DNA from: Sulfurospirillum diekertiae
Lineage (GTDB): Bacteria; Campylobacterota; Campylobacteria; Campylobacterales; Sulfurospirillaceae
Direction of reading: 5' to 3'
Assembly: GCF_002162315.1 (NCBI RefSeq)
Contig: NZ_CP021416.1
Coordinates: 868,001-932,000, forward strand
DNA: 64,000 bases
Positions 1 through 64,000 of this stretch are shown here, in pieces; within the stretch, counting starts at the first letter, position 1; each line of letters opens with the position of its first letter. The notes beneath the pieces are model-generated. The model ran no database searches and was not told where the DNA came from. It worked only from the letters and a program-made list of their open reading frames with translations. The translations under genes were made by a program, and so were the position numbers.

Positions 1-214
1 GTTTAACGCCACACCTATTTATCCTTCGCTCTCTGATGTGGCAAGTTCGTTGACCATTGAAAACAGCTCCTCATCCCACTATACGCTCAGTGCCATGAGT
101 TACGTCTCTTTGGGTGTTCCCTTTGTTTTGGGGTATATCTATGTGGTATGGCGCGCTATGGATAAAACCAAAATGACATCAGCCGAAATCGAAGCTGATT
201 CACATCATTATTAG
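1..214 (+). CDS. cydB: Cytochrome bd-type quinol oxidase subunit II, C-terminal end (partial)
   Basis: Only the last 70 codons are in the window, reading in frame from base 2 to the TAG at 212-214. The translated end contains a Ser-rich stretch, then YTLSAMSY and PFVLGYIYVVWRAMD, which match the last membrane helix and cytoplasmic end of CydB proteins. CydB pairs with CydA as the quinol-oxidising, oxygen-reducing bd oxidase of the inner membrane. The gene is followed 8 bp later by a small membrane protein in the same direction. The family call rests on about 70 residues, so it is good but not certain. Confidence 0.8.
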   Translation, partial: FNATPIYPSLSDVASSLTIENSSSSHYTLSAMSYVSLGVPFVLGYIYVVWRAMDKTKMTSAEIEADSHHY

Positions 215-222
215 GAGTCATC

Positions 223-348
223 ATGGAAGCAATCAACTATACCTCAGGGTTTTTGTGGCTCTGCACATGGCCTGTTATTATTTACGTCTCGTATCGCTTT
301 ATTGCGCTTAATATTGACCATTTTGAAGCGTATTTGAAAGACAAATAA
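223..348 (+). CDS. 41-residue single-span membrane protein after cydB (CydX-position)
   Basis: ATG at 223 follows a GGAG ribosome site at about 214 and opens a 41-codon frame ending in TAA at 346. The product begins MEAINYTSGFLWLCTWPVII and has one hydrophobic helix (about residues 9-29) and a short charged tail. Its place directly after cydB is where proteobacteria carry CydX/CbdX, small subunits that stabilise heme in bd oxidases. It lacks the usual CydX start (MWYFxW), so it may be an analogue or an unrelated small subunit. It is most likely translated as part of the cyd operon. Confidence 0.6.
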   Translation: MEAINYTSGFLWLCTWPVIIYVSYRFIALNIDHFEAYLKDK

Positions 349-458
349 CCTTTACATGTAAAGCTCAAATCCTATACTTGTAGATTGAGGACATATGTCA
401 GTTTTTAAGACGATTTAAGGTAAAATCCCCCTTAAAAGTTAATTAAAAAGGTCAATCT

Positions 459-1559
459 ATGGGTTTAGGTGTCGGTATCGTAGGACTCCCCAATGTCGGA
501 AAATCAACCACGTTTAATGCGCTGACTAAAGCGCAAAATGCAGAATCTGCAAACTATCCTTTTTGTACCATCGAGCCTAATAAAGCCGTTGTTCCAGTTC
601 CAGATCCAAGACTTGAAGAGCTGGCAAAGATCGTCAACCCTGAACGTATTCAGCACTCAACGGTCGATTTTGTCGACATCGCAGGACTTGTAAAAGGTGC
701 GAGTGCAGGCGAGGGGCTTGGCAATCAATTCTTATCGAACATTCGTGAAGTCGAAGTTATTTTACACATGGTACGTTGTTTTGAAGATGAAAACATCACG
801 CACGTTGAAAACAGTATCAATCCGCTTCGTGACATCGAAATCATCGAAAGCGAACTCATTTTTGCGGACGTTCAACAACTCGATAAAAAACTCGATCGTC
901 TGAAACGCCAAGCGAAAGTGGACAAATCTGCCGCAGGTATTGCTGAGATCGCCGAAGCACTTCGCGCGCACCTTGATGAGATCAAACCGGTCAGTACGTT
1001 TGCACGTCGTGAGGATGAAAATTTCCAAATCCTAGATAAAGAGCTACGTTTTCTCTCCAATAAAACCATCATTTACGGCGCAAACGTTGATGAAGCAGGG
1101 CTTTTAGAAGAGAATGATTTTGTCAAAGCGGTCAAAGAACATGCCAAAGCAGTGGGTGCAGACGTTGTTGTTCTCTGTGCTAAAGTTGAAGAAGAGATGA
1201 TCGCCCTTGAGGATGATGAAGCCGAAGAGTTCTTAAAAGAGCTTGGCATTGAAGAATCAGGACTTAAACAGATCATCCGCTTGGCGTTTGACAAACTAGG
1301 GCTTGCTTCATACTTCACCGCAGGTGTGAAAGAAGTTCGCGCGTGGACGATTGAAAAAGGGTGGAAAGCACCTAAGGCTGCCTCTGTGATTCACAACGAT
1401 TTTGAAAAAGGATTCATCCGTGCCGAAGTCATTGGTTACAACGATTTTATCGCGTACAAAGGTGAGACTGGCTCCAAAGAGGCAGGTAAAATGCGCCTCG
1501 AAGGTAAAGAGTACGTCGTTCAAGATGGCGATGTAATGCACTTTAGATTTAACGTTTAG
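459..1559 (+). CDS. ychF: Ribosome-binding ATPase YchF (Obg family)
   Basis: Full-length (366 residues) YchF/OLA1, a P-loop NTPase that binds ribosomes and prefers ATP over GTP. The G1 loop GLPNVGKST is at residues 9-17, the G3 motif DIAGLVKGA near residue 70, and the coiled-coil insertion follows at about 130-200. The C-terminal TGS domain ends in the typical EYVVQDGDVMHFRFNV. The ATG is preceded by AAAGG at a normal distance. It stands alone between two intergenic stretches that each carry TTTACATGTAAA sites; two of these lie 13-40 bp after its stop codon. Confidence 0.97.
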   Translation: MGLGVGIVGLPNVGKSTTFNALTKAQNAESANYPFCTIEPNKAVVPVPDPRLEELAKIVNPERIQHSTVDFVDIAGLVKGASAGEGLGNQFLSNIREVEVILHMVRCFEDENITHVENSINPLRDIEIIESELIFADVQQLDKKLDRLKRQAKVDKSAAGIAEIAEALRAHLDEIKPVSTFARREDENFQILDKELRFLSNKTIIYGANVDEAGLLEENDFVKAVKEHAKAVGADVVVLCAKVEEEMIALEDDEAEEFLKELGIEESGLKQIIRLAFDKLGLASYFTAGVKEVRAWTIEKGWKAPKAASVIHNDFEKGFIRAEVIGYNDFIAYKGETGSKEAGKMRLEGKEYVVQDGDVMHFRFNV

Positions 1560-1640
1560 TCCGCTTTAAATGTTTACATGTAAGCGTTTACATGTAAACA
1601 TTCTTCGTTTCTATTTCAAAAATTTTTTAGGGAGTCATTC

Positions 1641-2237
1641 ATGAAATTATGGGCTGTTTTACTTTTTTGTTCAGCAACACTTTTTGCCGCTGAAAACTAT
1701 TATGCGATTGAAGATTTGGATGTTCGTGAAGATGGCATCCTTGTAGAGGTTAAAACACAAAAACTTGCCAATGGTATTGGTCAATTTTTCTATGAATCTG
1801 GAAAAATTAAGAGTGAAACTCCGTTCAAAGAAGGGTTACGAGAGGGGCTTGGTAAGATGTATTACGAATCAGGAAAGCTCCAAAGTGAAACACCATTTAA
1901 AAACGATAAAATTGAAGGACTCAAAAAAGAGTATTACGAATCAGGCGTGCTTCGAACCGAAGTTACTTTTGTCAATGATCAAGCCGAAGGTGTCGGTAAG
2001 TTTTACTACCCAACCGGTAAACTTCAAGGGGAAACACCCTTTAAAAAGAATCAACCTAATGGCATCACGAAGCTTTTCAACCCAGCAGGTAAGTTGATCC
2101 GCACAATTGAGTTTAAAGAGGGCAACATCGTCAAAGGCTATGACTATAACGATCAAGGGACTAAACTTGAATTGAGCCGCGAAGAACTTTTGGAAGCTAC
2201 AAAGGAAGTATCAAATCAGGAAGAAGCTACAAAGTAA
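1641..2237 (+). CDS. Exported MORN-type repeat protein
   Basis: The 198-residue product has a cleavable signal peptide (about residues 1-16, MKLWAVLLFCSATLFA) and then five or more tandem units of about 23 residues of the form G.gkfYYESGKLqsETPFKnd. These are MORN_2/YwqK-like repeats, which build an extended beta-sheet surface. Members are often called toxin-antitoxin YwqK family antitoxins in databases, but nothing here supports a toxin partner. The ribosome site is AGGGAG before the ATG at 1641. The C-terminal 30 residues are Glu/Lys-rich. Exact role unknown; likely periplasmic. Confidence 0.75.
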   Translation: MKLWAVLLFCSATLFAAENYYAIEDLDVREDGILVEVKTQKLANGIGQFFYESGKIKSETPFKEGLREGLGKMYYESGKLQSETPFKNDKIEGLKKEYYESGVLRTEVTFVNDQAEGVGKFYYPTGKLQGETPFKKNQPNGITKLFNPAGKLIRTIEFKEGNIVKGYDYNDQGTKLELSREELLEATKEVSNQEEATK

Positions 2238-2245
2238 CTTCTTCC
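2219..2245. terminator. Bidirectional stem between convergent genes
   Basis: GGAAGAAG (2219-2226) pairs perfectly with CTTCTTCC (2238-2245) around an 11-nt loop. It overlaps the 3' end of the MORN gene and lies just before the stop of the opposing FTR/rhodanese gene, so it can serve both. No strong T run follows. Confidence 0.45.
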
Positions 2246-2251
2246 TATCTG

Positions 2252-2995
2252 TTATTCTCCGCTTTCACATTCTCCATCATACGACATAATGCCGTGTTCA
2301 AGGTTGAGCACGGTTTTATACCCCATGTGCAATAAAATGCGTTGACAGTACGCACTTCGACTTCCGCTGTAACAGTATAAAATGACAGGGATGTTCTCTT
2401 TGCCATTGAGTTGTGAGAGTGCATCATGAAAACTGGTGGTTGGAATGAGGAAGTCCGTTCCTGTGATGCGATTGCTGATCCATTCCATCCATTCACGTGT
2501 ATCCACAAGATTAAAATTCACAATGCCATGCTTTCTAGCTTCGAGCAACGCTTCAAGTTCATTGCCATCAATCTGCTTTTTCTTCATTAACGCTTCACAC
2601 TCTTCTTTGCTGAGTCCTCTGGTATGTGTATGCGCTACTTCTTCCATGTTTTCTTCTTTTGCGAGCTCTCGTGCATGTTCGGGTGTGCAGAAGATCGTGC
2701 AGTGGCATTTGCCTGTTTGGGGAATTTCAACGGTGAGTGCAGGGGTGCAGGGGCACAAACGGTTATCTGCGCTAGCTTGCTCTTCGGGTGTGCTACCTAT
2801 GACCATAAAACAGGGGCAGTAGCGTTTGCCATAAATCATTTTATTGCGTGTTAAGCCTTGTTGGATGGACTCTTTGACTTCATCAAGGGGTGTGTACGCA
2901 AAGCCAAATTGTGCACAGACTTTATCGGTAAACGCTTCTGTTTTTTCAAATTCTGCTAAAAATTCGGGAGAGTTCATATCTATTTTAGTTATCAA
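2252..2995 (-). CDS. Ferredoxin:thioredoxin reductase catalytic domain fused to rhodanese
   Basis: A 247-residue two-domain protein. Residues 1-110 contain the FTR catalytic-subunit signature with Cys pairs CPC (60-62), CPC (81-83) and CHC (97-99), which hold a 4Fe-4S cluster beside a redox disulfide. Residues about 150-245 form a rhodanese domain with the active-site loop CYSGSRS (Cys near 213). The best ribosome site (AAAGGAAT) points to a TTG start at 2995; an ATG at 2977 has none. The fusion suggests electron delivery from ferredoxin to a sulfur carrier or disulfide. It is convergent with the MORN gene and has no operon partner. Confidence 0.85.
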   Translation of the reverse strand: MITKIDMNSPEFLAEFEKTEAFTDKVCAQFGFAYTPLDEVKESIQQGLTRNKMIYGKRYCPCFMVIGSTPEEQASADNRLCPCTPALTVEIPQTGKCHCTIFCTPEHARELAKEENMEEVAHTHTRGLSKEECEALMKKKQIDGNELEALLEARKHGIVNFNLVDTREWMEWISNRITGTDFLIPTTSFHDALSQLNGKENIPVILYCYSGSRSAYCQRILLHMGYKTVLNLEHGIMSYDGECESGE

Positions 2996-3267
2996 AGATA
3001 TTCCTTTTATTTATTTTTATATGCACCATTATAAAGAGTTTGCATTGGAAAAAAATTAAAGAAAGGTTTTACATGTAAAGCATCAAGAAAGAGTAGGGGT
3101 TACGCTTTACATGTAAAACGATTGTGTTCCTTTTTGACTCAGTTATCCCTTTCCTCTAAAAATGTCAAATTCTTACATGTAAAATCTTTTTTGCGATTTT
3201 TTTGCTCTTTTTTTGCTTTACTATTTCCTTGGTTTGTTAAAAAAATAAATTAAAAAAAGAGTTTAAG
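2996..3267 (+). promoter_or_regulatory. Control region of the molybdoenzyme operon with 11-bp phased TTTTTTTGC repeats
   Basis: The 272-bp gap holds three TACATGTA sites (3068, 3106, 3172) and then T-rich direct repeats in which the GC dinucleotide recurs at 3193, 3204 and 3215, exactly 11 bp apart. Direct repeats at one helical turn are typical binding sites of OmpR-type regulators. The same TTGCGATT.TTTTGCTCTTTTTTT arrangement, again 11 bp apart, lies before the porin at 20942. The regulator encoded at 7211 is the obvious candidate. A TACTAT (3218-3223) could be a -10. Confidence 0.5.
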
Positions 3268-3825
3268 ATGCAAACGCTTCAACCCCAAACGACTTCCAGA
3301 CTCGATGACATCAAACATCTTCGCGATATTTTTAATGCCCAAAACTCCAAAGAGCTTAAAAAGGCGTTTGATGCACTGGATTCTTCGATAAGCATTTCAG
3401 AAGAGGATTTGGAAGTGCAGTTTAATCGCTACTTTGTAGGCCCCATGGAAACCGTTGCCGATCCCTTTGCCTCCGTTTACCTTGACAATCCCGATGTTTT
3501 TATGTCCAAAACCACGTTACATGTAAGAGAGTTGTACGAAACGATGGGCTTTACCTATTCGCTTAAAAACGTCGTACCTGAGGATCATTTAGGCGTTGAA
3601 CTGGACGCGTATTACCAACTACTTTTTTTAGAAGAGGCTAAAGAGATAACCTATTTGAGTGACCTTCGTCACTATTTTTTACACGAACATTTAGCCCTTT
3701 GGATACCGCGCTTTTTAGAGCGTGGTTTAGCGCAGAGTGAACATGCCTCTCCTGCGATGATTTTTATTTTAATGCAGCTCAAATCGTTACTGATAAGAGA
3801 AACCACGACAACAAGGAGTTCTTGA
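3268..3825 (+). CDS. TorD/DmsD-type chaperone for the molybdoenzyme
   Basis: 185 residues, mostly helical, with the spacing and C-terminal PRFLERGL/FILMQLKSLL segments of the TorD-like (Nitrate reductase delta) family. Such chaperones bind the twin-arginine signal of an apo-molybdoenzyme and hold it until the cofactor is inserted. The gene ends in TGA directly at the ATG of the catalytic subunit, indicating translational coupling. A TACATGTA site lies inside it at 3516 (Leu-His-Val). Overall identity to any named TorD cannot be judged here, but the context is decisive. Confidence 0.8.
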   Translation: MQTLQPQTTSRLDDIKHLRDIFNAQNSKELKKAFDALDSSISISEEDLEVQFNRYFVGPMETVADPFASVYLDNPDVFMSKTTLHVRELYETMGFTYSLKNVVPEDHLGVELDAYYQLLFLEEAKEITYLSDLRHYFLHEHLALWIPRFLERGLAQSEHASPAMIFILMQLKSLLIRETTTTRSS

Positions 3826-6102
3826 ATGAGTTATTCCAAAGAAAAAGTTGAGAGCATTCTCAACAACGGCATCAGCCGAAGAAGTTTTCTAAAAGGCTTA
3901 GCAGCCAGTGGTGTATTGACATCGCTTCCAGGCGGTATTCTTCACGCCAATGAAGACCTCAATACTAAAATCCCCTACCTTGGGCAAAAAAATTACCAAA
4001 CGTTTCGCAATGCGTGTCCTCGAAACTGTTACGACACCTGTAGTATCAAAACCTACGTCAAAGATGGTGTCATGCAGTTTATCGAAGGCGCAACCGAATC
4101 TACCTATACGAGAGGTGGTTGTTGTGTCAAAGGAAATTCTTACGTAAAACGTGTTTACTCAGCACGTCGTCTTAAATTTCCGATGATGCAAGTGGGCGGC
4201 AAAGGTTCAGGTAACTGGAAACGCATCTCTTGGGATTATGCGATGGAGACGATTGCCAAAAAACTCTTAGAGATGAAAAAAGAAGATGGAACCTTGCTGG
4301 GTGCTGCACTTACCAAGTATTCTGGAAACTTCGGCATCACGCATTACGGTGTTGAGGGAATGTTTAGCTCTATTGGTTATACCACCAGACTTGCGGGAAC
4401 GCCGTGTTGGCCAGCAGGCATTGACGCGCAAAACCTTGACATGGGCGATATGTGGTGTAATGATCCTGAAGAGATGAAAGACAGCAAATTTATTATACTT
4501 TGGGGTGTCAATCCTGCGAGTAACTCCGTTCACTCGATGAAATACATTTACGAAGCAAAGAGTAAAGGGGCAAAAGTTGTGGTCATTGATCCCATTTTTA
4601 CCGAAGCGGCTTCCAAAGCGAGTCAGTACATTCAGATTAAAACAGGAACAGATGGTCTTTTAGCACTGGGAATGGCAAAAATTATCATTGAGGCTAATTT
4701 ACACGATCAAAAATGGCTTGATGCAAACTCAAAAGGGTACAAAGAGTACAAAGCGTATCTGGATAAAGAGATCAAACTAGAGAACGTTTCCAAAATCACA
4801 GGTATTCCTCTTGCAATGATTAAAGAGTTGGCTTTATCGTTTGCAAAAGCAAAACCTGCAACGATTTGGATGGGGTATGGTATGCAACGTCACACCAATG
4901 GTGGCTCAATGATCCGTGCGATTGACGCATTGGTAGCAGTTTCTGGAAACATCGGCAAATACGCAGGTGGTGCGCGTTATGGTCACCTGAGCACATGGGG
5001 CTTTAACTATGCGGCACTGTCTCAAACTAAGCCAGAAGGCAGTGTGGGTTACACCGGTGTTAGCGCCATCAAAGGTGAATTTGCGAAAGAGAGTGGTGCA
5101 AAAGCAGCCTATACCGATCGTTCTTTAAACATCAATAAAACAGCGCGTGAACTTATCAATGCAAAAGAGCCAAAAGTAAGATTGTTGTGGGTGGCATGTA
5201 AAAATGTCTTCTCTCAAGATTTTGACCGCAATCAACTCATTCGTATGTTTCAACAACTTGACCTTGTGGTGGTTGCCGATCAGTTCTTTAATGAAACGGC
5301 TAAATGGGCAGACATTGTCCTTCCTGTTGCCACACAATTTGAAGAGTACGATGTCAATGTCTCTTACTGGCATTATTGGATGACACTGAATGAGCAAGCC
5401 ATCAAACCTCTTTTTGAAGTCAAATCCGATGTTGAAATTGCAGCACTGCTTTCTAAACATATGAACAAACTTGAGGCGGGTTCATGTACTTTCCCACAAA
5501 GTGTGGATACCAAAGCCATGACGATCAAAGAGTTTAACCCTGGCATCTACGAGCAATTTGGCATCAAATCATGGGAAGAGCTTAAAAACGGACCAGTCAA
5601 AGCCAAAGCGGTCATTCCGTATGCCGATGGAAAGTTTAAAACCCCAAGTGGTAAGTTTGAGTTTTATTCTGACAAAGCCTTGGAGCTTTTTGGCAATGCA
5701 CTGCCTTCCTATGTTGAAGTGCGTAAACCGTACGATAAATTCCGTATGACATCGCCTCACAGCAGATGGAGCTTACACTCACAGTTCCAAAACTTAGAGT
5801 GGATGGAAGATATGCACCCTGAACCATACGTTTACATTAACCCTGATGATGCGGAAGCGAAAATGGTCAAAGAGGGCGATACGGTAGCGGTCTTTAACAA
5901 ACAAGGGCTTTTGAGAGTCAAAGCCAAACTCACTGACAACGTTCAAGCGGGTACTGTTTTGATGTACGAGCAATGGTATAACAACAATATTTACAACGTC
6001 AATGAACTTGTTGATGACACCAGTTCAGACATGGGTGCGTTTAAAACGGGAGCGCCTGGTGTTGCGCTTCATGATACCTTTGTCAACTTTAGAAAACTAT
6101 AA
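3826..6102 (+). CDS. Periplasmic molybdopterin oxidoreductase, catalytic subunit
   Basis: 758 residues with a twin-arginine signal (SRRSFLKGLA, residues 18-27), then a 4Fe-4S motif from Cys64, Cys68, Cys72 and Cys99/100, and the Molybdopterin and Molydop_binding domains (WADIVLPVATQFEE near 495; MTSPHSRWSLHSQFQN near 645). The position that usually supplies the Mo ligand reads GTPCWPAG, making Cys194 the likely ligand. That resembles polysulfide/thiosulfate reductases and Nap rather than the Ser-ligated DMSO reductases. Substrate is therefore open. It is second in an operon with its chaperone and an FeS subunit; no membrane anchor of the DmsC/PsrC/NrfD type is present. Confidence 0.88.
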   Translation: MSYSKEKVESILNNGISRRSFLKGLAASGVLTSLPGGILHANEDLNTKIPYLGQKNYQTFRNACPRNCYDTCSIKTYVKDGVMQFIEGATESTYTRGGCCVKGNSYVKRVYSARRLKFPMMQVGGKGSGNWKRISWDYAMETIAKKLLEMKKEDGTLLGAALTKYSGNFGITHYGVEGMFSSIGYTTRLAGTPCWPAGIDAQNLDMGDMWCNDPEEMKDSKFIILWGVNPASNSVHSMKYIYEAKSKGAKVVVIDPIFTEAASKASQYIQIKTGTDGLLALGMAKIIIEANLHDQKWLDANSKGYKEYKAYLDKEIKLENVSKITGIPLAMIKELALSFAKAKPATIWMGYGMQRHTNGGSMIRAIDALVAVSGNIGKYAGGARYGHLSTWGFNYAALSQTKPEGSVGYTGVSAIKGEFAKESGAKAAYTDRSLNINKTARELINAKEPKVRLLWVACKNVFSQDFDRNQLIRMFQQLDLVVVADQFFNETAKWADIVLPVATQFEEYDVNVSYWHYWMTLNEQAIKPLFEVKSDVEIAALLSKHMNKLEAGSCTFPQSVDTKAMTIKEFNPGIYEQFGIKSWEELKNGPVKAKAVIPYADGKFKTPSGKFEFYSDKALELFGNALPSYVEVRKPYDKFRMTSPHSRWSLHSQFQNLEWMEDMHPEPYVYINPDDAEAKMVKEGDTVAVFNKQGLLRVKAKLTDNVQAGTVLMYEQWYNNNIYNVNELVDDTSSDMGAFKTGAPGVALHDTFVNFRKL

Positions 6103-6111
6103 CAGGAGATT

Positions 6112-6753
6112 GTGATGCAAAAAGCTTTTTTAGTCGATGGCAGTATCTGTCTAGGATGTAATACGTGTGCAATGGCCTGTAAAAATCAGTATCATCAAGA
6201 CGATGGAATTTTATGGCGCAAAGTAAGAGAGATTGGGGCAGAAGATTATTTGATGGACAACAACAATATCTTGCCAACTTTAACGTCGTATCAAAAAGCA
6301 CCCAAAGCGCAAATGCCGATGGAGCGTTTTTACTTCTCCTTGGCGTGTAACCACTGCGAAAATCCAGCGTGTGTGGCGATTTGTCCTGTGGGCGCACATA
6401 CGAAAGACCCAGAGACTGGCATTTGTAAACACGACCAAACGATTTGTATTGGCTGTGGTGGTTGTGTCAAAGCGTGTCCATTTGGTGCGTCAAAGTTTAA
6501 TACCAAAATGGGACAAGCCGAGAAGTGCAGTATGTGTTGGGAGCGCCAAGCCGATGGCAAAACAACGGCGTGCGTGCAAGCTTGTCCTGTGGGGGCTATT
6601 GCGATTATTGACTTACATGACCCTAAATACAAAGAGTATGCCAATGCTTCTCCCGTAGGTATTGACTATGCGATCAATGCAGAGACACACCCTAGTACGC
6701 GGTTTATTCTTCCACATATGCCAAAAGAGGTTTACAGACAACCTAAAGGATAG
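6112..6753 (+). CDS. Four-cluster 4Fe-4S electron-transfer subunit (DmsB/PsrB-like)
   Basis: 213 residues with four Cys-rich motifs: CLGCNTCAMACKNQ near the start, CNHCENPACVAICPVGA in the middle, CIGCGGCVKACPFGA, and CSMCWERQADG...CVQACPVGA. This is the ferredoxin-like subunit that passes electrons from a quinol or cytochrome donor to the molybdoenzyme. The ATG at 6115 lies 10 bp after the upstream stop with a GGAG site, and the frame from GTG 6112 differs by one codon; either is possible. It has no signal peptide and would be exported as a complex with the twin-arginine subunit. Confidence 0.92.
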   Translation: MMQKAFLVDGSICLGCNTCAMACKNQYHQDDGILWRKVREIGAEDYLMDNNNILPTLTSYQKAPKAQMPMERFYFSLACNHCENPACVAICPVGAHTKDPETGICKHDQTICIGCGGCVKACPFGASKFNTKMGQAEKCSMCWERQADGKTTACVQACPVGAIAIIDLHDPKYKEYANASPVGIDYAINAETHPSTRFILPHMPKEVYRQPKG

Positions 6754-6757
6754 TCTC

Positions 6758-7120
6758 ATGAAAACAACACTGCGATTGATGATAGGACTATGTGGTGTTT
6801 TTCTTTCACTTGCTTGGGGACAAATTGCCCCAAGCACCTGTAGTTTTGAGGACCCACTTTTTAGTGAATTGTCCCATCAAAAAGCTGTTTTGATCGAACC
6901 CAAAAACTACGTGGTTGGCGAAGAAAACTTCGTTATAATACAATTGGAGAAGCCCAATTTGCCTTCGGGATATATGGTGAGTGTCTTTGTCGATACGATC
7001 AAATCACCCAAGAGTGAGCCTGAGGTGCAAGGATGGTACCCAAAAACGAATATCAAGCCTTTAAAAGAGGGATTTTACGAGTTGTCAGTTCGCGTGAACC
7101 TGATGTATAAAGGAAGTTGA
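6758..7120 (+). CDS. Small exported protein of the molybdoenzyme operon
   Basis: Starting at ATG 6758, four bases after the FeS subunit, the 120-residue product has a signal peptide (MKTTLRLMIGLCGVFLSLAWG) and a predicted beta-rich mature part of about 100 residues containing a single Cys. I do not recognise a family. The length and the strand pattern suggest an immunoglobulin-like or small binding fold. Because the operon has no quinol-oxidising membrane anchor, this protein could link the enzyme to a periplasmic electron donor, but that is a guess from position only. Confidence 0.65.
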   Translation: MKTTLRLMIGLCGVFLSLAWGQIAPSTCSFEDPLFSELSHQKAVLIEPKNYVVGEENFVIIQLEKPNLPSGYMVSVFVDTIKSPKSEPEVQGWYPKTNIKPLKEGFYELSVRVNLMYKGS

Positions 7121-7133
7121 GGCGGTATTTTAG

Positions 7134-7148
7134 TTGCAAGTCTTGCAA
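7134..7148. promoter_or_regulatory. 15-bp palindrome TTGCAAGTCTTGCAA before the sensor operon
   Basis: A perfect inverted repeat (TTGCAAG, centre T, CTTGCAA) in the 90-bp gap between the molybdoenzyme operon and the GTG of the response regulator. It could be an operator or a weak terminator; no T run follows, so an operator seems likelier. Confidence 0.35.
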
Positions 7149-7210
7149 ATACGAAGATTAGCTTTACCGCAAAGAAATCTAAATAACACTATGTTCAAGG
7201 AGTCTCAAAC

Positions 7211-7903
7211 GTGGATAAACTCTTTTTAGAACGATTGAAGACGCTCACAATTCTTTATGCTGAAGATGAAGAGGGCATACGAAAAAACATTGCCGCATCG
7301 CTTCGCTACTATACTAAAGAGGTGATCGAAGCGGAAAATGGCAAAATTGCCTTAGAGCTCTACAAAAGTGAAAAACCCGATATTGTGATTACCGATATTT
7401 TAATGCCTGTGATGAATGGCGTTGATCTGGTACGTGAGATTCGTAAAAACGATGAAGTGACTCCGCTTGTCATTATTTCAGCACATACAGATAGGGAGTA
7501 TCTGCTGAAAGTCGTGGATCTTCATTTAGAGCAGTACATCATCAAACCGGTGACCCTCAATGGTCTTTTAGAAGCGCTTGCGCGCTGTCTCAAACGCATT
7601 ACTCAAACGCATACGATTGTCTATGAACTTCCCTGTGGATACTTGTATGATGTCGATCATAAACTATTGACATATGAGGGGGAGAGTATTCATCTCAATA
7701 AAAAAGAGGCGGGATTTTTAGAATTACTCTTGCATAATAAACAACGCATTGTCACCTATGACGAGTTACAAGCCCATGTGTGGCAGGACGATGTAATGAC
7801 CGATAGTGCGCTTCGTTCACTGGTGCGTAATTTACGCAAGAAGTTACCGAAAGATTTTATTACCAATTTATCAGGGGTTGGGTACCGATTTGAGATGTGC
7901 TAG
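7211..7903 (+). CDS. OmpR-family response regulator (first pair)
   Basis: 230 residues starting with GTG after a good AAGGAG site. The N-terminal receiver domain (about 12-125) shows the acidic pair EDE near the start, the phospho-acceptor Asp in VITDILMPVMNG and the Lys in YIIKPV. The C-terminal winged helix (about 140-230) has the typical TDSALRSLVRNLRKKL recognition segment and ends in GVGYRFE. The gene overlaps the start of the binding-protein gene by about 14 bp. It probably controls the upstream molybdoenzyme operon through the 11-bp phased repeats at 3189-3216. Confidence 0.92.
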   Translation: MDKLFLERLKTLTILYAEDEEGIRKNIAASLRYYTKEVIEAENGKIALELYKSEKPDIVITDILMPVMNGVDLVREIRKNDEVTPLVIISAHTDREYLLKVVDLHLEQYIIKPVTLNGLLEALARCLKRITQTHTIVYELPCGYLYDVDHKLLTYEGESIHLNKKEAGFLELLLHNKQRIVTYDELQAHVWQDDVMTDSALRSLVRNLRKKLPKDFITNLSGVGYRFEMC

Positions 7904-9560
7904 ACTCTTACTTTTACTGCTTGTGTGTATCACCTTTGGTTGGGCACAAGAGTGGAAAAATCCTTTTTATTACCGTAGTGATGATACCACTTCGGTACTC
8001 ATTAATGAGCGTGTGGCAGGCTCTCACATCAAAGTCTTTTTACCCACGATGCCTTACTTGTACGTCTCAAAACTGGTCAATGGCACACTGGTTCGCTCCA
8101 GTGGCAACCATGAAGGGTGGGAGTATATGATGGCAACATCGTATAAAAAGATAGACGATCTCACCTATGAATTTTCCTTGAGAAAAGGAGTACTTTTTCA
8201 AGATGGAACGCCGTTTAACGCCGATTCTGTAGTGGAAAATTTTACCTATTTTATGCAAGATCCTGTGGTTTATTCGGATATTCATAAGAGACTTAAAGGT
8301 GTGAGTAAAGTGGATGATCATACCATTCGTATTCACCTGTATAAACCTTACGGACTGCTCTTTAGCGATCTGACTTCTATCAATCTGTACACATCCGCCT
8401 ACCTCAAACGTTATGGGTGGAGCACGAAAGAGGGCTCTACATGTAACAGTATGCAAGCACCTGGACCTTATGGACTGGGACCGTATATTTTAAAACAAGG
8501 CTACGCAACAGGGCGGTTTCAAACGCCTATTTTAGAGCTTCAAGCCAATCCAAACTATTATGAAGCGGGGTTGCCTTACATTGAGAATGTAACTATCTAT
8601 ACAGAACTGACATCTGCCCAATCGGTCAGTATGGCGTTGGAGGAAGAGCGTTTAGATATAACACCGATTCCTTTTAATAAAAAAGTAGAGACCGTTCTTT
8701 CTAAGTATGCAAGACTTTATACGAAACCTTCAACGCACAGTATCTCGATCTATTTTAACTTGCTTAAGCCCAACAGTAAGCTAAGAGACCAAAAAATACG
8801 CATTGCACTCAATAAAGCGGTCAATCAAGCTAATTTGCTCAATTTTGTCTATAAAAAAGAGGGTGAACTCGCACCCACAGAAGCTTCGGTGAATTATCGC
8901 TCTGTGAAACTGGCAACGGCAAACCTTCAAACCTGGGGTGAACGTGCACTTCATAATCCAGACGAGGAGAAGGAACTTAAAGCGATTTTGAATGGGTTGG
9001 AGCTGGATGTCATTACGATGGATCGTTTTATGTTTTTATGGCGAGGCATTGAGTATCAGCTCAAAAAATACGGCGTAACCCTTCACTACACTACAACACC
9101 CAATGAAAAAGAGATCTATGAGCAACTCCTCACCAACAGAGAGTCCCCCAAAAAATGGGATATTTTAACATGGGGTAATGACGACTGGAGCAGTAACAAT
9201 CCTTGGACGGCTTTCTTTGCGTACCGCATCTCCGATAAATGGTCGGCGATTGATAAAGACGATGTGATGCAAGGCTACATCGAACATTTTTTTGATGTTG
9301 AATTTCAAAGCAAGGCTTTTGATGAGGTAGTAGCACAAATTGTCAAGCGTGCGTATGAAAAAGCGTATATGCTTTTTGTTCCATCCCCCAATATTGTTTT
9401 AGCGGTCAATAAAGAAGTACGTTATGAGCCTTCATCGGTTTTATTGATGCCTCTGTGGAAGGCAAAGCTGACCAAATATCACTGGTCGATCAGAGGCAAT
9501 GCGGCGTATCCAAAAGAGCGCGAAGCACCCATGTTACCTTTAAGGTTTGATTATGATTAA
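7890..9560 (+). CDS. Family 5 periplasmic solute-binding protein in a two-component operon
   Basis: The frame is open upstream, but a Leu-rich signal peptide (LRCARLLLLLLVCITFGWAQ) begins at TTG 7890, giving 556 residues and a 14-bp overlap with the regulator. The mature protein has the SBP_bac_5 layout: SYKKIDDLTYEFSLRKGVLFQDGTPFNADSV near the start, the Ile-Arg-Ile-Ala-Leu-Asn-Lys-Ala segment in the middle and a nickel/peptide-binder-like C-lobe. No ABC permease or ATPase is nearby. Being between a regulator and a kinase, it most likely presents a ligand to the kinase, as TorT does for TorS, though TorT belongs to another binding-protein family. Confidence 0.85.
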   Translation: MRCARLLLLLLVCITFGWAQEWKNPFYYRSDDTTSVLINERVAGSHIKVFLPTMPYLYVSKLVNGTLVRSSGNHEGWEYMMATSYKKIDDLTYEFSLRKGVLFQDGTPFNADSVVENFTYFMQDPVVYSDIHKRLKGVSKVDDHTIRIHLYKPYGLLFSDLTSINLYTSAYLKRYGWSTKEGSTCNSMQAPGPYGLGPYILKQGYATGRFQTPILELQANPNYYEAGLPYIENVTIYTELTSAQSVSMALEEERLDITPIPFNKKVETVLSKYARLYTKPSTHSISIYFNLLKPNSKLRDQKIRIALNKAVNQANLLNFVYKKEGELAPTEASVNYRSVKLATANLQTWGERALHNPDEEKELKAILNGLELDVITMDRFMFLWRGIEYQLKKYGVTLHYTTTPNEKEIYEQLLTNRESPKKWDILTWGNDDWSSNNPWTAFFAYRISDKWSAIDKDDVMQGYIEHFFDVEFQSKAFDEVVAQIVKRAYEKAYMLFVPSPNIVLAVNKEVRYEPSSVLLMPLWKAKLTKYHWSIRGNAAYPKEREAPMLPLRFDYD

Positions 9561-11217
9561 GTATCTTTCCATGCGTTATAAATTTTTTCTGATGGCATCT
9601 TTAGGCATTTGTGCGATTGTCACGCTCTCTTTTTTAGCGTTTGACATTACCAACAAAGGCGTGGTCAATGTCAACAATGTCTTTGAAGGCTCCAAGCGGG
9701 TTCAAACGATTCAGCAAACCTACATTTTGCCGCTGTTTAAGCTTCGCGAACAATCTCTCTCACTCATTATGGCGCCGAATGAAGACTTGCGTAAAGATAT
9801 TCTCAAAAAAATCAACGAGATGCACACACAAATGGAAGAGCCCTTTAGCAAACTGCCTGCGACGCTCTATTATCAGTGGAAAAACTATGTCACACTCATC
9901 TTAGCCAACCAAGCCTACCTCAAAGATGACTTTGAAGAGGGGGCGTTTATCAATGCCAATACCTCTGAGCGTGACCAATTTTATGCCCTCATGGATTCTT
10001 TGGAAGTCTTGCAGCAAAACGAGCTGACACACTCTTCAGAGACCTATGCCAAAGCCAATAAAGAAGCGATCAATTCGCGTTATTTTATTGCCACTTGGTT
10101 GATTATTATTGTACTTTTAACCTTTATGGTAGGCTTTTTCATTGCCAAAAATATTGTTGATTCTATTTTACATGTAAGGCATGGATTAAGAGAGTTTTTT
10201 GACTACCTCAAGTCTCCTTCCACCGAAGAAGCCACGCGTATTCACATTCCACTGATGAACAAAGATGAGTTGGGTGATATGGCACGCCAGATCAATCAAA
10301 ATATTGAAATTATTCAAGCCAATTTGGAACAAGACAGCAAACTCATTGAAGATGCGACCCATGTCGTAGAAGATTTAAAATTAGGCAATCTGAACCGTAG
10401 GCTGGTGGCTTCAGGCAATTCCGATCAGCTTAACTTACTCAAAGCCGTGATGAATGAGATGCTGGATAATTTGGAGCTTCGTATTCAGCAGGAGATCGAT
10501 GAGCGCACCCGTCAAGAGCAGCTCTTAATTCAGCAAAGTAAACTCGCTGCCATGGGCAATATGATCGGCAATATTGCCCATCAGTGGAGACAACCTCTTG
10601 GAGAAATCAACGCACTGTTGATGATCATTCAAGTGAGACAACATTTTGATGACTTTAATGAAGCCTTTTTAACGGAAAAAATCGAAGAATGTAACCGCAT
10701 TACCGCGTACATGTCCAACACGATCAGTGACTTTCAAAACTTCTTTAAACCTTCCAAAGATAAAGAGATTTTTGAAATCAATAATGCCTGTGAGCGAGCA
10801 AGTTCCATCATTCAGGCCTCGCTTCGTTATCACTCGATAGAATTTTCGTTTAATGCTACCAAAGAGATAAAAGTGCTTGGCTATCCTAACGAATTTGCGC
10901 AAGCGCTGTTAAACATACTTTCTAATGCAAAAGATGTTTTAACCGACAGGCAGATCGAAAATCCTTTTATTCATATGAGTGTCAAAAATGGGGAACAATA
11001 CACGCTCATTAAAATCGAAGACAATGGCGGTGGTATTGCTGAAGAGTATTTGGAACGTATTTTTGAGCCATATTTTACAACCAAACACGCGAAGCAAGGT
11101 ACGGGAATTGGTCTTTATATGACCAAAATGATCATTGAAAACAATATGAATGGCATTGTGACCGTTAGCAACACAGAGCATGGTGCACTCTTTACAATCA
11201 AAATAAAGCACCATTAA
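9553..11217 (+). CDS. Membrane histidine kinase of the first pair
   Basis: Start ATG 9553 overlaps the binding-protein stop by 8 bp and has AAGG upstream. 554 residues: membrane helix at about 10-30, a periplasmic helical domain to about 180, a second helix, HAMP, then the phospho-acceptor region [14 protein letters not shown] and an ATPase domain with NILSNAKD (N box), EDNGGGI (G1) and GTGIGLYM (G2). The HQWRQPL form of the H box is common in Campylobacterota. The periplasmic domain is a plausible docking site for the upstream binding protein. A TACATGTA site at 10167 encodes Leu-His-Val after the second helix. Confidence 0.92.
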
Positions 11218-11523
11218 ACATAAATTGTTTTTGTGGAGTGTGTACCAAAATAAAAATCTTTATACTTTTTTTATACTTTTCATTTAGTATTTTCACGGTA
11301 CTATAAAGTGAAAAATGGATCATTGATGTTCTAAATAAATTCTCATACATTGTAAAAAAAATTTAGAAATATGTATTTGGTATATAGATATTAATCAGGT
11401 AAGTCAAGGAGTATAAATTTGGATTTATCGTTAATGATTTGTTTTGATAAAAAACATAGGAGTGAAACAATTGAAATTGTATGATAGACTAAGGGGCTTT
11501 TACACTTTTAATCAAGTTGAATC
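11218..11523 (+). promoter_or_regulatory. Intergenic control region with two exact TTTATACTTTT tandem repeats
   Basis: This 306-bp gap holds two abutting 11-bp copies of TTTATACTTTT (11259-11269 and 11270-11280) and a related TTTTACACTTTT at 11498-11509, 14 bp before the kinase start. The same box recurs three times before the cytochrome/reductase operon at 14318-14352. This suggests autoregulation by the regulator encoded at 13559. No ORF of note and no RNA gene were seen; the rest is AT-rich. Confidence 0.55.
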
Positions 11524-13566
11524 ATGAATTATTTTAAACGAAAATACCTATCGACTATTTTATTTATTCTTGTTTTCTTCTTTTTAACCTTTGCCTATAT
11601 CGTTCTTGTTTTTATCAACTATGATGCTAACAAAACGATGATGCAAGAACTCGTTAAGACAAATCAATTGAATATTGTCAAAGGTTATAAGCGTCAAATT
11701 GATGAATGGCTTTCTGTTAAAAAGCGTATTGTCTCTTCTGCCTCGACCTTTTTAGAAAAGTTAGATCCTAAAAAAAACTACCACGACATTAGACAAATTT
11801 TACAAAGTGCTATTACAACAGGGGAATTTCGAAGTGTTTATATTGGTTATGCCAATGATTCTTTTATTACGGGTATTAATTGGATAGCGCCGTTAAATTA
11901 TTTTCCTACCGAGCGACCATGGTATAAGGTAGGAAAAGAGCGCCAAAGTATTGCTATTACACTACCTTATATTGATTCCGACCTTTTAAAAGAAGTGGTT
12001 TCCATTGTTTCTCCTATCTATAATCACAATAATGGAGAGTTAATGGCTGTTCTCTCAAGTGATTTGATTTTAGATTCTATTCAAAAAGAGATACTTTCTA
12101 TAAATTTACCCTTTAACGGGTTTGCATTTCTTGTCAGTAAAAACGGAAAAATTCTTGTGAGTCCTGATGGATTTAGCGAACAAAAGTGTAATGGCTGTGA
12201 GCCTGCAATCTCTGCTATCCTTTCAAATAATGAGATGGTTGGAACGACAACGTATGGATACAATGGAAAAAAATATTTGGTCTTTTATGAACCTTTGGAA
12301 AATAGTGATTGGATTTTTGCGACTGTATTGAATGAGGAGAGTATCTTTGGGGAACTCAATGAGCAACTCTTTCAAAATGTCATTATGGCGGTCAGCTTTA
12401 GTGTATTTGGTATTTTAGGACTACTCTTGTTTCTCTTTTTATCGCGAAAAATATTTGAGCATAAACGGCTTTTAGATTCTTTTGCACATAGCAGTAGTCA
12501 TGCAATGGCAATTATTGATAAACACAAAAATGTTCTTTTAATCAATGACCCACTGAGAAAATTATTAGCAATCAATGAATCCATAGAACTGGGTGATTCC
12601 ATTACCCAGTTAAAAGAGATAGCGGGAAATATAGAATTACTTCAAACGCTTATTGAAGCAGTACATGAGGTCATGGATTGTACATTTAATGCAAAAATTA
12701 TTAAAATACCTAATAATGATACGACTGAGTGCCTTTTAGTTCAAATCATGCCTATTATTGAAAAAGGTTCAAAAATAGAAGGTTGCATTTTAACGATTAA
12801 TGATATTACCAATGAATACCGCCTAGAAACGCATGCAAAAGAGCATGAACAAATTATGATTCAGCACAGTAAAATGGCTGCTATGGGCGAAATGGTAGGA
12901 GCTATTACGCATCAGTGGCGGCAACCACTAGCAGCACTTTTGGTTTTGATGGGAATGTTAAGAATTCAAGTTAAAGACAAAATTATCAGTGAAGATAGAT
13001 TGATAGAGAGTTTTGATAAAGCCGTTGAAATTGTAAAGTTTATGGAACTAACGCTACAAGCATTTAAATCATTTTATAAAACAGGGCAAGAAAAAGAGTA
13101 TTTTGACAGCGCCACTGTTGTTGAAGAAGTCGTCAGTATCATGAAACCCATAGCGCGTATTCATAATATTGATCTTTCCTTTATTTATGATTACAAAAAA
13201 GATTATCCAATGTTTTCATACTCTAATTATGTGAAACAAATTTTAGTTAATCTCATTTCCAATGCAAAAGATGCCATTTTAGAAAAAAACAGCACATCAG
13301 CTGAGGGGCATATCATCATTACTTTAGATGAAACATCTGAATGTTATGTCATTCGAGTTGAAGATGATGGTGTTGGTATTCAAAAAGGATTTGAAGAAAA
13401 ACTTTTTAAAGAAATGCAAACGACGAAAGGTCATAAAGGTACAGGGCATGGTCTTTATTTGTGTAAATTGTTGATTGAAAATAAGTTAAATGGTACGATT
13501 AAGATCATTTCTTATGCCAATCCTACTGTATTTGAATTGACTTTCTTAAAGGAAATTAATGGATAA
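11524..13566 (+). CDS. Cache- and PAS-containing histidine kinase (second pair)
   Basis: 680 residues. A first membrane helix (about 12-33) and a second near 285-305 flank a periplasmic dCache-like domain (WIAPLNYFPTERPWYKVGKE and YIDSDLLKEVVSIVSPIYN are typical). A PAS-like segment follows at about 320-430. The kinase core has ITHQWRQPLAALL, NLISNAKDAI, EDDGVGI and GTGHGLYLC. The ribosome site before the ATG is weak. The gene overlaps its regulator by 8 bp. Codon use is visibly more AT-rich than in the first kinase, in line with a separately acquired module. Confidence 0.9.
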   Translation: MNYFKRKYLSTILFILVFFFLTFAYIVLVFINYDANKTMMQELVKTNQLNIVKGYKRQIDEWLSVKKRIVSSASTFLEKLDPKKNYHDIRQILQSAITTGEFRSVYIGYANDSFITGINWIAPLNYFPTERPWYKVGKERQSIAITLPYIDSDLLKEVVSIVSPIYNHNNGELMAVLSSDLILDSIQKEILSINLPFNGFAFLVSKNGKILVSPDGFSEQKCNGCEPAISAILSNNEMVGTTTYGYNGKKYLVFYEPLENSDWIFATVLNEESIFGELNEQLFQNVIMAVSFSVFGILGLLLFLFLSRKIFEHKRLLDSFAHSSSHAMAIIDKHKNVLLINDPLRKLLAINESIELGDSITQLKEIAGNIELLQTLIEAVHEVMDCTFNAKIIKIPNNDTTECLLVQIMPIIEKGSKIEGCILTINDITNEYRLETHAKEHEQIMIQHSKMAAMGEMVGAITHQWRQPLAALLVLMGMLRIQVKDKIISEDRLIESFDKAVEIVKFMELTLQAFKSFYKTGQEKEYFDSATVVEEVVSIMKPIARIHNIDLSFIYDYKKDYPMFSYSNYVKQILVNLISNAKDAILEKNSTSAEGHIIITLDETSECYVIRVEDDGVGIQKGFEEKLFKEMQTTKGHKGTGHGLYLCKLLIENKLNGTIKIISYANPTVFELTFLKEING

Positions 13567-14269
13567 GAGTGTCTTAAAGCGGTTTAACGATTTGCGTATT
13601 TTGTTAGTTGAAGATGACGATCTATTGCGAGGCATTGTTTTTGATGCGTTAAGCCTTTATTGCCAAGATGTAAAATGTGCAAGAGATGGCGAAGAGGGAT
13701 TATCGTGTTTTCATAGTGGAAATTTTAATGTCATTATTACGGATATTAATTTGCCTAAGATGAGTGGACTTGCTATGGCACGAGAAATTCGCAAAGTCAA
13801 TTCAGAAATCTCCATCATTATTTTAACGGCGTATGATACTTCTGATAATATATATGCTTCTATCGATATTTGTGCATGTGCTTTTTTACATAAGCCATTT
13901 GAGTTAGAACAACTTTACAACACATTACTCATGTGTGTCGGAAAAATTGTATCAACCAATCAATGGCTTGATTTGTCGCGAGGCTTCTCTTATAACATTA
14001 AACTCAAAGAGCTTTTTTTTGAGGACAAAGAGATTCATCTTACAAAAAATGAGTCACGATTATTGTCTATTTTGATTGATCATGTGGGTAAAACTGTTAG
14101 TTTTGAAAATATTGAGGGGAATGTTTGGTACGATAAAAGTGCTACGCCTGAAACCATCCGAATGCATATCAATAAACTCCGTTCTAAAACGTATTATGAA
14201 CTTATTGAAAATATACAAGGCTATGGATATAAGCTTCTCCCCAAAGGAAACCTTCCTTTAGAAAAATAA
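13559..14269 (+). CDS. OmpR-family response regulator (second pair)
   Basis: 236 residues; receiver domain with EDDD near residue 18, phospho-acceptor Asp in VIITDINLPKMSG and Lys in FLHKPF; winged-helix domain in the last 100 residues (TPETIRMHINKLRSKTYYELIENIQGYGYKLL). It overlaps the kinase gene by 8 bp and lies 112 bp upstream of the cytochrome/reductase operon. That operon carries three copies of an 11-bp direct repeat which is the natural candidate site for this protein. Confidence 0.92.
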   Translation: MDKSVLKRFNDLRILLVEDDDLLRGIVFDALSLYCQDVKCARDGEEGLSCFHSGNFNVIITDINLPKMSGLAMAREIRKVNSEISIIILTAYDTSDNIYASIDICACAFLHKPFELEQLYNTLLMCVGKIVSTNQWLDLSRGFSYNIKLKELFFEDKEIHLTKNESRLLSILIDHVGKTVSFENIEGNVWYDKSATPETIRMHINKLRSKTYYELIENIQGYGYKLLPKGNLPLEK

Positions 14270-14317
14270 TTCTTCTTTTTCCAATCACTCGATTCCTTTC
14301 AGATTATTCCCCTAATA

Positions 14318-14352
14318 TTTATACTTTCTTTACACTTTTTTTTTACACTTTT
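14318..14352 (+). promoter_or_regulatory. Three TTTAYACTTTY boxes before the cytochrome/reductase operon
   Basis: TTTATACTTTC (14318), TTTACACTTTT (14329) and TTTACACTTTT (14342) are direct repeats 11 and 13 bp apart, 30 bp before the ATG at 14382. They match the two tandem boxes at 11259-11280. Direct repeats near one helical turn are the usual target of OmpR-type dimers. Confidence 0.55.
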
Positions 14353-14381
14353 CTTGAAATTCAATTACAAGGAGATAGCGT

Positions 14382-14972
14382 ATGAAAAAAGATGTAGGGT
14401 TGAAAGCACTACTTTGTTTGAGTGCTTTACTGATCGTTTCTTCAATGAATGCGGCAGATGTTTTTCCCAAAACAACACTTGAGTTGACAAGTGATTCTGG
14501 AGAAGCACTAGGGAGCATAACGCCAGGAACAAAGCTTACCAAACTTGATGAAAAGAACGATAAGAGTTTCGTTATGGTAAGTGGTTGGAGTGCATATGGG
14601 GAAGAGAGTGTTATCTTTCAAAATATTGGGCAAAGAGTTGTGTATGCACTTTTAAAACCGAATGCTTTTAAAGATATTGAAAAAGGTCAAAGTAAAACCG
14701 ATGACTATGATGCCGAATGGATACCCAGCCAAATTAAAGGATGGGTCAAGAATTCAGACTTAGCCTCTAATCAAGAAGATGTTTGGAAAGAAGGTGCCAA
14801 ACTGTTTGGTGAACGATGTGGCTCTTGCCACCAAGCGCACCCATCCGATGAATTTACCGTCAATCAATGGCCTAATATTATCAAAGCAATGAAAGATCGA
14901 GCAGGACTTTTACCAGAGCAACAATGGCAATTAACGAAATATATGCAAGCTCATGCAAAAGATGCAAAGTAA
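14382..14972 (+). CDS. Monoheme c-type cytochrome, electron donor to the adjacent reductase
   Basis: 196 residues with a signal peptide (about 1-24) and a single heme site CGSCHQAH near residue 146; the last 50 residues form a short cytochrome fold resembling the C-terminal domain of TorC. The first 120 residues are beta-rich with no recognised motif. The same pair, a monoheme cytochrome ahead of a TorA homologue, is known in Campylobacter jejuni (Cj0265c-Cj0264c), where it supports TMAO/DMSO respiration. Strong AAGGAG site. The gene ends 10 bp before the reductase start. Confidence 0.85.
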   Translation: MKKDVGLKALLCLSALLIVSSMNAADVFPKTTLELTSDSGEALGSITPGTKLTKLDEKNDKSFVMVSGWSAYGEESVIFQNIGQRVVYALLKPNAFKDIEKGQSKTDDYDAEWIPSQIKGWVKNSDLASNQEDVWKEGAKLFGERCGSCHQAHPSDEFTVNQWPNIIKAMKDRAGLLPEQQWQLTKYMQAHAKDAK

Positions 14973-14982
14973 GGAGATGAAA

Positions 14983-17451
14983 ATGAAAAATAATTCTAGA
15001 AGAGATTTTCTTAAAACAAGTCTTATGGGTAGTGCCGCTGTTGTTGGTAGCGTCAAGAGTTTAAATGCTATTGATATTGCTAGTGGACCTATTTTAAATG
15101 AGTCACAAAAATTTAGTGCAACACACTTTGGTGCTTTTAAAGCCTATATAAAAGGTGATCAGTTTACAGGCGTGAGTGATTTTGTGGATGATGCTTCCCC
15201 TACGCCTATGATACAAGCACTCCCTTCACGTACCTATGCTCCAACACGCGTGAAATACCCATATGTGCGAGAAGGTTTCCTCAAAAAAGGACATCAAAGC
15301 GATACTTCTAAAAGAGGCAGTGAAAAATTTGTACGTGTTTCTTGGGATGTAGCATTAGATCTTGTGGCTAAAGAAGTGATGCGTGTGCAAAGTACCTACG
15401 GTTATAAAAGCATTTATGCGGGTAGTTATGGTTGGTTTTGTGTTGGAAAACTCAATAATCCACAACGCCTTATGAACCGCATGATGAAAATTGCAGGTGG
15501 ATATGTGGGGAGAGCGGGTGATTATTCTACCGGTGCTGCTCAGGTCATTATGCCTCATGTTTTGGGAACCAATGAAGTCTATGAGCAACAAACATCATGG
15601 GACATGGTTCTTAAACATGCTAAAAATGTTATTTTTTGGGGTGCTGATCCTATGACAACAAACCAAATTGCATGGGAAATACCAGCGCATGAATCCTACA
15701 GTTATATGAGTGAACTAAAAAAACTCAGTGATGCTAATAAAATTAATGTTATGTCTGTTGATCCTGTCGCAAATGATACCCAGCGTTATTTTGAGGGCGA
15801 ACATATTCGTGTTAGACCCAATACAGATGTTGCTATGATGTTGGGAATGGCGTATCATCTTTATAGTAATAAACTTTACGATCATGAATTTATCAAAAAA
15901 TACACGGTTGGATTTAAACAATTTGAGCAGTACCTGATCGGCGAAAAAGACAATACTCCAAAAACTCCTGAATGGGCAGAGCGAATTTGTGGTGTTTCAG
16001 CCAGTACAATCAAAAAATTTGCTGAAAAACTTATGAAAGAGCGTTCTTTATTGATGGCAGGTTGGGCAACACAAAGAGCCGATCACGGTGAACAATTCCA
16101 TTGGATGATGGTGACACTTTGTGCCATGTTAGGACAAATAGGGCTTCCTGGTGGAGGCTTTGGCTTTAGTTACCATTATTCAGGCGGTGGAACACCAACA
16201 GCGGATGCTCCGGGTCTTACGGGTATTTCTACTAATATTGTCAGTGATAAAGAAGGACCTTGGACCAAGTATAAACCCTTTAATATCCCTGCCGCAAAAG
16301 TCGTTGATATGATTGCTAATCCTGGTAAAAAAATTGCATTTAATGGTAAAGAGATTGTATATCCTGATATTAAAATGGTTTATTGGGCGGGCGGAAATCC
16401 TTTTCATCATCATCAAGATCGAAATGCAATGCTTAAAGCATGGAAAAAATTAGAAACGGTCATTGTTCATGAGCCTTTTTGGACATCAACAGCACGTATG
16501 GCAGATATCATTCTTCCCGCAACGACTGAAATAGAGCGTAACGATATTGAGAGAATTGGGGATTACTCATCAACGCACTTCCTTGCACTTCAACAAGGTA
16601 TTGAGCCAGTGGGCGAATCAAAAAATGACTTTGAAATTTGTCGTGAAATCTGTAAACGATGGGGTTATGAAAAAGAATTCACGGAAGATAAAACGCCAAT
16701 GCAATGGTTAGAGCAATTTTATAGTGAAGCTCTTTCTCAAGGTCTTGAAAAAAATATCACCATTCCAAAATTTGAAGAATTTTGGAAGCAAGGTTATATC
16801 AAATTTACAACACCTCAATCGGCAAAAGAATTTGTTAGACATGCTGATTTTAGGGAAAATCCTATGTTAAATCCATTAGGAACACCTTCTGGAAAAATAG
16901 AGATTTTCTCAAAGGTGGTTGATAGTTTCAAATATGATGATTGTAAAGGTCATCCTATGTGGTTTGAGCCAATTGAATGGTTAGGAAGTCATAAAGCTAA
17001 AAAAACATCATTACATGTGCTTTCTCCTCATCCAAAGTATCGATTACACTCTCAACTAAGCAATACATGGCTGAGAGATCTTTACGAAGTGAGTGGAAGA
17101 GAACCTATTTGGATTAACCCTGAGGATGCTAAAAAAAGAGGCATCAAAAATGGGGATGTTGTTAAAGTCTTTAATGAAAGGGGCACAACACTTGCAGGAG
17201 CTATTGTAACGCAGGCTGTATCGCAAGGTGTCCTTCGAATGTGTGAGGGCGGATGGTATGACCCTATGGAGCCTGGTAAAATTGGAACAATGTGTAAGCA
17301 TGGTGATGTCAATCAGTTAACACTTGATAAAGGAACCTCTAGCCTTGCACAGGGCAATATTGCCAATACTGCCTTGGCTGAGATCGAAAAATACACAGGT
17401 GAAATTCCTGCCATCACGATTTTTGATGAACCAAAAATTGCAAGAAAATAA
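14983..17451 (+). CDS. TMAO/DMSO reductase family molybdoenzyme (TorA/DorA type)
   Basis: The AAGGAG at 14971 points to ATG 14983, giving 822 residues with twin-arginine signal SRRDFLK (5-11). There is no FeS Cys motif, as expected for this single-subunit periplasmic group. The Mo ligand is Ser182 in GDYSTGAAQ. Upstream, GSYGW places Tyr149 and Trp151 as in DMSO reductase (Tyr114/Trp116 of Rhodobacter DorA); E. coli TorA lacks the Tyr. The enzyme may thus accept sulfoxides as well as TMAO. It takes electrons from the preceding cytochrome. A clear terminator follows. Confidence 0.9.
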   Translation: MKNNSRRDFLKTSLMGSAAVVGSVKSLNAIDIASGPILNESQKFSATHFGAFKAYIKGDQFTGVSDFVDDASPTPMIQALPSRTYAPTRVKYPYVREGFLKKGHQSDTSKRGSEKFVRVSWDVALDLVAKEVMRVQSTYGYKSIYAGSYGWFCVGKLNNPQRLMNRMMKIAGGYVGRAGDYSTGAAQVIMPHVLGTNEVYEQQTSWDMVLKHAKNVIFWGADPMTTNQIAWEIPAHESYSYMSELKKLSDANKINVMSVDPVANDTQRYFEGEHIRVRPNTDVAMMLGMAYHLYSNKLYDHEFIKKYTVGFKQFEQYLIGEKDNTPKTPEWAERICGVSASTIKKFAEKLMKERSLLMAGWATQRADHGEQFHWMMVTLCAMLGQIGLPGGGFGFSYHYSGGGTPTADAPGLTGISTNIVSDKEGPWTKYKPFNIPAAKVVDMIANPGKKIAFNGKEIVYPDIKMVYWAGGNPFHHHQDRNAMLKAWKKLETVIVHEPFWTSTARMADIILPATTEIERNDIERIGDYSSTHFLALQQGIEPVGESKNDFEICREICKRWGYEKEFTEDKTPMQWLEQFYSEALSQGLEKNITIPKFEEFWKQGYIKFTTPQSAKEFVRHADFRENPMLNPLGTPSGKIEIFSKVVDSFKYDDCKGHPMWFEPIEWLGSHKAKKTSLHVLSPHPKYRLHSQLSNTWLRDLYEVSGREPIWINPEDAKKRGIKNGDVVKVFNERGTTLAGAIVTQAVSQGVLRMCEGGWYDPMEPGKIGTMCKHGDVNQLTLDKGTSSLAQGNIANTALAEIEKYTGEIPAITIFDEPKIARK

Positions 17452-17461
17452 TTTCTATACT

Positions 17462-17485
17462 AAGTAGCCTTTTATAAGGCTACTT
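17462..17485 (+). terminator. Rho-independent terminator after the reductase
   Basis: AAGTAGCCTT and AAGGCTACTT form a perfect 10-bp stem around TTAT, 10 bp after the stop, followed by a short pyrimidine tract (CTTCTT). It ends the kinase-reductase module. Confidence 0.85.
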
Positions 17486-17602
17486 CTTCTTGAGATAAAT
17501 TTATTCTCAAAAAAATCGCAAAAATTATTGATTTTGTTTCCTTAACATTTTTTGCCATTTTTTTTTAATATCATTCATTTCAAAATTATTAAGGAGTATC
17601 AA

Positions 17603-17896
17603 ATGAAAACATTAACTAAATCAATCGTAGTGGCTGCCTTATTCTGTGGAATTAGTGCGCAAGCAACCCCATTGTACACAAAATGTGTTGCGTGTCATGG
17701 CGCTGCGGGTGAGAAATCCGCTTTAAACAAAAGTCTTATTATTAAAGATATGAGTAAAGCAGATTTTGTGAGCGCAATGAAGGGCTATAAAGATGGCAGT
17801 TACGGAAAAGATCAAAAAGCGTTGATGAAAGCACAAGTTGCACCACTCAGTGATGCTCAGATTGAAGAGATTGCTTCGTTTATTACTAAAAAATAG
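17603..17896 (+). CDS. Small periplasmic cytochrome c553
   Basis: ATG 17603 has a strong AAGGAG site, giving 97 residues: signal peptide (about 1-19), heme site CVACHG, and a C-terminal Met in the MKAQVAPLSD segment that can be the sixth heme ligand. This matches class I cytochromes c553 of Campylobacterota that carry electrons between the bc1 complex and terminal oxidases or peroxidases. It lies 15 bp before the Rieske gene, so it is probably co-transcribed with the complex it draws from. Confidence 0.88.
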   Translation: MKTLTKSIVVAALFCGISAQATPLYTKCVACHGAAGEKSALNKSLIIKDMSKADFVSAMKGYKDGSYGKDQKALMKAQVAPLSDAQIEEIASFITKK

Positions 17897-17911
17897 TTTG
17901 GGCAAGTAACA

Positions 17912-18418
17912 ATGGAAACCTGTCAAAAAAGACGTGATTTTATAGGCATGGCACTCACAGGTGTTACCGCTGTGGGTGGTGTCTGTGCATTGGGCGCTAT
18001 GAAAAAGAGTTGGGATCCCCTCCCGAGTGTCCAATCAGCTGGCTTCGTCACCGTCGATGTTTCAACCCTAGAAGAGGGCGAAGCGCGCAGTTTTCAATGG
18101 CGTGGAAAGCCCATCTTTGTGTTACGCAAAAGTGCGGATACTCCTAAAAATGCGAAGCGCGATGTGGTCATTGGTGAAAAAGTCTTTACGCTCGTTATCG
18201 GACTGTGTACGCATCTTGGTTGCATTCCTTCGTATGATGCAAAAAAGAAAAGTTTTATCTGTGCCTGTCATGGTGGTGTCTTTGATGCGAGTGGCATCAA
18301 CACCTTTGGACCGCCACCTCGTCCACTGGACATTCCTCCCTTTAAAATTGCAGGTGAAACCCTTGTTTTAGGTGAAGAGGGTGAAGAGTACAAAAAATTA
18401 ACCGCGAAAAAAGCGTAG
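17912..18418 (+). CDS. petA: Ubiquinol/menaquinol-cytochrome c reductase, Rieske iron-sulfur subunit
   Basis: 168 residues. A twin-arginine-like start (KRRDFIGMALTG) runs into the single N-terminal membrane helix. The 2Fe-2S ligands sit in CTHLGCIP and CACHGG, the two boxes that define Rieske proteins, including the second Cys pair of the disulfide. It is first of three subunits of the bc1-type complex, 9 bp before the cytochrome b gene. Confidence 0.95.
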   Translation: METCQKRRDFIGMALTGVTAVGGVCALGAMKKSWDPLPSVQSAGFVTVDVSTLEEGEARSFQWRGKPIFVLRKSADTPKNAKRDVVIGEKVFTLVIGLCTHLGCIPSYDAKKKSFICACHGGVFDASGINTFGPPPRPLDIPPFKIAGETLVLGEEGEEYKKLTAKKA

Positions 18419-18427
18419 GAGTAGGGC

Positions 18428-19678
18428 ATGGCAGAAATACGAAAAAGCGAAGGCTTTATAGACTGGCTTGATCAACGTTTAGCGGTAAAAGCGTTTATAC
18501 GCGTGATGATGACCGAATACTGGATACCAAAAAACATCAATTTCCTCTGGGCAATGGGTGTGGTTTTGGTCGTTTTATTTGGCGTGTTGTTGGTGACGGG
18601 ACTGCTTTTATTGATGTACTACAAACCTGACATCAACCTCGCATTTGATAGTGTGAACTACACGATTATGCAAGAGGTCGAGTACGGTTGGTTGTGGCGT
18701 CATATGCACGGTGTTGCGGCATCGGCGACGTTTCTCATCATTTATATTCATCTTTTTACAGGCATTTATTACGGCTCGTATAAAAAAGGGCGTGAGATGA
18801 TTTGGATCACAGGCATGGTGCTCTTCATCGCTTTTTCCGCTGAAGCGTTTAGCGGTTATATGCTTCCATGGGGGCAGATGAGTTACTGGGCGGCGCAAGT
18901 GATTACCAATCTTTTCAGTGGTATTCCTGTTATTGGCGATGATGTCGTCATCTGGATACGCGGTGATTATGTTGTTGCAGATGCAACGTTGACGCGTTTT
19001 TTCATGCTTCATGTTGTGTTGCTTCCTTTGGTGATTATCGTGGTGATTGCGGTGCATTTTTACTCATTGCGTTTTCCGCATGTGAATAACCAAGAATCGG
19101 AAGTGTTTGATTTTGAGATCGAGTCTAACAAGTTTTTAGAAGGACGTAAAAAAGAGTCCAAAGTCGTGCCATTTTGGCCTGTTTTCCTCTCCAAAGATTT
19201 CTTTGTGGTGGGCTTTTTTATGACCCTTTTCTTTGCTCTTGTCTGTTATCAGTTTGACTTTGCAATGGATCCGATCAATTTTGAACCTGCCAATTCGATG
19301 AAAACGCCTGCACACATCTACCCTGAGTGGTATTTCTTGTGGAATTATGAGGTGCTTCGAGGCTTTTTCTTTGACATCGAGGGCATGGCGGCGATGGACA
19401 TTGGGTTGATCGCATTTGTGATTGCGAACATTGTCTTTATGATCTTACCCTTTTTAGATCGCAATCCGATGAACACAGGCCCTGCGCACAAACGACCTGT
19501 GTTTAAATACTGGTTTTGGCTTTTGGTGTGCGATATGATCGTGCTCACGGTGTATGGCAAACTGCCTCCCACAGGCGTAAACGCTTGGGTTGGCTTTGTG
19601 GCTGCTGTTCTTTTCTTAGGGCTGTTTATCGCTCTTCCATTTATTACCAAGCACGAAGCCAAAGGAGATGCACAATGA
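18428..19678 (+). CDS. petB: Cytochrome b subunit of the bc1-type complex
   Basis: 416 residues with about eight membrane helices. The paired heme ligands lie in the helices around WRHMHGVAAS and FFMLHVVLLP, the quinol-oxidation motif is PEWYFLWNYEVLRG, and the GYMLPWGQMSYW segment matches the cd1 region. Length and order fit a full-length cytochrome b rather than the split b6/subunit IV form. The stop overlaps the ATG of the next gene. Confidence 0.95.
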   Translation: MAEIRKSEGFIDWLDQRLAVKAFIRVMMTEYWIPKNINFLWAMGVVLVVLFGVLLVTGLLLLMYYKPDINLAFDSVNYTIMQEVEYGWLWRHMHGVAASATFLIIYIHLFTGIYYGSYKKGREMIWITGMVLFIAFSAEAFSGYMLPWGQMSYWAAQVITNLFSGIPVIGDDVVIWIRGDYVVADATLTRFFMLHVVLLPLVIIVVIAVHFYSLRFPHVNNQESEVFDFEIESNKFLEGRKKESKVVPFWPVFLSKDFFVVGFFMTLFFALVCYQFDFAMDPINFEPANSMKTPAHIYPEWYFLWNYEVLRGFFFDIEGMAAMDIGLIAFVIANIVFMILPFLDRNPMNTGPAHKRPVFKYWFWLLVCDMIVLTVYGKLPPTGVNAWVGFVAAVLFLGLFIALPFITKHEAKGDAQ

Positions 19679-20529
19679 GAGAATTTAAAATTTTAGCCAT
19701 TGTGCTCTTCTTTACAGCAGTGACCTATTGGGGTGTGGAGCCTTATGCGCATTCGCAAATGCACCCACATGTGGCGCCTGCTGATTTTGGGTTTAAAGAC
19801 ATAGAACCTTTACATGTAAACGGCAATGTGGAGAGTGGGAAAGCCCTTGTGGAAGCTAATTGCATTGCGTGTCATAGCATTAAGAGTTTAGGACTTGAAG
19901 CACCTATGAGTTTTGAAGCGGCTGCAAGTGCCTATGGTGTCGTGCCTCCCGATCTCAGTCATGCCGGGGTGATTTACGATAAAAATTACCTTGCAGGCTT
20001 TTTGAAAGACCCTGTGAGTGCGACCAAACTTTCGCATAAATTTGGAGATACCAAACCCTATGCAATGCCAAGTTTTAATTACTTAAGCGAGCAAGAGATC
20101 GCCGATATCGTAGCGTATCTGGGCAACATCGTCTCTACCAAAGCGTCCAATAAAATGGTGTTTGAAGAGGCGTGTGGCAGATGTCATAGTATGAAGTACG
20201 ATGGATTTAAAGCCCAAACACCTGCCTCTTCGCTCAAAAGTTATCTAGGTGCGGAAGCTCCTGATGTGTCGATGATGATTCGCTCTAAAAAAGCGGAGTA
20301 TCTAAGCACGTTTATCAACGAACCACTCAAAATGGTTGAAGGCATTGCCATGCCTCGTGTGGGACTGACCGAAGCCTCTCAAGAGCAAGTGGTCGCTTAC
20401 ATGGAAAGTGTGGGAGATCGCAAAAAGGCTGAGCGTGAAAGCCTTGGCTTGAAGCTCATTGGATTTATGGCTATTTTTACCCTAATAGCGTACCTGTGGA
20501 AAGTTCAAATTTGGAAGGAGGTGGAGTAA
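19675..20529 (+). CDS. petC: Diheme cytochrome c subunit of the bc1-type complex
   Basis: The true start is ATG 19675, overlapping the cytochrome b stop by ATGA and preceded by AAGGAG. The 284-residue product has an N-terminal helix, two heme sites (CIACHS near residue 64 and CGRCHS near residue 165) and a C-terminal membrane anchor. Diheme cytochromes in place of cytochrome c1 are usual in Campylobacterota. A TACATGTA site at 19809 encodes Leu-His-Val. Confidence 0.93.
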   Translation: MREFKILAIVLFFTAVTYWGVEPYAHSQMHPHVAPADFGFKDIEPLHVNGNVESGKALVEANCIACHSIKSLGLEAPMSFEAAASAYGVVPPDLSHAGVIYDKNYLAGFLKDPVSATKLSHKFGDTKPYAMPSFNYLSEQEIADIVAYLGNIVSTKASNKMVFEEACGRCHSMKYDGFKAQTPASSLKSYLGAEAPDVSMMIRSKKAEYLSTFINEPLKMVEGIAMPRVGLTEASQEQVVAYMESVGDRKKAERESLGLKLIGFMAIFTLIAYLWKVQIWKEVE

Positions 20530-20540
20530 TCCACCCCCTT
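20520..20540 (+). terminator. Terminator overlapping the petC stop codon
   Basis: GGTGGA and TCCACC pair around GTAA, whose last three bases are the petC stop codon, and are followed by CCCTTTTT. It ends the bc1 operon. A second perfect hairpin, TTAGAGTTC/GAACTCTAA with loop CTACA, lies at 20558-20580. Confidence 0.75.
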
Positions 20541-20584
20541 TTTACTTCGTTTTCTCATTAGAGTTCCTACAGAACTCTAAACAC

Positions 20585-20659
20585 GCTTTTAAAGCCAAGC
20601 TCTAAAAGCTACGCTAACACTGTGTTTTCTTCGGCAGAATGCCCACGCACCTTGGGTGC
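20585..20659 (+). ncRNA. Candidate structured RNA or hairpin repeat, copy A
   Basis: Stem 1 is GCTTTTA (20585-20591) with TAAAAGC (20603-20609); a 37-nt linker containing TTTTCTTCGGCAGAA follows; stem 2 is GCACC-TTG-GGTGC (20647-20659), followed by TTTTACTTCTT, so it can act as a terminator. A second 75-nt copy lies at 30855-30929 on the other strand with the linker nearly unchanged and both stems altered by paired substitutions. Whether it is a small RNA, a 3' processing element or a REP-like DNA repeat cannot be decided from sequence. Confidence 0.5.
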
Positions 20660-20730
20660 TTTTACTTCTTCTAAATTTAATTTTGCAAAAAATCTACTAT
20701 TTTTTTTTCGTCAATAAAACTCTTTTTTCC

Positions 20731-20757
20731 TTGCGATTATTTTGCTCTTTTTTTTAT
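20731..20757 (+). promoter_or_regulatory. TTGC repeat box before the porin, like that at 3189-3216
   Basis: TTGCGATTATTTTGCTCTTT has its GC pairs at 20733 and 20744, 11 bp apart, and then a T run. It matches the box before the TorD/molybdoenzyme operon nearly base for base. It suggests that the porin below is co-regulated with that operon. A further TACATGTA site lies at 20904, just before the ribosome site. The remaining 20660-20941 stretch is AT-rich with no ORF. Confidence 0.5.
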
Positions 20758-20941
20758 TTAAAATTTTCCTTGAAGCTTCAAATTAATTGTTAAAACAACG
20801 GGCATATTAAAGGTTATAGGCAGATGAGTTTATGCGTCTGTCTGGATGCGGATCTGATTGAAAATAGCGCATCATTCTTGGCATAAATTAACGTCACATA
20901 TACTTTACATGTAAAGTGTTTTTACTATGAAGGAGAAACGG

Positions 20942-22141
20942 ATGAAATTGGCAAATCTTAGCTTGGCAGCTCTTTGTGTTGCAGGACTTAGTACCTGTTC
21001 TTTTGGTGCAGATACGTTGGCTGATGCCTTTAAAGAAGGTAAAATAAGTGGTGAGTTAAAGGCATTTTACTGGGATCGCGATCGCAATCCTTCCATTCCG
21101 AGTGATTCAATTTTTAATATGGGTGTTATGCTCAATTATAAAACAGGCTCTTTGAATGGCTTTAGCCTTGGCTTAACAGGACAATCCAATAATGCTCCCT
21201 TTGCGAGTTCCAATGCAAAACAACAATTTGGTTGGGATGAGTACGGCTCTGGCGCACAGCTTTCAGAAGCATATCTCGCTTACCATGCGGGTAAAACCAC
21301 CGTTCAAGTGGGTCGAATGTTCTTAGATACACCTCTCATCGCCTCATTAGGCAACCGTATCATCAAAGAGTCCTTTGAGGGTGCAAGCATCGTCAATACC
21401 GATCTTCCTAATACCACATTAACCGCAGCCTACGTTCAAAAGTTTCAAGCGCAAACCGATGGGGCTGGAAACGTCGGCAAATTTACGACCTATAGCAACC
21501 CTTACGGTACTTCCCCTCTTTTAGAAGATGGCGCGTATACCCTCGTAGCGGTAAATAAATCCATTACAGGCTTGACCTTAACCGCAGCGTATGCTGAAGA
21601 CATTAACACTAAAGGATCCATGGCGTATGCTGAAGCGGCGTACAGTGTTGCCATGAATGCGTTTACCTACGGCTTAGCGGCGCAATACTATTACAACGAT
21701 AAAGAGATCACGGGTACGAAAAGCTCTGACTTGTACGGACTTAAAGCAAGCCTAGGATACGGCGCTGTGAGTGGTTATGTAGCCTACACCAATGTCAGTA
21801 AAGACGCAACCGTCACACCTGGTATTGGTTGGGGTGCTGATCTTGCTTACACGGGTACTATCATACTTTCTAGTAGCTATCCTGCCAATACGGAAGCGTA
21901 TGCTATAGGCCTCGGTTATGCGTTTAGCCCAACCACGACGCTAAATGTTGCGTATACGGTAACAGACGATGATGACCTCTCGTATGGCAAAGCAACCTAC
22001 ATTTCGTTGACAGGTAATTATGCCTTTGATGGTGCTCTAAAAGGGCTTAATTTCTTAGCGATGTACGATAAAGAAAATCGTGATTATGCAGGTGCTAAAG
22101 ATAAAGATGAATTTAGATTTAGTGCTGTGTATAAGTTCTAA
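20942..22141 (+). CDS. Outer-membrane porin, Campylobacterota Opr family
   Basis: GGAG at 20932 selects ATG 20942 over the in-frame ATG at 20927. The 399-residue product has a signal peptide (MKLANLSLAALCVAGLSTCSFG), the ADTLADAFKEGKISGELKAFYWDRD opening typical of this porin family, alternating beta strands, and a C-terminal Phe (RFSAVYKF) needed for outer-membrane assembly. It is isolated, with a promoter region that resembles that of the molybdoenzyme operon; it may admit the respiratory substrate. Confidence 0.9.
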   Translation: MKLANLSLAALCVAGLSTCSFGADTLADAFKEGKISGELKAFYWDRDRNPSIPSDSIFNMGVMLNYKTGSLNGFSLGLTGQSNNAPFASSNAKQQFGWDEYGSGAQLSEAYLAYHAGKTTVQVGRMFLDTPLIASLGNRIIKESFEGASIVNTDLPNTTLTAAYVQKFQAQTDGAGNVGKFTTYSNPYGTSPLLEDGAYTLVAVNKSITGLTLTAAYAEDINTKGSMAYAEAAYSVAMNAFTYGLAAQYYYNDKEITGTKSSDLYGLKASLGYGAVSGYVAYTNVSKDATVTPGIGWGADLAYTGTIILSSSYPANTEAYAIGLGYAFSPTTTLNVAYTVTDDDDLSYGKATYISLTGNYAFDGALKGLNFLAMYDKENRDYAGAKDKDEFRFSAVYKF

Positions 22142-22150
22142 AACCAATAC

Positions 22151-22186
22151 ACTCTTTTACATGTAAAGCTTTACATGTAAAAGAGT
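22151..22186. terminator. Perfect 36-bp palindrome built from two TTTACATGTAAA sites
   Basis: Bases 22151-22168 are the exact reverse complement of 22169-22186; each half contains one TTTACATGTAAA (22156 and 22170) and the outer ends are ACTCTT and AAGAGT. It lies between the convergent porin and c-di-GMP genes and is followed by CTTTT. It can terminate both transcripts. Confidence 0.75.
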
Positions 22187-22189
22187 CTT

Positions 22190-24178
22190 TTAAAACATCT
22201 CTGGTCTTCCGAAGTAATACCCTTGCGAATAATCAATGCCCATTTCACGCACAATCTCATAAATCGCTTCATTTTCAACAAATTCAGCGACCGTCGTGAG
22301 GTGCTGCTTTTTCGCAAAGAGTACCATTGTCTCAACAATGTGTTGATTGAGTTCGTTGTGTTGAATATTTTTAATGATGCTTCCATCAATTTTTAGGATG
22401 TCAGGCTCATAAGAGAGCAATCGCTCAAAGTTTGAGTAGCCTGTACCAAAGTCATCAATAGCAATCTTTACCCCTTGTGCTTTAACCGTTTGAATGAACT
22501 TCTTAATCATTAAAAAATCTTTGATATCTTCACTCTCTAAGAGCTCAAAGATGATGCGAGGTGCTTCCGTATGGTGTTGACGAAGGAGGGCTAAAATATA
22601 CTGTGTGATCTCTTCACGTTCGATGTCGTGCATGGAGAGATTGATAGAAATAGAAGCTTCGGGTATTTTATAGAGTGCAGCAAATGAGTTGTCTAAGACG
22701 ATTTTGGTAATTTTGGTATAGTAACGCCCCTTCTTGGCCGTTTCTAAAAAATAAGCAGGTGTTAAAAGCTGCCCATCTTCGGTAATCAGGCGCACTAAAG
22801 ATTCGTATTTTTCAATTTTTTGAGTTACATTGTTGATGATAGGTTGAAAATAAGAGATGATTTTACCCGTATCAATCGCTGTTTTGATCATGTGAATGGT
22901 CTCTATATTTTTCAGCGCATTGTCATACTCAATCCCAGAGAGTCCATCGGCATAGACGATAGATTGTTTACTTTGAATCGCATGGTCGATACCAATTTTT
23001 GCATCTTCAAAAACTTTAAAAATACCATACGTAAAACTGCAAATAACGGAAATATCATATTCGATAGAATCAATTTTAACAATGTGCTCTTTGACATTAA
23101 GAAGAAACTGCTCTAATACCTCATGGATTTCTTCTTTTTTAGCGCGGCAACTTCGCCTATCGATCGCAAAAGCATAAAGGCCATTTTCAAGATTGTAGAC
23201 GCGCTGAAATCCCCAACGATTGGGCATCAGATAAAGCATAACCCGACCAAAGGTATCTTCTATTTTGCCAACACTGGCTCTGTCATAAAACTTTTCCAAA
23301 ATGGGATAGTCTTCAATTTGCACTAAAATGAGAACGGAAAGACGGTTGGCTTCCAAAAAATCAAAAAGCTGTTTTTTATCGCTCATGATAGCAGTAATAT
23401 CATGGCGTAAAGAGATGTACTCTTCAACCTCACCCTCTGGGTTTAAAATGGGCTGGACGGTTGTTTTAACATAGTATGTATCACCATTTTTAGCGCGGTT
23501 TTTAACAATACCTTGCCATGTTTTTTTCTCATCTTTAATCGTTTTCCAAAGGTCTCGAAAAGCAGCTTTAGGCATATCGGGATGACGAATCACATTATGA
23601 GATTTACCAAGTAGCTCTTCTTTGGTATACCCTGAAATTTGGCAAAATTTATCATTGACAAAAGTGATAACGCCTTTAGGATCGGTTTTAGAGATGATAG
23701 AACTGACGTTGGTAATGTTTTCGTACTGTTTGAGTAAAAGTGAATTTTTCTTGTTTTCATAGCGTAAATGCAGTTTTTCAAGAACACTGTTGAGTGTTTG
23801 TGTCAGTTGCACGGTATGCAGAGGTTTGAGCAAGTATCCATCCACACCTATTTCAATGGTTTGCGTGAGATAATGTGCCTCATCCTGCGAAGAAAGGACA
23901 ATAATGGCAACTTCAGGATTCAGTTTTCGTATGCTCTGAATCATCTTAATGCCATTCATACGAGGCATCGTAATGTTAGTTATGACAAGATCAATCGTTT
24001 CGTGGTAGCGTTCATATAAATGGACACCATTTTCTCCATCGACGCCTACGATTATCTTGCTAAAAAACTCTGAAAAAAGGTTTGTTGCAGTCTCTCTATC
24101 CTGGGCATTATCTTCAATGTAAAGAAGCGTCATCTCTTGACTCGACTGTTTGAGAGGCGCTGTTTGCATGAATTCCAT
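22190..24178 (-). CDS. Receiver-PAS-EAL c-di-GMP phosphodiesterase
   Basis: 662 residues. A receiver domain (about 17-135; Asp in LVITNITMPRMNG), a PAS domain (about 155-265; ITFVNDKFCQISGYTKEELLG), a degenerate GGDEF-like linker (about 280-400) and an EAL domain (about 430-660). The EAL signature is ESLVRL; SINLSMHD, DDFGTGYSN and the AEFVEN segment keep the metal and catalytic Glu/Asp residues, so it is probably active. ATG 24178 has a GGAGG site. The gene overlaps the end of psd by 65 bp, which suggests co-expression. The C terminus ends in YYFGRPEMF as usual. Confidence 0.92.
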   Translation of the reverse strand: MEFMQTAPLKQSSQEMTLLYIEDNAQDRETATNLFSEFFSKIIVGVDGENGVHLYERYHETIDLVITNITMPRMNGIKMIQSIRKLNPEVAIIVLSSQDEAHYLTQTIEIGVDGYLLKPLHTVQLTQTLNSVLEKLHLRYENKKNSLLLKQYENITNVSSIISKTDPKGVITFVNDKFCQISGYTKEELLGKSHNVIRHPDMPKAAFRDLWKTIKDEKKTWQGIVKNRAKNGDTYYVKTTVQPILNPEGEVEEYISLRHDITAIMSDKKQLFDFLEANRLSVLILVQIEDYPILEKFYDRASVGKIEDTFGRVMLYLMPNRWGFQRVYNLENGLYAFAIDRRSCRAKKEEIHEVLEQFLLNVKEHIVKIDSIEYDISVICSFTYGIFKVFEDAKIGIDHAIQSKQSIVYADGLSGIEYDNALKNIETIHMIKTAIDTGKIISYFQPIINNVTQKIEKYESLVRLITEDGQLLTPAYFLETAKKGRYYTKITKIVLDNSFAALYKIPEASISINLSMHDIEREEITQYILALLRQHHTEAPRIIFELLESEDIKDFLMIKKFIQTVKAQGVKIAIDDFGTGYSNFERLLSYEPDILKIDGSIIKNIQHNELNQHIVETMVLFAKKQHLTTVAEFVENEAIYEIVREMGIDYSQGYYFGRPEMF

Positions 24179-25004
24179 TGATTAATCCTCCTATAGGTTG
24201 CCCAAATTGGACGTGTGTGACACCACTAAGTTCGAGATTGATAGATTCTTTTTCAAAAAGCATAACAATGGTTGAACCCATTTCAAAATGGCCAAGTTCG
24301 TCTCCTTTTGAGAGGAAAAGATTGTCATAAAGATAGCATTGCTGAAGGCTTTCTTTAGCATTGGTTTGGATGGTCTTATCAAAGGTAAATGCCATTTTAC
24401 CGACATTTAAAGCGCCAACAAAGACCATGTAAAAAAGAGTATTTTCTTTGGTGTAGCATTCTAGTACAACACGTTCATTTTCAAGAAACAATCCCGGTAC
24501 TTTTTTTAACCAGCAAAAATTGACAGGATACAGTTTACCCGGAATATGTAACGCTTTTGTAACACGCATATCGATCGGGGCATGGTAACGGTGGTAATCA
24601 CGTGGAGAGAGGTAAAAATTGACATAAACACCACCTTCTAAGCGGTCTTTCTCCTGTTTTGCGATGTAATCACCCAGCAATTTTCTTACACTGTAGCTAA
24701 AACCTTTGATTTGAAGGGCTAATGCATTTTCTATGGTTCCAAAAGCACTGACAAGACTATCGCATGGTGAGATGACGGTTTCTTTACTGATATTAAAAAG
24801 GCGTCTGGTTTTAAATTTTCGGGTAAAGAGCTTATTTAAACTTTTATAAGCAGAAACTTCTTCAAATTCCATCAGATCAACTTTCATCATGGAAACATAG
24901 GTTTGATTGATGATGCGTTGTATTGGACTTGGAAACTCTTTGGATGCAAAAACACCAAAAAGACGAGACGCAATAGAACTTTTAAAGTTAGGATAACGTT
25001 GCAT
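24114..25004 (-). CDS. psd: Phosphatidylserine decarboxylase proenzyme
   Basis: 296 residues. It makes phosphatidylethanolamine at the inner membrane. The catalytic Asp lies in SPCDS, the His in YHRYHAPID, and the self-cleavage Ser in EMGSTIVML, which yields the pyruvoyl group. About 20 residues extend past the usual FGQPIGG end, running into the overlapping start of the EAL gene. The ATG at 25004 lies within a 13-bp tandem duplication that copies its ribosome site. Confidence 0.94.
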   Translation of the reverse strand: MQRYPNFKSSIASRLFGVFASKEFPSPIQRIINQTYVSMMKVDLMEFEEVSAYKSLNKLFTRKFKTRRLFNISKETVISPCDSLVSAFGTIENALALQIKGFSYSVRKLLGDYIAKQEKDRLEGGVYVNFYLSPRDYHRYHAPIDMRVTKALHIPGKLYPVNFCWLKKVPGLFLENERVVLECYTKENTLFYMVFVGALNVGKMAFTFDKTIQTNAKESLQQCYLYDNLFLSKGDELGHFEMGSTIVMLFEKESINLELSGVTHVQFGQPIGGLINGIHANSASQTVESRDDASLH

Positions 25005-25028
25005 ATGACCCTTTTATATGACCCTTTT
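25003..25028. repeat. Tandem 13-bp duplication across the psd start
   Basis: ATATGACCCTTTT occurs twice head to tail (25003-25015, 25016-25028). Read on the minus strand it gives two copies of AAAAGGGTCATAT, so the psd ribosome site AAGGG and the bases before the ATG are duplicated. Confidence 0.8.
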
Positions 25029-25191
25029 TACCTTTTAAGAATGGTAAAAAAAGTACGAAATTTTTAAAAGAATAGATTATACCAAATGAAATAACTTTTT
25101 TGTTGTTCAAAGAGTATACAGGCTAAAATTATGCTACGATTTGACATCTTAGAAAGAATAAATTTTTATTTAAAATTATACAAAGGTTTCC

Positions 25192-26562
25192 ATGTTTAAC
25201 GCGTTTATCACCGAGCCTAAAATGCTCCAAAACCTCAATGATTTGGGTTATGTATCCATGACTCCGATTCAAAAAGCGTGCATTCCTTTAGCGCTTGCAG
25301 GCCGTGACCTTGTTGCCAAAGCCAAAACAGGCAGTGGAAAAACAGCAGCGTTTGGAATACCACTTTTGATGGCGTTACATGTAAACTCCATGCGCATCCA
25401 ATCTGTCGTGCTATGTCCCACTCGCGAGCTTGCTGAACAAGTCAGCGCAGAGCTCAGACGACTTGCCAGATTTGCCCATAATATCAAGATCGTCACACTC
25501 TGTGGCGGTGCTCGTTTTGTACCACAGTGCATCAACCTAGAGCATGGCGCACATATCGTTGTGGGAACGCCAGGGCGCATTTTGCAGCATTTGCAAGAGA
25601 AGACCATCAACTTTGAGCACATTAAAACACTCGTCCTCGATGAAGCCGATCGCATGCTCGATATGGGTTTTTACGAAGATATCGAAAAAATCATCGCCAA
25701 GATGCCACAAAAACGCCAAACCTTGCTCTTCTCCGCCACCTTCCCCAAAGAGATCGAGCGCATGTGCCATGAAGTGCAAAATGACGCTTTACATGTCAGC
25801 ATTGAAGAAGAAGCCACTACGTCTCCTAATATCACGCAAGTATGCTACACCGTAGAGCCACGCGAAAAAGAAGCAGCACTTAAAGGTGTTTTACTCGAAA
25901 GTGACGCTAAGTCGGTCATCATCTTTTGCAAAACCAAAATCGGGGTCGCCGAGCTTCAAGGCTACCTACTCGATGAAGGTTTTGACGCGCTTTCCTTACA
26001 TGGTGACTTAGAGCAGATAGACAGAGATGAACACTTGCTTCTCTTTGCCAACGGCAGTGCGCAAATCCTCGTTGCCACCGACCTCGCCTCACGCGGACTG
26101 GATGTCAAAGATGTCGAGATGGTCATCAACTACGAACTCCCTCAAACGATGGAAATTTACACGCATCGTATCGGACGAACAGGACGCATGGAAAAAGAAG
26201 GCATGGCAGTCAGCTTCGTCACGCCACGAGAAGAGGGCTTCTTTGAAGAACTTAAAGAGTCCAATTTTGCCTTTACATGTAAAAGCATCAGTGATCTAAA
26301 TCCAACCCTTTCAAAGCCTAAAAAAGCCCTGTACATCACACTGTGTATCGACGCAGGCAAAAAACACAAAATGCGCGCAGGTGACATCTTGGGAACCCTC
26401 ACCAAAGACTTAGGACTGGAAGCTGGCGTTATCGGTAAAATCGACATCTTAGAGAAATTTTCTTATGTTGCCATAGCGCGCGAATATGCTGATAAAGCGT
26501 TTGAGGGACTGTGTGCTACGACGATTAAAAATAGACGGTTTAAGATATGGAAGTTGGGATGA
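25192..26562 (+). CDS. dbpA: DEAD-box RNA helicase with DbpA RNA-binding domain
   Basis: 456 residues. Helicase motifs in order: Q motif MTPIQKACIPLAL, Walker A AKTGSGKT, PTRELAEQ, VGTPGR, DEAD, SAT, ARGLDV-type ASRGLDV, and HRIGRTGR. The last 75 residues (LYITLCIDAGKKHKMRAGDIL to FKIWKLG) match the DbpA/CsdA C-terminal RNA-binding domain, which in E. coli targets hairpin 92 of 23S rRNA during 50S assembly. Two TACATGTA sites lie inside (25374, 26272). The next gene starts 3 bp after the stop. Confidence 0.93.
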   Translation: MFNAFITEPKMLQNLNDLGYVSMTPIQKACIPLALAGRDLVAKAKTGSGKTAAFGIPLLMALHVNSMRIQSVVLCPTRELAEQVSAELRRLARFAHNIKIVTLCGGARFVPQCINLEHGAHIVVGTPGRILQHLQEKTINFEHIKTLVLDEADRMLDMGFYEDIEKIIAKMPQKRQTLLFSATFPKEIERMCHEVQNDALHVSIEEEATTSPNITQVCYTVEPREKEAALKGVLLESDAKSVIIFCKTKIGVAELQGYLLDEGFDALSLHGDLEQIDRDEHLLLFANGSAQILVATDLASRGLDVKDVEMVINYELPQTMEIYTHRIGRTGRMEKEGMAVSFVTPREEGFFEELKESNFAFTCKSISDLNPTLSKPKKALYITLCIDAGKKHKMRAGDILGTLTKDLGLEAGVIGKIDILEKFSYVAIAREYADKAFEGLCATTIKNRRFKIWKLG

Positions 26563-26565
26563 TAA

Positions 26566-27138
26566 ATGCCGCATATTCTCATAGCTACCGACATTTTTGG
26601 TGATACAAAAGCCACTGAAGCGTTCAAATACCGTTTAGAGTTTATCTGTGAAGCAGTGCATATCATTGATCCTTACGATGCAAAGCAAATGGATTTTCAA
26701 AATGAAGATGAAGCGTATGAGGCATTTAACCGATTGTGTGGGCTTGAAAATTATGCCAAAATGTGCATGAAAGCACTCGATGCACATGCTAATGAAACGC
26801 TAATTTTAATTGGATTTAGCATGGGAGCTTCAGCATTTTGGAACGTACTTGATGGGCGAAAAAGTGCAAATGTAAAAAGTTTTTTTGGATTTTACTCTTC
26901 GCAGATTCGCCATTTTTTAGATGCAAAACCGCGTGTGCCGTGTACACTTATTTTCCCCACATTTGAGAAACACTTTGACGTGGATGAGGTGATAATTAAG
27001 CTTGCGAAACAAGAGAATATCACCTGTGTAAAAACAGAGTATTTACACGGCTTTATGAATCCATTGTCGGTGAATTATAATGCCATTGGCTATGCTGAGT
27101 ATTGCCAATGGGTCGAAGAAAAAATAAAAGTGTTTTAA
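26566..27138 (+). CDS. Small alpha/beta-hydrolase (dienelactone hydrolase-like)
   Basis: 190 residues. The nucleophile elbow GFSMGA (Ser near residue 86), an acidic residue after the strand CTLIFPTFEKHFD and a His in YLHGFMNP give a plausible catalytic triad. The size and order fit the dienelactone hydrolase-like group, but no substrate can be named. It starts 3 bp after dbpA and overlaps the end of the opposing regulator gene by 4 bp. Confidence 0.7.
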   Translation: MPHILIATDIFGDTKATEAFKYRLEFICEAVHIIDPYDAKQMDFQNEDEAYEAFNRLCGLENYAKMCMKALDAHANETLILIGFSMGASAFWNVLDGRKSANVKSFFGFYSSQIRHFLDAKPRVPCTLIFPTFEKHFDVDEVIIKLAKQENITCVKTEYLHGFMNPLSVNYNAIGYAEYCQWVEEKIKVF

Positions 27139-27746
27139 CCTCTCACCACTTTCAACCAATTATAAATTGTAGCCTTGGAAACATTTAAAACCGAGCAGAT
27201 ATACCCCACAACGTTGCGAATAGCGAAGATGCCTTCGCTCTCTAAGAAAATGACCAACTCTTTTTTATCGTCACTTGAAAGCCCTGAAAGGGCGATGTTT
27301 TTGCTACTCAAATACTTCTCTATCGTCTCATCGGTATGCTCTCTCCAGCTTTGTGAAAAAAGTACCGGTGGTTTTGGCTCGGAGTCGTTTACATGTAAAA
27401 AGCCTTTGAGTGACTCGAACAGCGATGCAATAGGCTCTGTGTTGTAGTTGATGCAGATCATCCCAATGGGTTTTTCATCGACGTCTCGCACGATGATGCT
27501 CACCGCTTTGAGGCGTTTGCCCTCGCTGCTGGTTTTATCGTACGGTCCAACCCAGTTCTCTTTGATGCTATTTAAGTCTTTGAGTTCGCTCAGCATGGCA
27601 TCACCGATGCGACGTTTGGAAAATGCATTGACGATATGCACTAGTTTTTTGGCTTCTAAGTCGTGCATCACAACTTCGACGTTAGGGTAAAACAGTTTTC
27701 CGATGGCATCGCAAAGTGCAACATAAGGTTTGAGTTCTTTTTTCAT
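27135..27746 (-). CDS. YheO/DauR-type transcriptional regulator
   Basis: Start taken at ATG 27746 (MKKELKPYVALCDAIG), 203 residues; an upstream TTG in frame has no better ribosome site. Residues 5-115 form the YheO-like PAS domain, and the last 60 residues are a winged-like HTH_22 domain ending in SKATIYNWLKVVRG. DauR, a known member, represses D-arginine catabolism. The gene diverges from an oxidoreductase gene across an 89-bp gap that contains a 13-bp palindrome inside a promoter, so it probably regulates that neighbour. Confidence 0.85.
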   Translation of the reverse strand: MKKELKPYVALCDAIGKLFYPNVEVVMHDLEAKKLVHIVNAFSKRRIGDAMLSELKDLNSIKENWVGPYDKTSSEGKRLKAVSIIVRDVDEKPIGMICINYNTEPIASLFESLKGFLHVNDSEPKPPVLFSQSWREHTDETIEKYLSSKNIALSGLSSDDKKELVIFLESEGIFAIRNVVGYICSVLNVSKATIYNWLKVVRG

Positions 27747-27780
27747 AGAGAAATCATAACACAACTTTTAAAAAATTGTC

Positions 27781-27809
27781 TTGATAAAGTGTCTAATTTA
27801 GACTATAAT
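27781..27809 (+). promoter_or_regulatory. Promoter with palindromic operator GTCTAATTTAGAC
   Basis: TTGATA (27781-27786) and TATAAT (27804-27809) are 17 bp apart and drive the oxidoreductase. The palindrome GTCTAATTTAGAC (27791-27803) fills the spacer and ends at the -10, so a bound repressor would block RNA polymerase. The YheO-like regulator diverging from here is the likely ligand-responsive repressor. Confidence 0.6.
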
Positions 27810-27835
27810 TCTAAAAATTACCACAAGGAATGAAC

Positions 27836-28687
27836 ATGGCAATAGGTTTTATAGGACTTGGAAATTTAGGAACGGCGATCGCAAAACGGTTAATGAGTAT
27901 GAACGAAGAGGTTTTGGTATGGAACCGCACCAAAGCGAAAGCAGAAGCCAAAGGCTTTGTGTGTGAGAGTTCCCCAAAAGCGCTCATCGAGAAATGCGAC
28001 ACGGTGTTGATGTGTCTGTTTGACTCAGAAGGTGTACGCAATGTTCTCACGATGGAAAATGGACTTTTAAGCGCAAATCTCAAAGGTAAAACCATTATCG
28101 ATCTTTCGACGAATCATTTCAACGATGTGATTGAGTTTCATGCTATGGTTGAAAAACATGGAGGAAGTTACCTTGAATCGCCTGTATTAGGGAGCGTTGT
28201 GCCTGCAACTAAAGGTGAACTCACAGCAGTCTGCGCTGGACGTGAGAGTGTTTATCTTACATGTAAACCATTACTCGAGAAATTTTCCTCTACCATTTTC
28301 CATCTCAAAGAGGCTGGGTTTGCAGCAAAGATGAAACTCATCAATAACCTTTGTTTGGGTTCTTTCATGGCGACGATTGCTGAGTGTACGGCGCTTGGAG
28401 AAGCGTGTGGCATTGATAAAAAAGAGTTGTTGGACATTTTAGGAGCAGGTGGCGGAAAGTCACTGGTGTTGGCAGCAAAAACGCAAAAGCTCATCGATGA
28501 AGACTTTAGTCCGCATTTTAGCACCGCTGCCATCACGAAAGATTTGCATTGTCTGCAAGACTTGGCGTACAGTTTGAATCGTCCACTGTACACCGCAAGT
28601 GTTACCAAAGAGCTTTTTTGCAAAGCGAAGATGAGCGGCTATGGTGATGAAGACTTTAGCTCGATCTATCAGCTTTTCAAAGCGTAA
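27836..28687 (+). CDS. NAD(P)-dependent beta-hydroxyacid dehydrogenase
   Basis: ATG 27836 is placed best behind AAGGA (an ATG at 27830 is too close). 283 residues: Rossmann fold GFIGLGNLGTAIAKRL at the start, and the substrate-binding motif ESPVLGSVVPATKGEL near 115-130. The catalytic Lys is in FAAKMKLINNLCLG, near residue 165. This is the 3-hydroxyisobutyrate/tartronate-semialdehyde/succinic-semialdehyde reductase family. The substrate is not evident; control by the diverging YheO-like regulator points to amino-acid or small-acid breakdown. Confidence 0.85.
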   Translation: MAIGFIGLGNLGTAIAKRLMSMNEEVLVWNRTKAKAEAKGFVCESSPKALIEKCDTVLMCLFDSEGVRNVLTMENGLLSANLKGKTIIDLSTNHFNDVIEFHAMVEKHGGSYLESPVLGSVVPATKGELTAVCAGRESVYLTCKPLLEKFSSTIFHLKEAGFAAKMKLINNLCLGSFMATIAECTALGEACGIDKKELLDILGAGGGKSLVLAAKTQKLIDEDFSPHFSTAAITKDLHCLQDLAYSLNRPLYTASVTKELFCKAKMSGYGDEDFSSIYQLFKA

Positions 28688-28696
28688 TTTTACCCT

Positions 28697-28724
28697 AAGA
28701 GAGTTTTACATGTAAAGCTCTCTT
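28697..28724. terminator. Terminator with a TTTACATGTAAA core
   Basis: AAGAGAG and CTCTCTT (28697-28703, 28718-28724) extend the palindrome TTTACATGTAAA at 28705 into a near-perfect 28-bp hairpin, followed by TTTGA. It separates the convergent dehydrogenase and chemoreceptor genes. Confidence 0.65.
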
Positions 28725-28746
28725 TGAGGGGAAAACAGAAACGCTC

Positions 28747-30348
28747 TTAGATCGTTTTAAATTGAGCGAGAGAAAGGTTTAGCTCTTCGGAGAGTTTTGC
28801 AAGGTGCTCTGCCGCTGCGGCAATTTCTTCAACACTTCTAGCATTCGTGTTTGAAATAGAACTGATGTGTCGAATGCGCTCAATGACATGAATGGCTTTT
28901 TCACGACCCATATTGGCATCACTTGCTGTTTGAATCGCTCCTGTTTTGGCATTATCCATATTGGTAACAGTTGTTCTCATAAGCGTTTGTGTTGTTTCTG
29001 CACGATCTCCTAACTGTTGGATCTCTGTTGCACTTTTACGCATCATCTCTGAAGCGGCGCTGACGGATTGGACAATGACCGCAACGGTTGCATTACTCTC
29101 AACGAGGCTTTTTTGGGTACGTTCTGCCAATTTTCTGACTTCATCCGCGACAACCGCAAAACCACGACCATGTTCACCTGCGCGTGCAGCTTCTATGGCG
29201 GCATTGAGCGCTAAAAGGTTGGTTTGCTCGGCAATATCGGCTATAACAGAAAGCACTTGTTTTACTTGCGCAACGTCTTGATCCAAATGATCCAGCCTTG
29301 AAGAGAGGTCTGTTTGATTGACTACGACGTTTTTGAGTTCATCTGAAACGGCAAGCACCTCTTCTGAAGCATTGGTAAGTTCGTTTGAAACAGTGGCAAT
29401 GACTTGACCTGATTGTTGAGAGCTATTGGAACTTACTTCTAAAATAGAGACAACCGATTCTGTTTCTTGCGTTGTCTCTTCAATCTCACGTGCTGCATTT
29501 TCTGTGCTTCGACCAATTTGAAGTGACGTGCTTGAAAGCTCTTCCGCAACCGCGGCATTTTCTTGAGCACTCTGTTTTGCTTCATCAATCGCTTTGGCAA
29601 GTTGGACTAACAGTGCATTGAAAATGTTCATCATTTGTGCAATTTCATCTTTTTCACCCGTTTGTATTTTATAATTGAGATCTTTATTCTGAGCGATGTA
29701 GGTACAACCATCGGATGCTTTTTGGATTGAAAGACGAATTTTGCTGATAATAAATAAAAAGAGTGAAGTGACCACTACCATTAAAATAACGGAAGCAGTA
29801 ATGCCAATTACTTTAGAGGTTTCCAGTGATTTAAATTCAGATTCTTGGAGGGTACTGCTTAATTCTTTGATCATCGTTAGAAGTTTAAAATAGTGACCCG
29901 CTCCTTCTTCACTCAGCTTTTGAAGCAGTTGACCGTCTTTGGAATCGACAAACTCTGGTGCATGAATTTTATACGTATGCTCTTTGATAATACGAAAACG
30001 TGTTTCATTGCCTGTATGATAGGCAACAGTGCTTTCTTTGATCGTATCCAGATTTTTGACATACACTGGATTTTTGACTTCTTCCTTTAAAATATCAATG
30101 GTTTTTATGATTTCTTTATACGTTTGATCATAGCCATCGTAATTTTTTGTGTCATAGTTAAGTTGGTAGCCTCTAGCGTAGGTTCCAAGCGTAGCACTCA
30201 AAGAACGCAATGCACCAATGGTTTCTATCGTAGTTGCCGTCTTTCTAGCGCCTGTTGTATTTGAAATGAGAAGATAGGTGAGGCTTCCTGTACTGAGAAG
30301 GAAGAGTAATAATAAAAATATCATTTTGGATTTGATGGTTAATAACAT
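28747..30348 (-). CDS. Methyl-accepting chemotaxis protein
   Basis: 533 residues: first membrane helix at about 9-29, periplasmic four-helix-type ligand domain to about 185, second helix at about 190-215, HAMP, and a signalling domain with the conserved hairpin tip [39 protein letters not shown]. The ligand is unknown. The upstream region contains an 8-bp inverted repeat, AAGTGTTA-N8-TAACACTT, at 30380-30403. Confidence 0.93.
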
Positions 30349-30610
30349 GTGCTGCCTTTATAAGAAATCATATAGCCTGAAGTGTTATAAATCAGTAACA
30401 CTTTAAGTCATTTTTAGCCAGTCAAACTGGAATCTAAGCCCTTTATATTTCATATTAAAAATTTTATAGCAAGTTTATAGCATGAGAGTAGCACATTCAA
30501 AAATAGCACGTAAGTAATATTGTGTCAATGAAAATTATTTTTAATGTATTTTGCGATTTTTCAACTTCTGTGCTATACTACGCATTACAAATTTTCTTAA
30601 AGGAGAACAG
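30349..30610 (+). promoter_or_regulatory. Intergenic region with the leuA leader promoter
   Basis: TTGCGA (30551-30556) and TATACT (30574-30579) are 17 bp apart and lie 32 bp before the leader-peptide start. The stretch also holds the inverted repeat AAGTGTTA-N8-TAACACTT (30380-30403) just upstream of the diverging chemoreceptor gene. No RNA gene or further ORF was seen. Confidence 0.6.
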
Positions 30611-30712
30611 ATGGAAACTTTTATCACCCATCAAACCATACACCAACCTCAGAGCATTGCGCAATTTTCTAACGCATCACTCGTCGTCGTCCTCCTCCTG
30701 AAGCTCCGTTAA
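30611..30712 (+). CDS. Leucine/valine leader peptide of leuA (attenuation)
   Basis: A strong AAAGGAG site precedes ATG 30611. The 33-residue product starts METFITHQTIHQ and ends ASLVVVLLLKLR, so it has three Val and three Leu codons in a row (GTC GTC GTC CTC CTC CTG) before Lys-Leu-Arg-stop. This is the hallmark of a ribosome-stalling leader for a branched-chain amino acid operon, as with ilvB and leu leaders in E. coli. It sits 246 bp before leuA, with possible terminator stems between. Confidence 0.85.
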   Translation: METFITHQTIHQPQSIAQFSNASLVVVLLLKLR

Positions 30713-30854
30713 TACTTCACTCTTAACCCCATTTATTTTCACTGTTGATTTTTAAATTGGCTTTTTAGCCCTGAGGATACCTCTATCTAATTAGCTCAAT
30801 TTTTATCATTTTCATTGTTGTTTTTCTTGCAATGATGCAAGATTTTAATTTGAA
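30713..30854 (+). terminator. Candidate attenuator region between leader peptide and leuA
   Basis: The best terminator is CTTGCA-ATGA-TGCAAG at 30826-30841, followed by ATTTTAATTT. Smaller stems are GGCTTTTTAGCC (30759-30770) and GAGGATACCTC (30773-30783); the GAGG of the latter could instead pair with the CCTC of the leader's Leu codons (30691). Such alternatives fit attenuation, but the exact pairing would need folding and probing. Confidence 0.5.
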
Positions 30855-30929
30855 GCGCAAAGTGCGCGTGGGCTTTCTGCCGAAGAAAACTCAGCGTTAG
30901 CGTAGCAACTTTAGCTTTGCCAAAGTTGC
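30855..30929 (-). ncRNA. Candidate structured RNA or hairpin repeat, copy B
   Basis: Read on the minus strand, stem 1 is GCAACTTT with AAAGTTGC, the linker again contains TTTTCTTCGGCAGAA, and stem 2 is GCGCA-CTT-TGCGC. It is exactly as long as copy A (20585-20659), has only three changes in the 37-nt linker and paired changes in both stems. It lies in the 5' region of leuA on the opposite strand, between the attenuator and the start codon, so it may also act as a structure in the leuA transcript. Confidence 0.5.
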
Positions 30930-30958
30930 GTTATAAAATATAACTTAAGGATATTTCT

Positions 30959-32275
30959 ATGCAAACTGCACAAACTTTTAAAAAATACAAACCGTACCCA
31001 TTGGTACATTTAGCTCACCGTGAGTGGGCAAGTAACGTTATAACAGGCGCTCCCATTTGGGTTAGTACGGATTTACGCGATGGCAACCAAGCTCTTATTG
31101 AGCCGATGAATACGACCAAAAAATTGGCGTATTTTCAAAAATTGGTGGAGATGGGATTTAAAGAGATTGAGATCGCGTATCCGAGCGCTTCTCAAATGGA
31201 CTTTGACTTTTGTCGCATGTTGATTGAGCAAAACTTGATCCCTGATGATGTGAGGGTTGCCGTCTTAATGCCTTCCATCGAGAAACACATCAGAAAAACT
31301 TTCGAAGCGATGAAAGGAGCAAAAAAAGTAACGATGCACCTTTACAATCCCACCGCGGATAATCAACGCAAAATTGTGTTTGACAAAAGCAAAGCGGAGA
31401 TTATCGCTTTAGCGGTTGAAGGAACGCGCATCATCAAAGAAGAGGCGGCAAAATTCAAAGGCGATGTGTTGTTTCAGTATTCACCTGAGAGCTTTTCCCA
31501 AACGGAGTTGGAGTTTGCACGCGATGTGGTGAATGCGGTTATTAGCGAGTGGATGCCAACGAAAAATGCACCGATGGTTATCAATTTGCCAAACACTTTG
31601 GAGGCATGCACACCCAACATCTATGCCGATAGAATCGAGTGGATGAGCAAACAAATGTTGGAACGTGACGCGGTTATTTTGAGTGTTCACCCGCACAATG
31701 ACAGAGGCTGCGCGGTAGCGAGTGCCGAGATGGCGATCTTAGCGGGGGCACAAAGGGTTGAGGGCACACTTTTGGGTAATGGCGAGAGAGCGGGCAATGT
31801 TGACTTAGTCACGTTGGCGTTTAATCTTTACTCACAAGGGATTGACCCGATGTTGGATATTTATAACATCGATACGATTTTGCAGGAGATCATCACTTTG
31901 ACGCACAGCAGTATTCCTCCCCGTCACCCTTATGTAGGATCACAGATCTATACGGCTTTTTCGGGCACGCATCAGGACGCCATAAAGAAAGGTATGGAGT
32001 ACCAAAAGGTGGTGTTAGATGGCTATTGGCACGTACCGTACCTTGTGATCGACCCCAAGGATATCAAGCGGGATTACCGCGATGTGGTGCGCATTAACTC
32101 GCAGTCAGGCAAAGGTGGCGTGGCGTATGTGCTGAAGGAATTTTACGGCATTGAGACGACGAAAAATATGCAAATTGAAATTGCATTGGAAGTTCAAAAG
32201 TTGTGCGATGAGAAGGGTATTGAGGTCAATGCGGAGGAAATTTTCAAAGTCTTTCGCCAGATGTGCAAGCTTTAA
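30959..32275 (+). CDS. leuA: 2-Isopropylmalate synthase without the C-terminal regulatory domain
   Basis: 438 residues of the LeuA type 2 branch: STDLRDGNQALIEPM holds the metal-binding Asp of the HMGL-like barrel, HPHNDRGCAVASAE supplies the His pair, and GNGERAGNVDLV the third conserved box. It condenses acetyl-CoA with 2-oxoisovalerate, the first step to leucine. Type 2 enzymes are usually about 550 residues or longer with a leucine-binding dimer domain. Here the protein stops after VFRQMCKL, so that domain seems absent. Control may rest on the upstream leader peptide instead. Confidence 0.9.
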   Translation: MQTAQTFKKYKPYPLVHLAHREWASNVITGAPIWVSTDLRDGNQALIEPMNTTKKLAYFQKLVEMGFKEIEIAYPSASQMDFDFCRMLIEQNLIPDDVRVAVLMPSIEKHIRKTFEAMKGAKKVTMHLYNPTADNQRKIVFDKSKAEIIALAVEGTRIIKEEAAKFKGDVLFQYSPESFSQTELEFARDVVNAVISEWMPTKNAPMVINLPNTLEACTPNIYADRIEWMSKQMLERDAVILSVHPHNDRGCAVASAEMAILAGAQRVEGTLLGNGERAGNVDLVTLAFNLYSQGIDPMLDIYNIDTILQEIITLTHSSIPPRHPYVGSQIYTAFSGTHQDAIKKGMEYQKVVLDGYWHVPYLVIDPKDIKRDYRDVVRINSQSGKGGVAYVLKEFYGIETTKNMQIEIALEVQKLCDEKGIEVNAEEIFKVFRQMCKL

Positions 32276-32302
32276 GCGTTTACATGTAAAAAGGAAAAAA
32301 GT

Positions 32303-33067
32303 ATGAGTGAATACTGGAAAGCAGGTGCCTATGCGGCAAATTCAAAAGGGCAGGCGGTTTGGGCGAACGAGTTGATCGAAAAGATGGAGCTTAAAGGCAA
32401 TGAATCCATTTTGGACATTGGGTGTGGCGATGGAAAGATTACGGATACGTTGAGTCGCCGCACCAGTGGTGAAGTGGTCGGCATCGACTTTAGTAGCGAA
32501 ATGATTGCGTATGCCAAAGCGGCTTTTTCAAAGCCTGCATTTATGCAGATGGACGCACAAGCTCTAAGCTTTAACGAGCACTTTGATGTGGTGTTTTCCA
32601 ATGCGGCGTTGCACTGGGTGAAAGACCATCACGCAGTGTTGGAAGGCATTTACAAAGCACTCAAACCCAAAGGCAGAGCGATTTTGCAGATGGGAGGAGC
32701 AGGGAACGGCGAAAAAGTGTTTGAAGCCTTCCATCACATTCTTCCAGACTATGCAGCCTATTTCGGGGGATTTGAGTCGCCTTATACCTTTCATTCGGAC
32801 ATTACGTACGAGGCGTTACTGGGCGATATAGGTTTTAGCACGCACCAAGCGCATTTGGTGTTTAAAGATATGGTGCATGAAAATCTCAAAGCATTTCGCG
32901 GTTGGCTTGAGACCACGTGGTTTCCATTTATTAACCCTGTGCCACACGCGCTCAAAGAGACATTTATTGAGGCGTGGATCGAGGCTTACTTAGCCCTTTG
33001 CCCACCCGATCAGGAAGGAAGAGTGCATATTTCTATGATGCGCCTTGAAGTGCAATTGAGCAAGTAA
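32303..33067 (+). CDS. SAM-dependent methyltransferase (trans-aconitate-type)
   Basis: 254 residues with the class I motif ILDIGCGDGKITD (about 36-48), VVGIDFS (motif post I) and FDVVFSNAALHWVKD (motif II-like). The layout through the C-terminal 80 residues fits trans-aconitate 2-methyltransferase relatives (Methyltransf_11/25). Substrate not provable. It follows leuA by 27 bp across a TACATGTA site at 32279, so it may read through from leuA. An AAAGGAAAAAA ribosome site precedes the ATG. Confidence 0.82.
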   Translation: MSEYWKAGAYAANSKGQAVWANELIEKMELKGNESILDIGCGDGKITDTLSRRTSGEVVGIDFSSEMIAYAKAAFSKPAFMQMDAQALSFNEHFDVVFSNAALHWVKDHHAVLEGIYKALKPKGRAILQMGGAGNGEKVFEAFHHILPDYAAYFGGFESPYTFHSDITYEALLGDIGFSTHQAHLVFKDMVHENLKAFRGWLETTWFPFINPVPHALKETFIEAWIEAYLALCPPDQEGRVHISMMRLEVQLSK

Positions 33068-33108
33068 AAACGTTTACATGTAAAGTGAATTATCGAAAGG
33101 ATGAAACA

Positions 33109-33504
33109 ATGATGATCAGTGAAAGTCAACACGAAAAGTATCTCACGCATTTTACGAATGGCATGTTCAGTGCCTATGCCGATACGACGAAAAACAAAGG
33201 AGGTGCAGAGCAAGGCTTTAGGCCTCATGAGTTGTTGGAAGCGGCGTTGGCGTGTTGTATGAATATGTCACTTAGAATGCATGCTGAAAAACTTTCTATC
33301 TCACTTTCAGAGGTGAATGTTCACGTCTCTTTAAATCGAGACGACCCAGAACAGCCAACATTTGAATATGGTGTCTCTTTTGGAAAAGCATTTTCCCCTG
33401 AAGAGAAACAAAAACTGTTAACAGCACTTGAGTGTAGTTCTGTTCGTTCAACATTATCGAAGCCATTAGCGTTCAAGCTGGTGAATGCCACAGAGAATCT
33501 GTGA
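33109..33504 (+). CDS. OsmC/Ohr family protein
   Basis: GAAAGG at 33095 selects ATG 33109 (131 residues) over the in-frame ATG at 33085. It has the OsmC fold signature: GGAEQGFRPHELLEAALACCMNMSLRM with the first peroxidatic Cys pair region (Cys-Cys near 48-49), and a later Cys in LECSSVRSTLSKP. Such proteins reduce organic hydroperoxides or bind small thiols. A TACATGTA site (33073) precedes it. Spacing of 41 bp to the methyltransferase allows one operon. Confidence 0.85.
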   Translation: MMISESQHEKYLTHFTNGMFSAYADTTKNKGGAEQGFRPHELLEAALACCMNMSLRMHAEKLSISLSEVNVHVSLNRDDPEQPTFEYGVSFGKAFSPEEKQKLLTALECSSVRSTLSKPLAFKLVNATENL

Positions 33505-33541
33505 TAAAATTGTTCTACTTCTTTACTTTAAAGGTCTTGTC

Positions 33542-34159
33542 ATGATAAGCGTTGAATTTTTGATGACTTCTTTGATTGTGGTGCTGATTCCCGGGACGGG
33601 TGTTCTTTTTACGATCTCTACGGGATTAGCTCAGGGGAAAAAAGCGAGTATTTACGCGGCTCTTGGGTGTACAGCGGGAATTGTGCCACACCTTTTAGCA
33701 ACGATTTTTGGACTTGCCGCCATTATGCACACGAGTGCACTTGCGTTTGAAGTGCTGAAGTTTGCAGGTGTTTTATATCTGTTCTATCTTGCGGTCATGA
33801 CATGGAGGGACAAAGGTGGTTTTGAAACGCAGACGATTTCCATGCGCACCAGTGCAATCTCTTTAGCGACCAAAGCATTTTTACTCAATATCCTCAATCC
33901 CAAATTGACCATTTTCTTTTTGGCGTTTTTACCGCAATTTGTCAAACCAGAAACAGTATCTCCGTTGGGTGATATGTTGGTTTTAAGTGCGGTGTTTATG
34001 CTGATGACCTTTGTGGTATTTGTTATTTATGGTCTTTTAGCACATAGTTTTCGTCAAAGTGTGATGGAATCACGCCGCGTGCAAGCATGGCTACGACGTG
34101 GTTTTGCATTGACCTTTGCGGGGCTTGGCATACAACTAGCTGCATCTACACAGAAGTGA
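33542..34159 (+). CDS. LysE/RhtB family amino-acid exporter
   Basis: ATG 33542 with AAAGG upstream gives 205 residues and six membrane helices. The start EFLMTSLIVVLIPGTGVLFTISTGLAQGKKASIYAALG is the LysE signature, including the conserved PGP/PGT turn and the AxGxxxGxxxH helix. Exports amino acids or derivatives such as homoserine lactone. It follows the OsmC gene by 37 bp. A TACATGTA site lies 8 bp after its stop. Confidence 0.87.
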   Translation: MISVEFLMTSLIVVLIPGTGVLFTISTGLAQGKKASIYAALGCTAGIVPHLLATIFGLAAIMHTSALAFEVLKFAGVLYLFYLAVMTWRDKGGFETQTISMRTSAISLATKAFLLNILNPKLTIFFLAFLPQFVKPETVSPLGDMLVLSAVFMLMTFVVFVIYGLLAHSFRQSVMESRRVQAWLRRGFALTFAGLGIQLAASTQK

Positions 34160-34242
34160 CGAAAAACTTTACATGTAAAGCTCTTTAAAATTTTGGATGA
34201 TTTTTTCCAAAGAGGTCAATGCCTCTTGAGGCATATGCTTAA

Positions 34243-36447
34243 TTAGATAGCATAGGTAAGCGCATCTTTGAGGCTATCGCGGATGGCTAAAAAGTCTTCT
34301 TTTGCATTAAGGAAGAGATCAACAATTTGTGGGTCAAAATGTTTTCCACGCTCATTTTCAAAAAATTCAAAAATAGTTGCATCTTCCCATGCTTTTTTAT
34401 AACAACGGTCATGACTCAGAGCATCAAACACATCCGCAATGCTTACAATACGTGCGTAAAGATGAATCTCTGTGCCTTTAAGATTCATGGGGTAGCCTGA
34501 ACCATCGTATTTTTCATGGTGCTCTTTAGCAATGGTCGCGGCTGCCTTGAGGAGTGGTCGCGTAGAGTTTTGCAAAATGGTGTAGCCAATCATCGAGTGC
34601 GTACGCATAACCGTCCACTCTTCTTCACTTAACGAACCGGGTTTGTGTAAAATCGCATCGGGAATCCCTACTTTTCCTATATCATGCATGGGGGAAGCTG
34701 ACGCGATGAGGTCCGATTCTTTTTTATCGAGGCCGTATTTTTGAGCCAATAGGTGAGAATAGGCCGCGACACGCCTGACATGATTGCCCGTCTCCTTACT
34801 GCGGCTTTCGGCAATCTCTCCCATACAGTAAATAACCTCTTGTTGCGTTGCTTCAAGCTCTACATGTAAAGTAATAATTTCACTGACATCACGCCGGATT
34901 GCCATATATTCGAGGGGAGTATTGTTCTTATTGAAAATAGGTAAGATCGTTGAATAAACCCAATACGCTTGACCATTTTTCTTCTGGTTTTTTAAAACAC
35001 CTTTCCAGACTTTACCTTTTTTGAGCGATCCCCATAAATCAACAAATACTTCATCGGGTGTATCTTTATGACGGGTAATATTGTGATTTTTCCCAATCAC
35101 TTCTGCTTCGTTGAAGCCAGTTGTTTTATAGAAATTTTCATTGGCAAAGGTGATATTGCCTTCCAAATCCGTACGGGTCAGAATGGTACTTTTATTGATG
35201 GCATTTTCATATTGTTTGGACATATGGTATGCATCTTCAAAGTTCTGCTCCGAAATTTTGAGTTGGTTTTCAAGCGAATCATGAATTTTATGCACATTAC
35301 TAATATCCGTTCGAATGCTGATGAATTCAACAATGTTGCCATTGTGGTCTACGATAGGATTAATCACCGCATTCACCCAATACGCTGTGCCATCTTTTCG
35401 TCTATTTTTGATGACACCTTCCCATTTTTTGCCTTTTAAGATAGTCTCCCACATCTGTTTAAATGTCTCTTTGGGGACACTTGGGTGGCGCACAATGCTA
35501 TGTGGTTGTCCTATCAATTCTTCATAACGATAACCTGAGATTTGACAAAATTTATCATTGGCATAGGTGATGATGCCTTCTTTATTGGTCTTTGAAACGA
35601 TGGTACTGCGATCAACCGCATTTTTATACTCTTGCAACATCGTTTTTTGATAGAAATTTTCTTTGGTTTTTCGTCCAAAATCAATCCAATAAGCGATTTT
35701 TTGCAAGAGTTCTTCCCCAATAAAAGGTTTATGAAAAAACTCATTGGCTCCTTGTTTGATAAGCTTTCTAACGGTATTTGCGTTGTAGTGTTCTGTAAGG
35801 ACAAAAATAGGAATGTGGATACTCTGTTTCATGGAGCGAAATTGCACTAAAAAGGATTCACCCTTGTTATTGGAAGAGGTAAAGTCAAGGATAATAAGAT
35901 CAAAAGGTGTGTCATTAAGAAGTCTTTGTGCACTAGGACTATCATACGCGATCTCAACATGATAGTTTAGCGGTTCTAAAAGTTCTCGAATGTGCTGTGC
36001 GCTTGTGGGTGAATCATCAATGACTAAAATAGAGTTGGTTGTATTTTTTAAAATGGCTTTCATGGTTCTATCAATCTCTTGTCCCACAAACGAGAGCGGA
36101 GAGGTTTTGCATAGATAGCCTAAAACGCCATAGTGTGACCAATCATTGCATCGTTTTGTTTTGGTGTCTGACGTGTAAACAAGGATTTTATGTTTTTCAA
36201 AAATATGAAGATTTTGCAAAATAAGCTCCCCTTCGCCATCAGGAAGCGTTAGATCTAAAACAATCAAGTCAAAGGATAAAAAGGTGAGAAGTTCTATGGC
36301 CGCGTGTAAAGTGTTTGCATGTCGTATGGGATAACCCAAAGCGTTAAGCTCTTTTTGAAGCATTTTTGAAAACATTCGTGAATGATCAATGATAAGAATT
36401 GAGCCTACATTGGCTTCCTTTGGAATTGATTTTAGGTCAATTGTCAT
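34243..36447 (-). CDS. Dual-receiver, dual-PAS HD-GYP c-di-GMP phosphodiesterase
   Basis: 734 residues: receiver 1 (about 14-130, LIVLDLTLPDGEGE), receiver 2 (about 138-255, LIILDFTSSNNKGE), two PAS domains (about 275-385 and 405-520) that share the NDKFCQISGY / NENFYKTTGF form, and an HD-GYP domain (about 535-720) with ETGNHVRRV, MHDIGKVGIPDAILHKPG, THSMIGYTIL and HHEKYDGSGYP. All metal-binding His/Asp are present. The ATG has GAGGAA upstream. A TACATGTA site at 34859 codes Leu-His-Val. Probably a soluble sensor that lowers c-di-GMP. Confidence 0.93.
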   Translation of the reverse strand: MTIDLKSIPKEANVGSILIIDHSRMFSKMLQKELNALGYPIRHANTLHAAIELLTFLSFDLIVLDLTLPDGEGELILQNLHIFEKHKILVYTSDTKTKRCNDWSHYGVLGYLCKTSPLSFVGQEIDRTMKAILKNTTNSILVIDDSPTSAQHIRELLEPLNYHVEIAYDSPSAQRLLNDTPFDLIILDFTSSNNKGESFLVQFRSMKQSIHIPIFVLTEHYNANTVRKLIKQGANEFFHKPFIGEELLQKIAYWIDFGRKTKENFYQKTMLQEYKNAVDRSTIVSKTNKEGIITYANDKFCQISGYRYEELIGQPHSIVRHPSVPKETFKQMWETILKGKKWEGVIKNRRKDGTAYWVNAVINPIVDHNGNIVEFISIRTDISNVHKIHDSLENQLKISEQNFEDAYHMSKQYENAINKSTILTRTDLEGNITFANENFYKTTGFNEAEVIGKNHNITRHKDTPDEVFVDLWGSLKKGKVWKGVLKNQKKNGQAYWVYSTILPIFNKNNTPLEYMAIRRDVSEIITLHVELEATQQEVIYCMGEIAESRSKETGNHVRRVAAYSHLLAQKYGLDKKESDLIASASPMHDIGKVGIPDAILHKPGSLSEEEWTVMRTHSMIGYTILQNSTRPLLKAAATIAKEHHEKYDGSGYPMNLKGTEIHLYARIVSIADVFDALSHDRCYKKAWEDATIFEFFENERGKHFDPQIVDLFLNAKEDFLAIRDSLKDALTYAI

Positions 36448-36569
36448 AAAAATTCCTCATAAAACATTAAAGATAGAAAGCAATCAAATAGGATCAAACG
36501 ATCGTTTGCGAACATGTTTACATGTAAAGTAAAGAGGCTTTCCTTCCTTTACATGTAAAAAATATAATT

Positions 36570-38176
36570 CTACTGAAACTGTCCTAATTTTAGATTGAGA
36601 TTTTCAGCCAATTTAGAGAGATGATCCGCAGCAGAGGCAATTTCTTCAACACTTCTTGCATTTTCGCTGGTAAGAGAGTTGATGTTGGTGACAAGATCGA
36701 CAATTTTATCGGTATCATTTGCAATTTGATGCGAATTGTTGGCACTAATCATGACAGATTCCACGCTCTCATTCATAACCGAAGCGGTGCTCATAATCGT
36801 CTCTTCAACATTGGTAGAGACTCCTGCGAGGCGCCTGATATTTTGAGCATTCTTGGTCATCTTTTCGGATGAATTGACAATGGATTGAACAATCACATTA
36901 ATGGTTGCATTGATCTCGGTTAAGGAAGATTGTGTGCGTTCGGCTAGTTTGCGCACTTCATCAGCGACGACAGCAAAACCACGTCCATGTTCACCTGCAC
37001 GCGCAGCTTCAATCGCCGCATTAAGGGCGAGCAGATTGGTTTGATCGGCAATATCGGATATGACCGTCAAAATCTCTTTCACTTGTTCCGCATCTTTACT
37101 CATTTGCTCTAATTGTCCTGCTAAAGTCGTTTCTGCTTCACTGGCAAGTTCCACATCTTCTTTCAGCATTATGACCTCTTTTTTAGCCGATTCAAGTTTA
37201 TCACCCGCTAGTTCAATACTTTTTTTCATCTCTTCCGAGAGAATAGCCGTTTCTTGGACAAACTTCTTAATGGTGATAATCTCTTCAATCGTGTTATTGA
37301 CAATTACGGTGCTGTTTTCAGCATTGCGCCCGATTTGCATACTGGTGGTACTCAGCTCATGAGAAACAGAAGCATTTTCAGATGATGAGTGCTTCACATC
37401 ATCAATGATGGTTTCTAGGGTATCAACGAGACTATTAAAGCTATTGACGATCTCTTGAATCTCATTTTTTGCCATAGTTGATACGAAATTTAAGCTCTTT
37501 ATTTTGAACAAAGCCTGCGATGCCATCACGAATCAAAAAGACTCCGTTCATAATGTTGTTGCGGATGATAATGACAAGAACAATCACAGCAAGAGCCACC
37601 ATCAAGGATAAACCTATCATGATGGTCGTTGCACTACTTTTGGCACTCATCGCTTCTTTGGCATCATTTTTGGCTAATGTTTGGTTATATGCCATATGCT
37701 CTTCAAGTGTTTTTACCATATCCCCAACGATTGAGCCATGATCGTAAGCAGATGTTTTTGCTTCAGTATTTTTGCCGTCATCTGAAAGTTTAAAAATTTT
37801 ATCGACCACGGGAATATAAATAGCCATTATTTCTTGTTCTTTTTTGTAAAACGCTTTGTCTGTATCATCAGAAAGCATGACTTCGTATTTCTTAAAATAG
37901 GTATCAAAAGAGGTATGATATTCTTTGAATTTGGCTTCAAGTTTTTTTTTGTTCATTTCTATCATCTGTTGCTAGATGCTCCCACATCGTAACGCGCATC
38001 GTGCTAAAATCCTGCAACATATTGCCCATTAATAGGACACTTGGTAGCGAATTGACATTGCACGTATTTGTCTTTTCATAGACTTGTTCCATTTTTTGAA
38101 TACTTATGATAAAAACTGCCCCAATACCTAAAATGGCAATAGCTAATATCGCCATCAACTGTTTTGATATACTCAT
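36570..38176 (-). pseudogene. Methyl-accepting chemotaxis protein broken by two single-base length changes
   Basis: Three overlapping frames together make one chemoreceptor. 38176-37937 gives the first membrane helix and the start of the ligand domain; 37965-37462 the rest of the four-helix domain, the second helix and the start of HAMP; 37529-36570 the signalling domain ([28 protein letters not shown]). The first switch is at a run of nine A (plus-strand T 37942-37950), where eight would keep the frame; the second is at a run of six (37465-37470), where seven would. Real decay, phase variation or sequencing errors are all possible. Confidence 0.85.
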
Positions 38177-38606
38177 AGTCGACTCCTTTTTTGGCTTAGT
38201 GTATTTTTAGTTGTTAGTGTAAGTATTAAGGGCTTTGTGAGTTTTTTTTAATTTTTCATACTAATGTGTGGTTTTGCAAAAAGAGCGTTTTTAAAAATAT
38301 AATGAAGGCATATAATAATTTCTTACCAATACTTTTCACGCTAAAAACCCTTTATGTCTTGCTAATAAACCTAATAATTATAAAAGCTGCTAAAATTCCT
38401 ATTTGTATTTATTTTCCCTTGAAAATTAAAAATAACTAAACAATGATAGAATAAGAATTGATTAAAAATTAATACTATTAGCATTGTAAGTCAATATAAA
38501 AAAATACATCAATGTCCCATGGGACATTGATGCAAAAGAGTTATCAAAGTAAACTCATAAAAAAGTCTACCTATGACAGGAACTGTTTAGAAAGAGCAAG
38601 AAGGTC
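38177..38606 (+). promoter_or_regulatory. 430-bp intergenic region with a perfect 26-bp palindrome before an XRE gene
   Basis: Bases 38507-38532 form a perfect palindrome whose centre is TGTCCCATGGGACA, 75 bp upstream of the ATG of the small XRE-type regulator. This is a good operator candidate for autoregulation. The rest is AT-rich, with a TATAAT-like stretch near 38300 and no further ORF. Confidence 0.6.
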
Positions 38607-38849
38607 ATGAATTCATATGATGCTGAAGCAATTCATGCTCAAATACGCCACAATGTAAAGCTATTGAGAGAAAAAAGAGGTAAAAGTCAACTTGAGATGG
38701 CTTTGGCGATTGGACATTCTTCAGCAGCATTTTATGCTAAGGCCGAGCTTGGTATTCAGCATAAAAAATTTAATGTTGAGCATTTATGCAAAATTGCCAA
38801 TGTATTGGAAGTCGATATTCGTGATTTTTTTAAAAATATAGAGGAATAG
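38607..38849 (+). CDS. Small XRE-family helix-turn-helix regulator
   Basis: 80 residues that are almost only the DNA-binding domain: IRHNVKLLREKRGKSQLEMALAIG then SSAAFYAKAELG and FNVEHLCKIANVLEVDIRDFF. The second and third helices match the HTH_3 pattern. It stands alone, upstream of a hairpin terminator, with the palindrome at 38507-38532 in its promoter region. Target genes are unknown; the broken chemoreceptor diverges on the other side. Confidence 0.88.
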   Translation: MNSYDAEAIHAQIRHNVKLLREKRGKSQLEMALAIGHSSAAFYAKAELGIQHKKFNVEHLCKIANVLEVDIRDFFKNIEE

Positions 38850-38868
38850 GGCTTTACATGTAAAGCCC
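38849..38868. terminator. Perfect 20-bp palindromic terminator with TTTACATGTAAA core
   Basis: GGGCTTTACATGTAAAGCCC starts at the last base of the XRE stop codon and is followed by TT on the plus strand; it lies 9 bp before the stop of the opposing yebC gene. It can serve both directions. Confidence 0.6.
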
Positions 38869-38876
38869 TTGGAATG

Positions 38877-39587
38877 TTATCCGATGTTGGTATAAACGGC
38901 TTGTACGTCGTCGTCATCTTCGATTTTTTCGATGATTTTTTCGACATCAACCATTTGTTCTTCCGTGAAAGTGATAGGTGTGTTTGCAATGCGCTCTAGG
39001 TTTGCTTTAGTTAAGCTAATGCCAAGACGGTCAAATGCGGCTGAAAGCGTTCCGAAATTGGTGTAATCAGCATAAACTAGCACCACGCCATCTTCTTCCT
39101 CAATCTCTTCAAGACCTGCATCAATCAGTTCAAGTTCTAATTCTTCAATGTCCATATCCGCAGTCTTAGCAAACTCAAAAACAGCCTTACGAGAGAACAT
39201 AAACTCTAATGAACCATTGTTAAGCATCTCTCCGCCCGCTTTTTTAAAGGCACTCTTGATGTTGGCGACTGAGCGGGTATTATTATCGGTAGCACACTCG
39301 ACAAAAAAGAGTGAACCATGAGGCCCTTTGCCTTCAAACGTAACTTCATTCAGGGTTTGTGCATCTTTGCCAAGCGCTCTTTTAATCGCGGCATCAATGT
39401 TGTCTTTAGGCATATTTTCCGCTTTAGCATTGAGGATAGCCGTGCGGAGTTTTGCATTACTCTCAGGGTCACCACCACCTTCTTTTGCTGCCATCATGAT
39501 CGTACGGCCAAGTCTTGGAAATACGCGTGACATATTTCCCCATCGTTTCATTTTCGCTGCTTTTCGGTATTCAAACGCTCTTCCCAT
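38877..39587 (-). CDS. yebC: YebC/PmpR family protein
   Basis: ATG 39587 ([21 protein letters not shown]) behind AAGGA gives 236 residues, the usual length. The N-terminal basic helix bundle and the [23 protein letters not shown] segment are diagnostic. YebC-type proteins have been described as transcription regulators and, more recently, as factors that help ribosomes through proline stretches. Monocistronic here. No oddities. Confidence 0.95.
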
Positions 39588-39709
39588 AGGGGTCAATTCC
39601 TTGTATGATATTCTAAATAGTGCATTATTATAGCTTGTTTATACCTTGTTTAAAATAAGAGTTTTTTTCTATAATACTTTAGCACTTCATGCATTCAAAG
39701 GATAGTAGA

Positions 39710-40307
39710 ATGGAAAATCTCAAAAAAAATTTACAAAAAACATGGGTTTGAACTCATTTGTGTCCCCACAAAAGAGGAGGCACTCAGTGTTGCGATGAGT
39801 TTCATCAAACCACATATGAGTATAGGTTTGGGTGGATCAACGACAGTGAAAGAGATAGGTTTATACGATCATGTTACTTCTCGTAAGGATATTACGCTTT
39901 TTAATCAGTACGAATCTGGCATTAGTATGGAAGAGAATAGCGATCGTAGACACAAAGGAATATTGGCTGACTTGTATATTACAAGTACCAATGCACTGAC
40001 TAAAAACGGTGAGCTGGTCAATGCCGATGGAAGTGGAAACAGGGTTGCCGCACAGATTTTTGGACCTAAAAAGGTGCTCATTATCGCAGGAATCAATAAA
40101 TTGGTTGAAAATGTGGAAGAGGGCTTTAAGCGCATTCATGATGTCGCTAGTCCTAAAAATATTGAACGAATGAATAAGGCGGCCATTAGCTTAGGAAAAG
40201 AACCTCGCTATAACATCAATAATATTGGTAAAAAATTCACATATATCAATGGTGATGATGAAGGTCGTACAACGATTATTTTAGTGGATGAAGTGCTTGG
40301 CTATTAA
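39710..40307 (+). pseudogene. LUD-domain protein with a frameshift near the start
   Basis: ATG 39710 begins MENLKKNLQK and hits a stop after 13 codons; one frame over, from about 39740, the sequence continues as HGFELICVPTKEEALSVAMS and then MSIGLGGSTTVKEIGLYD to the stop at 40307. This is a normal LUD (LutB/LutC-like, YkgG) protein of about 198 residues, with the GGSTTVKEIG ligand-binding loop. One extra A in the run at 39722-39729 or at 39735-39740 explains the break. The total length is 3n+1. Sequencing error, slippage or decay remain open. Confidence 0.8.
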
Positions 40308-40481
40308 AATGTTTCTATACGAAGCGTTTTACATGTAAACGGGTATTTTTGTTAGATTCTCCAAGAAATTTTGCATTAAAGTAAAATTATAAGAAGTTTA
40401 TTAAGCTCCTATCGTTACGATAAGACAAATAGGGCTTAATAACTTATTTTTGTAATATTAAAATTTCATAAGGAGCAATCA

Positions 40482-41423
40482 ATGAGAAGATCACTTTTAG
40501 TAAGTGCGGCAGCGGTGTGTCTTGGGGCATCTCTCTATGGGGCAGAGTTTATCAACGTTTTAACAGGTGGAACAAGCGGTATTTACTATCCCCTCGGTGT
40601 TGCACTTTCTCAAATGTATGCTAAAGCAATTCCCGATTCTAAAACAGCGGTTCAAGCCACCAAAGCCAGCGTTGAAAACCTCAATCTTCTTCAAGCAGGG
40701 CGTGGTGAAGTCGCGATCTCTTTAGGTGACTCTTTTTCGGATGCCTATAAAGGTGACGCCGATGCTGGTTTTAAAGCTCCCCTTTCCAAACTTCGTACCA
40801 TTAGTGCTTTGTATCCCAACTACATTCACTTTGTTGCAGCAGCTGATTCGGGCATTAAATCGTTTGCAGATATCAAAGGCAAACGTATCTCTGTGGGTGC
40901 TCCAAAATCAGGCACAGCGTTAAATTCTAAAAAGATTCTGGAAGCTGCAGGCATTAAATACGAAGATTTCTCCAAAGTTGAGTATCTCTCTTACGCTGAG
41001 TCAGTGGAACTCATGAAAAACAGACAACTGGATGTCACCTTACTTTCATCCGGTGCGGGTGTTGCAGCCCTTCGTGATCTTGCAACCTCACAAAAAGTCG
41101 TCTTTTTGAGTATTCCCGAAGAGATCGTAAAAAAAATTGACGATCCTGCGTATCAAGTTGGCATTATTCCTGCCAATACCTATGAAGGTCAAACAACAGA
41201 TGTGCAAACCATTTCCGTACAAAATTTCCTTGTAACTCATGCAGGTGTTTCTGAAAAAACCGTCTATTTGATGACAAAAACAATGTTTGAAAACTTAGAC
41301 CAAATGGTAGCAGCACATGCCGCAGCTAAAGGAATTAGTCTTGCGAATGCAGCAAAAAATCCACCTGCTCCTTTACATCCTGGTGCTGAGAAATACTACA
41401 AAGAGATGGGAATTATTAAATAA
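40482..41423 (+). CDS. TRAP transporter substrate-binding protein, TAXI family
   Basis: 313 residues with a signal peptide (about 1-22, MRRSLLVSAAAVCLGASLYG) and the TAXI opening FINVLTGGTSGIYYPLGVALS. The later ADIKGKRISVGAPKSGT segment is also typical. It delivers a dicarboxylate-like or amino-acid solute to the fused permease encoded next, driven by an ion gradient. AAGGAG before the ATG. A TACATGTA site (40328) lies in its upstream region. The solute is unknown. Confidence 0.93.
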   Translation: MRRSLLVSAAAVCLGASLYGAEFINVLTGGTSGIYYPLGVALSQMYAKAIPDSKTAVQATKASVENLNLLQAGRGEVAISLGDSFSDAYKGDADAGFKAPLSKLRTISALYPNYIHFVAAADSGIKSFADIKGKRISVGAPKSGTALNSKKILEAAGIKYEDFSKVEYLSYAESVELMKNRQLDVTLLSSGAGVAALRDLATSQKVVFLSIPEEIVKKIDDPAYQVGIIPANTYEGQTTDVQTISVQNFLVTHAGVSEKTVYLMTKTMFENLDQMVAAHAAAKGISLANAAKNPPAPLHPGAEKYYKEMGIIK

Positions 41424-41442
41424 AATTGTTGAAGGAATCAGT

Positions 41443-43509
41443 ATGTCTGCCTTAGTAACCGAAGAAGTTCACGAAGATACTTCCGATTTTGAAGAGCACG
41501 GTCACCAACGTCAGCTTATAGGCTGGGCGTCACGGCTAGTGATGTTTGGTGCGCTCGCATTTTCTGCCTATCAGATCTCTGTTGCGGCATTTCACCCATT
41601 TTCCAGTTTGATTATTAGATCTTTACATGTAAGCTTTTTAATCTTCTTGATCTTTATGCTTTATCCTGCAACGAAGAGTGGTCGTACACAGCAAAGCATT
41701 CCTTGGTATGACCTTATACTCTCAATTTTTGGGTTTGCACTTGGTTTTTACCACCTTGTCTTTGAAGCAGACCTCATTGAACGTTCGGGTGATCCTACCA
41801 CGATGGATCTTGTGGTTGCGACCGCTGCTAGTTTGTTGGTTTTTGAAGCGGCACGCCGTGTAGTTGGCTGGGCATTAACGTTAGTCTGTGGACTCTTTTT
41901 AGCCTATGGATTTTTTGGACAGTATTTGCCTCTTTCCATCGCACATCGCGGATTTGGTTTTGATCAAATTGTGAGCCAACTCTACCTTGGCAGTGATGGT
42001 ATTTTGGGTACACCTACACTGGTTTCGGCGACGTATATCTTTTTGTTCATTCTTTTTGGCACATTTTTAGAAAATGCAGGCATGATTCGTCTCTTTAATG
42101 CACTTGCTCTTGGACTTGTAGGTCGTGCACAAGGTGGACCTGCAAAGGTTGCCGTTATCTCTTCAGGACTTATGGGAACCATTTCAGGTTCAGGTGTTGC
42201 CAACGTTCTAACCGTAGGACAATTTACGATTCCGCTCATGAAGCGCTTTGGGTATAGCTCTGTTTTTGCGGGTGCTGTTGAAGCGACTTCTTCTATGGGT
42301 GGGCAGATTATGCCACCTGTTATGGGCGCGGTAGCGTTTATTATGGCGGAGACGTTGAATGTAGCGTATTCGGATATTGTTATGGCTGCGATTATTCCCG
42401 CAATGTTGTATTACTTTACCGCCTTTTGGATGGTACATCTTGAAGCAGGACGTTTAAAGCTTTTAGGAATTCCTGCCGATCAATGTCCCAATCCTTGGAA
42501 AGAGCTCAAAGCCAGCTGGTACTTAGCGCTTCCACTTGCCGCCTTAGTATACATGCTTTTTCATGGCTTCACTCCGATGTTTGCAGGTATGATGGGTCTG
42601 ACATTAACGGCTGTCTTGATTCTTGGTGCAGCATTGGCTGCTCGCATTTCTCAAGTCGCGTTACGTTATGTTTTTTGGGTGGCTATTGCCCTTGGTGCAT
42701 CTTCTTTTTTAGAATGGGGCATTGTACCAGTGTTGGGTCTCATTGCATTTTTAGTTGCTCTTAATTTTGTCGTGAAAGGCGGACGTGATACACTTCGTAC
42801 GATGAAAATGGCGCTTATTGATGGAGCAAAACAAGCACTTGGCGTGGGAATCGCGTGTGCAATTGTGGGAGTCATCATCGGTGTGTTAACCCTGACGGGT
42901 GCGGCATCTAACTTTGCTGGATTTATCCTTGAAGTTGGAAAAACGAGCCTTTTCCTCTCTTTGGTGTTAACGATGGTTGCATGTATTATCTTGGGTATGG
43001 GTATTCCGACCATTCCTAACTACATCATCACAAGCTCTATCGCGGCACCAGCCCTTTTAAAACTGGGCGTACCACTTATTGTAAGTCACATGTTCGTCTT
43101 TTACTTTGGTATTATGGCCGACCTAACCCCTCCCGTTGCATTGGCAGCATTTGCAGCAGCGTCGATTGCCAAAGCTTCCGCTATGAAAATTGGCTTTAAA
43201 GCAACACAGATTGCCATTGCAGGGTTTGTTGTTCCCTTTATGGCTGTATATGATCCTGCGTTAATGCTTCAAGGTGATCCGACATGGATGGCAGTTGTTT
43301 ACATTGTCCTCAAAGCCTTGTTGGCGATTTATCTCTGGGGCTGTGCTGCGATTGGCTATTTGTGGTCGCCATTGCATATGGGTGAGCGTATCTTTGCCGC
43401 AGCCTCCGCTGCACTTTTGGTAGCAGCACTTCCTGCAACCGACGAAGCTGGATTTGCGTTTGGGTTGATGTTTATTGCATGGAATTGGTGGAAAAATCGT
43501 AAACGATGA
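41443..43509 (+). CDS. TRAP transporter fused permease (4TM/12TM, DctQM-like)
   Basis: GAAGGA selects ATG 41443 (688 residues); the frame is open further upstream but overlaps the binding-protein gene. The N-terminal 150 residues form the small four-helix part and the rest the large DctM-like part with GTISGSGVANVLTVGQFTIPLM and ILGMGIPTIPNYIITSSIAAPALL, both TRAP signatures. It sits in the inner membrane. Its stop overlaps the start of the DUF1850 gene, a common TAXI-TRAP arrangement. Confidence 0.93.
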   Translation: MSALVTEEVHEDTSDFEEHGHQRQLIGWASRLVMFGALAFSAYQISVAAFHPFSSLIIRSLHVSFLIFLIFMLYPATKSGRTQQSIPWYDLILSIFGFALGFYHLVFEADLIERSGDPTTMDLVVATAASLLVFEAARRVVGWALTLVCGLFLAYGFFGQYLPLSIAHRGFGFDQIVSQLYLGSDGILGTPTLVSATYIFLFILFGTFLENAGMIRLFNALALGLVGRAQGGPAKVAVISSGLMGTISGSGVANVLTVGQFTIPLMKRFGYSSVFAGAVEATSSMGGQIMPPVMGAVAFIMAETLNVAYSDIVMAAIIPAMLYYFTAFWMVHLEAGRLKLLGIPADQCPNPWKELKASWYLALPLAALVYMLFHGFTPMFAGMMGLTLTAVLILGAALAARISQVALRYVFWVAIALGASSFLEWGIVPVLGLIAFLVALNFVVKGGRDTLRTMKMALIDGAKQALGVGIACAIVGVIIGVLTLTGAASNFAGFILEVGKTSLFLSLVLTMVACIILGMGIPTIPNYIITSSIAAPALLKLGVPLIVSHMFVFYFGIMADLTPPVALAAFAAASIAKASAMKIGFKATQIAIAGFVVPFMAVYDPALMLQGDPTWMAVVYIVLKALLAIYLWGCAAIGYLWSPLHMGERIFAAASAALLVAALPATDEAGFAFGLMFIAWNWWKNRKR

Positions 43510-43883
43510 TGGCTTTATGTATGAGCTCAGGAGCAGTGACTGTAACACTGTTCCTGAACTCTTTTACCCTTGCTTGGATGCACTCTGTTGAAAAAATTCG
43601 TTGGGAAGAGCAGTGGAGAATTGAAGGAAACTCTTTACATGTAATTTCTGCGAGTGTGCGCGGAAGTGGAGCAGGGATGGAACCGCCGCTAGATTCTATC
43701 TTCAAAGAGGGTGCTTGGCACTACACACCTCATGTTCCACCACAAAAAGAACTTAGACTTGCTCATTCACCTTTTACCCAGGAGTATGAACTCTGCTTTG
43801 ATGGGCGATGTACGCCTTTAAATGACTTTTTTTTAACACTGCCCCAAATCGATACTATTGTTCTTGAAGCCTGCGAACGCTAG
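43506..43883 (+). CDS. DUF1850 protein of the TAXI-TRAP operon
   Basis: 125 residues, starting at ATG 43506 inside the end of the permease gene (the in-frame ATG at 43509 is also possible). It has one N-terminal hydrophobic segment and the short conserved stretch FTLAWMHSVEKIRWEEQWRI and FTLAW/HSVE typical of DUF1850. Function unknown, but DUF1850 genes regularly accompany TAXI-type TRAP transporters. A TACATGTA site (43634) codes Leu-His-Val. Confidence 0.85.
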   Translation: MMALCMSSGAVTVTLFLNSFTLAWMHSVEKIRWEEQWRIEGNSLHVISASVRGSGAGMEPPLDSIFKEGAWHYTPHVPPQKELRLAHSPFTQEYELCFDGRCTPLNDFFLTLPQIDTIVLEACER

Positions 43884-43917
43884 AATACCGCCACTTTTTA
43901 CATGTAAGGCAATTTTC

Positions 43918-44751
43918 GTGAAATCAGAATTTAAAAATTACAGTTATATCTTTTTAGGCTCACTCTTTTTGAGTTTTGGTGTGGTCTCTTTATTTATTCC
44001 TAACGCATTAGTAACAGGTGGAACATCAGGTATGGCGCTTTTGGGACATTACATTTTTAAACTCCCTGTAGGTGTGTTGATGGTAGCGATTAACGTACCA
44101 CTGTTGTTCCTAGGCACTAAATACTTCGGCAAACATTTTACGGTTCGTAGTATCATCGCGATTGGCTTTACGTCAGTATGTATTGATTTTATGGTGGAGT
44201 ATTTGCATGTAAGTGCACTCAGTCATGATGTTATCTTAGCCGCTATTTTTGGTGGTATTGCTGTAGGTATTGGACTGGGATTTATTTTAAGCGGTCATGC
44301 ATCTGCTGGTGGTTCGACTATCATTGCTAAAATCGTGGCATCAAAAACGAGTATCAAAGCCTCATCGGTGATGTTTTTTATCGATATGCTTGTCATTCTT
44401 GCTATCGCATTTATTTCGAAAAATATTGACCTAGCACTTTGGAGTATGGTAAGCATCTACATCAGTGCAAAGAGTATTGACATGTTCTTAACGCGAGGAC
44501 CTTCTAAAAAAGTAGTTCATATCGTCTCGACAAAGATCGAAGAGCTCTGCGAGCAGATCGTATTGCATTTAGGTAAAAATGGCACCATTGTGGAAGGTGA
44601 TGGTATCTATGCACATGAAAATAAACGTATGATCTTTTTAGTGGTGGAAAATCGTAAAATCCCAACGCTTAAAGAGCTGATTCAAAAAGTGGATAATGAG
44701 GCATTTATGGTCGTCATGGAAGCGTCAGAGCTATTGGGACGTGGACACTAA
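43918..44751 (+). CDS. YitT family membrane protein (DUF161/DUF2179)
   Basis: Start taken at GTG 43918, just after a TACATGTA site at 43897, giving 277 residues; upstream in-frame codons run back into the previous gene. Five or six helices with GGTSGMALLGHYIF and SGHASAGGSTIIAKI (YitT signatures), then a cytosolic DUF2179 domain (VHIVSTKIEELCEQIV to FMVVMEASELLG) that may bind a ligand. Role unknown. The stop overlaps that of the convergent porin gene by 4 bp. Confidence 0.85.
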   Translation: MKSEFKNYSYIFLGSLFLSFGVVSLFIPNALVTGGTSGMALLGHYIFKLPVGVLMVAINVPLLFLGTKYFGKHFTVRSIIAIGFTSVCIDFMVEYLHVSALSHDVILAAIFGGIAVGIGLGFILSGHASAGGSTIIAKIVASKTSIKASSVMFFIDMLVILAIAFISKNIDLALWSMVSIYISAKSIDMFLTRGPSKKVVHIVSTKIEELCEQIVLHLGKNGTIVEGDGIYAHENKRMIFLVVENRKIPTLKELIQKVDNEAFMVVMEASELLGRGH

Positions 44752-45533
44752 AACTTACTTTTGATGTTAATGCTAAACTGGTCACTTTGCTTATCAATAC
44801 CTGTTTTATCGTATGAAAAGCCAAGGTTGAGTCCTTTGGTGATTTCATTGAGTTGAAAGTTGCTGTAAACACCCGTGTAGGAGAGATTTGTTTGCACCTC
44901 ATTGGCGATAACATAGCGAGAGCCTAGCGTAATGTCTTTACGAGGGGAGTAGTTCACATCAACGGCATAAGCAGCGGTATTGGGCGTATAATTGTTGGAG
45001 CTAAGTACGGAAGAGGTTGGCAAGAGATGGTCTTTCCCTTCCAAATCGCCGTTGGCACCGCGAGCACCACTCAATACTTTAGAATAAGCAATATAGCTTC
45101 CAAAATTCTCATAATTCATTTGCGCTTTGGTTCCAAATGCATTGGTTGTTTCAAGACCACCTTGCATTAAACTTTGACGGTAGGTGTCAGCATAATAGTT
45201 AGCACTCAGTTTATATCCAACATCTTCTGTATTTCCATGGTAAAGGGCTTCTGTGTAGTAGATCGTATTATCCGTACTGGTTTGATGCGTTTCTGTGGCA
45301 AACGATTGCGTAGCCACTTCGAGCCTTAAGCCTCCCAGAGGAGCTGTTTGATAATGAAAGAGAATTTTTTGTGTTTTGGTACTTGAAAAGGGTGTCTCTT
45401 CCTCTTCGTCTCCTTCTTTGTAATTAGAGCTAATTTTATGGGTAAGATTGCCATCTAATAGAGCATCCATCAGTGAGTCTGCCGCAAAAAGGGAATGAGA
45501 TAAAATGATGAGAAGGAAAGTGAATTTTTTCAT
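44748..45533 (-). CDS. Short porin-like outer-membrane protein
   Basis: 261 residues: signal peptide (MKKFTFLLIILSHSLFA), the ADSLMDALLDGNLTHKISSNY opening that parallels the Opr-type porin at 20942, alternating beta strands and a C-terminal Phe (SINIKSKF). It is about 140 residues shorter than that porin, so it may form a smaller barrel. The ATG at 45533 lies 62 bp from the end of groEL. Confidence 0.8.
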   Translation of the reverse strand: MKKFTFLLIILSHSLFAADSLMDALLDGNLTHKISSNYKEGDEEEETPFSSTKTQKILFHYQTAPLGGLRLEVATQSFATETHQTSTDNTIYYTEALYHGNTEDVGYKLSANYYADTYRQSLMQGGLETTNAFGTKAQMNYENFGSYIAYSKVLSGARGANGDLEGKDHLLPTSSVLSSNNYTPNTAAYAVDVNYSPRKDITLGSRYVIANEVQTNLSYTGVYSNFQLNEITKGLNLGFSYDKTGIDKQSDQFSINIKSKF

Positions 45534-45548
45534 GGTATGATAAGGCGT

Positions 45549-45568
45549 AAAGCCATCGAAATGGCTTT
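45549..45568 (-). terminator. groEL terminator with a UUCG loop
   Basis: On the minus strand AAAGCCAT-TTCG-ATGGCTTT is a perfect 8-bp stem with the very stable UUCG tetraloop, 28 bp after the groEL stop. A TACATGTA site abuts it at 45566. Confidence 0.7.
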
Positions 45569-45595
45569 ACATGTAAAGCAGGGAAGAATGATGAA

Positions 45596-47251
<1,656 letters not shown>

Positions 47252-47262
47252 CTATTGATTGA

Positions 47263-47529
47263 TTATAAAACGCCTAAAAGGTCGTCGATGTTCATTACAA
47301 GGTATACTTTGCCATCTAATGTAAGTTCTGTACCAGCATATTTAGCAAATACTACTTTGTCACCAACTGAAACAAGACCTTTCTCTGCAACTTTTGGACT
47401 TATTGCTCTAACAATACCGCTAAGAGGTTTTTCCTTAGCATTGTCAGGGATGATAATACCAGAAGCTGTGGTCGTTGCTTCTTCGATTCTCTCAAGAAGC
47501 ACTCTTTTTCCTAATGGTTTGAAAGTCAT
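47263..47529 (-). CDS. groS: Co-chaperonin GroES (10 kDa)
   Basis: 88 residues. Start [17 protein letters not shown], mobile loop [16 protein letters not shown] and the [11 protein letters not shown] strand are typical GroES. It caps GroEL. Short compared with the 95-97 of E. coli, as usual in this phylum. First gene of the operon. Confidence 0.98.
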
Positions 47530-47554
47530 TTGTATGTCCTTTTAACTAAAATTT

Positions 47555-47581
47555 TTAGCACTCGTTTGTTTTGAGTGACAA
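47555..47581 (-). promoter_or_regulatory. CIRCE operator of the groESL operon
   Basis: TTAGCACTC (47555-47563), nine bases, then GAGTGACAA (47573-47581). The consensus is TTAGCACTC-N9-GAGTGCTAA, so the left arm is perfect and the right arm differs at two bases. This is the HrcA-binding site that represses groESL outside heat shock. Confidence 0.9.
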
Positions 47582-47582
47582 A

Positions 47583-47611
47583 ATTTTACACAAATATAGT
47601 AAAAAAGTCAA
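47583..47611 (-). promoter_or_regulatory. Sigma-70-type promoter of groESL
   Basis: On the minus strand TTGACT (47606-47611) and TAAAAT (47583-47588) are 17 bp apart, directly upstream of CIRCE. The start point would fall inside or next to the operator, so HrcA would block initiation. Confidence 0.75.
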
Positions 47612-47741
47612 GAAAAAAGAGCTTAAAGTTTAGTCTTATGTACTCAATGTTTTTTAATTTTTTTGTGTGTTTTGAGAAAGAGGCAACAATTAACCAAAGT
47701 ATAAGTTTTATGACTATATAATGCCAACCTCTTTTAACCAT

Positions 47742-47818
47742 GTCAAGGTAGCTCAGCTGGTTAGAGCGCTGGTCTCATAAGCCGGAGGTCGGGGGTTCGA
47801 GTCCCCCTCTTGACACCA
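47742..47818 (+). tRNA. tRNA-Met (CAT anticodon), CCA encoded
   Basis: The 77-nt gene folds into a cloverleaf: acceptor GTCAAGG (47742-47748) with TCTTGAC (47808-47814), discriminator A, CCA at 47816-47818; D arm AGCTCAGCTGGTTAGAGC; anticodon loop CTCATAA; T arm GGGGG-TTCGAGT-CCCCC. A lysidine-modified tRNA-Ile with the same anticodon cannot be fully excluded. Its 3' end is the attachment site of the downstream integrated element. Confidence 0.93.
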
Positions 47819-47819
47819 T
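47800..47819 (+). repeat. attL: tRNA 3' end core AGTCCCCCTCTTGACACCAT
   Basis: This 20-bp end of the tRNA gene recurs with one mismatch at 56134-56153. The integrated copy restores the tRNA, as is normal for tyrosine-integrase elements. Confidence 0.85.
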
Positions 47820-47936
47820 TAAACTAATATACTCGGCTTAGTCCCTAAAAATAGTAACTTTAAAATCTTAAGAAAATATATAATCGTATATTTATACCCT
47901 ATATATACCCATAGAATGTAAAAGATTGGTTTTTAC

Positions 47937-48055
47937 ATACACTCATCTAATAATTTCTCTAAATTGCTTTCCCAATTTTTAACTTTTATATTATGCTCTT
48001 TTATTTGAGTCTTATATTGTTGATAATGTTTAATAACAGTTATATTATTAAGATA
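47937..48055 (-). pseudogene. 3' end of an unknown gene
   Basis: A short open stretch on the minus strand ends at 47937 and reads ...IKHYQQYKTQIKEHNIKVKN then WESNLEKLLDECM. The composition looks coding (Lys/Glu-rich, helical), but no start is present and a hairpin at 48050-48074 lies just before it. It may be a remnant left by recombination beside the tRNA. The rest of 47819-48170 is AT-rich with nothing else recognisable. Confidence 0.35.
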
Positions 48056-48074
48056 TGTCCTTTTGACATATCTT
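48050..48074. terminator. 10-bp perfect hairpin near the diguanylate cyclase end
   Basis: AAGATATGTC (48050-48059) and GACATATCTT (48065-48074) pair around CTTTT, about 100 bp past the cyclase stop. T-rich flank on the plus strand. Confidence 0.4.
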
Positions 48075-48170
48075 TTCAACTGTAATTGTGTTCAAACTTG
48101 TCAAAAGTTTTTAGATGGTTTGAATAGTCTCTTTTGACCATTGATAGTAGCACTATAATTGTTAAAAAAA

Positions 48171-50033
48171 TTATCCTACGACTACACAATTTCGACCATT
48201 ATGTTTTGCTTGATAAAGTGCTCTATCAGCACGTGAAAGTAACTCTTTAACTGTATTTTCACCTTCAAATTCTGCGACACCAATACTAATAGTCATATTA
48301 TTAATATCATCAAAGAGAGTATTTTCTACACAAGCTCTTAACTTTTCAGCAAGTAGAGCTGTTTGATTATTATCTGTCTCAGGACAAATAATTAAAAACT
48401 CTTCACCACCATAACGTCCAAGAATATCACTTTTCCGTAAATTATCAGTTAATATTTTTGCTAAAGTCTGTAATGTAGAATCACCAACAGGATGACCGTA
48501 TGTATCATTTATATTTTTAAAATGATCAATATCAAGGATCATAAATGATAAAGGTTGATGATAACGTTTTGCTCTATTGAGTTCACTTTCCATGTATTCA
48601 TCAAGTTTTCTTCGATTATAAATTCCCGTAAGTTTATCTATTTCAGATAAGCGCTCAACTTCTTTCTTAGCTGTTATATCATTACCAATAGCCATATAAG
48701 AAATAATTCTATTATTCTCATCTTTCATAGGAAGAATGTTTTGTTCCAAATAATACGTATTTCCATCTTTACCAAGATTTTTTTAATTCACCTTGCCAGT
48801 TTTTTCCAGCTTCAATTGTTTCCCAAAGCTCTGAATATAAATTATTTGAAGTCTCAGGATGACGGATAATATTCATTTTTTGACCTATTAATTCTTTTTT
48901 TGAATAACCATATCTTTTTGCAAACGCTGTACTGACAGATGTAATAACACTATTTGTTTTTGTTGTAGATGTAATGACATAGTTGTCAATAATATCCGCA
49001 AACTTTCTTAATTCCTGATTTGCTAAAAGCAAAGATTTTTGAAGTTTCGATGGAGCAATTGAAGCAAAAAATGCTAAAGGGATATTAACTAAAATACTAA
49101 GTAAAATTATTAAAATACTCGTTTTGATATTAGATGAAAATAATGTACTCTGATAGGCAATTTTTGGTTTTAAAATCAAGATAACTTTATCTTCATTATC
49201 TAATATATCATTTAACTGAAAACTATAAAAAGTCTCACCTTTATTTTCCCCTGCAAGTATCTTTTCTGCTTCTAATGGGAATTCATCATACAATCTAATA
49301 CTAGAATTTGTATACCGTGACCATGAATATTCATCATTTGGATGTGTAATAAAATAACCATCTTTATCAATAATAAAATGATCAAAACTTGTTGATTTTT
49401 TTAAGCCACTAATCATTTCAGATGCAAGTAAATTAACAATAACCATGCCAACAAATTTATTATCTTTTATAATAGGTTGAGCTACTCTAAATGTTGGTTT
49501 ATAAGGAACTTCTATTTTTCCATTTTCAATATTAAGATCAATACGGGAGTGCCATATTTTTGCTTCTTTCATATGACTTACAATTTGAAAATAATCTCTT
49601 TGACTTTTATCTTGTAAACTTGATTCTTCAACTATAAAAGGCTTGTCATATTTATTTTTTCTATCAACTCGAATTATTTCTTTTCCTTCTTCACTAATAA
49701 ATCGAGCTTGCATAATAAAATTATTTGACATAGAAATTGCATAAAAAACATTAGTTAAATTATTTCTTTTTTGCTTATCAGGCGATGTAATATACTCTTC
49801 CAATGAGGTATTAGTAGACAATGCTTTAACTATTTCATCAAATTTTTTCTATATCTGGTTTTAAATAATCAAATTTTTTTTATTAATCCAACTTCTTGTG
49901 AAGCTTTATCAATATTTTTTTTGATATCAATAAGATTCATGTTATAACCAACAAAAGAACCAAAGAATGCGACCAGAATACCAAGGATTACAAAATATGT
50001 AAAAAACATGAGCTTGAAATTTTTATTTGTCAT
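48171..50033 (-). pseudogene. Membrane Cache-PAS-GGDEF diguanylate cyclase with three frame breaks
   Basis: Read from ATG 50033, MTNKNFKLMFFTYFVILGIL begins with a membrane helix. The frame breaks at T8 49874-49881, at T6 49843-49848 and at T7 48778-48784; dropping one base from each run joins everything into one protein of about 620 residues. It has a Cache-like periplasmic domain, a second helix, PAS (AFAKRYGYSKKELIGQKMN) and an intact GGDEF domain (GRYGGEEFLI; DIDHFKNINDTYGH) with the C-terminal NGRN. It would make c-di-GMP if corrected. All three breaks are in A/T runs, which suggests sequence errors as much as decay. Confidence 0.8.
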
Positions 50034-50868
50034 ATGCGAACCTAATTTTTTATATTATTGTACCTTTTAAAATATTTAGTGTCACTATAGTGCCATAACC
50101 ATAGGCTAAACTTGTGCAAAAGAGTTACTGAAAACTTCGCTTTTACGGATTTCTATTGAAATAGAATATAAAAATGAGAAGAAAAATGGAAAAATATTAG
50201 TATATGATGCAACCACTGGAAAAGTTCAATAAATTCTTACATATAAAGATAATGTTCAAATAAATTAAAACTTAGTCACTAGCAATATATTAAAATATAT
50301 TATTATTTTATATATTATCTAGACTTTAACATATGAGTATACTCAAAAGGTATCTAATTACTTAGTAATTAAGTTATTTATATATTCACTTCGTTCATAT
50401 ATAAATAACCTGATTATACTTATTAGTATACGGATTTTTTTGAATTAAAACTTTTGACTTCAAAATCATGTGATTAGTCTTTTTTGTTGTATGTGAATTA
50501 ACGTTTAAAAGTTTTGTTTTGCTTGCTTTCTGCGTTTTGAAATCTTTTTCCGCATAAAAATCTTTGCATAAAATTTCTCACAAAGCCGTAAAAATTTGAT
50601 TAGATACGCGTGTAATTGTTCAATTGTAGTAAATAGACTCATACCAAAGAAAAAGAAAAATTACGCGTTAAAAGAAAAAGAATTAAAAGAGAGCGATTTC
50701 TATATCAATTTTTTCAGTTCTGATGTTTTGTATTGTCAAACATTCCTTTTGGTCTTTTTTTGATGTTTTTGAGCGTTCTATGAGGTTTTCTATTCTATAA
50801 AGGGAATTCAAAAAGAGTAATTTTCTAAAAAGCCCCCTTTAGGGGGTTTGGGGGCGTATTGTAAAATT
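50034..50868. other. Non-coding stretch with nested palindromes; possible origin or transfer region
   Basis: GTATACT (50337) and AGTATAC (50425) enclose TAATTACT-T-AGTAATTA (50355-50371) and a 13-bp stem GTTATTTATATAT/ATATATAAATAAC with an 11-nt loop (50373-50409). Such a nested array in very AT-rich DNA is typical of replication or conjugative-transfer origins. At 50143-50232 a plus-strand reading RISIEIEYKNEKKNGKILVY ends at TAA and may be a gene remnant. Bases 50440-50830 are AT-rich with partial repeats around TACGCG (50614, 50665). No intact gene was seen. Confidence 0.45.
50833..50846 (-). terminator. Terminator after the relaxase gene
   Basis: On the minus strand CCCCC-TAAA-GGGGG is followed by CTTTTT, 22 bp past the stop of the relaxase frame at 50869. 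Clear rho-independent form. Confidence 0.8.
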
Positions 50869-52467
50869 TTAAATTATTTTGTCTTTTACTTCTTCACGCT
50901 CTTCTGCTTTTTTCTTATTGGTTAAACGTGCATTGTCTAGTCTTTCTTTTTCAAGATCTTTCATTTTTTGAACTTTTTGAATATGTTCAAGAAGATTGAA
51001 CTCTAAATTTTTATCTACTTCATTGATTTCAACATTTGTAATTTTTTGAAGAATATTTTTTAAAATTGTGTTTGTTTCATGGGACTTAATTAAGTCTATT
51101 TCGATTTTGTTTTTATCTTCATTTTTGTCATTTTTTAATATATCTATTTTCTCTAAAAGAGCATTTTCTTTCTTGTTAAAAAAGAAATAATCATCATTCA
51201 ATTTTTGATTTAATGCGAATATTTTTATATCTTTTTCTCTATTTTTTTGTTCTAAATCTTGAATGAAATTTGATAAATTTGAATAATTTTTTTATCGCTT
51301 TTTATGACCTTTTTTTATATCTTCTTTGCTCTCAGTTTCAATTTCGATTTTTTGCGTGGTGTCACGTGAAAATATAGAAGATTTTTCGCTAGTTTCAAAT
51401 TTTAATATCTTGATAGGGTCTTTCACTTCTTCAATACGTTCTAAGAGTTTTTGATTAATTAATTTCGTATGTCTTTGGTCTATTGTTAATATGTCATCTC
51501 GCTTAATTGAAAGACGTTTTTTTTATATCTTCATTTGTAAGATATTCGTTTTGTTTAATACGTTCTTCTTTCTTAAATAATCGTAGTTGTTCATTTAGAA
51601 AAATATAAAAATCATTTTGAAAATGTTGCATGAAAATTTTGTGGTCTTTATTTTTATTAATATCTAGCATTAAATCATGCTTTTTTGAAATAGATTCAAA
51701 AAGATTTTTTTGTATGTCAAAATCATTTAGATCTTTATTGTAGCTACTCAAAAACAGATGAACATGACTTTTATTTTCTGTTCCTTCGTCACAATGTATT
51801 GCATAACAATAAAGGTCATAATTTTTAAAATATAGACTTTTGAAATTATGAATAATTACGTTCCACTCTTCCGTTGTTAAAGTCAATTCCTGATTTTCTG
51901 GAATTTTGAATAAGATTTCTTTCATAAGGGTTTGATTGTTATATTTTCGAGTTTTTTGTTTGGTGAAAAAATAGTTTTTTGACATAGAAATATAGTGTTC
52001 TAGTGTTTTTAATGTTCGTTTATCTTTGGATTTTAGGTTCTTGATTTTGTGTTTATAAACAACGTTGTGAAGAATAGTTCCAGCATTATCGCTTTCTTTT
52101 AATTCCAGTTCCAATATGTCCAATGGTATTTTTTTAGAAATAGCATATTTAGCGTTTTGAAAGTCTTTAAACAGTTTTTTTTCTTTCATTTTCATCAGTG
52201 ATATTTTCAAATTTTTGTATTTTGTTTTCAATGTTCTTTTTCTATTTTTCTCATTAAGTCATCATGTGTTGAAAATTCAAAACAAGAATAGTAATAGTTG
52301 TTTTTTGTCTTTTCTTTATCAATGTGAATTTTTTCTTCTTTGTCTAATCGTAAAGAGTGTTTTAGACTTTTAATCAGTTGTTTGTAGCTGTTCCATGTTT
52401 TTCTAGCAATGCGTTTTCCAAGTTTTGTGTAATTGATTTCCTTATATAAAAATGAACTGTATTTCAT
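50869..52467 (-). pseudogene. MobV/Pre-like relaxase split by frame breaks
   Basis: From ATG 52467 (MKYSSFLYKEINYTKLGKR, AAAGGAG upstream) the reading passes through several frames to 50869. Breaks are at T5 52237-52241, T8 52175-52182 and T8 51517-51524, each mended by dropping one base; an in-frame TAA at 51292-51294 separates the last part. The joined protein would have about 530 residues. The metal site HCDEGTENKSHVH resembles the HxDE...HxH motif of MobV relaxases that nick DNA for mobilisation. The C-terminal third is Lys/Glu-rich coiled coil. An inverted repeat flanks its ribosome site. Confidence 0.7.
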
Positions 52468-52469
52468 AT

Positions 52470-52497
52470 GTGTATACTCCTTTTGAAATGTATACAC
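52470..52497. promoter_or_regulatory. Inverted repeat GTGTATAC-N12-GTATACAC at the relaxase start
   Basis: A perfect 8-bp inverted repeat whose spacer contains the relaxase ribosome site. A protein or RNA hairpin here would block translation or transcription. The core GTATAC also recurs at 50337 and 50426 inside the nested palindromes. Confidence 0.5.
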
Positions 52498-52629
52498 TTA
52501 ATTATAGATAACAAATTTAGTCCATAGAAATAACACCTTATAACGACAAACTAACTTTTTTTGACCCTACGTTTCACTTTGGTAAAAAGTTTAGATTATC
52601 GAGGTGTTTTTTTGTTTCACAAAAAAAAA

Positions 52630-53802
52630 TTATTTTTTAAAATCAGTTTCATCCAAATATTCAAAAATTGAGTATGCAATATATGCTATATCCTTGATTA
52701 GTTTTGTCTCTTTATTATAAATGTATGTTTTATCAAATAGTTCATTATCTAGTGTATATGTTGATAAATATTTGTATTCATTTTTAAATTGTTCCCTAAA
52801 TATAACGATATCCTTATCTTGATCATAAATATTAGTGTCTGTATAATCAACTTTTTGCAATATCGAATAAGCAATAATTAAAAAAAGTTGATAACTTCGT
52901 CCTACGGATAAATGTTTTTTGACATAAACTTGACAAAATTCTTGTGAATATCTAGAAGAAAAGTTTGCGCAGTTATTTATGTACCTTTTAAAGATATTTT
53001 CATGATAAGATATGCGTCCTTCAAAGAAATCTTTTTGTCCCTGATCTGTTAAAAACTTATCAAAGAAATAGCCCCCATTATCAATATTTGAGTATAAGCC
53101 ATATGAGTTTCTTAGATAGGTTAAGATCAAATTCATATTATCAAAATGATAACCTTCGTCCTGAAACCTATTTTTTAAATCTTCTTTATGGCTAAAATCT
53201 CGTTCACTATCCTGCTTGTCAAGTTTATTTAGAATGAGGATAATGGGAGTAATATAGGCATTAAGTTGTCCTTCTTCCAAAGCTTCTACAAATCTATTCA
53301 TAAATCTTTGTTCAATATTTTCACATTCTCTAGAAAAATATTTTTTAATTTCTATTTCATTCTCAGGAGAGCTTTTTAGAGCATTATTTTTTCTCTGCGA
53401 TATTTCATTTAGCAAGGTATCTTTTTCTTGTTTTATATATCTTAATTCTTCTATGGCATCCACTTGTTGAAGAAGATTTAAAAATTGCTGATCTTTTAAA
53501 TACTTAAGTGTAGCAAGAGTGTCTATAATTGTTTCATAGCCAAAGTCTAAAGGTATCACAATAACTTTTGCTTTACTAATAAATTTTTTTACATAGGGTT
53601 TATTGTAATCTGCTCCAATATCTAAAATACCATTTTCTTTTGATGCCGTGATCTTTCTGACAGTTGGAAATAAATCTTTATGATCCTTATCTAGCATAAA
53701 ATGATTTTTATCCACATAAATAGGTATATTAAATAACCTTCCGAGATTATAAGTTAAAGTAGTGCATCCGACACCATGTTTTTTATTCATCACTAATATC
53801 AT
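52630..53802 (-). CDS. ParA/MinD-like P-loop protein with a degenerate Walker A
   Basis: 390 residues. The start ILVMNKKHGVGCTTLTYNLG has the layout of a deviant Walker A (KGGxGKTT) but the Lys before Thr is Cys, and a Walker A'-like ILDIGADYN follows; VIVIPLDFGYETIIDTLATLKYL fits the next ParA strand. The middle 110-180 stretch is a Lys/Glu-rich helix. The C-terminal 200 residues are not recognised. If the Lys is truly missing, ATP hydrolysis is doubtful. A partition or element-maintenance role is inferred from position beside a relaxase. Confidence 0.6.
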   Translation of the reverse strand: MILVMNKKHGVGCTTLTYNLGRLFNIPIYVDKNHFMLDKDHKDLFPTVRKITASKENGILDIGADYNKPYVKKFISKAKVIVIPLDFGYETIIDTLATLKYLKDQQFLNLLQQVDAIEELRYIKQEKDTLLNEISQRKNNALKSSPENEIEIKKYFSRECENIEQRFMNRFVEALEEGQLNAYITPIILILNKLDKQDSERDFSHKEDLKNRFQDEGYHFDNMNLILTYLRNSYGLYSNIDNGGYFFDKFLTDQGQKDFFEGRISYHENIFKRYINNCANFSSRYSQEFCQVYVKKHLSVGRSYQLFLIIAYSILQKVDYTDTNIYDQDKDIVIFREQFKNEYKYLSTYTLDNELFDKTYIYNKETKLIKDIAYIAYSIFEYLDETDFKK

Positions 53803-53994
53803 AAAATTAATTATAGCTTAAAATGATTTATTTTTTTTTGAAAACTATCCGAATAAGTTAAAAATGAGCCTATTTTTGATTTTTTTTATCGTTTGAAAAC
53901 ATGGTTTCTATCTAAGTATGCCCATTTCATGGACTTTAAAGCCCTTTTTTTTTATTTAGACATACTTTCAATATCACAAAGTTAAGGAGCAAAA

Positions 53995-54285
53995 ATGAAC
54001 AACGTAAATTACCGACATAAATCTACCAAAAATGATGATATCAATAAAAAATATTTTGATGAAAGAAGATATCAACGTCTTGTTGAAAGTTATGGTTCAG
54101 TACTTACCAAAGAACAATTATGTGAGGTTCTTCAAATTTCATTATCGAGTCTTAATTCTTATATTGTAAAGGGGGTTTCTATCCCTGAATATAAGAAGCT
54201 CGGTCCTGGAGGATCTTCTGGAAGAATAGTATTCCCAGTAGAAAACGTAGTATCTTTTCTGTCTAATACCATCAGAATTGCGTAA
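53995..54285 (+). CDS. Small helix-turn-helix (AlpA/excisionase-like) protein
   Basis: 96 residues, with AAGGAG before ATG 53995. The central LTKEQLCEVLQISLSSLNSY is a helix-turn-helix and GGSSGRIVFPVENVVSFLSN fits the wing and final helix of AlpA/MerR-type excisionases. Such proteins direct excision or regulate the integrase. It diverges from the ParA-like gene over 190 bp of AT-rich DNA and is followed 39 bp later by an unknown gene. Confidence 0.65.
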   Translation: MNNVNYRHKSTKNDDINKKYFDERRYQRLVESYGSVLTKEQLCEVLQISLSSLNSYIVKGVSIPEYKKLGPGGSSGRIVFPVENVVSFLSNTIRIA

Positions 54286-54324
54286 AAGTGTATCTAAAAC
54301 AAACAAAAAAAACAAGGAGGAAGA

Positions 54325-54798
54325 ATGAGAAATTTAAAATTAAACAAAACTACACAAAGGGGTAATATGTTAAGTATATTATTAAACAGTTGTAATGAAA
54401 ATGTAAATGTAAATCAATCAAAAAGATATTTCAGATTTTATCTTAAAAGTTTAGGTTATACTCAATTATCTATCAATGTTTTTATCAAAAATTTAGAAGT
54501 AATTGTCTTGAAAAGTATAGTTTTAGATACCAATAAATATGATCTTAACTATCTAAGTATAACTAAAGACTTACATGAAAAAATAAAAAATAAATCTATC
54601 AAAATTGTTATTTTTGAACGAAAAACAATTTTGAGTGAAGTCCATGAAAGAGGATACATAAAGAAAGTTTTTTCTTTAACACCTACTAAAATAACAAGAA
54701 ACATAGAAAATGGTTGTAAAAGGTTTATTATAAATAAATCCATATCGCCTGAAAATGTTATGGTAAATATCTATCATGAGTACCAATTTGCGTCATGA
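54325..54798 (+). CDS. Unknown 157-residue element protein
   Basis: A strong AAGGAGG site precedes ATG 54325. The product is basic (Lys/Asn-rich) with no recognised motif, signal or membrane helix; the MVNIYHEYQFAS end is not informative. It follows the HTH gene in the same direction and ends 33 bp before the convergent integrase gene, so it may work in element control. I cannot name a function. Confidence 0.5.
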   Translation: MRNLKLNKTTQRGNMLSILLNSCNENVNVNQSKRYFRFYLKSLGYTQLSINVFIKNLEVIVLKSIVLDTNKYDLNYLSITKDLHEKIKNKSIKIVIFERKTILSEVHERGYIKKVFSLTPTKITRNIENGCKRFIINKSISPENVMVNIYHEYQFAS

Positions 54799-54830
54799 TA
54801 GATTTTTAAATTTTCATCCTACAATTCGAT

Positions 54831-55939
54831 TTAAAATATATTATCTACAAAATTTTGCCCAAAGTTGTTATCTACACTTACATATCTCATTGTTGTTTTA
54901 ATATCCGCATGATGCATTAATTTCTTAACTGTAAAAATAGGTGCATTGTTAGAAATAAGCTGACTGGCAAACGTATGCCGTAGTGTATGAATGACAACTC
55001 GATTTTTTTCGGTCATCTTTTTCCAGTTTATTATTAAACAAATTATTGAGGATAGGTCGCATCTTCCTTTGCACTTGTTTTACAATATCTCCATTACCTA
55101 GTACAAAATCATTTGGATCTAAATTTTGAATTGATTGCTCAATATAAGGAATAAATTCTTGTTTAATAAATCCAGTATATGTTTTTTTATTCTTAATGTC
55201 TTTTAGAAGAATACTGTTTGACTCGAGTTTAATATGCTTTTGTTGTATCGCACATGTGGTTTGAATTCTTGCCCCTGTGCTAAGAGAAAGGATGGTAAAT
55301 AAATAGGCTTGATGGTTGTCTTTGACTTTATCAAGAAGTATTTTTATCTCACTTTTCGATAAAAACCTCTCTCGATTGTTATCAATTGCTAGCTTATGAG
55401 CTTTTTTTTACAGGATTGTCACCTTTGAACTTTTTTTGTTCAATAGCAAAGTTATAGATAGTTCCAATTAGCTCTACAAGCATGTTTATAGTTTTAGGTG
55501 CGAGTATATCTTCTTTGTCTTCTGTGATCTGATCAATATCTTCAACGGTAATTTCTTCAGCAAGTTTATCGCCTAAATAGGGCTTAATATGGTTATTGTA
55601 CTTTGATTTTGTGTCTTTGTACGAACCTTTCGTAATTTTTTTCTCTTTATAAGATAAATAATTTTGAGCAATCATATCAAATGTTATACATTCTTTTTTT
55701 ATACGCTTATTTCTTATTATATTTGGAACTTCACCATGCTTTATTTTATGCACAATTTCAGTGCGTGTTATTGAACAAGTATTTTCTCTAACACCTGCTG
55801 AGTGTTTTCCCATGGTAAGCCATACTTTTTTGCCTCTTTCATCTTTATACGTAATTAAATACGTTTTATCTTTATCTTCTAATGGATAATAATAGACACC
55901 AACATACCTATTAGATTTAACCTTTGTACTAGAAGCCAT
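54831..55939 (-). pseudogene. Tyrosine integrase with two frame breaks
   Basis: From ATG 55939 the N-terminal arm and core-binding domains (VGVYYYPLEDKDKTYLITYK to LIGTIYNFAIEQKKFKGDNP) run to a break at T8 55402-55409. In the next frame the catalytic domain starts (LSKSEIKILLDKV, STGARIQTT with the first Arg), then a second break at T5 55018-55022 leads to HTLRHTFASQLI and TMRYVS with the nucleophile Tyr. Dropping one base from each run restores about 369 residues with every catalytic residue. It is next to the right attachment site, as expected for the element's integrase. Confidence 0.85.
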
Positions 55940-56133
55940 CTTTAACCTTTGTTATTCTAAGATTTTTATACTGCTATATATGCAGTTTATACCTTAATTT
56001 ATACCCATGCACTACAAATGATGACAAAAGTATATAAAAGATTTGTTTGCAATAAGATTATAAAATGACTATTTTATGGTGTTTATATAAAGGAGGCTCC
56101 TATTTAAGGTTTTGTTGAAAATTAAATAAATAA

Positions 56134-56153
56134 AGTCCCTCTCTTGACACCAT
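56134..56153 (+). repeat. attR: AGTCCCTCTCTTGACACCAT
   Basis: It matches the tRNA 3' end (47800-47819) at 19 of 20 bases. It lies 194 bp upstream of the integrase start (55939) on the other side of the promoter region and marks the right end of the element. Confidence 0.85.
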
Positions 56154-56251
56154 CCTAATTCTCCTAGTATACAGGCTTTCATTGTGAAATTCTTTGATCT
56201 AAAAAAGCTTAAGCTTTTGTTGGGTCCCACACTAGGTCCCACTTTTTTTGA

Positions 56252-57814
56252 TCAAAAATACATCAAGTATTTATTACCAATTTTACATGGTTTATAAGTT
56301 TCGAATTTTTCTTTATTTTGTCCTATAAACTCATCCACAAAATTAAAATTCACTTCGTTATACAAATCTAACTTTTGTCTTTGCGTATATACATCATATA
56401 AAGTAGAATTAAGTCTTCTAGAAAATTTTTCTTTTTGCTTATCATTATAAAATGTGCATAAATCGGTGATGGTATTAAAAATAATAGTTTGACATTTTTT
56501 ATTTAGATGATATTTTTGAATAAGGTTAGCTGCCGAGTTTTGATATATTGTAATGATGTGTTCCAAGGATGACTCTTTCCCTAAAATCGTTTGTAGTTTG
56601 ATCAACATTATTTGTGCAAAGCTTTTTATGGGCTCTACATTGATTTCAAGACCTAAATCATCTATTGTTGAAAACATAGTTAATTCTTTATTTTTACATT
56701 TTTGATGAAAAAAGTTTAATACTTCTATCTCTAAATCACTTTCTGGGACGGTACTCAATTGTTTGATTTGTTTTTCTATTAGTTCTTCTAATGTACAAAT
56801 TCTATCAAGAGAGCGATTAGTTATTATCATATCAATTAAATTTTCATGTTGAAATCTAATAACCGAATATTGAATCATGTTCAATAGATCAAATAATGTG
56901 AAAATAAATTCTTCTAAATTATGGTCTGATCGTTTAACAAATTCAAAAAGATACATATTATCTGGCTGCATATATTTTTCTTTATATTTAAAAGGGTCAA
57001 AATAGGCAAAAATTTGGGGTACTAGCATACCCCCAGGGTGTGCAAAATAAGCTTCTAAAGAGAATAGAGGTTTTGATTTATCACAATTTACACCATACTT
57101 ATCATGAAATTTATTAATTTTATGCATTAATGTGGCATCTTTTTTTAAAAATTTCAAATGGTTAATTTCTAATAAATAATGTTTTTTTGCAAAGATGTCA
57201 TGATTCATTTTAAAGGGATAAAAAATACCTAATTCTTCAATATGACTTACAGCACTTTGCATTCTGTCTAAATAGCGTAATTTAAAATCTTCATAGAATG
57301 ATTTATAATCGAAATCTGATCGCATAAATTGTTCATAAATACTTTCGAGTAATTCATCTGTGATACTTGCTTTAAAATCATCAAAAAAATTTTTATATGA
57401 AAATTTGTCATGTTTTTCAATAAATTTATTCAAAACATCATGTCTATGTTTTATTTCTTTTAAAAAGCTAAAAATTATAGATTTATTTTGAGGTATATTT
57501 TTTTCATCAATAGTATGTACAAATTGATGCATCATTGCTTTATCGTAAATATATTCATTTCTATCAATATTATAACTTTTATATGTCTGTTTATGATGTG
57601 TTGGAACGTCATAATCAATAGTTAAGAGATTATTTCTTTTTTGAATAATGTATGATTCACTTGCTTCTAATTCCTCAAAATGCATTCGTGAAGAGAATAA
57701 TAACTCTGATATTCTTCCAGAAAATTGCTCTAGTACTTTAGATGATTCTTGTGTATTGAAATAAATATAATTTCGTTTTGTTTTTAGCCATTTTAATACT
57801 ATCTCTTCCATCAC
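56252..57814 (-). CDS. Orphan 520-residue protein of unknown function
   Basis: A single intact frame with no signal peptide, membrane helix or recognised motif. It is rich in aromatic, His, Lys and Glu residues and looks mostly helical (for instance SYKNFFDDFKASITDELLES and LIEKQIKQLSTVPESDLE). It stands alone, between the right end of the first element and a diverging plasmid-like operon. Lone large genes of this kind beside toxin-antitoxin pairs are often defence genes, but that is context only. It is notable that a 1.5-kb frame is intact where nearby genes are broken. Confidence 0.6.
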   Translation of the reverse strand: MMEEIVLKWLKTKRNYIYFNTQESSKVLEQFSGRISELLFSSRMHFEELEASESYIIQKRNNLLTIDYDVPTHHKQTYKSYNIDRNEYIYDKAMMHQFVHTIDEKNIPQNKSIIFSFLKEIKHRHDVLNKFIEKHDKFSYKNFFDDFKASITDELLESIYEQFMRSDFDYKSFYEDFKLRYLDRMQSAVSHIEELGIFYPFKMNHDIFAKKHYLLEINHLKFLKKDATLMHKINKFHDKYGVNCDKSKPLFSLEAYFAHPGGMLVPQIFAYFDPFKYKEKYMQPDNMYLFEFVKRSDHNLEEFIFTLFDLLNMIQYSVIRFQHENLIDMIITNRSLDRICTLEELIEKQIKQLSTVPESDLEIEVLNFFHQKCKNKELTMFSTIDDLGLEINVEPIKSFAQIMLIKLQTILGKESSLEHIITIYQNSAANLIQKYHLNKKCQTIIFNTITDLCTFYNDKQKEKFSRRLNSTLYDVYTQRQKLDLYNEVNFNFVDEFIGQNKEKFETYKPCKIGNKYLMYF

Positions 57815-58046
57815 ATATCCTTATTATATTTTTTAATAAAGTAATACTAGCCTTTTGAAATATTAAAATCAAGGTTTTTGATGATTTTATAAAAAATTGT
57901 TGAAATACCTATTTTATAGTGCTTTATAATGATTTTTTGGCAAAAAATATGCATTTTTTAACATTCAATTTTTCTGTTAAATTTTCATCAACTGATCAGA
58001 ATTAAAAAGAATGAAAAAGGCGCCTTTTTCATTAAAGGAAAATGCA

Positions 58047-58253
58047 ATGGAAACATTTAGTAAAAGGTGGCTTTCGCCAAATGAGCTTGAAGCAGAATAT
58101 GGCTTTAGCAAAAGTGCACAGGCAAAAATGAGAATGAGTGTAAGTAAGTGCAAAATTCCTTTTTGCAAAATAAACAGTAAATATATCCGCTACGATCGAG
58201 CTGAGATTGATCAATGGATAGAAAAGCATAAAATTGTGGGATCTGAATTATGA
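58047..58253 (+). CDS. AlpA-like DNA-binding protein
   Basis: AAAGGAAAA selects ATG 58047, giving 68 residues: METFSKRWLSPNELEAEYGF, SKSAQAKMRMSVSKCKIPFCK and YIRYDRAEIDQWIEKHKI. This is the small MerR/AlpA helix-turn-helix form in which the last helix reads ID.WIE. It begins a five-gene operon and overlaps the next gene by ATGA. Confidence 0.7.
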   Translation: METFSKRWLSPNELEAEYGFSKSAQAKMRMSVSKCKIPFCKINSKYIRYDRAEIDQWIEKHKIVGSEL

Positions 58254-58910
58254 AAGTAGAGTTCAAACAAAAAAAGAAAAACTTTTCTATGGTAAGCAAT
58301 GTTATTGCAAAAGATAATACTATAAGTCTTAAAGCGAAAGGGATTTGCCTCATTTTGGTGCACTTCCCTGAAAACTGGCATTTTTATGAAGAAAAGCTCC
58401 AAGATTACACAAATGACGGTAAAACTGCTATTTCAAATGCTCTTAAAGAACTTGAATTTAGCGGCTATCTTTATAGAAAGCAATTAAGAGAAAAAGGTAG
58501 ATTTGCAAGTAAAGTATGGATATTTAGTGATGAAGGGTTAAGCCAAGATGATTTACGAGATTTTCTCGAGATTAGAAAAACTGATATCGGTAAAAACGAT
58601 AGCGGAAAATCGTCTACTACAAATACTCACTCTAATCAAACTAAAGAGTGTAATAAAAAAAATCCTCAAAAAAAGGGAAGAAAAAAAATCTTATTATGAG
58701 TTTGTCAACATTCTAAAATCAAATGTAAGTGAGTATCCACATCTAAAGGTTGAATTTGAAAATATTACTTACTCATTTGAAAAGATCAATGGGCAACTTC
58801 TTTTAAAGGATGAAGTAAACGGTATTGTACTGTCAAAAATACACGCAAGCAAGCTCTATCAAAAAATGGCAAATTCTGCAAAAGTGCAAATAGTTCGAGG
58901 TGAGAAATGA
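58250..58910 (+). pseudogene. Replication-type winged-helix protein with one frame break
   Basis: The first frame has a winged-helix domain: NFSMVSNVIAKDNTISLKAK, ICLILVHFPENW, DGKTAISNALKELEFSGYL. This form is typical of plasmid/phage replication initiators of the DnaD-like or HTH_36 type. It stops at 58699. Dropping one A from the run of eight at 58681-58688 joins it to SYYEFVNILKSNVSEYPHLK and on to the stop at 58910, making about 219 residues. The stop overlaps the next start, as in the rest of the operon, which supports the joined reading. Confidence 0.7.
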
Positions 58911-59374
58911 GTGTAGATGCAAAGGTGATTGAGTCAATCACAAAGCAAACATATGAATCTCAAAATCAACATCTTCGATTCTTTGCAAGAGCTGAGTTAC
59001 CAATGAAGCTGCAAATATTGCAGCTTCAAAAGCCTCTTTTTCACAAGCTAAAAAGTATTTATGGTGATCTTGATAATGCAATTTTGACACTAGCATCGCT
59101 TATTTTAGCTATTAATTCTGTTGCAAAAGAGACCGATAAAGTCAATCTCAATGCAGTAAAGATGCGTGGTAAAAACCAAAAAACCAAAGTCAAACGCCAA
59201 AAGTTGCTAGGGTATTGGGCAATAGTAAGGACCTTGAAATTAGAGCAAAATATGAGCTTTCGTAATATTGCAGGCTACTTCAAAAAATACCATAAGCTTG
59301 AAGTATCCTATTCAACCATCCATGGATTATGGATAGAAATAGAAACAACAACTACAAAAAATGAGGAGAATTAA
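58907..59374 (+). CDS. Unknown protein with a C-terminal helix-turn-helix-like segment
   Basis: 155 residues. The last 40, NMSFRNIAGYFKKYHKLEVS then YSTIHGLWIEIE, look like a helix-turn-helix that binds DNA. The middle has a basic stretch (KMRGKNQKTKVKRQK). It overlaps the preceding gene by 4 bp and its end overlaps the ribosome site of the following gene. No family recognised. Confidence 0.55.
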   Translation: MSVDAKVIESITKQTYESQNQHLRFFARAELPMKLQILQLQKPLFHKLKSIYGDLDNAILTLASLILAINSVAKETDKVNLNAVKMRGKNQKTKVKRQKLLGYWAIVRTLKLEQNMSFRNIAGYFKKYHKLEVSYSTIHGLWIEIETTTTKNEEN

Positions 59375-59375
59375 A

Positions 59376-59849
59376 ATGGCACAAGATCAAATATATTATC
59401 TAGATGATGAGAATGGCATAAAACTATTGCCTATAGCAATTGCACTAGACAGGGACCAAGAAATTTATTTGATTCAAATTTTTGAAGAAAACTATGAATC
59501 CAAAAAGAAGTACCTTCGTGGAGAGTTGATTTTAGTGAGAAATCATATTTTGACATCTACATTTTGCGATACGATCCACTTCATGGAAGAGATCAATCTG
59601 TTTGATGCTGGAAATGATCAAAATAGGTATCTTGCAGTGACGGAATACAAGTCGACAAAAAATTTAAAGCTCAAATATGATGGCAATGTTGATGTCTTCA
59701 TCTCAAAAGCACTCGCTCGTGGTATGTACAGAATTTTTACGCTCTCATTCGCTGGATATTCTACGGCAGCATTGCTGGAAAAGGAGTTTAAACTAACACC
59801 GCAACTTCTGACACAATTGTTGCATCAATTCAAATTTCTACTCAAGTAG
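59376..59849 (+). CDS. Unknown 157-residue operon protein
   Basis: GAGGAG at 59362 selects ATG 59376. The protein is mixed alpha/beta (LLPIAIALDRDQEIYLIQIF; GELILVRNHILTST) with no signal peptide or metal motif. It starts one base after the preceding stop and ends 6 bp before the next gene. Not recognised. Context suggests a part of the replication or maintenance module of the island. Confidence 0.5.
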   Translation: MAQDQIYYLDDENGIKLLPIAIALDRDQEIYLIQIFEENYESKKKYLRGELILVRNHILTSTFCDTIHFMEEINLFDAGNDQNRYLAVTEYKSTKNLKLKYDGNVDVFISKALARGMYRIFTLSFAGYSTAALLEKEFKLTPQLLTQLLHQFKFLLK

Positions 59850-59855
59850 TACAAA

Positions 59856-60665
59856 ATGATTGATGCATATATCCTTTTAAGTGGAATTGTATTTTTTGGT
59901 ACGTATGGTGTGTATAGGGTTTATAAATCTTCTAAGGAGAAAACTCGCATCATTGAATCTCAAAAACGTGAGCCTATATATCATGAAAAAACTCAAGATA
60001 TCAAGATTGAAGAGAGCGAACCAGAACAAGTATATCCATTACAAACGCATAACATCAAGTATTGGCTTTACACTCCTTCCTATAGTTTGAGAACTTACGG
60101 TCTTGCAGGATTGTATAATGATCTTGTGGTTAAAAATCTGTGGCTCAATGAACCATTTCATAGTAAATTTTATGAAATATTGATGATTCTAGATAAAAAT
60201 GAATTTATGATTGTCGATTCAAATTCAAAAGTGATCACAATGAATGTACGAGGTAGAGACAATAAAATAACCACTTCGAAATCATTTCAAGTTTTTGCAA
60301 CACGAGATATTGTAGTAGCTACGTTTAGCAATGCTATGAGCGATATTGTACGATTTAATCAGCTTGATGCCCAACACATTGTCGTGGCTATATGTATTCT
60401 TCTTTTGGAACAATCGCTTCATTATCAATCACAAGAGGTTTCTGAAGATATGATCAAAACGATATTGAAAGATTATGAATTCACTGAAGATATTTATCAT
60501 ATCACCACTCTAGTGAAAGGGAAAGATGAACAGCTTCAATTTGTCGATATCGCTGTTAAAATAGCATTTCAAACAAGCAGCACTTACGCTTATAATGACA
60601 GTGAAGTTCCAAAACCTCTACAGTTACCAACAAAATTGCCTCAAAAAGTGTTAAAAGAGGTATAA
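59856..60665 (+). CDS. Unknown 269-residue protein with N-terminal membrane anchor
   Basis: One hydrophobic helix (about 4-20, AYILLSGIVFFGTYGVY) is followed by a Lys/Glu-rich linker (25-60) and a cytoplasmic domain of about 200 residues (IKYWLYTPSYSLRTYGLAGL to DEQLQFVDIAVKIAFQ). No recognised motif. The layout, a small anchor plus soluble domain, recalls DNA-transfer or accessory conjugation proteins such as those of mobilisable plasmids, but no ATP-binding site is visible. Last gene of the operon. Confidence 0.5.
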   Translation: MIDAYILLSGIVFFGTYGVYRVYKSSKEKTRIIESQKREPIYHEKTQDIKIEESEPEQVYPLQTHNIKYWLYTPSYSLRTYGLAGLYNDLVVKNLWLNEPFHSKFYEILMILDKNEFMIVDSNSKVITMNVRGRDNKITTSKSFQVFATRDIVVATFSNAMSDIVRFNQLDAQHIVVAICILLLEQSLHYQSQEVSEDMIKTILKDYEFTEDIYHITTLVKGKDEQLQFVDIAVKIAFQTSSTYAYNDSEVPKPLQLPTKLPQKVLKEV

Positions 60666-61109
60666 AAAAGTGTTGAGTGTACTGTTGATTCTATGTTTAT
60701 TGTGATGTTTTTTTGAAATAAATGTGGATGGCTTAAAAATTCGATTGTAAGCCATTCGCGATCAAGTATTCTTGCCAAATGGAAACTGAAAAAAACAAAC
60801 AACTCTTTGTAAAAATTCCTCCAGAAATAGTCAACAAACTTTTGTGTTAAACTTCATGCATCTTTTTTATACAAATACTAAAAATGATAGTTGGAGCTCA
60901 AGAATCGCTTACGAGTGTTCTGTACCATCTTAACCAAAAGAGCCATGAGCAGCTTAGCATGTTATCGTTCATTGTGAATGAAAAAGTAGATTGACTTAAC
61001 ACAAATTGCCTAAGATAGAGGCTGAAACTATCATGATTTCAAACGTTAAAGCATAAAAATATTCAGAAAAAGATATACTTTTTCCTGAAAAAATACATGA
61101 GGTAAATCT
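60666..61109 (+). pseudogene. Intergenic stretch with remnants of a ribbon-helix-helix-like gene
   Basis: METEKNKQLFVKIPPEIVNK opens at 60779 and stops at 60850; another frame, MIVGAQESLTSVLYHLNQKS to NEKVD, runs 60884-60994. Together they look like the start and end of a small plasmid-type ribbon-helix-helix protein with a lost middle. The rest of the gap is AT-rich and holds the promoter of the toxin-antitoxin pair (TTTAAAGC then KATAAAAAT-like bases near 61040). No RNA gene seen. Confidence 0.35.
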
Positions 61110-61715
61110 ATGAAATCTATCGAAGATAAAATGCTTTCTAAGATATATGGCTATGGTAAAGGGTATGCCTTTTCATCCGGTGATTTTATCAAAGATTTTT
61201 CAATCAATAATATCGATAAAGCACTCTCTACCCTGACTCAGCAAAATAAGATTCGCAGAATTGCAAGAGGCTTATATGATTACCCAAAATACAGTGAATT
61301 TTTAAAACAAGAACTCAGCGCAGATATTGATCAAGCTGCTCGCGCTATTGCACGCAAGTTTAATTGGCAAATTGAAATCAGTGGTGAAAGTGCTTTAAAC
61401 CTTCTAGGCCTAAGTACTCAAGTTCCTGCCAAATATATCTATTTAAGCAATGGTTCTAATAGAAGCTATTTGATTCAAGATACAATGAGACTAGAATTCA
61501 AAAAATCAGCACTTAAAAATATAGGGTTTAAATACAAAGAGAGCTCCATCATCGTGCAAGCACTCAAAGCATTAGGCAAAGAGAATATCACCGATGATAC
61601 TATTACACATATCAAAGCGTATCTTGATCCAAAACTCTATGAAAAAATTCTAAACGATACGAAAACAGCAACAACATGGATTTATGAAACCATTAAAATT
61701 ATTTGCCAACACTAA
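61110..61715 (+). CDS. AbiEi-type antitoxin (DUF6088 family)
   Basis: 201 residues. The N-terminal winged helix (KGYAFSSGDFIKDFS, then KALSTLTQQNKIRRIARGLYDYPK) binds DNA in this family, and the rest is the AbiEi/DUF6088 domain (WQIEISGESALNLLGLSTQVP). It is the transcriptional repressor and antitoxin of type IV AbiE systems, which protect against phage by abortive infection. It lies 11 bp upstream of the nucleotidyltransferase. Confidence 0.85.
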   Translation: MKSIEDKMLSKIYGYGKGYAFSSGDFIKDFSINNIDKALSTLTQQNKIRRIARGLYDYPKYSEFLKQELSADIDQAARAIARKFNWQIEISGESALNLLGLSTQVPAKYIYLSNGSNRSYLIQDTMRLEFKKSALKNIGFKYKESSIIVQALKALGKENITDDTITHIKAYLDPKLYEKILNDTKTATTWIYETIKIICQH

Positions 61716-61726
61716 AGAAGTAACCT

Positions 61727-62707
61727 GTGGATAAAATAGCACACGCATCACCTACCATACGAGAAGAACTTTTTAGTCAAAGTGCCTATGCACTTAATAC
61801 GACCAACGCTATCATTGAAAAAGATTTTTGGGTGGTCTGGATATTGGATAAGATTTTTACAGATGCCCATCTTAATAAAATCTTGATGTTTAAAGGTGGG
61901 ACCTCTTTGTCCAAAGTGTTTCACCTCATTGGACGTTTTTCAGAAGATATAGATTTAATTCTAGATTGGCGTGAAATTACCCAAGAAGATTTATCAGAAC
62001 CCTTACCAACTAAAAATAAACAGGTCAAACGTAATGAAGCTATTAATCAAGAAGCCTTGAGTTATATACAAGAAAAACTCTTGCCTATAATTTCAGAGAT
62101 TCTTTCTCCTTTATGTATATGCCGTATCGATGAAACAAATCCTTATAATATTCAAGTGAACTATCCAGCGGCATTTAAAGATAATTATCTACGGCCGCAG
62201 GTTTTACTTGAAATTGGACCTTTGGCTTCGTGGTTACCCTATGGAGAGTTTGAAATCTCGCCCTATGCTGCTGAGCAATTTCCTCAAGTGTTTGAAAAAA
62301 GAACAACACGGGTAAAGGCGATTGTTGCTAAGCGAACCTTTTGGGAAAAGGCAACGATTTTACATCAAGAAGCCAATCGTGATATAAGTAAACCTCTGCC
62401 ACTTCGTTACTCAAGGCACTATTATGATTTAGCTATGATGGCACAATCTGTCATTAAGGATGAAGCCTTGCAAGATAGGAGACTTTTAGAGAATGTTGTA
62501 GCGTTTAAAATGCAGTTTTATCCTTCACCTTGGGCAAAATTTGATGAAGCAAAACCAGGAACACTCAAACTAATTCCTCCTCAATATCGCTTAGAAGCTC
62601 TCAAAAAAGATTATGAAGCTATGCAACATATGATTTTTGAGAAGCAGTGTTCATTTGATGAGCTTATGATGATTCTTCAAATACTTGAAGATAAAATTAA
62701 TCACTAA
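61727..62707 (+). CDS. AbiEii nucleotidyltransferase toxin
   Basis: GTG 61727 start; 326 residues. FKGGTSLSKVFHLIGRFSEDIDL carries the catalytic GGTSLSK and DID motifs of the AbiEii/AbiGii nucleotidyltransferases; LRPQVLLEIGPLAS and KRTFWEKATILHQEANRDI complete the family pattern. It probably adds nucleotides to tRNA or another RNA. Paired with the preceding antitoxin. Frame intact, unlike several neighbours. Confidence 0.9.
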   Translation: MDKIAHASPTIREELFSQSAYALNTTNAIIEKDFWVVWILDKIFTDAHLNKILMFKGGTSLSKVFHLIGRFSEDIDLILDWREITQEDLSEPLPTKNKQVKRNEAINQEALSYIQEKLLPIISEILSPLCICRIDETNPYNIQVNYPAAFKDNYLRPQVLLEIGPLASWLPYGEFEISPYAAEQFPQVFEKRTTRVKAIVAKRTFWEKATILHQEANRDISKPLPLRYSRHYYDLAMMAQSVIKDEALQDRRLLENVVAFKMQFYPSPWAKFDEAKPGTLKLIPPQYRLEALKKDYEAMQHMIFEKQCSFDELMMILQILEDKINH

Positions 62708-62720
62708 ATTATGTTGCATC

Positions 62721-63641
62721 ATGCGAGGCTCCGTCTATTATCAAAGTGCAGAACTCACTAAAGCTATCTTCTGCGAAGGCGCAACTAAATTAGAGCGCAT
62801 TGATCCAACACATCCTCATTTCCAAATGGTTTCTTCATATCAAACAATGGAGAGTTACCGAAATATTTGGAATAACTTCTTTAATTACCTCAAAGAACAC
62901 TGGCACATGAAAGACATGGAAGAGATCAGCTCTGAACATATAGTGGCTTACATGGATTATAAACTTGAGTACTATCCTTCAAAACAGTACCTTGAGAAAA
63001 TCAGCGCAGCACTAGGCAAACTTGAAATTGCTCTTATATACTACACCAAAGCTAAATATGGACAAGGAAAAAACTATAATTTTTCTATTCGCCAATCCCG
63101 ACTTAATAGCGCTAGAAACTTTGATTTGGTAGCTGATAATTATCACAATCGTGCCTATGCTGATCCTCTCTTACTCATCAATGCCCTCCAAGAAAACCCT
63201 TGGCATTATATTGCAGCACGCATCGAATACGAAGGTGGTGCAAGAGTAGAGGGATGTGCACTGATTAAAAAAGAGCAGTTACTTGGCTACAAAGAAGATC
63301 CTATCACGAAAGAGCAAAAAGGAGTCATCTTAACCAAAGAGAAGGGTGGCAAAGTAGGTGAGATACTCATCACTGAAAATACCTATCAACGCTTAGAATC
63401 GTGTATTGCACTTTATGATGTGTTTAAACTCAAACGAAGTGAATACTATCAATCGATCAAAAAAGCGTGCCAAACACTGAATATCCAAAGTGAAGGAACC
63501 CATGGACTACGTTGGAATTTTGCTAAAAGGAGAATGTTTGAATACGCGCAGGCTGGATATTCGTACGAACAATCGCTCCAAGGTGTTAGCAGGGAGATGA
63601 AGCACAATAGAGCGTATATTACAAAACATTATCTAAGCTGA
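62721..63641 (+). CDS. Divergent tyrosine recombinase/integrase
   Basis: ATG 62721 gives 306 residues; the frame is open upstream into the toxin gene. The N-terminal SAM-like core-binding part (SYQTMESYRNIWNNFFNYLK) runs to about residue 110; the catalytic part shows YEGGARVEGC (first Arg), THGLRWNFAKRR (HxxR-like), and KHNRAYITKHYLS at the end (His/Asn, Arg and Tyr). A His/Lys pattern between these is harder to place. It could be the integrase of the second island or an inversion/resolution enzyme. Confidence 0.7.
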   Translation: MRGSVYYQSAELTKAIFCEGATKLERIDPTHPHFQMVSSYQTMESYRNIWNNFFNYLKEHWHMKDMEEISSEHIVAYMDYKLEYYPSKQYLEKISAALGKLEIALIYYTKAKYGQGKNYNFSIRQSRLNSARNFDLVADNYHNRAYADPLLLINALQENPWHYIAARIEYEGGARVEGCALIKKEQLLGYKEDPITKEQKGVILTKEKGGKVGEILITENTYQRLESCIALYDVFKLKRSEYYQSIKKACQTLNIQSEGTHGLRWNFAKRRMFEYAQAGYSYEQSLQGVSREMKHNRAYITKHYLS

Positions 63642-64000
63642 TTATTTTGTTTGATAAGTACACAAAATGAAGATATCTTTATAAATAAAAACCATTTGAA
63701 ATAAATTGTATTTATTCATACGTACTTGATCCACATCACCTACAAATGTCTCCTTAGTATGGTAATATCGCGCTTTGAAAAGCATCTTGTCTTTGTTAGG
63801 ACTTTCTTATGAAACAAGTATTACTTCTTACCTCTTTATTCTCCATCAGGTATTAACTTATTTCCAAAGATGAGTGAAGATAAAAAAGCACCAGTTTTGA
63901 GCTTACCAGAACCAAAAGAAATGAAATATTAAAAGGACAACCCATGACAAAAGATAAATTACTGTGTATTACACCCTTTGAGAATGAAGAAGAAATTATT
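63642..64000 (+). other. Right edge of the window: small disrupted ORF and the start of another gene
   Basis: MKQVLLLTSLFSI opens at 63809 and stops after 15 codons; in the next frame INLFPKMSEDKKAPVLSLPE and EMKY end at 63932, so a small exported protein with a one-base frame break may lie here. A new ATG at 63945 has an AAGGA site and begins MTKDKLLCITPFENEEEII; the start looks like a universal-stress-type protein, but only 18 codons are visible. Bases 63642-63808 are AT-rich with no gene. Confidence 0.4.

Follow-up and report, generated by a model that had tools for sequence, protein, structure and literature searches.

A mobile Campylobacterales repeat with a folded, covarying core, probably moved as a MITE by an IS5-family element in Sulfurospirillum

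Most small repeats of bacteria are simple palindromes. ERIC and BOX repeats span roughly 100-130 bp, and to our knowledge no pseudoknots have been found in either. MITEs, such as RUP of Streptococcus pneumoniae with IS630-Spn1 and Correia/NEMIS of Neisseria, usually have an unconstrained interior. A survey of GTAG-tagged REPs (Di Nocera et al. 2013, PMC3733652) describes these as single hairpins of 20-40 bp, reports GTAG repeats in epsilon Proteobacteria including Sulfurovum, and records that RAYT genes without REP flanks also occur.

In this report, we analyzed a repeat of which two copies, A (20585-20659, plus strand) and B (30855-30929, read on the minus strand), lie in a 64,000-nt stretch of the Sulfurospirillum diekertiae genome, hereafter the window. 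We find it probable that A and B are copies of a non-autonomous mobile repeat of the Campylobacterales, one that has a folded core and that is moved in Sulfurospirillum as a MITE by an IS5-family element. Like the GTAG-tagged REPs of PMC3733652, the element is short, intergenic and repeated, has GTAG beside and 5' of a hairpin, and undergoes complementary stem changes between subfamilies. Unlike them, it is not a simple hairpin unit of 20-40 bp with a linked, repeat-flanked RAYT, but a core of ~87 nt that contains another hairpin besides its two pseudoknots, and it has no linked RAYT. Like MITEs, it is short and non-autonomous, and its terminal repeats and target duplication are those of a resident IS; unlike them, it has a covarying core as its interior, which is present also without the ends in other families. 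It is structured, dispersed and found in both orientations, as are ERIC and BOX, but its sequence and hosts differ. Full-length copies share their ends and 3-bp duplication with IS5-family ISs, but the element has no transposase gene. The repeat is real and strongly supported, and we class it as a newly described form, a REP/MITE-type repeat with a conserved knotted core. In the literature we found no description of it beyond the GTAG/CGTC survey, which mentions Sulfurovum; the Sulfurovum GTAG family of that survey may be part of this element. No Rfam family matches it either, whether the window is searched at gathering score or four loci are searched at E<=1.

Fold and covariation of the core

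The sequence-only reading had presented A and B as two copies of a 75-nt element, and its coordinates and lengths were exact on re-reading. Its account of the stems was borne out position by position, with four Watson-Crick to Watson-Crick double changes in stem 1 (with, in addition, one mismatch turned into a pair and one A-T turned into G.T) and two in stem 2. It had also counted three differing sites in the center, correctly; one falls at the pair here called delta, which is C.A in A and C-G in B, and the other two at unpaired positions. The length of 75 nt and the seemingly unpaired center did not stand, as the core and the full-length copy A are longer (Table 1) and the center is itself folded and covarying.

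A covariance model (R1) was built from 15 copies in the S. diekertiae genome. In an unfiltered search of the window with R1, the next match after A and B reached ~12 bits. Double-sided change occurs in 13/25 pairs among these 15 copies (0/500 shuffles) and in 24/28 pairs among 56 copies from across the order; the latter set has 291 double-change cells against 75 in shuffles, 93.9% of its cells are paired, and 0/500 shuffles matched it on every measure. The scores and both pair-change tests agree with the earlier claim of selection on structure and not chance. The contrary pattern, many genomic copies with unpaired stem changes, was looked for as well, and the changes came out paired in both the own-genome and the order-wide alignments.

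The 56 copies were also aligned by sequence only (alignment A3), and mutual information was scanned over every column pair. The scan recovers hairpin 1, helix alpha and hairpin 3, and it also yields pairs that cross alpha or one another: beta (pair 56-66, G-C or A-T in 53/56 copies), delta (pair 36-41) and gamma (pairs 38-49 and 39-48, Watson-Crick in all copies). The model that gathered the distant copies already contained hairpins 1 and 3 and alpha, whose pairing could partly be an artifact; gamma, delta and beta were absent from that model, so their pairing is not an artifact of the search. On trees built without the columns under test, ~10 of 11-13 changes are shared for each of beta and delta and 3/3 for gamma, while unrelated control pairs have 1-3. 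For columns 36-46 and 41-46 the shared changes number 7-8, which may reflect a triple or a subfamily effect. Further, gamma is wholly re-paired in divergent copies (GCC/GGC, GTC/GAC), and copies at L288, L290 and L291 (genomes G314 and G226) have mutually similar, hairpin-like insertions of ~36-50 nt in the alpha-beta loop, with alpha and beta largely preserved. Covariation supports hairpins and two crossing (pseudoknot) helix pairs, in a unit of ~87 nt and six helices. A plain three-hairpin center was rejected, as its lower-stem pairs 44-68 and 45-65 (alignment A1) lack double changes whereas the crossing pairs have them. Integron attC, IS200/IS605 ends, and HDV-like and hammerhead folds, compared by eye, did not fit.

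On the strand on which A was first read, the non-Watson-Crick cells are 64 A.C and 19 G.T, with 37 of the A.C cells at two pairs. Because A.C reads as G.U or G.T on the complement, the opposite strand is the better candidate, and the complement is probably the folded one, although this evidence points there only moderately. On that strand GTAG stands directly before hairpin 1; the corresponding CTAC after hairpin 1 is nearly invariant across the order. The terminator-like stem and T-rich tail that had been noted at A are indeed present (hairpin 3), but they lie on the strand away from which this pointer leads. The two crossing helix pairs and the conserved unpaired bases are RNA-like, and the excess of A.C would become G.U wobbles on the complement, as would suit a functional structured RNA (small RNA, protein-binding RNA or ribozyme) expressed from the strand opposite copy A and multiplied genome-wide. 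The clustering of A.C cells at two pairs weakens this explanation, as does the tolerance of folded single-stranded DNA for G.T, and we consider it unlikely, given also the behavior of inserted copies described below.

Table 1. Positions in the window of the features of copies A and B and of a neighboring hairpin
Feature	Position	Strand	Remarks
Full-length copy A	20560..20695	+	136-bp, MITE-like; ends AGAGTTCC...AAAAAATCT; related species with empty sites
Left terminal palindrome h0, copy A	20560..20578	+	
Structured core, copy A	20581..20667	+	R1 match, 100.1 bits (E 1e-24); complement probably the folded strand
Hairpin 1, copy A	20585..20609	+	covariation; CTAC comes next, so that on - GTAG immediately precedes the hairpin
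Pseudoknot 2 region, copy A	20613..20626	+	helices delta (GY/RC) and gamma (AAC/GTT)
Pseudoknot 1 region, copy A	20627..20643	+	helices alpha (4 bp) and beta (RGC/GCY)
Hairpin 3, copy A	20647..20659	+	covariation; terminator-like, T-rich tail
Right terminal palindrome h4, copy A	20664..20695	+	degenerate
Separate terminator-like hairpin of upstream cytochrome b / cytochrome c genes	20520..20535	+	just before copy A
Structured core, copy B	30847..30933	-	R1 match, 90.8 bits (E 4e-22); without terminal palindromes
Hairpin 1, copy B	30905..30929	-	covariation, orthologue comparison
Helices delta and gamma, copy B	30888..30901	-	covariation
Helices alpha and beta, copy B	30871..30887	-	covariation
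Hairpin 3, copy B	30855..30867	-	covariation, orthologue comparison

Spread, placement and drift of the copies

The element occupies 19 places in the S. diekertiae genome by BLAST, and R1 finds 40 copies there at E<=0.001, 27 of them at E<1e-6. All 24 Sulfurospirillum genomes have it, with 7-80 copies each. The sequence-only reading had rightly pointed to the Campylobacterota, and the wider search of that phylum gave matches in 79 of 397 genomes and 14 of 68 genera, which belong to five families (that of the genus and four others), all of the order Campylobacterales; selected genomes of the other families have up to 26 copies each. The hosts are sulfur-metabolizing relatives of Campylobacter. 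The phage records searched gave zero matches, the plasmid records a single partial one, in Sulfurovum, and a pattern scan of viral contigs matched one contig. At L294:501-863 (genome G022), four copies stand in tandem with a period of 92 nt; a change in alpha is compensated between copies of this array, and beta is gone in two. A second, related repeat (L006:1847, L183:252, L211:247 and L307 ~950-1090) has hairpin 1 in common with the element, followed by CTACGTTA as in the element and then by GCCACTARGGCACTAAAGCTTGCC and a GGCAGA hairpin. At L307 it is bounded by terminal palindromes of the element's kind.

Placement is intergenic at all 30 loci examined in the S. diekertiae genome and at 85 of 86 loci overall, the remaining one lying within an ORF. 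There is no consistent orientation preference among these 86 (30 same, 25 opposite, 14 convergent and 16 divergent with respect to genes). The dispersed, intergenic, covarying copies agree with one option of the sequence-only reading, a REP-like repeat with structure. Sites are occupied in some related species and empty in others. In two exact filled/empty pairs, ATT is duplicated at one near the B site (L154 vs L150/L153) and AAT at the other (L031 vs genome G012). Full-length Sulfurospirillum copies are 136-137 bp. Of 23 full-length candidates, which include a few spurious ones, 13 carry the same 3 bp on both sides, where 5.9 were expected (p 0.0005). Copy A has ATT on its left (20557-20559) and ACT on its right (20696-20698), a degenerate duplication.

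Orthologous copies in sister species change at 0.093 per site in stems and 0.087 in loops, totals that include one pair to be discounted because it consists of two different copies (L044, 64/87 identical). Since stems and loops change equally and mostly on one side, inserted copies drift, and elements that went on spreading account for the covariation seen between lineages. Copies that are intergenic, insertion-polymorphic, free in orientation and drifting thus indicate that structure is selected for spread and not at each site, and they argue against an RNA product needed from each copy. These facts also speak against a small RNA or 3'-end element specific to the locus, another option raised earlier, as the copies take both orientations to genes, come and go between sister species, and decay in place. 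There are exceptions: one compensatory double change in copy A of G025 and one in the orthologues of copy B in G029 and G032. Such in-place compensation counts against our preferred explanation and could mean that a few sites have a local role. The element combines unusually clear compensatory evolution, crossing helices included, with the behavior of mobile DNA whose inserted copies decay. Covariation by itself is no proof of a local regulatory RNA.

The distances to genes (median 23 nt to 3' ends and 82 nt to 5' ends over the 86 loci) are what might be expected of a transcription terminator or 3'-end module that recombination has spread, and hairpin 3 with its T-rich tail at A scores as terminator-like. 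A search for the terminator pattern (GC-rich stem, then T run) gives a weak 5-bp match at A and none at B. However, a separate terminator already lies upstream of A (Table 1). Further, copies face genes either way, 16 of the 86 lying between divergent genes, and termination has no need of a covarying center. We regard this explanation as highly improbable.

Both the A-site and the B-site regions adjoin terminator-like hairpins. In the windows 20530-20700 and 30740-30950 and at the orthologous sites, elements occur in several species, partly by independent insertion and in either orientation; it is possible that the A and B sites are insertion hot spots. Upstream of the 2-isopropylmalate synthase gene (30959-32275) is a 33-codon ORF (30611-30712, plus strand) that ends in SLVVVLLLKLR and is followed by a terminator-like hairpin (30825-30842), an arrangement conserved genus-wide. 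It resembles a leucine/valine attenuation leader, and between its hairpin and the synthase gene lies copy B.

Terminal repeats and candidate mobilizers

A search with the end sequences led to a 916-bp IS5-family element in the same genome (853,562-854,477), with 19-bp perfect terminal repeats and ATT at both flanks. Its transposase belongs to the IS5 family (NF033581, PF13613/PF13359) and is split across two frames. A 96.7% copy is present on plasmid pSulSP of Sulfurospirillum sp. 'SP', where the flanks are ATT and AAT and not identical. The ends of our element match those of this IS at 14-17/18 positions on the right and at 12-16/18 on the left; the poorer left-end match is a point against our preferred explanation. 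By shared terminal repeats and target duplication, the full-length Sulfurospirillum copies are a MITE of an IS5-family IS, and the transposase of this IS is, from these ends, the likely mobilizer of the 136-137-bp unit.

We propose the following mechanism. The 87-nt core, as one strand, would fold into two small tandem H-type pseudoknots with hairpin 1 on one side and hairpin 3 on the other, and these helices, with the conserved bases (ACG, CTACGYTAACRCTGRGTT, YTCRGCRG and GCYC), may form the recognition unit for a putative trans-acting factor. Selection on spreading elements would make the stems covary between lineages, while each inserted copy would drift. In Sulfurospirillum, the core would have come to lie between terminal palindromes derived from an IS5-family IS, whose DDE transposase would move the unit in trans and duplicate 3 bp of A+T-rich target. 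The element would be a MITE in this genus, and in other families it would exist as a naked REP-like repeat. With this, the Campylobacterota gain a defined repeat family and a candidate mobilizer in the same genome, and the reader of the fold becomes a testable question.

The MITE route cannot explain all of the spread, because many copies lack IS ends. IS terminal inverted repeats are absent from copy B and from 30 copies in three genomes of two to three other families (G314, G334 and G418), and within each of these genomes the copies have no obvious common sequence beyond the core. Outside Sulfurospirillum the core is naked and REP-like, and GTAG adjoins hairpin 1 on the strand opposite to the one first read. 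Another possibility, which we entertain only tentatively, is that the core represents a double-pseudoknot RNA, present across the order and with spreading of its own, that was secondarily captured by an IS5-type element in Sulfurospirillum; it could be likened to a bacterial counterpart of a short interspersed retroelement, or to a mobile ribozyme or a protein-binding RNA.

The position of GTAG, immediately before a hairpin as in the GTAG-tagged REPs that PMC3733652 reports in Sulfurovum among others, raises the further question of whether GTAG and minus-strand hairpin 1 are a REP moved as single-stranded DNA by a tyrosine (Y1, RAYT-like) transposase. In 23 of 24 genomes of the genus there is a Y1 gene in near single copy, and the S. 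diekertiae protein resembles the NCBIfam REP-associated tyrosine transposase, slightly under its cut-off. Outside the genus, 20 of the 64 element-bearing genomes have a Y1 gene where ~8 would be expected at random, ancestry uncorrected; however, the other 44 lack one at E<=1e-40. None of the Y1 loci searched holds the element, and the S. diekertiae gene is bordered by an unrelated repeat, GGGGTCAG, which fits the GGGGWSAS ends given in PMC3733652. The 3-bp duplications, in turn, fit a DDE transposase. Absent linkage and weak co-occurrence led us to reject a RAYT as the mobilizer, and we judge the Y1 explanation very unlikely; an IS5-family transposase is preferred. The Y1 gene itself (L026:1386-2247; 338,384-339,245 of the genome) has 34-nt inverted repeats, GGGGTCAGGGCTAAACTTTTAACTTTT, at its flanks, and a frameshift in a run of A has apparently cost it the C-terminus that its orthologues have. 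At L016, a repeat end like that flanking the Y1 gene is fused to a truncated copy of the core.
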